Origin: a virus
Length of the DNA: 33,494 nucleotides
IMG/VR virus record: IMGVR_UViG_3300033146_005064
Coordinates: 1 to 33,494 of that record
Strand: one strand, 5' to 3'
The first letter of the stretch is position 1. Each line of letters opens with the position of its first letter. Under the pieces are notes generated by a model. That model had not been told where the DNA came from. It was given only the letters and a program-made list of their open reading frames with translations, and searched no databases. Position numbers and translations under genes: made by a program. This document shows, piece by piece, positions 1 to 33,494 of this stretch.

Positions 1-3000
1 CTTGACAGCTGCTCCCACATCCGGTAGTTGCAGATTTCTCACAAAAAGAAGTGCACGTTGTAATACAACCCACTGTACAATTTGTTGAACACCAATTTAG
101 CAGCTGAGTTTGCGCGGATACCGTACACCCCCAAACGGAGCAAGTGTGATAATAAGCATCTGGCCCTTTTTGATTATCTGCAATAGATTCAGAATTTGTC
201 TGACATTGACACATACAATCAGCTTCACACGCTGTAGTACAGCTTATTGAGGTGCAAGAAACTTGGCAAGCACACCTACAAGCCGCGGTGCAATATAAGG
301 TGCATCCGGTTTGCAAATCTGACATGCAGTAGGCCTGACACGCCATGGCGCAATCTGTAGTTGTATTTGAAGTCTCACAATATCCTTGACAAGAACTGAA
401 ACAAGCACCCTCTGTAGAGCTAGTACAACCAACAGTCATAGGGCCGGCCGTCTGGCAATCGCACTGACAATCAGTCATACAGGAGCCCGTCGTGCAATTA
501 GTTTCGCAAGTCACTTGGCAAAAACATTGGCAACCCACTGTGCAATAATCTGCACACCCTGTTGTCGCGGAAGTCATGCAAGTTGCCTGGCAAGAAATTA
601 CACATGCCCCTGGCCCCGGGTCAAATGTTTGGGAAGCTGTTTCACAGTTTTGTTGACATCCAGTCTGACAAGCAGAAATACAGTGCCATACGCCTTCTGT
701 ACCTGCTGCCTGGCAACAGGTTTGACAAGATCCTTCACAGGCTGCCTGGCAAGATAATTCACATTTGCTTTGACAACTTGTAAAATCTTCAGCTGTTAAA
801 GATGCTGTACAACCTGAACGACAGCTACCTGCTTCACATAAATGTTGACAAGAAGTTTCGCAAGCGATTTCGCAACAAGCGGAACATCCTTCGGTTCCCG
901 TTTGGCAACCTGCTTGGCATGTGGTGCAGGACGTGGATGTACAAGCCCCCTCGCACGCTAACTGACAAGTAGCCTGACAAGCAGATTCGCAGCCAACAGT
1001 ACAAGATCCTTGACATGAGGTTTGACATGACCCCGTGCAAGATTCCTCTCCGGCTTGGCAAGCAACGGTGCATCCTATTTCGCAACTCCCGATACACCCG
1101 GTAGTAGCACCGCTTGTGCACCCGGTTGTTTGGCAAGATTGCTGGCAGCTGGTTTCACAGGCTGAAGATTCGCACCCGCCAGCGACGCAAGCGGTTTCGC
1201 AAGTATTTTGACACGGGACAGGAACCCAATTTTCTACAATTGTAGTACAGACTAATTCGCATGTGGTCACACAGGAAAGCGCACAAGCTGCCTGATCTGC
1301 CGTTTCGCAGGCATATTGGCAACTCGTTTCTGCTGTAGATTGACAATATTGCTCGCATGTGGTAGCGCAGCCTGTTTCGGCTACCATCTCGCAGGAATTG
1401 GAACAGCCTGGATATATAGCAGCCCTTGCTACTATCTCTATGCGGTCAATATCTTCGCTGCTACCAGGGGAATAATTTTTCTGGATAATTTGTGCTTTTG
1501 TTTCGCCTACGAAATCCCCGAAGTCAACCGTTATCCAGTCGAATTTTTTCAGATTCGACAGGTTTAAAAATCCAAGAAAACGGATTTCCTGCCAGATTTT
1601 CGAAAGGCGATCTAACCAGAATTGAGCAATCGAATTAGCCACAGAAGGCGAAGAAATCGCCCAAAAGTTTATATCTTTCGTGCGCTCCCTGTACGCCGCT
1701 ATGCTTGTGGTGTCTTCTATTGCCGCTTGTTTTTGTTTTCCATTCTCGAAATAGCTGTATACTATGCGATTGTAGAAATTATTATTCTGTGATATCTCAA
1801 GGCTCTGATCTTCTCGCTGGTGATCTTCTATTTTTTCGACGATAGAGCCAACTTGATTTTCGAGATATTGAAAACTAAGCTGGTTATCCTGGAAAAAAAT
1901 TGATAGGCGGGATTGGAAAGCGAGGTCATAGAGGATATCGAAACCGTATTGGTTCGCGAGAACAAAGCCAAGCTCAATCTGAGCCGTTTTCAATTTCGCG
2001 GCGGCTTCTGCTACTACGTCGAAATCGGCCGGGTAACTAAGCCCAAACATTTTCGCAAGATGGACGATAATATCCACGGGGTTAGAATAATTTTCTCCGG
2101 TCATCGTGCAGAAAAAATTATTATCTTCATACGGCCCATTTTTTAAGTGCTTTATATCGAATGGAAGCGAAACGGTGGTAACGGCATGTCCCAGGGAAGC
2201 CAGCCAAGTATTGTCGGAAAGATTAAAGGTGGCATAATCTTTGTCTAGTGCCACCCAGGCATCTACTTTTTTTTCTCCGGATACGATTACCCCGCCCTTC
2301 AGCTCGACTAGGGGGATATCCTGAGAGATTCCATCGTGTAGAATCCAGGTATATTCGTCTAATTTTTCCGCTACCTCCGTGCCTGCCTCATGTGCTTGTG
2401 CTTTCGAATATACCTCATAATAATAATTCCCCCATACGCTCACAACGGGCAGCATAGAATCAACACCGTAGAGATTGGGGGAAGTGAAGCTTGAAATTGT
2501 GCGAGTAGTTTCTACGCCATTAATCCAAAACCTAACCTGGTAGCCAATCCAGTTAGGCCCATTTGGAGCTAGGTTAGCCTGAAAACTAGCTCCGTTTGTT
2601 GTTGCCGCTGTGGTCCAACCGGACGCAACGACAATGCCACGCTGGGCGATAGTCAGGAGTGAGCCGGCCACCTTGCCATAGATCAATTCGCTCCCAACGA
2701 AAAAATATTGATAGGTATTTTGCGTGAATTCTTCGCTATTCGCCACGACTAATTTTGTAGAATTCCATTTGCAGCTTTTTACCAGGCTGGTTCGCTTCGG
2801 TGCGATCACCTGGATAGCGTGCTGTGATCTTTTCACGCTTCCAATCACCATTGGGAGCATAGTCCCTTCTGCATCGGGGTTTATCCTGGAAAAAATAGAG
2901 GAGGTAGCGAGGGTGCCGAGCCGCTTGGTATATTTTTCTTCTAGCTTTTCTAGTGCTATAACGCACTCTCGCATATTTTCCAGGATTCGTACAGATTCTA

Positions 3001-3316
3001 TTTGTGCGTAGTAGTGCATTATTGGCGATTCATCAGAAAAAAATACAAGAATTTCTACGGGTATGCTTTTTGTTTTTTCATCATCGAAATATTTTTTCAA
3101 AACAATGTCCTGGTCAGAAAGCTTTATCGTGGCCGAGCTGATTTCTCCAGATCCCTCTAGTGCTATGTCCCGGAATTCACCCCAATCTATTACTAGGTTT
3201 TTTTTTTCTAATTGATAGCCCCGGACGTCTATATCGCTATAATATTTCGTCCCGCTAGACCAGGCTATTTTTATTATTTTTCTCGGCAGCGAACACAGTA
3301 AATCTTTCGTTGTCAT
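1..3316 (-). CDS. Tail hub/tip protein with giant Cys-rich C-terminal domain (5' part, crosses circular junction)
   Basis: The start is ATG at 3316. I read the frame codon by codon with no stop down to base 1; it continues through the 82-bp redundancy to TAG at 33249, giving 3480 nt or 1159 residues. Residues 1 to about 637 look like a tail hub or tip protein: the gene follows tape measure and distal tail genes, and the region is rich in beta-type sequence and aromatic residues. No catalytic motif was recognised. From about residue 638 composition changes abruptly to Cys, Thr, Ser, Gln, Glu, Gly and Ala. I count about 108 Cys in about 520 residues, mostly spaced C-x3-C, with Gln, Glu or Thr often following each Cys. 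The signature C-x3-C-R-C-x-C-x3 occurs near 240-300 and again at the C-terminus. The hub role is inferred from synteny; the Cys domain is seen directly. It is likely matured by the radical SAM enzyme downstream. Confidence 0.85.
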   Translation of the reverse strand, partial: MTTKDLLCSLPRKIIKIAWSSGTKYYSDIDVRGYQLEKKNLVIDWGEFRDIALEGSGEISSATIKLSDQDIVLKKYFDDEKTKSIPVEILVFFSDESPIMHYYAQIESVRILENMRECVIALEKLEEKYTKRLGTLATSSIFSRINPDAEGTMLPMVIGSVKRSQHAIQVIAPKRTSLVKSCKWNSTKLVVANSEEFTQNTYQYFFVGSELIYGKVAGSLLTIAQRGIVVASGWTTAATTNGASFQANLAPNGPNWIGYQVRFWINGVETTRTISSFTSPNLYGVDSMLPVVSVWGNYYYEVYSKAQAHEAGTEVAEKLDEYTWILHDGISQDIPLVELKGGVIVSGEKKVDAWVALDKDYATFNLSDNTWLASLGHAVTTVSLPFDIKHLKNGPYEDNNFFCTMTGENYSNPVDIIVHLAKMFGLSYPADFDVVAEAAAKLKTAQIELGFVLANQYGFDILYDLAFQSRLSIFFQDNQLSFQYLENQVGSIVEKIEDHQREDQSLEISQNNNFYNRIVYSYFENGKQKQAAIEDTTSIAAYRERTKDINFWAISSPSVANSIAQFWLDRLSKIWQEIRFLGFLNLSNLKKFDWITVDFGDFVGETKAQIIQKNYSPGSSEDIDRIEIVARAAIYPGCSNSCEMVAETGCATTCEQYCQSTAETSCQYACETADQAACALSCVTTCELVCTTIVENWVPVPCQNTCETACVAGGCESSACETSCQQSCQTTGCTSGATTGCIGSCEIGCTVACQAGEESCTGSCQTSCQGSCTVGCESACQATCQLACEGACTSTSCTTCQAGCQTGTEGCSACCEIACETSCQHLCEAGSCRSGCTASLTAEDFTSCQSKCELSCQAACEGSCQTCCQAAGTEGVWHCISACQTGCQQNCETASQTFDPGPGACVISCQATCMTSATTGCADYCTVGCQCFCQVTCETNCTTGSCMTDCQCDCQTAGPMTVGCTSSTEGACFSSCQGYCETSNTTTDCAMACQAYCMSDLQTGCTLYCTAACRCACQVSCTSISCTTACEADCMCQCQTNSESIADNQKGPDAYYHTCSVWGCTVSAQTQLLNWCSTNCTVGCITTCTSFCEKSATTGCGSSCQ

Positions 3317-3318
3317 GG

Positions 3319-3669
3319 CTATACCTCTATCAATTCTATTTCAGCGTTATATCTCCCCGGCCTCACCTCGATCACCTCTAGCGTGGTATTCCCGAAAATA
3401 ACATTATAGATTTTTCCGGTCCAATCCGAAAACTCAAATTCGTTTCCACCCAAAACGCTAAAGGCGTCCCGCAATTTTTCCGCGTCTTCTACGCACAAAA
3501 ATAGAAATCTAAGTTTTATAATTTTATTTTTCGCTGCTTTTTCGTATCGGTAGTAAGCGCCTGATGCCGCTCTACCTAGGACTACGCCGCTATCCACTAG
3601 ATTTTTATTTTCTAGTTCTGGGTTTTTTTCTATCTTCCAGGATTGGTTCCCGTAAAAAAAATATATCAT
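3319..3669 (-). CDS. Distal tail-like / minor tail protein
   Basis: A 116-residue protein between the tape measure gene and the hub, the usual place of a distal tail or minor tail protein. Its start ATG overlaps the tape measure stop (ATGA), and its stop lies two bases before the hub ATG, so the three are translationally linked. Several predicted beta strands and a D-W-T-G-K-I-Y segment fit a small tail-tip protein. No catalytic motif was seen. The assignment rests on synteny and size. Confidence 0.6.
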   Translation of the reverse strand: MIYFFYGNQSWKIEKNPELENKNLVDSGVVLGRAASGAYYRYEKAAKNKIIKLRFLFLCVEDAEKLRDAFSVLGGNEFEFSDWTGKIYNVIFGNTTLEVIEVRPGRYNAEIELIEV

Positions 3670-5333
3670 TTCGCAAGCCCCCCAACTACCACCATTTTTT
3701 TCTTTTGAGCTGGCTGAGCTGTATTTTTTGCCACCTTTTTCAGGCTAGAGTCGATACTTTTCAGCGTGGCAATATCTATTCCTCCAACCGCTGACATGCT
3801 TTTATTAGCGTCCGCCCCCGTCCTTTTCCACAATGAAGAGAAAAATTCTTTCTTATACGCTTCATCTTCTTTCTGTCGTTGCATGTTCGTAGGAGAAAAA
3901 TATTTCTCTATTCTTTGTCTCTGTTGCCTCCGCACTGTTTCTTTGCTTTGGAATTGGGCTTTTATTGCTCCCCAGATCGAGGGGGAGTAGCCAGTCTTAT
4001 TTGTGAATTGTGCGGTTTTTTTGTCTCCAAAAGCGTTTACCGTTTCTATCCCTGGTATTTTCTGGATCATCGCTAGCTTTTTTACGGCGTAATATGTTTT
4101 CATTATGGCGATTGTCGCTAGGTTGGTTGCTGTCCGAATTCCATAGAATGAAGCAACCAGCGTACGCCCAACAACCTGCCCAAGCTGCTCTATATCTTGC
4201 AATTTGCTAGCAGTTTCATCTAGCGCGCTAGAATCTACTTTCATAACAGCATCAGCGAAGCCGGCGCCGAGGCTGACGCTAGCGGCCTTGATGAATGCAG
4301 TCATTTTTTTAATTTTGAAACTGATACCCTCTTGCATCTTGCTAACGGCTTCATCGGCTGCCCCGGCCCCGTTTTTTATTTTTTTTAGGAAGTCCGCATA
4401 TTTCTGTGATTGTTTTCCAGTAAGAGCCATAACGCCAGCTAACGCTCGCACGTTTCCGAAGAGCTTACTTAGTATTGTAGTGTTTCCCTTCGCGGCGACA
4501 TAGACATTTGTGAGGAATTTTTGCATTCCTTGTGCTTTTAACGCAGCTAGGTTGAATTGAATGCCAAGCGTTTTGGCCGTTTTTGCTGCGTCCGATGTCG
4601 GTTTGATGACGCTTGTCAGCACCTGTTTTATTTGTGTTACTGCTGAGTCTGTTTTTACTCCGGCGGTGGTCATCGTGGCTATAGCCGCTCCGATTTGCTC
4701 AAATGATACGCCAACTTGGGAAGCGATCGGCGCAATCTGTCCAACGCCAGTAGCCAGCTCCGAGAAGGTAGTTTTGCCAAGCTTTATCGTATTGAAAAAA
4801 ATATCGTTGGCGACCTTGGCTTGCTTTACTTTGTCTGTCGTTCCGCCTAAGTCTTTTCCATAGGCATTCACGACAGAGGTTAGCCCATCTACGGCAGTAG
4901 CTACTGAAGTAGCTCCAGCGGTAGCGGCATCTGTAGCTACAGCTAGAAATTTTGTGGCGTTCGCTGCGGGGATACCAGCGGAAATAATGTCATACAGTCC
5001 CTTCGTCATCGAGGTAAAATCTGTTTGCCCCGTATTTACTGCCAGCTGCAAGACCTCCCTACCCATTCCTTTTATTTTTTTCGCAGAGATGTCTGTAAGC
5101 GTAGAAACCTGTCCCATCTCTTCTTCGAATTTCGAGAAATCTTTCACGCCTTTTAGGGCAGCCGCTCCGATGGCCGCACCTGCTGCTGCAGCAGCAACGC
5201 CAATAGCCTTCATTCCGGCCTTCGCTATTTTCGTAAAGGATCGCACCTTCCTTTTCGAATCGTTCAATGAGCTTGTCAGCTTTTTATTGTCGCCCGTGAT
5301 ATCGATTCTTACCTGCTCGACCATAGTTGCCAT
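3666..5333 (-). CDS. Tail tape measure protein
   Basis: A 555-residue protein, basic at the N-terminus, with a hydrophobic Ala/Gly-rich stretch at about residues 38-61, followed by Ala/Thr-rich helical sequence with the pattern of the phage tape measure core domain (N-x-G-Q-T-D-F, G-L-Y-D-I-I-S-A-G, and S-x-F-E-Q-I-G-A-A-I-A-T-M). It sits between the tail chaperone pair and distal tail genes, exactly as expected. At roughly 0.15 nm per residue it predicts a short tail of about 80 nm. The RBS AGGA lies 7 nt before ATG. No peptidase domain is visible, unlike many tape measures of Gram-positive phages. Confidence 0.9.
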   Translation of the reverse strand: MATMVEQVRIDITGDNKKLTSSLNDSKRKVRSFTKIAKAGMKAIGVAAAAAGAAIGAAALKGVKDFSKFEEEMGQVSTLTDISAKKIKGMGREVLQLAVNTGQTDFTSMTKGLYDIISAGIPAANATKFLAVATDAATAGATSVATAVDGLTSVVNAYGKDLGGTTDKVKQAKVANDIFFNTIKLGKTTFSELATGVGQIAPIASQVGVSFEQIGAAIATMTTAGVKTDSAVTQIKQVLTSVIKPTSDAAKTAKTLGIQFNLAALKAQGMQKFLTNVYVAAKGNTTILSKLFGNVRALAGVMALTGKQSQKYADFLKKIKNGAGAADEAVSKMQEGISFKIKKMTAFIKAASVSLGAGFADAVMKVDSSALDETASKLQDIEQLGQVVGRTLVASFYGIRTATNLATIAIMKTYYAVKKLAMIQKIPGIETVNAFGDKKTAQFTNKTGYSPSIWGAIKAQFQSKETVRRQQRQRIEKYFSPTNMQRQKEDEAYKKEFFSSLWKRTGADANKSMSAVGGIDIATLKSIDSSLKKVAKNTAQPAQKKKMVVVGGLAK

Positions 5334-5337
5334 TTGG

Positions 5338-5502
5338 TTATCCTTCTAGCTCTATTTCTGCTAGTACGAAAGCCATCAATTTAGTTTGCTTTTCCCTACA
5401 CAGCGCAGGGAAAAGCCAGGGGGATAGCCTAAACTCTTTGCACGCCCGGAATTTCAAGAATTCGAATGATACATTTTTTTCAATGTCTATGAAGTTTTTT
5501 TT
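5338..5502 (-). CDS. -1 frameshift extension of the tail chaperone (gpGT-like)
   Basis: In the -1 frame the reading continues from the A-run (heptamer A-AAA-AAA, about 5502-5496) to TAA at 5338, five bases before the tape measure start. It adds about 52 residues (beginning N-F-I-D-I-E-K-N-V) that start exactly where the short form would stop. This is the classic lambda G/GT organisation: most ribosomes stop at 5487 and a minority slip to make the fusion that recruits tail subunits. The slip itself is inferred. I did not find an obvious stimulatory pseudoknot by eye. Confidence 0.7.
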   Translation of the reverse strand, partial: KKNFIDIEKNVSFEFLKFRACKEFRLSPWLFPALCREKQTKLMAFVLAEIELEG

Positions 5503-5960
5503 TCTTCTGTTATTGAGGCAATGCCAGAATCTTTTTGCACCGCATGAATCACGCACATCATTTGTTGCACAGTGAATCCAGACTCTCGCAATTCTTCTGC
5601 TACCTCCTCCAGAAATTCTCTCCTTGTCTTTCCTGTATCCAGGGTAGTGTATTCGAAGCAGTTTTTTGTCGCTTCGTATACTGTCGCCACGTTATGAAGA
5701 TTCTGGACGCGGTTTTGCTCTGCGATATATTTTTGCGTTTTCTCTCTAATCGGGATAGCTTCATTGTTTTCGTCCTTCACAATATGCCCGTTTTTTTTCG
5801 CAAAACCTGAAATCTCCAGTTCTGGTTCTGGGACATCTGCGAGAAGCTGGGAATAAAAATCATATGGCAGAGGGTCGAGGTATGCTGTTGTTGCTTTTTC
5901 TCCCGCTTTCAGCACTACGGGAATCTTATAATTTAGGGATTCAAGCCCTTTAATTTTCAT
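5487..5960 (-). CDS. Tail assembly chaperone, short form (gpG-like)
   Basis: A 157-residue acidic helical protein directly between the tail tube and tape measure genes, the place of the lambda gpG-type chaperone. It ends GAA GAA AAA AAA ACT TCA TAG. The run of nine A (plus-strand T at 5495-5503) next to the stop is a slippery site; see the frameshifted extension at 5338-5502. No catalytic motif is present; such proteins are non-structural chaperones that coat the tape measure. The role comes from synteny plus the frameshift arrangement. Confidence 0.75.
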   Translation of the reverse strand: MKIKGLESLNYKIPVVLKAGEKATTAYLDPLPYDFYSQLLADVPEPELEISGFAKKNGHIVKDENNEAIPIREKTQKYIAEQNRVQNLHNVATVYEATKNCFEYTTLDTGKTRREFLEEVAEELRESGFTVQQMMCVIHAVQKDSGIASITEEKKTS

Positions 5961-5971
5961 TATCTTATTCC

Positions 5972-6451
5972 TTAAAACTTTTCGATTAGCGGTTTCGTTT
6001 CGAGGTCGCTAAATTCGAAAGAGATCTTGTCCGTGTCATCTTCTTCGAAAGCTATTTTCGTAAAATAGGCATACTGGAAAGTAATTCGTTCAGCCTGTCC
6101 AGCAGAACAAGACGGAGCCTCGATTTCGAAAATAATTTTCACAGCGTATCTACAGCCAGACACTAGGGTGGAAACCCAACTAGAAGCCGCCCCTGTTCGC
6201 GTCAGTGCTTCGTATATCGTGGGATTAACCTCCGTAGCCTGTTTTAGGAATTGGACAAAGTCGGTGGAAAAGGAACCTTTCACAGGTTCGTCATCCCCGC
6301 TCACGACATCAGAGAGCGCGCCACGGTCTAACACTTCGATAGGGCTATCTGTGATATCAAATTTCAGATCGCCCTTTTCGAAATACGCCTGCACCTCTGC
6401 ACCGTTTTTATCTTGGATTTTTATTGTGCCATTTCTTTTTGTCCGGATCAT
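5972..6451 (-). CDS. Major tail tube protein
   Basis: A 159-residue beta-rich protein upstream of the chaperone and downstream of connector genes, the standard slot of the siphoviral major tail (tube) protein. It begins M-I-R-T-K-R-N-G-T-I-K-I and has alternating strands and acidic loops, with no enzymatic motif. The preceding gene ends at 6452, immediately before this ATG, so translation is coupled. Identification is by position, size and composition. Confidence 0.65.
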   Translation of the reverse strand: MIRTKRNGTIKIQDKNGAEVQAYFEKGDLKFDITDSPIEVLDRGALSDVVSGDDEPVKGSFSTDFVQFLKQATEVNPTIYEALTRTGAASSWVSTLVSGCRYAVKIIFEIEAPSCSAGQAERITFQYAYFTKIAFEEDDTDKISFEFSDLETKPLIEKF

Positions 6452-6853
6452 TTATCTTTCTCCCAAATTTTGGACGATGACTGTTAGCGTCATTGCCCGC
6501 CCTTGGATTGTTTTTTCTTGCTTCAGTTCTACCGAATCAATTTCTTGGATATAGAGCCAATAATTTTCGCTTACTAACTCCCTGTTTTCTAATATCGAAC
6601 GAAGCCTATCTTCCAGATTGTCTAGGAGATAGGCTGATTGTATAGTGGAAAAAAGGGAAATTTGAAAAAGGTATTGAAAATATGCCTGGTGAACCTTGCT
6701 TATTATTTTTTTTCTGGCAAGAGAATGCAACACAAGCCAGGTCTCGCTCGCGTGATCGCTTTTCGCATAGTCGTATTTGATTTCCGTGTCGGTTATTGAA
6801 TGTGAAATATACGTGTATATGCGTTGCTTAACCTGGCTAGTTGCAATATTCAT
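6452..6853 (-). CDS. Tail terminator-like protein
   Basis: A 133-residue protein between the HK97 gp10-like protein and the tail tube, where tail terminators of the gpU / gp-U-like family usually lie. It overlaps the upstream gene by four bases (ATGA type). Helix-rich first half, beta-rich second half, no catalytic motif. The name is a synteny-based inference. Confidence 0.55.
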   Translation of the reverse strand: MNIATSQVKQRIYTYISHSITDTEIKYDYAKSDHASETWLVLHSLARKKIISKVHQAYFQYLFQISLFSTIQSAYLLDNLEDRLRSILENRELVSENYWLYIQEIDSVELKQEKTIQGRAMTLTVIVQNLGER

Positions 6854-7134
6854 TTTTTAAACCTCAGCATTTCTTTAATTTCTTTTAGTGTGATTCTGAC
6901 TATGCCCGCTGGGGCTTGCTGGCTGTGGCCATATTCCAAATACACAATATAATTCGTGTTATTCCGAATCGTGAATTGATCCGGCTTGGCTTTGTAGTAC
7001 CACCCAGCCCTGGCCTTTCCTGTGTCAACAGGCGTTCTAAGCGTTACGCGGCGAAATACTTCAATCCCGATTCCATGGATTCGCTTCTGCTGGTCGGAGC
7101 GAAGCACCTTCTCTGTTTTCTTAAAAAGCTTCAT
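6850..7134 (-). CDS. HK97 gp10-like tail completion / head-tail joining protein
   Basis: A 94-residue protein with the hallmark motifs of the HK97 gp10 family: R-T-P-V-D-T-G-K-A-R-A-G-W near residues 37-49, then N-T-N-Y-I-V-Y-L-E-Y-G-H-S-Q-Q-A-P near 63-79, followed by a short C-terminal helix. These proteins act at the head-tail interface or tail completion. It overlaps both neighbours by four bases, in a tight connector cassette. Confidence 0.85.
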   Translation of the reverse strand: MKLFKKTEKVLRSDQQKRIHGIGIEVFRRVTLRTPVDTGKARAGWYYKAKPDQFTIRNNTNYIVYLEYGHSQQAPAGIVRITLKEIKEMLRFKK

Positions 7135-7487
7135 TTCCTAGCCTCCAAAAAGCAAATAGTGACCCCATATCGAGTATACCAGTACACTACCTCGAAAGCT
7201 TCACCACGAATGACAATGCTATCGCCTTTTGCTATCTGGCTTTGTATAGAGGTGTTGTCTAGGTGGCATTTTCTCGTTGCTTTCAATTCAAGATTAGCAA
7301 GCAATTCTTGATCTTTTTTCTCTAATTTCCCGACTATAGCGATGATTTCTTCAGTTCGTGTTGGCCGGAAATATAGCCCAGTGTCGGGATTGAAAATTTC
7401 TTCTCCGACATGAATATATTTCATTGTCTCGCCCCAATCGGAAACCATTATGTTAGTAAAGTCAAGGCTGTTCTGGTCTTTCAGCAT
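7131..7487 (-). CDS. Head closure / head-tail stopper-like protein
   Basis: A 118-residue protein in the connector cassette, between a small connector and the gp10-like protein. It has a central Glu/Lys-rich helix and a beta-rich C-terminus (G-D-S-I-V-I-R-G-E-A-F-E-V). This matches the size and place of head closure (stopper) proteins. The start ATG lies inside the stop region of the upstream gene (ATGCTGA), and the RBS is GGAGGG. The function is inferred from order only. Confidence 0.5.
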   Translation of the reverse strand: MLKDQNSLDFTNIMVSDWGETMKYIHVGEEIFNPDTGLYFRPTRTEEIIAIVGKLEKKDQELLANLELKATRKCHLDNTSIQSQIAKGDSIVIRGEAFEVVYWYTRYGVTICFLEARK

Positions 7488-7702
7488 TGTTCGCCCTCCG
7501 GCTGATAGATGGTGATCTCTTCACTAGGGAGATTAGCGAGCTGCACCTGTATCCAGTCTATTGTTTCCTGTAGGCTTTTCAGATAGTCGCTCCACTTCAC
7601 CTCTATATCATCCACCTTGTAGTTCGGCTTAGGGCTAGCTAGCGCGGTGGAAAGATTTGTTTTCGCTACCTCTAGCAGGGCTAGCAATTCGGTTTCGCTC
7701 AT
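7481..7702 (-). CDS. Small head-tail connector protein
   Basis: A 73-residue mainly helical protein. It carries the pattern N-Y-K-V-D-D-I-E-V-K-W-S-D-Y-L followed by a helix, common to small gpW/FII-like head-tail joining proteins of siphoviruses. The ATG at 7702 is preferred over an upstream alternative five codons earlier because it opens the Ser-Glu-Thr-Glu helix. It ends by overlapping the next gene. Confidence 0.6.
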   Translation of the reverse strand: MSETELLALLEVAKTNLSTALASPKPNYKVDDIEVKWSDYLKSLQETIDWIQVQLANLPSEEITIYQPEGEQC

Positions 7703-7722
7703 GTGAAAAGCCCCCAAGGTTT

Positions 7723-8079
7723 TTAGGTTGTCGCTGTCATGCTAAAGACTGCGATGTCTGTGTTCGCATCGGTGCTTGTTACTTCCACGTACCCTCCTGT
7801 TTGGTTATAATACAGCGTCGGGAATGGGCCATAAATTTCTTCCTGGAGATTTGCATCCCCCGCCGCCATTTCGATAGTTAGATCTGGGAGATCAAGACTA
7901 TCCTTCGAAAAATTCGTTTTTATTGTTACTGTCGGGGTCGCTGCTTGGTCATTCCGCAGCGCAACAAATTCTTTCCCTGTGTTCTTAAATTTTATTCCGT
8001 CTGCCCCTAAGGCAGTGAAAGAAATAGATGCACCATCCGTGCGGCCTATCTCCACCGGAGTAATTTCTGTCATAGCCAT
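7723..8079 (-). CDS. Head decoration or minor structural protein
   Basis: A 118-residue Thr/Asp/Gly-rich beta protein, with M-A-M-T-E-I-T-P-V-E at the start and a C-terminal strand ending M-T-A-T-T. It lies within the head/connector block. The composition resembles capsid decoration or head-tail adaptor beta sandwiches. The start at 8079 is supported by GGAGGA upstream and overlaps the kinase stop. No recognised domain; the role is inferred. Confidence 0.5.
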   Translation of the reverse strand: MAMTEITPVEIGRTDGASISFTALGADGIKFKNTGKEFVALRNDQAATPTVTIKTNFSKDSLDLPDLTIEMAAGDANLQEEIYGPFPTLYYNQTGGYVEVTSTDANTDIAVFSMTATT

Positions 8080-8696
8080 AGTGCTTTTTCCTCCTCCACC
8101 CAACGGTGGATAATTTTTATGATCCCGTCTTCGCCCATTTCGCTCAGACGGATAATTTCATTCTCTTTGCCCAAGACCTTCTCTCTGCCCAAGATCCGCT
8201 CATGCTGTTCATGCAGCTTTTTCAGATATGAGACAGGGATATTCTTTTCGATATCTCTGTTTCTAATGCACAGCCGCTTCAGGCATTCCTCCGGAGGCGC
8301 ATCTAAATAGATGAATTTTATTCTTGCGATTTCTTTCATCCCCGCCGTAAGAATGCGTTGTTCTTTTTCTAATGCTTGATATTGCCAATGGTCGAGCTTA
8401 TTTTCTTCTCTCAGCACTCTCGCAAATGCCTGAGAAAGCCCGTGGTCGGTGATTATCACAGCTTTTTTTTCTAGCACGCTCCACACGCTCCGTAAAGCAA
8501 AATATAGATGTCCCTGCATATAGGTTTGCAATGGATACGAATATTTCCGCTGATTAGCGTAAAACAACGGGAGCACAGGGTTATCCTCTACAGGCTCATC
8601 AATTTTCTGGAAAGCCACCCCCGCCATACTGAAAAGTTTTTCTTTCAGGGTGGTTTTCCCGCTAGCAATATTGCCCACAATGCGGATCAGGAGCAT
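8070..8696 (-). CDS. Deoxynucleoside kinase family protein
   Basis: A 208-residue protein with an N-terminal P-loop G-N-I-A-S-G-K-T-T (residues 8-16), an I-D-E-P segment near 32-35, and a C-terminal lid of the form R-x3-R-N-R-x-I-E-x3-P-V-S-Y-L-x2-L-H-E-Q-H-E. These are diagnostic of the deoxyadenosine/deoxycytidine kinase family, which phosphorylates deoxynucleosides with ATP. The usual D-R-S / E-R-S motif reads D-H-G (T-D-H-G-L-S), an unusual change that may alter specificity. It is embedded among structural genes, overlapping both neighbours, which is an odd place for a nucleotide-metabolism enzyme. Confidence 0.8.
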   Translation of the reverse strand: MLLIRIVGNIASGKTTLKEKLFSMAGVAFQKIDEPVEDNPVLPLFYANQRKYSYPLQTYMQGHLYFALRSVWSVLEKKAVIITDHGLSQAFARVLREENKLDHWQYQALEKEQRILTAGMKEIARIKFIYLDAPPEECLKRLCIRNRDIEKNIPVSYLKKLHEQHERILGREKVLGKENEIIRLSEMGEDGIIKIIHRWVEEEKALWL

Positions 8697-8875
8697 TTCT
8701 TTTTTCCTTTCTTTTTCTTCTCGTCCTTTCCTGCTAGCCGCATGCGTATAGCCTTCAGCTCGTCCAGGATAGCGGCCAGCAGGATTTCGGTTTCACTCTG
8801 GGCGTAGACAGAAGATTCTTCCCCGTCTACGCCTCGCATCTTCGCCGTTATGGTTTCGGATTTTACCCGTTTCAT
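8687..8875 (-). CDS. Small basic-tailed protein after major capsid
   Basis: A 62-residue protein starting at the ATG that overlaps the capsid stop (TAATG). It has a short polar N-terminus, a central amphipathic helix (I-L-L-A-A-I-L-D-E-L-K-A-I-R-M-R-L) and a Lys-rich tail. Size and place suggest a minor head or assembly protein. A longer upstream start would run inside the capsid gene and is not favoured. No family recognised. Confidence 0.55.
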   Translation of the reverse strand: MKRVKSETITAKMRGVDGEESSVYAQSETEILLAAILDELKAIRMRLAGKDEKKKKGKKKCS

Positions 8876-10011
8876 TATGCTGTATTTTTCACGAAATAAC
8901 GTTGATCTTTTGCGAATATCCAGCCCCACTCACGGACCTTATAACTGAATTTAATATCCCTGTCAAATTCCAGCATATTATTATTCGCAAGTGTGAAGGT
9001 TTGTAACGGGTAAATCTCTTTGTAGCGGAACTGCTTAGTCGGGTCTCCGTAAAACCAAGTGGTATCATTCCCGGTATACACAGCAACGTAGCGAGAAGAG
9101 GCAACTATGATATTTTCATCGCTGAGAATATTGGGGCCGGATGTTTTCACCTTGTCGCTGTCTGCTCCATAGCTGTTTTCCGTGGCGTTTACGATTCGCT
9201 TTCCTGTGTATTTCAGCGCAAGAGGGACAAGCAAAATTTTCTTCCCTGTATCCACGGAAATTTCGTTTCCATTGTCGTCAACCATCGAGCCGAGCCCGTC
9301 TTTTTCTGCTTTGTCGATATCTGTCCAATCGACAAGAGCGTTAGCGGCAACAACAAATGGAGCGGTAGCGTATAGAGCAGTGCCTGAGCCGCTTGGATAA
9401 TAGCACACGTGCCCTCCACAAATACCGGAAAGGATATTTTTTTCTTTCCTTTGCGCAAGGGCGTCGGCCACTTCCTTTATGCGTTCGACAACAAGACCAG
9501 TTTGATCGAACATGATGGCCTCTTCTGTCACGTTTACAATTAAACCTCGCTTTTTCTTTTCGCCAGTAAGGACATACTTGTCGGTCAATCCTGCTTCGGG
9601 GTAAGCTTCCCCTTCTGCTACATCGCTATCATCAGTGGGAATGTCGACAAAACCTGGCAATCGCTCATCGCGCTGATTGCTGTTGTAGGTCTCCACTAGC
9701 TTGTCGCCAATCGTGGCGACCTTGTTGTAGCTCTCAATTACTTCGTTGCTCAGCAATTCCCCAACGAGATTAGCCATAGCGGAAACTCTGACATCCGCCT
9801 CTTTTACTGGCATTGAGATTTGAAAACCTTTTTGTTTTTTCAAAAACGACATTGTGTCGTCTGGGTGTCCGACGACGCTTTCCCAGAGCCTACGGATCGA
9901 AATCTTTCTGTCTGAAATTTTTACTTTTTTCTTTCGGAAACTCTCTTGTACTTTCTGCACCACAGCTTTTATACCAGTGGTTTCGATAGCCCTTTGAATT
10001 TCTGTGTACAT
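8875..10011 (-). CDS. Major capsid protein
   Basis: A 378-residue protein downstream of protease/scaffold and decoration genes. It has a helical, charged N-terminal region, then a long mixed alpha/beta body, and ends with F-S-Y-K-V-R-E-W-G-W and a catalytic-free tail, all fitting an HK97-fold capsid protein of the Mu gpT-like or related type. The strong leader RBS GGAG sits before ATG. A 106-nt leader upstream contains a 6-bp stem-loop (10049-10069). The assignment comes from synteny and size. Confidence 0.8.
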   Translation of the reverse strand: MYTEIQRAIETTGIKAVVQKVQESFRKKKVKISDRKISIRRLWESVVGHPDDTMSFLKKQKGFQISMPVKEADVRVSAMANLVGELLSNEVIESYNKVATIGDKLVETYNSNQRDERLPGFVDIPTDDSDVAEGEAYPEAGLTDKYVLTGEKKKRGLIVNVTEEAIMFDQTGLVVERIKEVADALAQRKEKNILSGICGGHVCYYPSGSGTALYATAPFVVAANALVDWTDIDKAEKDGLGSMVDDNGNEISVDTGKKILLVPLALKYTGKRIVNATENSYGADSDKVKTSGPNILSDENIIVASSRYVAVYTGNDTTWFYGDPTKQFRYKEIYPLQTFTLANNNMLEFDRDIKFSYKVREWGWIFAKDQRYFVKNTA

Positions 10012-10048
10012 TTTTTTTCTCCAATTGCAAACCTAGCAAAATAGCGGC

Positions 10049-10069
10049 TTGCGGACAGAATGCCCGCAA
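10049..10069 (-). other. Stem-loop in the leader of the major capsid gene
   Basis: TTGCGG (10049-10054) and CCGCAA (10064-10069) form a 6-bp stem with a 9-nt loop in the largest gap of the head gene block, 38 nt before the capsid ATG. There is no T-run, so it is not a terminator. It could be an mRNA 5' stabiliser or processing site for the most abundant protein, which is inference. Confidence 0.4.
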
Positions 10070-10117
10070 ATAGCCAACATTGAACGAAAAATCTATCTAG
10101 GTGTTTTAGCATGCCTA

Positions 10118-10843
10118 TTATTTCCACGCTGTATAATAGACAACATCTCCGGCCGTCACTACATAGGTGGCGGCTCCGTGGTTAATTTTGAATGTAGATG
10201 TTACGCCAAGATAGAGAGCGGCGTCCTCGGAGACGTCGACGGCGCTTCTCCGAATCTGGAAAATCACGCCTATCGCCGCTCCGGGGAATTCTGTATCAAT
10301 TTCAATCTGTGCCGCTGCCGCCTCTGCTGCGGACACAGTATGCGCACCTGCCTTCACGAAGCTTGCACCTTGCACACCGGGATTTCGGGGAAGCCCGCAA
10401 GCACCAGAAAAAAGCTCGACCTCTACGCGGGTAGTCGCTACAGGATAGCGTTTCGATACCCGCCCGATTGCTAGCTCTTCGTTGGCCACTGCTACCACCG
10501 TCTGATTTTCTAGCTTGTTTACAGCCGCCTGCTTGGCGGGACCGACGAGATCGCCAAGCTCCCAAGTGGTCGAAGCACAAAGAAATTCAGAAATCCCGCT
10601 AGTGTCAATTTCGATATCGCCTGTGTCCCCGTCTCGGCTTCTGTCCCCGGCGCAACCGATGAATTTTTCTCTAAATAATGCTTGCGTTTGTGCGAGAGAG
10701 TTGTACCAGCCTTTGTCCTCTGCTGGCTTTGCGTCGTTGGTGTCCAGCCAAAGCAAATCCCCAATTTCAATTACGCTGCCAGAATCCACAGCCGACCATC
10801 GCTGCTTTGCGGATTCCCGCCTGTGTCTCATTACGTCAGTCAT
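10118..10843 (-). CDS. Head decoration / capsid-associated protein
   Basis: A 241-residue protein between protease/scaffold and major capsid. It is rich in beta strands, with an Ala-rich segment (S-A-A-E-A-A-A-A-Q-I) near residue 170 and an acidic middle part. Position and composition fit a capsid decoration or head stabilisation protein. RBS GGAGGAA lies about 6 nt before ATG. No enzymatic motif. Confidence 0.5.
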   Translation of the reverse strand: MTDVMRHRRESAKQRWSAVDSGSVIEIGDLLWLDTNDAKPAEDKGWYNSLAQTQALFREKFIGCAGDRSRDGDTGDIEIDTSGISEFLCASTTWELGDLVGPAKQAAVNKLENQTVVAVANEELAIGRVSKRYPVATTRVEVELFSGACGLPRNPGVQGASFVKAGAHTVSAAEAAAAQIEIDTEFPGAAIGVIFQIRRSAVDVSEDAALYLGVTSTFKINHGAATYVVTAGDVVYYTAWK

Positions 10844-10860
10844 AATTATTCCTCCAGAAA

Positions 10861-11232
10861 TTATTCTTCCAGAAATGTATCGATTTCTTTTCCGAAATCA
10901 TTAGCTGGCGCATCAGCGCCCGCTGCTACGATTTCTTTTACTACGCCGCTGCGCTTTCTTTTTTGCTCTTCTAACACGCTTTTTTTCACTTTCTCAATAA
11001 TTTTTTTCTGCTCATCTAGGATGACATCAGCGTTTTCAATATCGCTCTCGATGCTTTCCCTGATATGGGCAGTAATATATTCGCCTATTCCGCTAGCAGC
11101 AATTTTTTTTTCTGCCTTTGCTTTGTTCTCCATGATGCGAATTTTTTTTTGTGCGGCCTCCAGCTTTTCGCCTTTTTCCTTCGCTGTCTCTTCCAGGATT
11201 CGCACTTTTTTTTCTAGCTCTACAAGCTCCAT
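10861..11232 (-). CDS. Nested scaffold protein (internal start of protease gene)
   Basis: In-frame ATG at 11232 (Met-Glu-Leu-Val-Glu) with GGAG nine bases upstream would give a separate 123-residue coiled-coil protein identical to the C-terminal scaffold part of the protease. This is the lambda C/Nu3 arrangement, where the nested product is the scaffold. The RBS and domain boundary coincide, which supports it; translation from this site is not proven. Confidence 0.6.
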   Translation of the reverse strand: MELVELEKKVRILEETAKEKGEKLEAAQKKIRIMENKAKAEKKIAASGIGEYITAHIRESIESDIENADVILDEQKKIIEKVKKSVLEEQKRKRSGVVKEIVAAGADAPANDFGKEIDTFLEE

Positions 11233-11712
11233 TTCCCCGGTCTCCTTTCTTTGTTTTTCCTCGAAAATAGATTTTGTGGTGGCTGGATTAGTGACAAGAT
11301 CAACGCTATGCCCAGCGTTAAACTCGTCCACGATTAAGCACCCCCGCTCATCATAATGTCCCGCCACATCGGCGTCAAGTGAAAAACCCGCCACGTCTGG
11401 CATTTTTTCCGCTATTTCGAAAACAAAATTCTGCTCCTTCTCAAGCACGTTGAGCCTTGCAAGCAATTTATTTTTTTCTATTCGCAAGTCAGAAAAATTA
11501 CCGATCAAGTCCTTTTTTATGTCCCTCGCCCCGCCCCCGTGCCCAAAAAAAGCAGGTCGACCATTTAGTTTTTGTGCTGCACTCTGTAGTGCGGGAGCTG
11601 TGTAGAACCTATTGTTGCTAGATACAGACGACATAATTACAACGTCATCTATCCAGCCATTTTCTTTGTCTATTTTCGCCTTGTTAATTTGCTCGAAAAT
11701 TTTTAATTTCAT
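10861..11712 (-). CDS. Prohead protease fused to scaffold domain
   Basis: A 283-residue protein. The first ~155 residues resemble phage head maturation proteases: R-P-A-F-F-G-H-G-G-G (His near residue 57), then D-V-A-G-F-S-L-D-A-D-V, and G-H-S-V-D-L-V-T-N-P-A-T-T, the conserved Ser/Asn-Pro-Ala region at the domain end. The rest is Lys/Glu-rich coiled coil, fitting a scaffold. An internal ATG at 11232 has its own RBS. Such proteases cut scaffold and capsid during head maturation. Confidence 0.8.
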   Translation of the reverse strand: MKLKIFEQINKAKIDKENGWIDDVVIMSSVSSNNRFYTAPALQSAAQKLNGRPAFFGHGGGARDIKKDLIGNFSDLRIEKNKLLARLNVLEKEQNFVFEIAEKMPDVAGFSLDADVAGHYDERGCLIVDEFNAGHSVDLVTNPATTKSIFEEKQRKETGEMELVELEKKVRILEETAKEKGEKLEAAQKKIRIMENKAKAEKKIAASGIGEYITAHIRESIESDIENADVILDEQKKIIEKVKKSVLEEQKRKRSGVVKEIVAAGADAPANDFGKEIDTFLEE

Positions 11713-11728
11713 TTTTTTCCTTTCTTAT

Positions 11729-11983
11729 CTAGACGGCCACGAAGCCGCCTCCATCGATTTTAATTTTTTCTGCCCATACGCGGTTAAAATAAGCCCTGTC
11801 TTTCTTTTTTTCTATAGGGCCAATTTTTTCGACAATAGAATCCTTTGTTACCTCAGAGACCCTACCTATTACGGTTCTAGTTTTCTTGTATATTCCCTCT
11901 AGGTATTTATATTTTTTTTCGGAAATAATTAAGCCGCTTTCCGTAAACTCGCCTATTGTTTTGTTTTCCTTGCGAAGTTCCAT
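11729..11983 (-). CDS. Hypothetical 84-residue head-region protein
   Basis: Starts at ATG 11983 with a strong GGAGGAG upstream, four bases after the MuF stop region. A Lys-rich N-terminal half with T-x-T-V-I-G-R-V-S-E-V suggests a small beta barrel, and the end reads I-D-G-G-G-F-V-A-V. No family recognised. It lies between the MuF protein and the protease gene, so an assembly or accessory role is possible. Confidence 0.6.
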   Translation of the reverse strand: MELRKENKTIGEFTESGLIISEKKYKYLEGIYKKTRTVIGRVSEVTKDSIVEKIGPIEKKKDRAYFNRVWAEKIKIDGGGFVAV

Positions 11984-11987
11984 TTTA

Positions 11988-14900
11988 CTACTCCTCCAAT
12001 GCATGAAATTCTACGAGTTCCGCTATTGCTTTTCTAATATGAGTTGGATATCCTGCGGGGGCAGCCATGCCATAATAGATTTCGGCTCCCGTCGTCAATG
12101 TTTCATATGTCTCTTTCGCTCCATACGCACGAGGGAACACCACTCCCTGCTTCGGTGTTTTTTGGCTCCATATGACCGGAAAATACCACACATCCTTGTC
12201 CTTCACCTCATACTTGTCAGGCGAAAAATAATATTTTCGAATATAGTTCATATTCGAAAAAAACAAATCACACTGTGGAAACTTTCTAGTTTTTAATCCG
12301 TTATTTTTCTCCCAAAAAGCATATTGCCGGTATTGATAAAAATAATGCTTAGCGTGCATCGCCTCATGAAGAACAGCATACGTCATGTCCAATTTTGTTG
12401 CCCGGGGATTAGCGTATAGCGTAACGTGGCCTTCTTGGGAGCAAGAAGCCATGACCAACAATTTTTTTGAAGGCTTATCCATAATCGTAATCTCGTTGAT
12501 ATATTGTAACACATTATCAGATCGAGGAATTTCTATTGCGTCCTCGATGTTTTCCAAAAGGCTGAGGATTTTTTTTCTATTCTTTTTTGTAATAGGAGGT
12601 ATAGTAATTCTCCTCTTCAGTTTAATCTGCATTTTGTTTGCGAGTTTTTCAATTCTAGCATCTGCGCATATTATTTTTTGTGGGGCGAGGACACTCCTTT
12701 CCTCAGTGGCATAATATTCCCCGCTATATTTATAATGAAAATCTACCTTGTATTCATATTTTTTTCTGTCTTCTGCGAAAAGATTTTCATCCCACACTAC
12801 GGAATCTTCCACGGGATCTTCCACGGAATTTATCTTCGGCTTTGGCTCCGGCTTCGGCTTTGGCTTCGGCTTTGGCTTCGGCTTTGGCTTCGGTTTCGGC
12901 TTCGGCTCCGGCTTCGGCTTTGGCTTCGGCTCCGGCTTCGGCTTTGGCTTCGGCTTCGGCTTCGGCTTTGGCTTCGGCTTCGGCTTCGGCTTCGGCTTCG
13001 GCTTTGGCTTCGGCTTCGGCTTCGGCTTCGGCTTTGGCTTCGGCTTTGGCTTGGCCAGGTAATCGCCTACTGTAGACTGTGGCGAAAATTTGAGCTTTTT
13101 AAGCTCAAACTTGCCTTTTTTCCATTTTTCATAGTTCTCACCAAGCACGTTTTTTGCGAAACCGGGGTTTTCCGCTTCCTGTTTCCACAGCCAGGTCTCA
13201 TAATTATCGCTGGCAGCTGGCCCGAATTCGCTGGCTCGTTGCTTTTCCTTCCCTGTCCAGTGCTTCGATACTGGAATATATAAGCACCTGCACAATGGAT
13301 GCACTGGAATTCTAGGAGCATCATTGATGCTTTTCTCTCCACTAGGGGGATCATTCCAGAAGATTTCTCGATCGTAGCTACCGCATACCGGGCACGTCCG
13401 TCTATCTAGCGTAGCAGTGTACTCTATACCCGAAAGAAATTTTTCATTTTCACGATACGTGTTCAAGATAATATCGTTCTGAATGCGCTGTCCTTCTGTG
13501 CGGACAATTCTTTCTATATTCACCGCGCTATGGGCCAGCTCTTTTCGAATATTCCTCGAAATTGTGGCGTATCCTTCGCCCGCTTTCATGCCATCCGCGA
13601 ATATTTTTTCTATTTTTCTAGAGCTAAGCACCGTGTCAACTCTATCAATCCATTTTTTCCCGTCCGGAGCCCAGACTGTATTGATTACCTTATTAATCGC
13701 TGCTTTGTTCGGTGTGAATATTTTTGTCTTGTCGTTGTATTCTGTTAACCGTAGGGGAGAAAGCACTTTTCTTTTCTTCTTGTCAAATGGCTTTGGCTTT
13801 GGCTTTGGTGTGGGCTTTGGCTTTGGCTTCGGCGCGGGCATAGGCGCGGGCGTAGGCTCTGGTGATGGCTTCGGCTTTGGCTTTGGTGCTGGGACATCGT
13901 CCCCGAAGTCCCCCCAGTCAATATCTTCAATCCCAGCGTCTACTGCTTCAAGCCTTTTAGGCAAATGGAGATAAAATAAATCAGTTTCCTTACCCGCGAC
14001 AAGAGAGGCCTCTCTTTTCCCATACGAAGCAGGCGCCCCATCAACAAGCTGTGCGGATTCCAGCTTATTCATTATCGCTTTATATTTTTTTTCGTCTATC
14101 CCATACTTTTTTTTTAGGTCGCCAAAAAGCTCGTCTGCTACAGTTGCCCCTTTCCTAGTATTTCTATGCGCTATCTCTCTAGCAATTTGCTTAGCTAGAT
14201 ATTTTTCCTTTTCCACTCCGCCCAAAGACGAATAAATTTGACTAGTGGTTTCGCCAGGCATGCCGTTCACGCCAAAAAATTCTGTAGCAGAAATCATTTG
14301 GCTAGTTTCTTTTGCTTTTCTTAGCTCGCCAGCGACGCCAATATCAAAAGCAAGCTCGCCTTCAATGCGAGAAATAACACTGTCGAAGACCTCCTTGTCT
14401 ACAGCAGTATCGATTTTTTTTATCGCCGAGAATAGGGCATCTTTTGCTATGCTTTCGCCTACCTGGATATCCCGGAAGGCTTCGTTTATCAATTTCGCAT
14501 AATATTCCTCGTGCTGTATTGGCGCAGCTACGGCTTTTTTTGCCGCCTCCAGTAATCGCAACCTTGATTTTTTGGCGTCTTCTATTATTTTTTTTGCGAC
14601 ACCTGGCTTTGGAATTACCGCTTTCGTCTCCCCGAGGATTTCCGCCGTCTCTATCTCCTCGATAATCTCGTTAATTTCGTCTTCTAGCTCTTTCACGGCA
14701 ATAGCCCCGACGCCAAGGTCGATTATTTCTATAGCGTTAGAGATAGACGAAACATCATGAGCTCGGTGTTTTAATTTTTTTACATCAACTTTTTTCTTTC
14801 TAGCGTGTTTCCGCTGCTTCAGCTTTCTTTTTTTTCGTTTCAAGTCCCTGATTGGCTCGTTCCCGGATCTGTCGACATATTCCCAATCGGACCAGCCGAC

Positions 14901-15380
14901 CACATCGACTATATCATCCATAACGACCATGAGATAAGCGAAGTCTTCCGGCTTCAACTTCCCGTCGCTGACAGCCTTCCAGAGCTGCGAATAATTTATT
15001 ATTTTTCCGGCTTTTTTCTTTGCCTCGATTATTTGCCTCAATTTTTTTGCGTATTTTTCGAGATTATTTTTATTTTTTTCTTCCTTGGCCGCTATGACTA
15101 TGCCAGACTTTAAGCTTTTTAACTCTCCGGCCATGTTAACAGCCATTTTTTCGCCTAATTCCTGGAAAAAGTCCTTGATATCGTCCTTGATTTCATCTCG
15201 GAAAAGCAGCATGGAAGATATCAGCTCGCCGGGCTCGTCTGTTTTTGGAAAATAATCATGAAAGTTTTTTCGGAACATGCGAATGAAGGTATTTTCTTCG
15301 CCTATATTTTCATGTACCAGCTTAACTATGTTCGCAGCTGTTCGTTGTTCTGCTGCGAATATTTTCTTAGAAAGCGGCAT
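11988..15380 (-). CDS. MuF-like head morphogenesis protein with KP-repeat linkers and C-terminal zincin-like domain
   Basis: A 1130-residue protein following the portal. Residues 1-490: charged helical region. About 500-530: first Pro/Lys linker. About 610-715: MuF (SPP1 gp7 / Mu gpF) domain with [14 protein letters not shown] and H-P-L-C-R-C. About 773-848: a near-perfect Lys-Pro dipeptide array with a few Glu-Pro. About 860-1130: an extra domain containing V-L-H-E-A-M-H (about residue 1000), the HExxH signature of zinc metallopeptidases. MuF proteins with variable C-terminal enzyme or toxin domains are known in phages, and such a domain may be packaged and delivered. Start overlaps the portal stop. 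Confidence 0.85.
12834..13057. repeat. Hexanucleotide repeat coding Lys-Pro dipeptides
   Basis: About 37 copies of a GGCTTC/GGCTTT hexamer on the plus strand (some GGCTCC variants) encode the long Lys-Pro/Glu-Pro linker of the MuF protein. The third bases vary between C and T, while the protein repeat is kept. Such an array is prone to copy-number change by slippage. A second, shorter and less regular Pro/Lys array lies at 13790-13890. Confidence 0.9.
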
Positions 15381-16515
15381 TGATTTCGAGCTCCATTAGG
15401 TCGCTGTCCAGTTGCTCTCGCCTTCTCCATTCCTCCACGGAAATAACACCGCTCTCTAGGAGGATCTTGTTTCTCTCTGTCTCCTCCTTCTTATTTTTCG
15501 ACATTATCGGGGGAAAAACAATCGTGGGCATTACATCCATAGATATTTCAGATTCCCAGAGCTTTTCAATTTCGATCTGGAAGAAATCCTGCCAGTCCTC
15601 GAATTCCTTTTCGGCTGGCCCTTCTGATATCATCGTACTAGCATAATTCGAATTCGAAGAATCGCCCCGAACCATAAATTCGGGCAATCCAGTCATAGCG
15701 GAAAAAGTCAGGCCGATATTCCTTCCGTCTTCCGCTACGTCCTTAGCATCCACATTCGGAGCCAGGAATTGATAATCTATTCCGGTGGCGTCGATCACGC
15801 TGCCCGGTGAAAATATTTTTCTTCGCTGGTCTCCGTACTCCGTGTATTTTGGGCTACACGTGCTAGTTACATTAGCGTCAGAAAAGTTTTTATTTTGCCT
15901 GGGGGCGACGGTTTTTTTCCTAATTAGGGCTATACTGGACCTAATTTCATTCAATAGCACTCTGCTATCCAACCATCTAGATAGCTGGTCTACCCGCTTC
16001 TGAAGAGACGAAAGGTAGCACTCACCCCGCCTTTCATCGTCAAAAAGAATATTCTTCACGTGCTGAATTTCTTCAGCAGGAATTATTATTTCCTTTCCTC
16101 CGTTCCGTAGCTTGTAGGATCCGTCAAGAACAGTAACATATTCGGGGCGGATCAAAATCATTTCGGGGAGATATATGAAAGCTTCTCCATCTTGAAAAAA
16201 AGCGAAAACGAGCCTCTTGAAAAGCTGACTGAATCTGTATTTTTTAGCGAAATCATCCCATTTTTTCTGGGCATCCTCATCGTCGCATGTAATCGAAAAC
16301 TTGCGACCAGCTAGATATTTTACGTATGTACGGATCATACCTAGATAGTTGGGATTATTTTTCACTAATTTTCTGGATAGCTCCCTCGCTGTACGGACTG
16401 CAACTTCTCTGGCTCCATCATCGCCGCCTACCTGCACCCAGTCAAAAATTTCAGTCTCTGCATATTTTCGCTCATTTCGAAAAAAATATTCTTTGATTCT
16501 TTTTATTACTTTCAT
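15367..16515 (-). CDS. Portal protein
   Basis: A 382-residue protein between terminase and MuF genes, the standard place of the portal. It has a basic N-terminus, then [18 protein letters not shown], and G-E-A-F-I-Y-L-P, and later [15 protein letters not shown], the pattern of HK97/lambda-type portals. The ATG at 16515 is preferred to a TTG five codons upstream because it has GAAGG about 8 nt before it. It forms the dodecameric DNA channel at the head vertex. Confidence 0.85.
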
Positions 16516-16526
16516 TTTCTTCGCCT

Positions 16527-18053
16527 TCAAATAAATTTTCCTGATATTTTTTCACCTACGCTACTACCGCTAACAAGCTCTGTCGCTACTTCGGCATATA
16601 CAAGAGCGTGCATGAAGTGATCTGGGCCGCTCTCCGCATAGTATGCTTCCCAATCTCCCCGCCTGGTTTGTCTATAGCTCCTGATCGTATTATGGAGATG
16701 CTCATACAAGCTTTCATTTTCCGCTAGACCTTTTTTAATTCGGATTGTGCCTTTCTGGAATCGTGAAAAAACCTGGTCAATTATTTCTGTGCGGTGAACG
16801 GAAACAATCCCGCGGTTATTATCGAGCACAATTTTATCTTTCTGGTTTGGATAGAGACACCGGAACCCCGAACAATTTAAGCCTTCAATTACTTCCTTCG
16901 CCTTCGTCCTCTCTGGTTGTGCGTCTATAACCACCATTTCCGCACGATATTGATCTGCTAGCTTTCCGATTCTATCCCAGCGGGCGCGCTCAACGGCAAG
17001 CACGACAAGTCCGTATTCCGTGGCCCTGGCAATAACGCAATAATGCGGTGTTGCCTGAGAAACGTCTATCCCTATCACAACAGGCCCCCGAAACTCAACT
17101 TCTGAAGAAATAGCCTCGTCATAATTTACGCGAGATATTCGGCTGCCTTTCGATTCGTGGGGCATTGCCAGAACAGAATTATACAGCTCCTGCGTCCGTG
17201 CCTCATCTCCCTCTGCATCAATTATTTTCTGGCATAATTCTTTCATACTCACTGTAGGAGAATATAATTGATTCACATATCGGCATTTCCTGCCATTGCC
17301 TTTCTGCTCTAGTCTGTATTTCCCCCGCGTGTTCATCTTCATTCGCTGAGAATTTGTCCATGGTTTTTTGCATTTCGAGCAAAAGAAGAAACCGCCCTCA
17401 ACGTTCACATTAGACAGAGAAAGGAGCTGCACTTTCCCACAATGAAAGCACGGAACAACAAAATTATACTGGTCAGCCGTCCTATATATCGCGTGAATTC
17501 CTTTTCCTGGCAAGCCTGGCGTGCTAAGCCTAATTACTTGTTTCTTTTCGTGCCCCGACAATCTTTCATAGGCAAGTGCCATCATTTCATCTTTCATTTC
17601 ATCGAATTCATCTAAGACGAGAAGACCAACGGAGACCTCCTTTAGTTGTTTTCTCGAATTAGCTCCGCGTAAATATAGCGGTATCCCAGCGATTAGCTTC
17701 TGCCGGACATTATCAACCTCACAAAGCCCATACAAGTTTCTCGAATTCCAAATTATAGGGTTTAATTTTCCCGCACTAAATTCTTTTGTCGCTACGCTGT
17801 CAGGAAGGAGGTACAAAACTCGCACGCCGTCGAGGAGGACAAACAGCACGCGATAAATAACTCCCGTAGTAAAACCAAGCTGGGCCGCTTTCATAACAGA
17901 ATGCTCCGGTGATTCGTCCAGCATAAAATCTTGTAAATACTTATATTTCGTATAAACAAGATTTGATTCAATTTTAGCTAGATGGATAGCGTCCCTATAG
18001 TGGACCTTTTTCACTATCTTTTTTTGTGCGATTAGCGCGCTAAGCAGTCGCAT
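16527..18053 (-). CDS. Terminase large subunit (GpA-like)
   Basis: A 508-residue packaging ATPase/nuclease. Walker A-like K-A-A-Q-L-G-F-T-T-G at 55-64; Walker B L-L-V-L-D-E-F-D-E-M at 144-153; a zinc ribbon with Cys202, Cys205, Cys225 and Cys228 typical of the lambda GpA family; then an RNase H-like nuclease domain with Asp330 (V-I-G-I-D-V-S) and Asp377 (V-V-I-D-A), and G-P-D-H-F-M-H near the end. It overlaps the upstream methyltransferase gene by 14 nt and precedes the portal. It cuts and packages the phage DNA with TerS. Confidence 0.92.
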   Translation of the reverse strand: MRLLSALIAQKKIVKKVHYRDAIHLAKIESNLVYTKYKYLQDFMLDESPEHSVMKAAQLGFTTGVIYRVLFVLLDGVRVLYLLPDSVATKEFSAGKLNPIIWNSRNLYGLCEVDNVRQKLIAGIPLYLRGANSRKQLKEVSVGLLVLDEFDEMKDEMMALAYERLSGHEKKQVIRLSTPGLPGKGIHAIYRTADQYNFVVPCFHCGKVQLLSLSNVNVEGGFFFCSKCKKPWTNSQRMKMNTRGKYRLEQKGNGRKCRYVNQLYSPTVSMKELCQKIIDAEGDEARTQELYNSVLAMPHESKGSRISRVNYDEAISSEVEFRGPVVIGIDVSQATPHYCVIARATEYGLVVLAVERARWDRIGKLADQYRAEMVVIDAQPERTKAKEVIEGLNCSGFRCLYPNQKDKIVLDNNRGIVSVHRTEIIDQVFSRFQKGTIRIKKGLAENESLYEHLHNTIRSYRQTRRGDWEAYYAESGPDHFMHALVYAEVATELVSGSSVGEKISGKFI

Positions 18054-19422
18054 TTTCTGCTTCCAGAAAACAAAGATTGAGACTTTCGGGGATAGCTGGG
18101 AAATTTTCGCTTATCTTTTTTATATCCCCCTTATAGAAAACTAAAACTTGTTGGTGCGTGTTGACAAGCTTTCTGTTTCCAAATTGCCCCCTCGCACGCA
18201 AAGCGGCAGTCCCGCAAACAGTGAGATAAACAGCATTATTATAGAGACAAAGACCGGCTTCACGGAACGCCTCAATCGTGATGCCGGGGAAATCTATATA
18301 TACGCCTTTTTCCCTCACGTCGCCGACGACGAAAGCAGCAAATCTGTTTTCTCTAAGCATTGCGCACGACTTCACTATCGCCTCTGTATATTTTTCCCTA
18401 AATTTTTCTAGAGGCATGTTGCTAATATCACCGGGGAGATCGCTATATTTTTCTAGCGAGAAATAGGGCGGGCACGAAAAAACAAAATCAAATTCGTTTT
18501 CAATAGCGTCGTCTATTTTCGAGCTGTTCCCGATAATCCAATCGGGCTTTGCGATAATTTTTTCCGAGATATCAGACAAGTTATTAAAATTAGCTTCCAC
18601 CTGCTCGGGCCGGATATCAACCCCTGTATATTTCCGGCCCAATATCCCAGAGATAATTCCACGAACAGAACCGCCCGCATACGGATCTAGCACATGACCA
18701 TCATTTGGGCAAAACCACCGGAGCAGAATCTCGCAAAGAACAGGATCGAAAATTGATGTCCCCGCCCAAGCCCCGACGGGATCACCTTTTTTTCGCTGTG
18801 CTAAGTGCTCCATGCTCTTCATAGTTTCGATTCTTCCCTCATGGCTACGAAGCCCAATTTCTAGCCACTTTTTTTTTCTTTCCATCCAGTACCCCGCCCG
18901 GCCATCTAGCACGGAAAACGGCGGGACTATATAGTCCCGTCGCAACGCACCCGATTCACCCTCCTCGTATTTTTTTCCAAAATCTTCTTCCCCATGTTCA
19001 ATATCGATCTCGTCAATATCGTAATTGGCACCCAGCAACTTTTTTAGCTCGGCGTCTTCAAACCCGATTAATTCGATATCGTAATCTGCATCGAGAATCT
19101 GCTGCATTTCAATAGCTAGTAGTTCATTGTCCCAACTAGATTCTGCCAGCCGATTCTCTGCTATCCTGAAAGCTTTCACCTGCAAGTCACTAAGTCCATC
19201 GGCTACGATGCAGGGCACAGACTGAAGACCTGCGCTTTCCGCTGCCAATATTCTGCCATGGCCACAGATAATTTCGCCATTTTTTTTTATGAGAGCAGGA
19301 ACAAGAAAGCCAAATTCCTTTATGCTCCCTGCTATTTTCGCTATTTGGCTAGCGGGGTGTTTTTTTGCATTCCCTATATACGGGATCAATTCGCTTAGCT
19401 TTTTTTCTTTAATTTTTAGCAT
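18040..19422 (-). CDS. ParB-like nuclease domain fused to DNA methyltransferase
   Basis: A 460-residue two-domain protein. Residues 1 to about 110 are ParB-like, with G-H-G-R at 54-57 and A-E-N-R-L near 88-92. The C-terminal part is an amino-methyltransferase: SAM-binding D-P-Y-A-G-G at 246-251 and catalytic S-C-P-P-Y at 316-320 (N4-cytosine or N6-adenine type). Such fusions are common in phages between TerS and TerL, where they are thought to modify phage DNA or affect packaging. It overlaps both terminase genes, so it is made with the packaging motor. The target site is unknown. Confidence 0.85.
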   Translation of the reverse strand: MLKIKEKKLSELIPYIGNAKKHPASQIAKIAGSIKEFGFLVPALIKKNGEIICGHGRILAAESAGLQSVPCIVADGLSDLQVKAFRIAENRLAESSWDNELLAIEMQQILDADYDIELIGFEDAELKKLLGANYDIDEIDIEHGEEDFGKKYEEGESGALRRDYIVPPFSVLDGRAGYWMERKKKWLEIGLRSHEGRIETMKSMEHLAQRKKGDPVGAWAGTSIFDPVLCEILLRWFCPNDGHVLDPYAGGSVRGIISGILGRKYTGVDIRPEQVEANFNNLSDISEKIIAKPDWIIGNSSKIDDAIENEFDFVFSCPPYFSLEKYSDLPGDISNMPLEKFREKYTEAIVKSCAMLRENRFAAFVVGDVREKGVYIDFPGITIEAFREAGLCLYNNAVYLTVCGTAALRARGQFGNRKLVNTHQQVLVFYKGDIKKISENFPAIPESLNLCFLEAENATA

Positions 19423-19837
19423 GTCGTTTTACCTCCTCTAAGTTTTTCGCTATTTCCTTGGCTAATTCTTCCGGTGCTTCAGGCATTACGCTTCGCAGTA
19501 TAGCAGCTCCACGCTGTGCGTCTTTCGCTATCTTTTCAATTTCGGGGTCGTTATCTTGCGCTTTCCGCTTCAATTTCTTCAAGCAGATTATCGCTATGAC
19601 GGCAGCAATATCGAAATATTTTTCTGCCGTAGATATTATTTTTTTTTCGAATTTTTCAGCCAGGCCAGACTGATTTTCTTGCATTTTTATACGTCTTTCA
19701 ACTCGCCACCCTTCTAACTGTACCCATTTCTGTATCGTTGCAGTTTTCCTACCTACAACTCTCGCAATCTCTGCTGTACTTCTCCCAGCGAAGAAAAGAT
19801 CCTTTGCGATATCTTTCAATGTTTCAATATTTTTCAT
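19409..19837 (-). CDS. Terminase small subunit
   Basis: A 142-residue protein with an N-terminal helix-turn-helix of the form G-R-S-T-A-E-I-A-R-V-V-G-R-K-T-A-T-I-Q-K-W-V, followed by a helical oligomerisation region, typical of TerS-type packaging-site recognition proteins. It is the first gene of the late operon, overlaps the ParB-methyltransferase start by 14 nt, and is preceded by GAGG. It would bind the packaging site and feed DNA to TerL. Confidence 0.8.
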   Translation of the reverse strand: MKNIETLKDIAKDLFFAGRSTAEIARVVGRKTATIQKWVQLEGWRVERRIKMQENQSGLAEKFEKKIISTAEKYFDIAAVIAIICLKKLKRKAQDNDPEIEKIAKDAQRGAAILRSVMPEAPEELAKEIAKNLEEVKRHAKN

Positions 19838-19941
19838 TTCAAAACCTCATTATTTTCCATATTCTGGATTTTTCTATATTTGTTTAAATCAAATTAAAAG
19901 CCTCAATACAAAAATAGCACACAAAAACAGCAAAGTCAAAT
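19838..19941 (-). promoter_or_regulatory. Likely late promoter region
   Basis: A short AT-rich gap between the bidirectional terminator and the TerS gene. Since all genes from here to 28473 (through the junction) run in one direction without another strong terminator seen, a late promoter is expected here. Candidate -10 TATAGA exists on the minus strand, but no good -35 at standard spacing. It may need an activator. Inference only. Confidence 0.3.
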
Positions 19942-19987
19942 AAAAAAACGCCGCGCATGTGTTGCAAAACATGCGCGGCGTTTTTTT
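19942..19987. terminator. Strong bidirectional terminator
   Basis: A perfect 13-bp GC-rich stem (19948-19960 with 19969-19981), loop of 8 nt, flanked by an A-run on one side and a T-run on the other, so it works on both strands. It separates the replication operon (ending at 20005) from the late operon (starting at 19837). Confidence 0.9.
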
Positions 19988-20004
19988 AAAAAGCAACTCA
20001 TCTC

Positions 20005-20523
20005 TTAGCGGAATAGTGGCGTTTCGCCAATGAATTTTTGAAAACAAAATCTTTCCCCCGATTCGATACTGGCTGGCTTCGACCAGTCTTCTACGAACCG
20101 AAGATTTTGTTTTAGCGGGTCTTGCCAAGAAAACCAAATTAGGAATCCTGCTTTTTTCCCTTGTCGCTGACATTTAGCAAGGTTTTCCTTTTGATGCGCT
20201 GGCACATGCGAGAAATAAAGCTTTTTGTCTTTGCACGTTTTCGCATCAAAGGCGAAATCCTGACCGGGGCAAGGGCAAAGCAGCACGTAGTCAAACGGCT
20301 GTTTCTTTACTCGAACTTGTCGACCGCCTCGCAAGACGGTCTTTACCTCAATACGGATGCCGAGACAATCCGTATTCTTATTGATCGCTTCGAGCCATTG
20401 GTTGATGAACAGCTCGAAGTTTTTTCCCCGGTTAGCTTGGTTTATTTTTTTGATTTTTTTTCTCTCTGTAAAAAAAGCCGGGGTTGTCCCGGCTAAGTTT
20501 TTTTCAAAAAGGCGGATCTCCAA
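20005..20523 (-). CDS. RecU-like Holliday junction resolvase / PD-(D/E)xK nuclease
   Basis: The conserved body is about 150 residues: N-R-G-K-N-F-E near the start, then R-I-E-V-K-T, P-F-D-Y-V-L, and F-A-F-D-A-K-T-C-K, the D-x-A-K core of the PD-(D/E)xK fold, then a Q-rich region and G-F-L-I-W-F-S-W. This fits RecU/Hjr-type resolvases that cut recombination junctions before packaging. No ATG or GTG precedes N-R-G-K; I propose TTG at 20523, which overlaps the SSB end and is preceded by AGAGG. The start is uncertain, and a terminator-like hairpin lies in the 5' coding part. Confidence 0.7.
   Translation of the reverse strand: MEIRLFEKNLAGTTPAFFTERKKIKKINQANRGKNFELFINQWLEAINKNTDCLGIRIEVKTVLRGGRQVRVKKQPFDYVLLCPCPGQDFAFDAKTCKDKKLYFSHVPAHQKENLAKCQRQGKKAGFLIWFSWQDPLKQNLRFVEDWSKPASIESGERFCFQKFIGETPLFR
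20470..20504. terminator. Terminator-like hairpin after ssb, inside the resolvase 5' end
   Basis: AGCCGGG (20476-20482) pairs with CCCGGCT (20488-20494) with a 5-nt loop, followed on the minus strand by T7 and on the plus strand by AAG then T7. It lies directly after the SSB stop. It may attenuate transcription into the nuclease gene. Confidence 0.65.
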
Positions 20524-20956
20524 AATCCGCCTCTGCTTGTTGTGTACCGTTCCATGCCTGCATCGGTGCAGGCGGCTGCGGGGCTCGTGTCCAACCTGGA
20601 TCGGGTGCTGGCCCAGGCTGTTCTTTTTTATCAAGAAACTGTACGTTTTCGGCAACAACGGATAGCTTAGATCTTTTTTGCCCTGTCTGGCGATCTTCCC
20701 AGTTATCTAATTTTAAGCGACCTCCAAGATAAATCTGACTACCCTTTCTCATGTATTGAGATACGATCTCTGCCAGTTTTCCCCAACAAGTGATATCAAC
20801 GAAAACGGTATCCTCTCGTTCCGTGCCGTTTTGACTACGGAATTTCTTGCTAGTTGCCAGCCCGAAAGAAGCTACTGGCTGCCCTGATGAAGTACTGCGT
20901 AATTCTGGATCTCTTGTCAAGCGGCCGATTAAACGGACTTCATTTAAATTTGCCAT
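20504..20956 (-). CDS. ssb: Single-stranded DNA-binding protein
   Basis: A 150-residue SSB. N-terminal OB fold with L-N-E-V-R-L-I-G-R-L-T-R-D-P-E-L-R near residues 4-20 and later V-F-V-D-I-T-C-W-G-K-L-A, then a Gly/Pro/Gln-rich linker and an acidic tip D-F-G-D-P-P-F that mimics the host SSB C-terminal peptide. The start ATG at 20956 (Met-Ala-Asn-Leu-Asn) has GGAAGAG upstream and overlaps the previous gene. It protects ssDNA during replication and recombination with Erf. Confidence 0.92.
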   Translation of the reverse strand: MANLNEVRLIGRLTRDPELRSTSSGQPVASFGLATSKKFRSQNGTEREDTVFVDITCWGKLAEIVSQYMRKGSQIYLGGRLKLDNWEDRQTGQKRSKLSVVAENVQFLDKKEQPGPAPDPGWTRAPQPPAPMQAWNGTQQAEADFGDPPF

Positions 20957-21156
20957 AACCGTTTTTTCTCTTCCTCCAGGCTTTTCCACACCTGGACAAA
21001 ACTTCCCTGTCCGGAGAAGAGCTGTGCTTGCTCCTCATCCAGCTCTTTTTTTTCTTCCCTCAATGCTTTGAGCCGGCTTTTTAATGCCAGCTCCTCCTTG
21101 GCTAATTGAGCATACTTTAGCTCAATTTTTTTTTGTTTTGATCGCAAATTCTGCAT
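20944..21156 (-). CDS. Small coiled-coil protein upstream of ssb
   Basis: A 70-residue highly charged helical protein (Lys/Glu/Leu heptad-like from residue 5 to 45), ending S-L-E-E-E-K-K-R-L-W-Q-I. It overlaps the SSB start, indicating coupling. No recognised family; perhaps a partner in replication or recombination. Confidence 0.6.
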   Translation of the reverse strand: MQNLRSKQKKIELKYAQLAKEELALKSRLKALREEKKELDEEQAQLFSGQGSFVQVWKSLEEEKKRLWQI

Positions 21157-21232
21157 TTTTTTTATCCTTCCTGTTTAAAAAGAGCCAGCACCTCAGACCC
21201 CAGCTAAATAAATCCTCTAGGAAGAACCTATC

Positions 21233-21403
21233 TTATCGCCTTCTCCTCTCAACAAAAAGAAAAAAGCGCACAACCCCAACATCTTTAATCATTTTAACTA
21301 AATTCCCTATCTCTTTATCAGTCAACTCCCAGTATCCGCGGAGATATGATTCTACTTCCACATCAGCTCGTGGTCTGAGTTTTTCTTCTCTAAATGGCCA
21401 CAT
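21233..21403 (-). CDS. Small hypothetical protein (56 residues)
   Basis: A 56-residue ORF with RBS AAGGGA; its ATG overlaps the stop of a 24-residue ORF as TAATG. Acidic-basic mix with W-E-L-T-D-K-E-I-G-N-L and a basic C-terminus (E-R-R-R-R). It is below a common length cutoff but fits the operon's spacing and coding style. Function unknown. Confidence 0.6.
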   Translation of the reverse strand: MWPFREEKLRPRADVEVESYLRGYWELTDKEIGNLVKMIKDVGVVRFFLFVERRRR

Positions 21404-21477
21404 TATTTTTTCCCTTTATCATCAAATATAATCTTCAAAAGCGGTTTATTAAGTATTCCATATTTTATAATACTCAT
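21403..21477 (-). CDS. Tiny 24-residue ORF coupled at both ends
   Basis: ATG at 21477 overlaps the previous gene's TGA (ATGA), and its TAA overlaps the next gene's ATG (TAATG). Such double overlap suggests it is translated. The peptide is hydrophobic-basic (begins Met-Ser-Ile-Ile-Lys-Tyr and ends Asp-Asp-Lys-Gly-Lys-Lys). Function unknown. Confidence 0.5.
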   Translation of the reverse strand: MSIIKYGILNKPLLKIIFDDKGKK

Positions 21478-21914
21478 TTGTCAAATACCCTCACTTTAAA
21501 ATTCCAGCAACCAGATACTTCATCATGATCAAACCCAAACAACATTGGAACACCATTGAATTGTAAATCGCTGAAACGGATATATGCACAATCTACAATC
21601 CCTTTTTTATTTTCTTCACTCAGCGAGCTTACACTGAAACTTAAACCCAAATATTTTTTCAGTGTAATCATGGAAGAAAGTTTGTCTTTTATTACATCAA
21701 TGTTAGCGGTAATGATTATTCTTTCTGTTTTTACAACAGTTTCATCAAATGAAACCGTACAGCCAGTGTATTCAATAATGCTTGATTCCAGATAATTAAC
21801 CTGGAATCCATAGCTGGTTAACCTGGGGTTTGTCACGCTCCAAACCCTAATGCCGTAGTTAAAGCCTAAACTCGAGTCTTTAACGTCTGATTTAATATAC
21901 GACCCTATTTTCAT
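21474..21914 (-). CDS. Hypothetical 146-residue protein
   Basis: A 146-residue beta-rich protein (strands around I-I-I-T-A-N-I-D-V and G-C-W-N-F-K-V-R-V). Its codon choice looks more AT-rich than the flanking erf and ssb genes, which may mark recent acquisition. It lies between erf and ssb. No domain recognised. Confidence 0.6.
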   Translation of the reverse strand: MKIGSYIKSDVKDSSLGFNYGIRVWSVTNPRLTSYGFQVNYLESSIIEYTGCTVSFDETVVKTERIIITANIDVIKDKLSSMITLKKYLGLSFSVSSLSEENKKGIVDCAYIRFSDLQFNGVPMLFGFDHDEVSGCWNFKVRVFDK

Positions 21915-21965
21915 CCAAGAAACTCCTTAAAGGTGCCCGGAATTTCACCGGGGCAATTTATTTAT

Positions 21966-22949
21966 TTATTTTTTTTGGCTCGGGTATTTCTCCTGCAAAG
22001 CCAATGCGAAGCGTACTCGCAGAGGGTCGCTTTTATCCTGCTCCCAAATATGCAGTAACTGCCGCATATTTGAAAATTGCTTTCCGCTTGCACTCATCCA
22101 GCTTGTGCTGGTGTCAAGTGCCATTGTCCGGCCAGTGAGCTTTTTATTTTGCAGGGCTTTAGGTAGCCAGGCGGCGGGGATTTCCGCCTGGTCAAATTTT
22201 CTGGTATAGACATCTGGGTCTATGACCAATAAGGCAGCATCAGAGCCTTTTTCTTCATTTTCTAGCTTTGCGCCAGGGAGCAGCTCCAAAAGAGCTAAAA
22301 CTTTTCTCATTTCCCCAGGCGTTTGTCCCTCTTCGGGCAAACGATTGTCTCTGCACAGGCTCCTTACATCCTGTTTAGAATAGCCAACCCGAGACATTTC
22401 AGCGCTGATTTTAGGGAAAATTGCAGCTATTCCTTGTTGCTGTGCCCGCTGTGTTTGTTGCGGCTGTGCTTGCCGCCTTGGGGCTTGCTGTGACTGAGGC
22501 CAGGTTTGCGGCTTTTGCCGCCTTGGTGGCGTTCCTCGATCGGGATCATCTTCCTCTGTCGGGATCTGAAAAAATCTGCACAGGAAATATTTCTCTGCGT
22601 AAGTCAACGCCTTTCCGAACGCCTTGCTCGGATCGGTATCTTCCCCCGCAGCTCGCCATTCGACTCGCATTTCCTCTCCTGTATCGGAGTCTACCCAAAT
22701 GTAATTCAAACTAAGCTGCATTGTTTTTCCAGAAAACTCGCTCTGGGAAATTTCCGGGTAGAGGATGAGCCCTTGCTCATCGATTTCCTCTTTCACACAA
22801 AATAAAATTTCGCTGCTGGGCGCGTATTTATATTTTGTACGTCCATACTCAACCAGCTTCGTTCGCTTCACTGCATTCACTTGCTTTCTTACAGAGCAGA
22901 GCTTCGAAACTAAGCTTGCCCTTGCATTTTTCTGTTTTTCTTCTTGCAT
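21966..22949 (-). CDS. Erf-like ssDNA-annealing recombinase
   Basis: A 327-residue protein from ATG 22949 (RBS GGCGAG). N-terminal ERF-family region: V-R-K-Q-V-N-A-V-K-R, then Y-G-R-T-K-Y-K-Y-A-P-S-S-E-I, E-Q-G-L-I-L-Y-P, and G-K-A-L-T-Y-A-E-K-Y-F-L-C-R-F-F-Q-I, all conserved in Erf. A Gln/Pro-rich linker follows, then a ~150-residue C-terminal part not recognised. Longer in-frame starts exist upstream but overlap a leader hairpin. Erf anneals ssDNA for recombination or genome circularisation, with SSB and the resolvase nearby. Confidence 0.85.
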   Translation of the reverse strand: MQEEKQKNARASLVSKLCSVRKQVNAVKRTKLVEYGRTKYKYAPSSEILFCVKEEIDEQGLILYPEISQSEFSGKTMQLSLNYIWVDSDTGEEMRVEWRAAGEDTDPSKAFGKALTYAEKYFLCRFFQIPTEEDDPDRGTPPRRQKPQTWPQSQQAPRRQAQPQQTQRAQQQGIAAIFPKISAEMSRVGYSKQDVRSLCRDNRLPEEGQTPGEMRKVLALLELLPGAKLENEEKGSDAALLVIDPDVYTRKFDQAEIPAAWLPKALQNKKLTGRTMALDTSTSWMSASGKQFSNMRQLLHIWEQDKSDPLRVRFALALQEKYPSQKK

Positions 22950-23028
22950 TTTCTCGCCTTTCGTGTTATGCTTTTGGAAATTACTAACCGGGACTTCCAT
23001 CCCCTCAACATTCTTGTACTTCTCTCCT

Positions 23029-23055
23029 AGGGCAGCCGTCACGCTGCCCTTTTTT
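23029..23055 (+). terminator. Hairpin before erf: plus-strand terminator or minus-strand leader
   Basis: AGGGCAGC (23029-23036) and GCTGCCCT (23043-23050) form an 8-bp stem with a 6-nt loop. On the plus strand a T6 follows, the form of an intrinsic terminator, yet no plus-strand gene lies upstream. On the minus strand it is followed at once by AGGAGAGAA, like the leader hairpins of other early genes. So it may stop antisense transcription, or act as a leader of erf. Confidence 0.5.
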
Positions 23056-23064
23056 ATTTGCCCA

Positions 23065-23532
23065 TTACCAGCGGCAAGAAAAGGTAGCCGCAAACGCGGC
23101 TACCTCCTTTCGCAATGCTGGCTTTGGTGCTGGAAGCGCGAAATCAAAACGCTTCTGCAGAAAAAGTACCTGCTTTTTTAATCGCAAGTTTTCTTCTCTC
23201 AAAGCAGTATTTTCTAGTTGCACCAGCTTATTGCTTGCTGAAAAAGCGGCAACCTTCTTCAGGTCAAGAACCGCCTCTTCTGCTTTCCTTGCTCGCACCT
23301 GCATCTCTACAAGGCGATTTGTAAGCTCGGAAATATTTTTTTGCAAAAGCGAGATCATTGCCTTTTCTTTTGGATCGGCAATGCTCTTTTTTTCACAAGA
23401 AAATATTCCCTCAGAAATTTGATATCCCCTGCCACGTTTCCGCATCTGAATACCGTTTTTCTCAGCATATTCTTTTGCAGCGTCTCGGCTCATGCCGAGC
23501 TTTTCAGCTGCCTTCGTCAAGCTAATCCACAT
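23065..23532 (-). CDS. HTH plus coiled-coil protein
   Basis: A 155-residue protein from ATG 23532 (RBS GGAG). Residues ~4-40 form a helix-turn-helix (S-L-T-K-A-A-E-K-L-G-M-S-R-D-A-A-K-E-Y) of MerR/excisionase-like type, followed by a Lys/Glu/Leu coiled coil (~60-135) and a short C-terminus. It overlaps the initiator stop. It may be a replication accessory or regulator, or bind near the iterons. Not assigned to a named family. Confidence 0.65.
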   Translation of the reverse strand: MWISLTKAAEKLGMSRDAAKEYAEKNGIQMRKRGRGYQISEGIFSCEKKSIADPKEKAMISLLQKNISELTNRLVEMQVRARKAEEAVLDLKKVAAFSASNKLVQLENTALREENLRLKKQVLFLQKRFDFALPAPKPALRKEVAAFAATFSCRW

Positions 23533-24911
23533 TTTTTCTCTCCTTTCATTAACCAAGCGATTGTCCGGTTCATCGCTTGGATTGAAAATCCGTTACCTTC
23601 CAGCCCCAAGGCAGTCTTCACAGCCTGAAAGGTTTCTTGCCTTACAACCATACGTGGAAAAGTTGCGAAGGCGGGGCTTGCCTCCGCTTTCTCGCTTGCT
23701 GTTGCGAGAATTTCAGCTTTATCCAGGCTATCACCTTTCGCCTGGATTGCAGCATCAAGCTTTGCGTCAGCTTCGGCCATCTTTTTAGCTTTGGCTTCCG
23801 TCTCGTTTAATACTGCCTTTGCCAACTGGCGGTCGTGATCCGCCCTTGAGCTAGCTTGTTTTGCTTCGCTTTTTTTAAAATAGCTTTTGCTTTGCGTTTT
23901 GAAGCAAAACAATATAAATTTCTCGGTGGTTGTGCGGACTACCGAATTTCTCTGTCCTTTTCCGAGCTTTTCCCACCACCCCCGCCAAGCGGGGTAGTAG
24001 GTTTCCCAAGCTTCCGGCTCCGTGTCCCGCAAAAGTGCAGCACGGAAGCCGTCAACCTGGCCCTGAAAAGAAAAACTGCACTGGCTAATCAGATAGGCCA
24101 GTGCCTCGTCTTTTCTTTTTTCTAGCTGGTCTCTTCCCTCCTCGGGAAGATTATTGCTAGAAGGAATAACAGAGACAGTATCCAGAGGCCGAAGCCCCAA
24201 GCTAAGATTAGCTCCATTGACGCTCTCTCCTTCTGCTGGATTATTCCTGTATCTTCGAAACGTTGTCACTCTTTCTGCCGTCCAGCCAGCAGCAGAAAGC
24301 CCACTTATGGCCTTTTCCAGCGTTCTTCTCTTGGCAGCTTCGCTACAAGCTAGAGAAGGAAGCCAGAAAACTAACTTCTCATCTCGAATCTGGAACGTTC
24401 CAGACCGAGACCTTTTTTCCAGAAATTCCCAAAGCCGCTTAGCGGGAGCGGCCTCAATTTTTTCCCAGGAACCCCAAGAAAAAACCTGGTATTTTTTTTT
24501 GCTTATAGCCTTTTGCATTGGCTCAGGGTGGCTAATGCGAAAAATAATGCCACGTCCCCGCTTTTTTTCTTCTATATTTAGAAGTGGGGTCTCGATAGTC
24601 TTTCCTTTTTCAAGGCAGTTTTCGAATCGATAGCGACAACAAGCTATCGTTCTTAGTGCCTTTCTCACGGCAGTAATCCGCTTGGATGAAAGAAGGCTGG
24701 CTATCTCTTTAGCTGTTGCTGTTACCTCTTGCTTTTGGTATAGCAAGTAGCACGCAGCTGTATAGACAGCATATTCTTTTTCTCCCAACGGATTATCTGC
24801 CGCCAGTGTCCAGTCTTCGCCAGCTATATTCATAGATCTTTTTTTTCTTGCCCATGAAAATAGTGGCAATTGGATTATCGCATGAGGTTTTATATAATGG
24901 TCGCTAGTCAT
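23517..24911 (-). CDS. Probable replication initiator (Rep-like)
   Basis: A 464-residue protein. Its N-terminal ~230 residues look like tandem winged-helix initiator domains of plasmid/phage Rep proteins (I-I-Q-L-P-L-F-S-W-A, then E-K-E-Y-A-V-Y-T-A-A-C-Y-L-L and T-A-T-A-K-E-I-A-S-L-L). The C-terminal half is charged and helical. It follows the repressor gene (overlap) and precedes recombination genes. The iterons at 26356-26713 are a plausible binding site. The Rep call is an inference from domain pattern and context; no helicase motif is seen. Confidence 0.55.
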   Translation of the reverse strand: MTSDHYIKPHAIIQLPLFSWARKKRSMNIAGEDWTLAADNPLGEKEYAVYTAACYLLYQKQEVTATAKEIASLLSSKRITAVRKALRTIACCRYRFENCLEKGKTIETPLLNIEEKKRGRGIIFRISHPEPMQKAISKKKYQVFSWGSWEKIEAAPAKRLWEFLEKRSRSGTFQIRDEKLVFWLPSLACSEAAKRRTLEKAISGLSAAGWTAERVTTFRRYRNNPAEGESVNGANLSLGLRPLDTVSVIPSSNNLPEEGRDQLEKRKDEALAYLISQCSFSFQGQVDGFRAALLRDTEPEAWETYYPAWRGWWEKLGKGQRNSVVRTTTEKFILFCFKTQSKSYFKKSEAKQASSRADHDRQLAKAVLNETEAKAKKMAEADAKLDAAIQAKGDSLDKAEILATASEKAEASPAFATFPRMVVRQETFQAVKTALGLEGNGFSIQAMNRTIAWLMKGEKKCGLA

Positions 24912-25110
24912 TATATATCACCTCGATTCCGCTTTCTTTTACGCTAAAACTAATGCTTGTTTTTTTTGCAATCCTTTTCAGCATTAGAAAACTTACTTTT
25001 TTTATTCCGCTTTCCATTTGCCAAATTGTTACGCTTGTCACGCCAAGCAATCTGGCAAATTGGGACTGGTTTAATCCTAGCTTTTCTCTTATTTTTTTTA
25101 GATCAATCAT
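24904..25110 (-). CDS. XRE-family (Cro/CI-type) repressor-like regulator
   Basis: A 68-residue protein that is almost only a helix-turn-helix domain: L-N-Q-S-Q-F-A-R-L-L-G-V-T-S-V-T-I-W-Q-M-E-S-G at residues ~13-35. Typical of small Cro/CI-like regulators. RBS AAAGGAG lies about 7 nt before ATG. It lies between the early promoter and Rep, so it may control replication or early transcription. A tRNA-like element sits just upstream. Confidence 0.85.
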   Translation of the reverse strand: MIDLKKIREKLGLNQSQFARLLGVTSVTIWQMESGIKKVSFLMLKRIAKKTSISFSVKESGIEVIYND

Positions 25111-25134
25111 TTCTCACTCCTTTATTTTGTTATG

Positions 25135-25182
25135 TTGGTAGGGCTGGACTTGAACCAGCTTACTAGCCTGTCTAGCCTACCA
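25135..25182 (-). ncRNA. 48-nt tRNA-like element lacking an anticodon arm
   Basis: On the minus strand: 7-bp acceptor stem TGGTAGG/CCTACCA, a 13-nt hairpin CTAG-ACAGG-CTAG, TAA, then a canonical T arm GCTGG-TTCAAGT-CCAGC and discriminator A. All stems are perfect. There is no anticodon arm or D arm of normal size. It could be a tRNA remnant, a tRNA 3' end used as an attachment site, or a functional tRNA mimic. CCA is not encoded. Confidence 0.6.
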
Positions 25183-25187
25183 GATTT

Positions 25188-25421
25188 TTATGCCTCCCAG
25201 CCCTTTTCCCCTTTCTTCACTCTGTATCCGTGCGAAGAAAGGACGCTTTTTTCATTGCGTTCTTTCTTCAAATCGGAATCCGAATAAGAAAAAGTTTTCT
25301 TCTCCCCATTTACGATTACGCTTACAAATCTTTTTTTTCTTTCGCGGTAAACAAAAACATAAACGAGAAAACAAAACTGTAAAAGCGAAAGTAAATTCAT
25401 CCCAAAATCTAAAAAATTCAT
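25188..25421 (-). CDS. Small single-pass membrane protein
   Basis: A 77-residue protein: one hydrophobic segment (L-L-S-L-L-Q-F-C-F-L-V-Y-V-F-V-Y, residues ~10-25), then a basic, polar tail with V-N-G-E-K-K-T-F. It has the shared stem-loop leader and RBS AAAGGAG before ATG 25421, identical over 39 nt to the leader of the gene at 28000. It may be an inner membrane factor affecting the host or superinfection. Function unknown. Confidence 0.65.
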   Translation of the reverse strand: MNFLDFGMNLLSLLQFCFLVYVFVYRERKKRFVSVIVNGEKKTFSYSDSDLKKERNEKSVLSSHGYRVKKGEKGWEA

Positions 25422-25435
25422 CTTTTCTCTCCTTT

Positions 25436-25449
25436 GCCCCTCTCGGGGC
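25436..25449 (-). promoter_or_regulatory. Leader stem-loop (GCCCC-GAGA-GGGGC) before the 25421 gene
   Basis: A 5-bp stem with a GNRA tetraloop, immediately followed by AAAGGAG and the ATG at 25421. It is one of four such leaders (see 25704-25717, 27371-27385, 27972-27985). Confidence 0.75.
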
Positions 25450-25470
25450 GATAAAAAAATTATGTTTGTT

Positions 25471-25509
25471 GCAAAGTGCTTTCAAAATTCCCTTTGAAAA
25501 ACACTTTGC
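25471..25509. repeat. Long inverted repeat between early genes
   Basis: GCAAAGTG (25471-25478) pairs with CACTTTGC (25502-25509), and an inner TTTCAAA/TTTGAAA adds seven pairs. It lies between the 55-residue gene and the next gene's leader, and could be an attenuator or processing site in the early mRNA. Confidence 0.6.
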
Positions 25510-25521
25510 CATTTTTTTCCC

Positions 25522-25689
25522 CTAGAAATCTTTAATAATTGTTTTTAAAGAAAATTGATTAGGGATTTCCTTGAAAATAGCATCTTCGAAAAATACTCTT
25601 TTGTAAAAACGTCCCACAGTTATTTTTAATGATTTTCTAGGGACACCCAATTTTTTCGCCAATTTTTTTTCCGCAACTCTGATCTTCAT
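25522..25689 (-). CDS. Small hypothetical early protein (55 residues)
   Basis: A 55-residue basic ORF from ATG 25689 to TAG 25522, with a K-K-L-G-V-P-R-K-S-L-K segment. It is the first gene behind the consensus early promoter and has the shared leader hairpin and AAGGAG. It may be DNA-binding, but I recognise no family. Short length makes this less certain than its regulatory signals suggest. Confidence 0.7.
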   Translation of the reverse strand: MKIRVAEKKLAKKLGVPRKSLKITVGRFYKRVFFEDAIFKEIPNQFSLKTIIKDF

Positions 25690-25703
25690 AGTTCTGTCTC
25701 CTT

Positions 25704-25717
25704 GCCTCTCGTGAGGC
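25704..25717 (-). promoter_or_regulatory. Leader stem-loop variant (GCCTC-ACGA-GAGGC) before the 25689 gene
   Basis: Same architecture as the leader at 25436-25449, but two stem pairs are replaced by compensating pairs (C-G to T-A type changes), so the structure rather than the sequence is kept. AAGGAG follows. Confidence 0.75.
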
Positions 25718-25758
25718 GAACAAAATTTAAAAAATTACTAACCAAATCAACTATGCGG

Positions 25759-25787
25759 ATTATAGCCATTAGCTAATCTTTTGTCAA
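25759..25787 (-). promoter_or_regulatory. Consensus sigma-70 early promoter
   Basis: TTGACA at 25787-25782 and TATAAT at 25764-25759 on the minus strand, spacer exactly 17 nt: a full consensus match on both hexamers. It drives the early operon starting at 25689. The -10 and start region is part of a 14-bp sequence found again at 26471-26484, possibly an operator. Confidence 0.9.
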
Positions 25788-25885
25788 TATCTTTTTTGGG
25801 AAAATCAGGATTTATTTTTTCGCTTTCGATTATCTAGTTGCACCGCAATAACTTACGCGCAAAAATATTTTTTTTATTTTAGGGG

Positions 25886-25914
25886 TTGACATGGATGTGC
25901 AAGTGTGTTATGGG
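25886..25914 (+). promoter_or_regulatory. Rightward promoter before the structured region
   Basis: TTGACA at 25886-25891, 17-nt spacer, TATGGG at 25909-25914 with an upstream TGn extended -10. A good -35 and weaker -10. It points away from the early promoter, towards the iterons. Confidence 0.6.
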
Positions 25915-25919
25915 TAGGG

Positions 25920-26064
25920 TAGCCTGGATATTTTGGTAATATCTGGGTTCAATCCAACTACTGGGAAGAGATAAATCACTAGCACTCTTCCCTTCTCAAA
26001 TAGCTGCCAAATGACCGGTAATTCCAGATAGCTTGGAAACTCCATAATTGCATTCTAAGCAATT
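25920..26064 (+). ncRNA. Candidate structured RNA (four stem-loops)
   Basis: Downstream of the rightward promoter lie stem-loops at 25923-25947 (10 bp), 25963-25992 (8 bp), 26022-26038 (5 bp) and 26046-26064 (6 bp), and no ORF. This could be a regulatory RNA or replication primer. Seen by eye; not tested. Confidence 0.4.
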
Positions 26065-26355
26065 TCGACAATCCTCCTTATAAAACCACCTGATTTTAAT
26101 TTGAAATCAACCTTGCTTATTTTGTGCTAATTATTTTCATAAATCAGCACGCTTTCCGCTTGCGTCTTTTTCTTCTCTTTTTCTTCCAAGCATATTTTAA
26201 AAAAAAGCAAGCAGCAGATTATTACCCTATTTCTTCCATGTACTAGTTAGTCTATATATGCTTGTTATTTGTTAATAGTATTAAGTTAATAAGAAAGAGT
26301 TAACGGAATGTGCTCAGTCGCTATTTGGCTTGATTTGCGGGTGATTTTTGTGCGT

Positions 26356-26713
26356 GATGCGTCCTCAACTTGTGTTTGATGCGTCTTCAACTTGTGCGTG
26401 ATGCGTCCTCAACTTCACGATATAGTGACATGAATGTTTTAATGCGTCCTCAATCTGTAGAGATAGATTTTATGCGGATTATAGAACGATTCTTGTTGTT
26501 GCTAGATTGAATAATAGTGACATGAATATATATTCGAGTCACTCAACAGTGACATGAATGTTTTGATGCGTCCTCAACTTGACAACTTGAATCAATGATT
26601 CGTGTTACTATAGTGCTAGAATGGCTGATATTGCTGAGGTAGCGACAGTGACATGAAAAAATATTCGAGTATGTATATAATGACTCGAATATTGCAAAGC
26701 GTCTTCAACTTGA
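26356..26713. repeat. Iteron array, probable replication origin
   Basis: The 17-mer GATGCGTCCTCAACTTG recurs at 26356-26372, 26378-26394 and 26400-26416 at an exact 22-bp period, with variants at 26441-26457 and 26697-26713 and an exact copy at 26565-26581. A second repeat AGTGACATGAAT is at 26424, 26516, 26548 and (one change) 26647. A 22-bp period puts copies on the same helical face, as in iteron origins bound by Rep. The origin role is inferred. Confidence 0.7.
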
Positions 26714-26735
26714 CGACTTGAATATATATTCAAGT
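26660..26735. repeat. Palindromes next to the iterons
   Basis: An 11-bp inverted repeat AATATTCGAGT / ACTCGAATATT spans about 26660-26693 around a 12-nt centre, and a perfect 20-bp palindrome ACTTGAATATATATTCAAGT is at 26716-26735. They resemble binding sites of a dimer, perhaps an initiator or autoregulator. Confidence 0.65.
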
Positions 26736-26806
26736 GCGTATTGGCACATTGAAGCGATTAGCGGGGTACATGAAGATGAGTAAATGGGAATGTGATATAT
26801 AGAGGA

Positions 26807-26839
26807 ATTGAAGTCATTCACTTTTTGAATAACTTCAAT
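26807..26839. repeat. Near-perfect 33-bp hairpin
   Basis: ATTGAAGT (26807-26814) and ACTTCAAT (26832-26839) pair, and an inner ATTCA/TGAAT adds five more pairs with one mismatch. It is not followed by a T-run, so it is not an obvious terminator. Confidence 0.55.
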
Positions 26840-26924
26840 GGGGAGCGGGGGAATAGCGGATATATATCTTTCTCTCTTTTCGCTCGTTTCTCATTTTCCA
26901 AGCGAGTAACAAAGCGTCGTTCCA

Positions 26925-26946
26925 TAAAAAAAGCCCCTTGCGGGGC
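26925..26946 (-). terminator. Intrinsic terminator of the 26968 gene
   Basis: On the minus strand GCCCC-GCAA-GGGGC followed by T7: GC-rich stem, GNRA loop and U-tract directly after the gene. The same stem is used in the leader hairpins. Confidence 0.85.
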
Positions 26947-26967
26947 GGGGCGTGTTATTTTCCTTGT

Positions 26968-27357
26968 TTATTCTTCTGCATCTCTAAGAGCTTTCGCTCT
27001 AGATTCAAGAGTATCATTTAGTTTTCTGATTTCGACGAAAAGGAGAGCTTCGGCTTTTCGAAAACCTTCTCCCCAAGTAGACTCTACAATTTTTTCTTCC
27101 CGAAAAGAAAAATTTGGTTTTTTCTCGTCCCTAAATCCCCAGTTTTTCTGAAGATCTTCGCCCAGGATAGAAAGTTTATCCTTGAACACGATATCTTCTC
27201 GGATGTCATCCTGGAGTGCTGGGAGATATAATCTGGCAGCAACAACAATGTTATTTCCCTCATGTGGGAGTTGTTGTCCATCCCTCCTAATTTCTGCTAT
27301 TACGGTTATGCCGCCGCTCAACAGAATTGATTTTTCATTTTTGATTATCTTGTTCAT
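26968..27357 (-). CDS. Hypothetical 129-residue protein
   Basis: A 129-residue protein with an acidic helical C-terminus (I-R-K-L-N-D-T-L-E-S-R-A-K-A-L-R) and an N-terminal beta-rich part (S-G-G-I-T-V-I-A-E-I-R). It has the shared leader stem-loop before AAGGAG, and a terminator after its stop. Follows the AlpA-like gene. No family recognised. Confidence 0.65.
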   Translation of the reverse strand: MNKIIKNEKSILLSGGITVIAEIRRDGQQLPHEGNNIVVAARLYLPALQDDIREDIVFKDKLSILGEDLQKNWGFRDEKKPNFSFREEKIVESTWGEGFRKAEALLFVEIRKLNDTLESRAKALRDAEE

Positions 27358-27370
27358 TTGCCTTCTCCTT

Positions 27371-27385
27371 GCCCCCTTGCGGGGC
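27371..27385 (-). promoter_or_regulatory. Leader stem-loop (GCCCC-GCAA-GGGG) before the 27357 gene
   Basis: Fourth member of the leader set, with a GCAA loop, followed by GGCAAGGAG and the ATG at 27357. Confidence 0.7.
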
Positions 27386-27415
27386 GATAATAAAAATACA
27401 TGTTTGGCGTTAGCA

Positions 27416-27607
27416 CTATGCTTTCGCCTTTATTCTCTTTGTTTTGTGCGGCTTCAGGGTGCCTTTTTTCCACCCAAAAACCTTTTTCCTCCCCGTGTTT
27501 ATTACGACGTCGGGAATAATTTTTTCCTGATGCAGCCAATTATACCAGGTTTTAAAACTAATGCCTAGGTAATTAGCTGCCTCAATGGAGCTAATATATT
27601 TGTCCAT
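27416..27607 (-). CDS. AlpA/excisionase-like DNA-binding protein
   Basis: A 63-residue protein from ATG 27607 with a near-perfect AAGGAGGTG RBS. N-terminal winged-helix: I-S-S-I-E-A-A-N-Y-L-G-I-S-F-K-T-W-Y-N-W-L, then a basic tail (K-P-H-K-T-K-R-I-K-A). This is the AlpA/excisionase (MerR-like) type. It probably regulates the divergent promoter region at 27608-27999. Confidence 0.75.
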   Translation of the reverse strand: MDKYISSIEAANYLGISFKTWYNWLHQEKIIPDVVINTGRKKVFGWKKGTLKPHKTKRIKAKA

Positions 27608-27999
27608 TTTCACCTCCTTATTTCTATTCTATTCTAGAGCGAATTTTATGCCATTGAAATGTCATTATGGAATTTCGACGCAAGGCAAGCTAAAGCAAGA
27701 GCTTACATATATTTGCTCCATTGGCGATTACAACAGAAGTGCAATAAAAATATTGCAGAATTACAACAGAAGTGCAATAAAAATATTGCACTAGCGTTGT
27801 AATGCCACGGGCCAGAAAAATAAAATCGGAGAAACGGCAATAACTATGATGTAGGCATATAGCCTATCTCGTGCCGATTATCGAAATAATATTACAATTC
27901 TGTTGTAGTTGGCACGCTATTAGCTACTATATATAGCGTAGTTGAGAGAAAAAAAAATATAAAACTTTATCGCCCCGAGAGGGGCAAAGGAGAGAAAAG
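27608..27999. promoter_or_regulatory. Divergent control region with operator repeats
   Basis: No gene here. The 31-bp unit starting ATTACAACAGAAG occurs at 27727-27757 and 27760-27790 (period 33); each copy contains the TGCAAT/ATTGCA hairpin. Its core ACAACAGAA recurs inverted at 27898-27906, abutting a rightward promoter candidate TTGGCA (27909-27914), 17 nt, TATAGC (27932-27937) for the 28000 gene. A GTGCC/GGCAC pair (27871, 27911) and TAGGC/GCCTA palindrome (27852-27866) add further sites. Regulatory role inferred. Confidence 0.6.
27972..27985 (+). promoter_or_regulatory. Leader stem-loop (GCCCC-GAGA-GGGGC) before the 28000 gene
   Basis: Identical to the leader at 25436-25449, within a 39-nt perfectly shared block that runs into the start codon of both genes. 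AAAGGAG follows. Confidence 0.75.
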
Positions 28000-28467
28000 A
28001 TGAAACTTGTCGAGATCATAAAAAAAGCCAAAATCATTAGAACGAAAGCAGCGGAAAAATATAACTGTCCAGAAGGAGAATTCCCGTGGGGACTTTGCAT
28101 GAGCCTGGCGTCGGGGAGGGATTTCCATGAAACCAGCTGGGAAGAAGTGAGGCCTAGTCCTAGCTGGGAAGTGAAGCCCATGAAAAAGAATTCATTAACT
28201 ATCTCCATTATGGAGAAATGTTTTCATGAGATGGTCGCGAAAAAGCACTTGTCAAAAATTATTTCCATTCCAGAATTCTATCGAGGAATGAAGAGGCTGG
28301 CTGGGCTTGACAAGCTCAGCATCGCCAAATTTAAGCAAGTGCTCAGCGATCTTTTCGACGACATGACGATTGACCTTCTATCCGTCAATGAAATTTGCGC
28401 TATCGAAGAGCCTGAATTTGTCATCAGCTCGCCAATGGGGGAGCTGTATTATGTGCTTTGGAGGTAA
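28000..28467 (+). CDS. Hypothetical 155-residue protein, only plus-strand gene
   Basis: A 155-residue protein, mixed charge, with L-D-K-L-S-I-A-K-F-K-Q-V-L-S-D-L-F-D-D-M near residues 108-127, and a C-terminus ending S-P-M-G-E-L-Y-Y-V-L-W-R. It is the sole gene on the plus strand, behind its own promoter candidate with operator repeats and the shared leader. It runs towards the late operon end at 28473. Lysogeny or host-takeover role is possible; family unknown. Confidence 0.7.
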   Translation: MKLVEIIKKAKIIRTKAAEKYNCPEGEFPWGLCMSLASGRDFHETSWEEVRPSPSWEVKPMKKNSLTISIMEKCFHEMVAKKHLSKIISIPEFYRGMKRLAGLDKLSIAKFKQVLSDLFDDMTIDLLSVNEICAIEEPEFVISSPMGELYYVLWR

Positions 28468-28472
28468 AAACA

Positions 28473-28751
28473 TCAGGCAGAAAGGAGCACGTTTCGTAAT
28501 AGCTTCAGCGCCCTTTCTGCTACTCTCCACGCATTCGATTCGGCCTCTGCTATATTCTCCGCTGCCAAGTTGAGTATAGCAGCAAAAGCGTACTCCTCGC
28601 TTTTCCTGGCCTCCTCCGTGCCTTCCGCCCGGAGCAACAGAATCTTTTCACGCCAATATGCTAGCTCTTCCCTGGCAGCATCTGCTTGCTTCCCGAAAAG
28701 CTTAGCCGATTCTTCTAATAGCTCATCGTAATCCTTTTTTTTCAGCATCAT
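28473..28751 (-). CDS. Small helical protein at the end of the late operon
   Basis: A 92-residue helical protein (A-R-E-E-L-A-Y-W-R-E-K-I-L-L-L-R and following), whose start overlaps the upstream lipoprotein stop (TAATG). It ends 6 nt from the convergent 28000 gene. No recognised domain; position suggests a lysis accessory or late regulator. Confidence 0.55.
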   Translation of the reverse strand: MMLKKKDYDELLEESAKLFGKQADAAREELAYWREKILLLRAEGTEEARKSEEYAFAAILNLAAENIAEAESNAWRVAERALKLLRNVLLSA

Positions 28752-29011
28752 TATTTTCCCCTTAATCTATCCATGTAGGTTTTGTTTAGCCGGAGCCAAC
28801 CCTTAGCCGCCTTGATCCGCACCTCCTTATCTATCTTTCTTAGCTTTCTATCCGCCTGGATATAGGCTATTAAGTCGGGCAGCATTACGCTAGCACTCTT
28901 GTAGTTCGCTCGTACGTATGCCCCACTAACGGAAGAGCACCCCGAAACAAGACTCAGAAGTGTAGCGAAAATCAAAGCCATAATTATAATCAATAATATT
29001 TTTTGCCGCAT
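28751..29011 (-). CDS. Small lipoprotein, possible outer spanin-like lysis protein
   Basis: From ATG 29011 (RBS AGGGGG) an 86-residue protein: hydrophobic signal and lipobox L-V-S-G-C (Cys at residue 24), then a short Ser-rich linker and a basic helical tail. Small phage lipoproteins near the lysis cassette often act as outer spanins. An alternative start at 29098 with AAGGGGG would add 29 residues including another hydrophobic stretch. Spanin function is inferred from place and lipobox. Confidence 0.55.
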   Translation of the reverse strand: MRQKILLIIIMALIFATLLSLVSGCSSVSGAYVRANYKSASVMLPDLIAYIQADRKLRKIDKEVRIKAAKGWLRLNKTYMDRLRGK

Positions 29012-29085
29012 TGTTAGCCCCCTAATTTTTGTTATTATTGTCGCTATGTCCGCTATAACTGTAATCATAGCCTTTATCGTCATTC

Positions 29086-29349
29086 TTATTTTTTCCATTC
29101 GTCCGCCCCCTTCCCACAAACCTCACACGCTATTACTTCTCTGATTACCCGCGTGATTGTTTCTGCCTGGATATTTATTTGGGCAGCTAGCTTCTCGAAG
29201 CTGCTGCTTAGCTCTGATATTGTTTTTGTGTATTGCTCGCTATTTTTCTGTGCTTGCACCAGTATGAACCGCACTATCCAAAAAAAATGGAGCAATAAAA
29301 ATATTGCGATCACCGCCGAAAATGGGTGCTTGTCGAGCATGTCGAACAT
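29086..29349 (-). CDS. Small membrane / coiled-coil protein, possible holin or inner spanin
   Basis: An 87-residue protein: hydrophobic segment (A-V-I-A-I-F-L-L-L-H-F-F-W-I-V-R-F-I-L-V) near residues 12-31, then a long polar helix, and a C-terminal C-E-V-C-G. It has RBS AAGGAG. Next to a lipoprotein gene, it fits an inner membrane partner of a spanin pair or a holin. No family is certain. Confidence 0.5.
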   Translation of the reverse strand: MFDMLDKHPFSAVIAIFLLLHFFWIVRFILVQAQKNSEQYTKTISELSSSFEKLAAQINIQAETITRVIREVIACEVCGKGADEWKK

Positions 29350-29466
29350 TGTTTTTCTCCTTATTTTGTTATTACTAGCTCTTCTTTTTTTTCTTCTAGC
29401 AGAATGGTCTATCGTGGACGTTACGCTGTACTGCTTTATGTCACAATGCCCGAAGCGGTAAAATAT

Positions 29467-30117
29467 TCATTTCGACCACTCTGTACGAGACCCTCCGGGC
29501 GTATTAACCTCATAGTGGAAGTCAATTTCCAAAAGCCCTGCATCATGCGTAAAATCGTCATCTCCACTTGTTGCGTCTCTAAATATCCTGCAAATGAGCA
29601 TACTAGAAACTTTACTTCCTGTCATTGAAATCGAAGTAAAAGGTGTGACAAGGTGTTCTCCGGCTGTTCCAACGCAAGCCCCTAAACAGTCTTTAGCTGT
29701 TAGGATTGTCGTATTTCCAAAAGATCCTGTTATAGATGATTCAGTATACTCTAATCCCCAAACAACTTTAGTTGTGCCAAGGTCATGAGCAGTTACCCAA
29801 TGCACATGAGGATAAATAGAACTGCCTTCAACCCAAGAATGCGGTATTTGTACAGAAAAGTATAACTCCTCTTCAGCTGTAGCATCAAACCAATGACAAA
29901 ATACTCCCTGTGAACCTGATCCATTATCTTTTAATTTACCATAATTAGGGATTTTTGAAGCACCTTTTCTAGTTTGATCAGCAGCTACTCTTAGGTCTTC
30001 CCATCTAGTCGACCCACCTTTCATCTCCACGCCTTCTTTTGTTACTTCTGCATAGTCTGAACTAGTTCCAAATTTTCCAGTTCCATAATGAATAGTCATT
30101 ACATCTCTAACAGCCAT
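29467..30117 (-). CDS. Beta-sandwich structural protein (P-H-V-H-W motif)
   Basis: A 216-residue protein with a beta-rich C-terminal half containing S-V-Q-I-P-H-S-W-V-E-G-S-S-I-Y-P-H-V-H-W. This motif is familiar from phage structural proteins with jelly-roll folds (head fibre or tail accessory). RBS GGAGGTG sits in the end of the GT gene. Likely an exposed virion component. Function inferred. Confidence 0.55.
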   Translation of the reverse strand: MAVRDVMTIHYGTGKFGTSSDYAEVTKEGVEMKGGSTRWEDLRVAADQTRKGASKIPNYGKLKDNGSGSQGVFCHWFDATAEEELYFSVQIPHSWVEGSSIYPHVHWVTAHDLGTTKVVWGLEYTESSITGSFGNTTILTAKDCLGACVGTAGEHLVTPFTSISMTGSKVSSMLICRIFRDATSGDDDFTHDAGLLEIDFHYEVNTPGGSRTEWSK

Positions 30118-30119
30118 GA

Positions 30120-31163
30120 TTACACCTCCATGTGTTTAATTATATTATTAAAAACTGATACAGGTTTAATTTGTTCTATCACAGCACAATACCTATGATG
30201 ATCTCTGTATCTACTAAAGTTCCAGCCCCTTTCCCACCTCATATAGCAAGTAGGTTTACAAGTATCTGGTATTTTGGTGTAATCTATTTCATCATGTTTT
30301 AGTTGCATATATAGACCTGTTTTCTTTCCTATGTTATAGGGGCGGGAAGTTATTTGACCTGATGTTGCGCCAAATATCCCAATGCACTTCTTGCTTAATA
30401 AACCTGAAAGGTGGTAGAAACCGGAATCAGGTGTGACCATTATGTCACATGCAAGCAATCTTCCTATAGTGGTGCTCCAATCAGCATCAATAGATAGTAA
30501 TATATTACTTCTAACTTTTATGTCTTTGTGCCACCGATAACATACATCAAACAATATGACAGCTATGTTTTCCAATTTAAGCAGCCTAATAAGCTCATCA
30601 ACGTAATAGTAAGGATACTCCCTACTCTTACAGGTAGCCCCTACTTGGATGCCTACAATAGCCTTGTATCGCTTTAAAGTATCTTTAGCTAGTTCCATCT
30701 TTTTAAGGTCTTCTTCTGTTGGAACTAGTTTAGGTCTTATAAAAGGCACCCCTGCTTCTCTACACCAAAGCTCTGTCCGGTCTTGGCAACAAACCCCTTT
30801 AGTGGCCGGCTCATGTAAATAAGGAGGGCACCACCCATCAACAGTTATATCATAATTAATGCCAACGTCTAAATGTTTGTGTTTGGTTTCATCTATAATT
30901 TCGTCTCTAGGTCTTACCATATTATCACAAGGGAAAAATACGTGATAAGCATGATTTGCCCTACCCTTAAACAGCTCTTCAAGGAAACCTGCACCAAAAT
31001 AATGTACTCTTGCAGTTGGATATTTTTTCATTAGCCCTTCTCCAGCTGCAAGAAATCTTATAGAATCACCCAAGCCTCCCGCCTCCCTAACATACCTAAT
31101 ATATTTCACCTTCGAAGAATTGGCCTGGGGGAATTTTCGCAACGTTATTTTTTTTCGGAACAT
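30120..31163 (-). CDS. GT9-like (heptosyltransferase family) glycosyltransferase
   Basis: A 347-residue GT-B fold protein. N-terminal V-R-E-A-G-G-L-G-D-S-I-R nucleotide-sugar motif at residues ~25-36; second half with V-G-I-Q-V-G-A-T-C-K-S-R, and the hallmark D-I-M-V-T-P-D-S-G-F-Y-H-L-S-G-L-L, then G-I-F-G-A-T-S. These match GT9 (ADP-heptose transferase) enzymes. It overlaps the radical SAM gene by 19 nt, so both are coupled. It may glycosylate a phage protein or change host LPS; both are inferences. Confidence 0.8.
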   Translation of the reverse strand: MFRKKITLRKFPQANSSKVKYIRYVREAGGLGDSIRFLAAGEGLMKKYPTARVHYFGAGFLEELFKGRANHAYHVFFPCDNMVRPRDEIIDETKHKHLDVGINYDITVDGWCPPYLHEPATKGVCCQDRTELWCREAGVPFIRPKLVPTEEDLKKMELAKDTLKRYKAIVGIQVGATCKSREYPYYYVDELIRLLKLENIAVILFDVCYRWHKDIKVRSNILLSIDADWSTTIGRLLACDIMVTPDSGFYHLSGLLSKKCIGIFGATSGQITSRPYNIGKKTGLYMQLKHDEIDYTKIPDTCKPTCYMRWERGWNFSRYRDHHRYCAVIEQIKPVSVFNNIIKHMEV

Positions 31164-32701
31164 TTTTCTAAATCACAGCTACAAGAATCTTTCTTCTTTT
31201 CAATAGAACAAGAGCAATCGTTCCGGCTTTCCACCTCTACAGGGTACATACACGTTGTTTGGCATTCGTAGCTACAGCTTTTCGCTGCGTCTGCGGGCAG
31301 CTGCTTTACTAGCTTTTTTTCTGCCACGATGGTAGGGGCTAGATTGTACTGTATTCGAGGCTTGCGGCTTGTTTTTGAAAATCTTTTCAATTGTGCGGGT
31401 GTGAGCTGGCTAGCGATCCAGAGGCTAGCTTCTATTGCGAAAGTATGGAAAAGGCACTCCATCTCCGAAGGCTTGTGAGTATTATTATGCACGAGCATAG
31501 AGTTTGCACGGCACCCACCACCGCACAGATACTTTTTCCAGCAATTCTGGCAATAGTCCCTAGAACAGAGGCGGTTATCCATCCATTTCGCTTGCTTAAT
31601 CCTGTTTATCCTCCCGTTTTCACCTATGTGCGTTTTATTTTCGCGATGACAAGCGGCTATATTTCCGCCTGCACCGATACTAATATATCCTTTTCCCGCT
31701 CCGCACTCTGTGAAAGAAAACTCACGGTCGATAATTCTCTGTAGATTCATGTCGAAGTGATGAAGCGACGGGTTGCGTCCTGCCTGGATTTCTGCGAGAT
31801 ACCATTTCGCGGTAGCTTCATATTGTGGCTTGAATTTCGCCCTAATTTCTTTTGCTGTGTTTTTTTCGAAACGCGAAGAATCTGAAGTAGCACAACCTTC
31901 GCCGAGACTGGCTGGCTCCACAGAAACATGCTCGGCTAATCCTTTGTACATCAGGGAATTAAGCACTTGCGTACTAGAAAGTAGCGCGCTGCTTTCATTA
32001 TCGAACGTACCTCGCAGCGTAATAGCTGCCTGCTTCCCTGCTTTTCTATACGCTCCAGCCAGGAACCGAAGACCGCGGATTGTGTCTTCCCAGGTGCCTG
32101 TTCCATCTTCATAAGGACGATTATTATTGTGCGTTTTTTCGTCTCCATCCACAGAGACAATCCACGTAAAATTATTCTCTGCGCAATATTCCGCTATCTC
32201 TTCCGTGATTAGTGTAGCGTTCGTAGTGATGTGGATAGCTGCTTGAGGCTTCCCAATCTTTTCATGCTGCTTTTTCGCCCATTCGTTCACCTCGAAAATC
32301 ATTTCCCACATCATAATGGGTTCGCCACCGAAAAAACCAAATTGATACGGGCCAGCCCCCTGGAATTTCTGGAGATATTTTTTCACCTCATCCGCCTGGA
32401 TCGAATTTTCCTGGTCGCAATAATGCTGCTTTACGAAACAATACCTGCAATTTAGGTTACAGGCATACGTGGCTTGAAAAACAATGTGCTTGAATTTCTG
32501 CTCTGGATAATACGAAATTGTTTTATGTTCTTCGCACCCTTCGATCTCGACATTTTCAGAATCTTTCAAAGCATACGCCAGCATACTGTTAGCGTCATAT
32601 ACAATCTTTTGCCCGAGATACTCGAATTTATGGAGCTTGGGCTTACCAGGCTCCTTGTCTACTTTATTTTCGTTTATTGAGAATGGATTCAATAGCTTCA
32701 T
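31145..32701 (-). CDS. Radical SAM/SPASM peptide maturase
   Basis: A 518-residue enzyme. Radical SAM [4Fe-4S] motif C81-x3-C85-x2-C88; SAM-binding G-G-E-P at 125-128; SPASM domain with C333, G-x4-C351, then C379, C384-x2-C387-x5-C393-x3-C397 and C416, holding two auxiliary clusters. This is the architecture of enzymes that modify peptides, for example making Cys thioethers (sactipeptide, ranthipeptide, QhpD). Uniquely, residues 476-514 add eight Cys, starting C-x3-C-x3-C, like the substrate repeats. RBS GGAAG. Its substrates are likely the neighbouring Cys-rich proteins; inference. Confidence 0.88.
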   Translation of the reverse strand: MKLLNPFSINENKVDKEPGKPKLHKFEYLGQKIVYDANSMLAYALKDSENVEIEGCEEHKTISYYPEQKFKHIVFQATYACNLNCRYCFVKQHYCDQENSIQADEVKKYLQKFQGAGPYQFGFFGGEPIMMWEMIFEVNEWAKKQHEKIGKPQAAIHITTNATLITEEIAEYCAENNFTWIVSVDGDEKTHNNNRPYEDGTGTWEDTIRGLRFLAGAYRKAGKQAAITLRGTFDNESSALLSSTQVLNSLMYKGLAEHVSVEPASLGEGCATSDSSRFEKNTAKEIRAKFKPQYEATAKWYLAEIQAGRNPSLHHFDMNLQRIIDREFSFTECGAGKGYISIGAGGNIAACHRENKTHIGENGRINRIKQAKWMDNRLCSRDYCQNCWKKYLCGGGCRANSMLVHNNTHKPSEMECLFHTFAIEASLWIASQLTPAQLKRFSKTSRKPRIQYNLAPTIVAEKKLVKQLPADAAKSCSYECQTTCMYPVEVESRNDCSCSIEKKKDSCSCDLEKCSEKK

Positions 32702-32728
32702 TTTTTTATCTTCCTTTTTCCTGAAAAA

Positions 32729-32935
32729 TTATTGGGCCGCTGTTTCACAGGTAAATTGACAATTACATCGGCACCCTGTAGTACAGTATATCTGGCAACT
32801 AGTTTGACATCCGGTCATACATGCTGCCATACAGCTAGCTTCGCACCCAGTTGTACATGCCGTTTGACAATAACTAGTACAGTTTGTAGTGCATGATGAT
32901 TGACAAACTGTTTGGCAGGCGGTACATGTCGCCAC
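32729..32935 (-). CDS. Cys-rich repeat peptide, candidate RiPP-like precursor
   Basis: With GTG start at 32935 (GGAAG seven bases before, one base after the preceding stop) the peptide is 68 residues with 17 Cys, nearly all C-x3-C, ending C-T-T-G-C-R-C-N-C and Q-F-T-C-E. A TTG at 32998 would give 89 residues with a Lys/Arg-rich leader. It is a small paralogue of the tail hub's Cys domain and lies directly before the maturase gene. Role as free precursor, chaperone or second substrate unknown. Confidence 0.75.
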   Translation of the reverse strand: MATCTACQTVCQSSCTTNCTSYCQTACTTGCEASCMAACMTGCQTSCQIYCTTGCRCNCQFTCETAAQ

Positions 32936-32936
32936 C

Positions 32937-33122
32937 TTACCGCTTCCGTTTTCTATATTTTCCTTTTTGGGCTTCCTCTTTCGGGGCCAGAAACCCAATA
33001 TTCCAATATTCGTGCGAGGTATATTTCACGGGTACAATTCCATGCGCTAAGTGAAAAAAAGCTCCAGCGAGGAGCTTGAGAAAAACCAAAAAATTCAAGT
33101 AGAAGTGCGTGAAATAATTCAT
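32937..33122 (-). CDS. Small membrane protein (61 residues)
   Basis: From ATG 33122 with GGAG upstream: hydrophobic segment (F-L-V-F-L-K-L-L-A-G-A-F-F-H-L) near residues 11-25, an aromatic middle part and a very basic C-terminus (K-G-K-Y-R-K-R-K-R). Its stop is one base before the GTG of the Cys peptide. Family unknown; may be membrane tether or transport helper. Confidence 0.6.
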   Translation of the reverse strand: MNYFTHFYLNFLVFLKLLAGAFFHLAHGIVPVKYTSHEYWNIGFLAPKEEAQKGKYRKRKR

Positions 33123-33133
33123 ATTTTTTTCTC

Positions 33134-33232
33134 CTATACAAGAATAAACAATAGACTGGACAAAAGAATTAACATAAATATAGCACAAAATAGCCTGATG
33201 CAAAAAACAAAAATAGAAAATATTGCTTTCAT
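33134..33232 (-). CDS. Tiny hydrophobic peptide (32 residues)
   Basis: ATG 33232 with GGGGG upstream, TAG at 33134. Almost entirely hydrophobic, a single membrane span after Met-Lys-Ala, starting 17 nt after the hub stop codon. Below common length cutoffs, but the RBS and composition support it. Function unknown. Confidence 0.55.
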   Translation of the reverse strand: MKAIFSIFVFCIRLFCAIFMLILLSSLLFILV

Positions 33233-33248
33233 TTTTCCCCCTATCAAC

Positions 33249-33494
33249 CTATCCGCTAGCAGTCTGGCACGTGCCCGTTTGGCAAAAGCATTGGCAACTC
33301 TCTTCGCACCCTCCAGATCGACAACTAGATTCGCACGTCACCATACACGCACAGCGGCACCCCACAGTGCAATACAGCGTGCAGCCGGTTTGTATTTCAT
33401 TCATACACCATCCTTGACAGCTGCTCCCACATCCGGTAGTTGCAGATTTCTCACAAAAAGAAGTGCACGTTGTAATACAACCCACTGTACAATT
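33249..33494 (-). CDS. Tail hub protein, C-terminal end of the Cys-rich domain (3' part)
   Basis: This is the continuation of the gene starting at 3316; the two parts join because bases 33413-33494 equal bases 1-82. The unique segment 33249-33412 encodes the last 54 residues, with 13 Cys, ending in Ala-Ser-Gly and TAG. It contains C-T-V-G-C-R-C-A-C, closely matching C-T-T-G-C-R-C-N-C in the separate Cys-rich peptide at 32729-32935. A second start inside this segment is not needed, because the frame is open across the junction. Confidence 0.85.
   Translation of the reverse strand, partial: NCTVGCITTCTSFCEKSATTGCGSSCQGWCMNEIQTGCTLYCTVGCRCACMVTCESSCRSGGCEESCQCFCQTGTCQTASG
33413..33494. repeat. 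82-bp terminal redundancy identical to bases 1-82
   Basis: The last 82 bases repeat the first 82 exactly, and the same reading frame runs through both. This is what an assembler leaves when closing a circular or circularly permuted molecule. It lies inside a coding sequence, so it is probably an assembly overlap rather than a packaging-defined terminal repeat. Unique genome length is 33412 bp. Confidence 0.95.

Follow-up and report, generated by a model that had tools for sequence, protein, structure and literature searches.

Pairs of a SPASM radical SAM enzyme and a neighboring protein with C-x3 repeats are a known kind of system, but one that has only been predicted: NCBIfam defines the CXXX-repeat target maturases and their targets as TIGR04115 and TIGR04117. 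Two viral loci other than the one studied here pass the TIGR04115 cut-off, with 444 and 473 bits. Among cultured phages, SPN3US, SEGD1, CR5 and Erwinia relatives carry a radical SAM gene pair and a CXXX protein (PHROG 6085 for the SPN3US type) beside virion or tail genes; in SPN3US the radical SAM genes are gp163 and gp164, and the papers on this phage do not mention gp166 in their main text. Campylobacter phage F379 was considered as a further case and discarded, because its radical SAM gene is accompanied by a Cys-containing protein, but not by a clear CXXX array. A literature search, covering few subscription papers, yielded no paper on CXXX-repeat radical SAM systems, on phage tail maturases or on radical SAM crosslinking of a virion protein.

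Thioethers are formed with Thr by CteB, with Asp by QhpD and with Glu by PapB (PMC8326336, PMC9413430). PapB (freyrasin, a ranthipeptide) acts on a repeated Cys motif, with several crosslinks per substrate and acidic acceptors (PMC9413430). QhpD introduces Cys-Asp/Glu thioethers into a structural, non-RiPP protein, a subunit of QHNDH (PMC8326336). The acceptor of a known NxxC peptide is located three residues ahead of the Cys (PMC8326336, PMC9413430). The autotransporter heptosyltransferases TibC and AAH are GT9-like enzymes with a Cys motif that glycosylate a repetitive adhesin; the TibC-like iron-finger consists of Cys339, 342, 358 and 370, inserted in the catalytic domain (PMC4358343).

The locus described here is set apart from the known CXXX systems by its own viral enzyme clade, its virion substrates and its GT9 partner. 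A first-pass annotation of this DNA was not aware of any described system of this kind. The NCBIfam definitions correct it on this point, the enzyme itself being no member.

Organization of the locus

The window, i.e. the whole stretch of DNA analyzed, is the 33,494-nt record IMGVR_UViG_3300033146_005064. It represents a whole phage, closed by an 82-bp terminal repeat; terminase, portal, MuF and tape measure together with the closed genome identify a tailed phage, as the first-pass annotation had assumed. Since the repeat joins the record ends, the giant tail gene runs from 3316 to 1 and on to 33249, and the joined protein comprises 1159 residues. The cluster previously placed at 31145–33249 is real but wider, as it includes the GT9 gene and a tail protein spanning the record ends. 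Likewise, the giant Cys-rich tail protein exists, but the piece at 33249 is only a fragment of it. All features are listed in Table 1.

Table 1. Features of the locus and of the adjoining tail genes.
Feature	Position	Strand	Remarks
Direct terminal repeat, 82 bp	1-82 = exact copy of 33413-33494	.	record closes on itself
Giant tail protein, first 1105 codons	1..3316	-	CXXX domain from about 1408 toward lower positions
Small tail protein, 116 aa	3319..3669	-	flanked by tape-measure and giant tail genes
Tape-measure-like tail protein	3666..5333	-	phrog_991, 6.2e-49; fixes tail context
GT9-type (heptosyltransferase-like) glycosyltransferase	30120..31163	-	PF01075, 40.5 bits (gathering score 22)
Radical SAM/SPASM enzyme, 518 aa	31145..32701	-	PF04055, 67.8 bits
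Stand-alone CXXX peptide, 68 aa, 17 Cys	32729..32935	-	GTG start
Small hydrophobic ORF, 61 aa	32937..33122	-	stop abuts GTG of CXXX peptide
Giant tail protein, C-terminal end	33249..33494	-	33413-33494 repeats 1-82

Homologs of the 116-aa tail protein also precede the giant gene in three relatives (L149, L157 and L163). The 61-aa ORF has an RBS-like GGAG upstream, and it is presumably coupled to the gene of the CXXX peptide. The GT9 and enzyme genes overlap by 19 bases.

The repeat proteins

The giant tail protein, encoded after the tape-measure gene, comprises an N-terminal tail part of ~636 residues and a domain of C-x3 repeats; 108 of its 112 cysteines are located in the last 522 residues. 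This domain contains 69 C-x3-C pairs compared with 22.1 ± 3.8 in shuffled sequences (maximum 36 in 2000 shuffles). The residue after Cys is Glu, Gln or Thr in 71% of the units, in agreement with the frequent E, Q and T noted in the first-pass annotation, and Cys is paired with these residues in one phase only. Some units have another residue at this position. Homologs of the protein are encoded in L147, L149 and L157/L163. A tblastn search of cultured phages gave no match. A phage-tail match (PF13550, 0.0024) was weak and below the cut-off. For the N-terminal part, a profile search against the PDB returned nothing useful and the predicted structure reached a pLDDT of only 35.

The small 17-Cys peptide proposed earlier is borne out by 14 C-x3-C pairs against 3.8 ± 1.5 in shuffles. 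The signature reported to be shared by the two proteins was also recovered: C-x3-C-[RQ]-C-x-C occurs in the giant protein, in the peptide and in one relative phage. The syntenic relative G009 encodes a 51%-identical homolog of the peptide directly after the giant gene. In both peptides the Cys units begin almost at the N-terminus and no clear leader is apparent, so that the separate leader and core of a RiPP precursor are not found in the 68-aa peptide. It scores 14.0 against a cut-off of 27 for the SCIFF precursor (PF13165) and 17.4 bits against 50 for TIGR04117.

The SPASM enzyme and its GT9 partner

The enzyme contains the CX3CX2C motif (Cys81, Cys85 and Cys88; about 32438–32461) and all seven SPASM cysteines (Cys333, Cys351, Cys384, Cys387, Cys393, Cys397 and Cys416; about 31454–31705), which places it in the radical SAM/SPASM family. 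All these cysteines are invariant in an alignment of 12 sequences, and the intact enzyme of the first-pass annotation thus stands. Residues 445–518 form a disordered, Cys-rich tail.

The closest solved structure is that of CteB (PDB-entry 5WGG), the thermocellin enzyme, with a profile value of 3.9e-80 and fold TM scores of 0.65/0.76. The match covers nearly the whole length with the same SPASM Cys pattern. CteB acts on a 45-residue clostridial peptide, whereas the putative substrate here is a long virion repeat array. The RRE appears reduced as well: in the model of the enzyme, residues 15–61 form RRE-like strands without the RRE helices, with a weak match to CteB residues 6–31. As the RRE-like part appears cut down to strands and the peptide has no clear leader, recognition would differ from that in CteB.

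The best curated family scores (nif11, SCIFF and PapB) are all near 150 bits, and no equivalog cut-off is passed. Assignments as a SCIFF maturase (TIGR03974, 152.6 bits, cut-off 425), as a PapB ranthipeptide maturase (NF047865, 147.9 bits, cut-off 340) and as a TIGR04115 member (44.9 bits, cut-off 350) were therefore discarded. The enzyme belongs to a viral clade of its own, apart from TIGR04115. The repeat has Cys at every fourth residue with Glu/Gln at position +1, in contrast to the CX3D/E motif of PapB. QhpD, for which the enzyme scores 130.5 bits against 453, forms a few fixed links in one enzyme subunit, as opposed to a repeat domain. Compared with TIGR04115/TIGR04117, the code is C-[E/Q] instead of C-[S/T]-G, the substrate would be a tail protein and a GT9 partner is present. 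The SPN3US-type loci differ by another enzyme branch, a C-S-G-x code and stand-alone CXXX proteins of 130–150 residues; no GT9 is annotated in the stretches of these loci that were read.

The glycosyltransferase belongs to the GT9 family, and its closest match in the PDB is WaaC (1.9e-17). TibC gave an E-value of only 0.0017 in the profile comparison. A C-terminal Cys motif is conserved among the GT9 relatives, but its spacing is not that of the TibC iron-finger, and a TibC-type assignment was rejected. Of 16 distinct viral relatives, 13 have the GT9 gene immediately after that for the enzyme. Neither this partner nor the recurrence across many phages had been part of the first-pass annotation.

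Co-occurrence of enzyme and repeats

Searches of viral contigs with single proteins (enzyme or terminase) and an alignment search of bacterial genomes gave no relatives. The viral relatives were found with two-sequence alignments as query. CXXX-repeat proteins accompany the enzyme in 13 of the 16 distinct viral relatives, always upstream and on the same strand. The remaining three comprise two short fragments and a 44-kb record (L160) that has enzyme and GT9 without a CXXX protein. None of 78 control loci holds a genuine CXXX protein (Fisher 6e-15, the two fragments left out), so that the co-occurrence check proposed with the first-pass annotation was clearly passed. Among 41 terminase-related records, the enzyme is present in only two, and genuine CXXX repeats occur in the same two only (p = 0.0012).

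In the reverse direction, a plain CXXX DNA pattern matched mostly low-complexity repeats, and for this reason only entropy-filtered ORFs were counted afterwards. Eight candidates picked from the matches yielded six genuine viral CXXX proteins, each encoded no more than about 4 kb from a SPASM gene. The linkage of a SPASM gene and a gene for C-x3 repeats makes the locus a CXXX-repeat maturation system in the wide sense. In G009, tail protein, peptide, enzyme and GT9 are all retained. In most relatives the CXXX domains are tail-fused only. At least two kinds of tail protein bear such a fusion, a case of domain shuffling. The recurrence of the pairing in many unrelated phages points to phages that use unusual chemical bonds to staple the proteins of their own tails.

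Among 777 units associated with the enzyme clade of the window, 83% have Glu or Gln after Cys, compared with 4% of 602 TIGR04115-type units, and the fractions of individual loci do not overlap between the two clades. The repeat code can be predicted from the enzyme clade, a correlation that could partly reflect common descent of each repeat lineage.

Proposed mechanism

Based on these results we consider serial thioether stapling of the tail-tip domain, possibly with glycosylation, the most likely role of the locus (probability roughly 0.7), and we infer the reaction with its acceptor residue, the target of glycosylation and the biological role as follows. The substrates would be the C-[E/Q/T]-x-x repeat domain in the C-terminal 520 residues of the tail-tip protein and the free 68-aa repeat copy. 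The SPASM enzyme would process the repeats one after another, taking a hydrogen from the Glu, Gln or Thr side chain after each Cys and joining the carbon to the Cys sulfur. This would convert the domain into a ladder of small thioether rings, i.e. an extension of the tail that is rigid, redox-stable and resistant to proteases, possibly in contact with the host. The GT9 enzyme may glycosylate the same Ser/Thr-rich domain, with ADP-heptose as the likely donor. Thioether chemistry on Glu/Gln/Thr is our best guess by homology to CteB, QhpD and PapB. It is supported by the clade-specific Glu/Gln code and by the acceptor of the NxxC peptide, which lies in the same phase as Glu/Gln in the repeat.

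The enzyme could also modify the CXXX repeats without a thioether, through another type of SPASM reaction such as epimerization, hydroxylation or the formation of C-C crosslinks, with the cysteines free, in disulfides or metal-bound. SPASM enzymes catalyze many reactions (PMC8326336), and the scores below every curated cut-off would be in line with this. However, the nearest enzyme by profile and fold is a thioether synthase and the residues paired with Cys are of known acceptor kinds, and we regard such a reaction as unlikely. A reading in which the phage carries the 68-aa peptide as the actual product, namely a secreted RiPP with antibacterial or signaling activity, and the tail repeat is a side copy (perhaps a docking device or an adhesive tip), is quite improbable. 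The conservation of the free peptide in G009 and the short peptides of bacterial CXXX systems fit this idea, whereas the purely tail-fused domains of most relatives, the missing leader and the lack of an export or protease gene beside the enzyme do not. More improbable still is a disulfide- or metal-stabilized tail fiber next to an enzyme that acts elsewhere (on tRNA, a cofactor or a host protein). A compact late operon is no proof of function and other radical SAM genes, e.g. QueE, are known in phages, but the pairing recurs in distinct enzyme clades, enzyme and CXXX repeats are absent together in relatives, and the repeat code follows the enzyme clade.

A further alternative touches only one part and is thus compatible with thioether stapling: the glycosyltransferase could be unrelated to the tail, serving superinfection exclusion by altering a sugar on the host surface and sharing no more than the operon. 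We give this somewhat less than even odds. The GT9 family comprises LPS heptosyltransferases such as WaaC, and the TIGR04115-type phage loci searched contain no GT9 match; on the other side, 13 of the 16 distinct relatives have the two genes overlapping or adjoining, and the Cys motif of GT9 is conserved.

We tentatively extend the proposal to many tailed phages, in which a viral radical SAM enzyme and GT9 may turn a Cys-repeat domain of the tail into a thioether-laddered, glycosylated polymer, with the code set by the enzyme clade; this would establish a new virion protein class and give SPASM chemistry a new biological role. If correct, covalent stabilization chemistry would be added to phage tails, and CXXX-repeat systems so far only predicted from genomes would gain a function. 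Enzymes that place tens of crosslinks in one protein without a leader would also be a useful tool. Phage SPN3US, which is cultured and genetically tractable and has published virion proteomics, carries a related pair, so that a test of the general question is already feasible.

Gene order and the giant cysteine-rich protein

At 33,494 bases, the window looks like a complete virus record, and its first 82 bases are repeated exactly at its end. Among its genes are those for terminase, portal, tape measure and a MuF-type head protein. The giant gene has an apparent stop at base 1, but its reading frame goes on across the terminal repeat as far as 33249, for a total of 1159 residues. Only 4 cysteines fall in the first 636 residues versus 108 in the other 522, a part with 69 C-x3-C pairs compared to 22 in shuffles. 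With the 17-Cys peptide and the intact cluster cysteines of the radical-SAM enzyme, this bears out what the first-pass annotation had noticed, a SPASM enzyme beside Cys-repeat proteins.

Features in the window and in related records
Record	Feature	Position	Remark
Window	Tape-measure protein	3666-5333	followed by a 116-aa protein, then the giant gene on the minus strand
Window	68-aa peptide, 17 Cys	32729-32935	after the giant gene
Window	Radical-SAM enzyme	31145-32701	after the 68-aa peptide
Window	GT9 glycosyltransferase	30120-31163	after the enzyme gene, overlapping it by 19 bases
Window	MuF-type head protein	11988-15380	long PKPK repeats at about 12793-13100; HEAMH motif, typical of zinc metallopeptidases, in the C-terminal part
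Window	DNA methyltransferase domain fused with ParB-like nuclease domain	18040-19422	
Window	39-nt direct repeat, three copies	26415-26708	spacing 124-131 nt; region without long ORFs
G003 (L127)	PapB-like SPASM gene	811-2281	outside the window clade
G001 (L126), 292-kb virus record	CXXX-linked radical-SAM gene	709-3012	intein-like insert exactly within the CX3CX2C motif
SPN3US (L254)	CXXX gene	5501-5909	
CR5 (L250)	CXXX gene	3115-3920	

The N-terminal part of the giant protein matches the phage tail family PF13550 at a sub-threshold 0.0024, a match common to a second member; the tail assignment is based on gene order and homologs. The CXXX domain (Cys at every fourth residue) is joined to more than one kind of tail protein. 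In the window and the viral records G009, L149 and L163 its partner is a hub-like protein; in L153 and L166 it is a tail protein of the phrog_48 type.

G009 (53 kb), the one syntenic relative from a motif scan, encodes a giant Cys protein (35% identity) directly followed by a small Cys peptide, an enzyme (45%) and a GT9 gene (48%) overlapping the enzyme gene. It differs in having several tail genes between peptide and enzyme. In both phages the giant protein ends in a module, [YI]C-x3-C-[RQ]-C-x-C and then C-x3-C-x-C-x-C-Q, that occurs repeatedly close to the C-terminus (residues 924-1159 in the window, 1032-1254 in G009); both small peptides end with a shorter form of it.

Co-occurrence of enzyme and repeats

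An alignment search gave 23 viral loci, reduced to 16 distinct ones by removing duplicates and three distant enzymes. CXXX proteins were present in 13 of these, always upstream on the same strand. Of the three loci without them, L152 and L161 are short fragments, leaving L160 as a true exception. Among 78 control loci of terminase-related phages there was no genuine CXXX protein, the only matches being two simple-sequence repeats. The co-occurrence test proposed in the first-pass annotation came out at 13 of 14 loci versus 0 of 78 (fragments left out, p = 6e-15). Over the full length of 41 terminase-related records, genuine repeats turned up in just two, the same two that carry the enzyme. A TGCC microsatellite and a chance match account for the other two pattern matches. 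L167, a virus record of 178 kb, has a distant SPASM gene beside a Cys-rich protein (286 aa) of a different type.

The reverse test took CXXX repeats alone as its starting point and used eight chosen records, leaving aside matches in ORFs of evident simple sequence. A SPASM gene was present in six, in each case no more than about 4 kb away from the CXXX gene (three overlapping or adjacent); the two that lack one are low-complexity cases with the highest Gly-Pro or Ser content. Two of the enzymes scored above the TIGR04115 cut-off and a third narrowly below. The chosen records include cultured Cronobacter phage CR5, and SPN3US has the same arrangement, with gp163, gp164 and the CXXX gene gp166 beside virion protein gp167 and tail protein gp168 (PMC5105663). 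In annotations of cultured jumbo phages, CXXX genes are cut short, left out or called on the wrong strand; CR5_157 is a miscalled example, and the SPLA and 1252 records list none. In bacterial genomes, TIGR04115-like enzymes mostly adjoin CXXX proteins too, some with a phage-type N-terminal part and some in other contexts.

The enzyme and the repeat code

The cluster cysteines (CX3CX2C plus seven SPASM Cys) are complete and invariant in a 12-member alignment. The enzyme scores about 150 bits against the nif11, SCIFF and PapB maturase models, far under each cut-off, and 44.9 bits against TIGR04115 (cut-off 350). Among solved structures the closest is CteB, the maker of a Cys-Thr thioether, both by profile (3.9e-80) and by fold (good predicted model, pTM 0.78; TM 0.65 on query, 0.76 on target). 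In this model the N-terminal part keeps strands like those of the leader-binding RRE domain and lacks its helices, which fits substrates without a leader.

A quick tree, in which several branches are long, places the window enzyme in a group with 15 further viral enzymes (SH-aLRT 92), apart from a TIGR04115 branch where viral rows are mixed with bacterial ones (starred branch 97). In the window clade the residue after Cys is Glu or Gln in 83% of 777 units (70-99% per locus), versus 4% of 602 units for TIGR04115-type enzymes (0-16%), where Ser/Thr followed by Gly dominates. No such difference in Glu/Gln is seen between the groups at +2 or +3, and a split at +1 only is expected if the enzyme reads the residue after Cys. 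Common descent of each repeat lineage also contributes to the correlation of clade and code. The PapB-like gene of G003 lies by a CXXX protein with the C-[E/Q] code; the code is therefore not bound to a single clade.

Proposed chemistry

Known relatives link Cys sulphur to side-chain carbons, the acceptors being Thr in SCIFF peptides, Asp/Glu in PapA and QHNDH, and Asn three residues before Cys in an NxxC peptide (PMC8326336, PMC9413430). Within a repeat of four residues, position +1 lies both three residues ahead of the next Cys and five beyond the preceding one, so that Glu, Gln or Thr there agrees with the NxxC and SCIFF in-vitro geometries. Because of this fit we propose that the enzyme would form thioethers serially along the CXXX repeat. 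The reading put forward in the first-pass annotation, a RiPP-like modification of a virion protein, is largely supported as far as it concerns a recurring enzyme-substrate system; the thioether chemistry we infer from sequence.

CXXX-repeat/SPASM systems are already known as a kind, but predicted only. What appears new here are the putative virion substrates, placed by gene order and homologs, a separate enzyme clade with its own repeat code, and the GT9 partner. Among 16 distinct relatives, 13 have the GT9 gene directly behind the enzyme gene; in the viral locus L158 one more GT-like gene intervenes. A C-terminal Cys motif is common to all GT9 members, and in the PDB the LPS heptosyltransferase WaaC matches best. 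The acceptor may be the tail domain or a host sugar.
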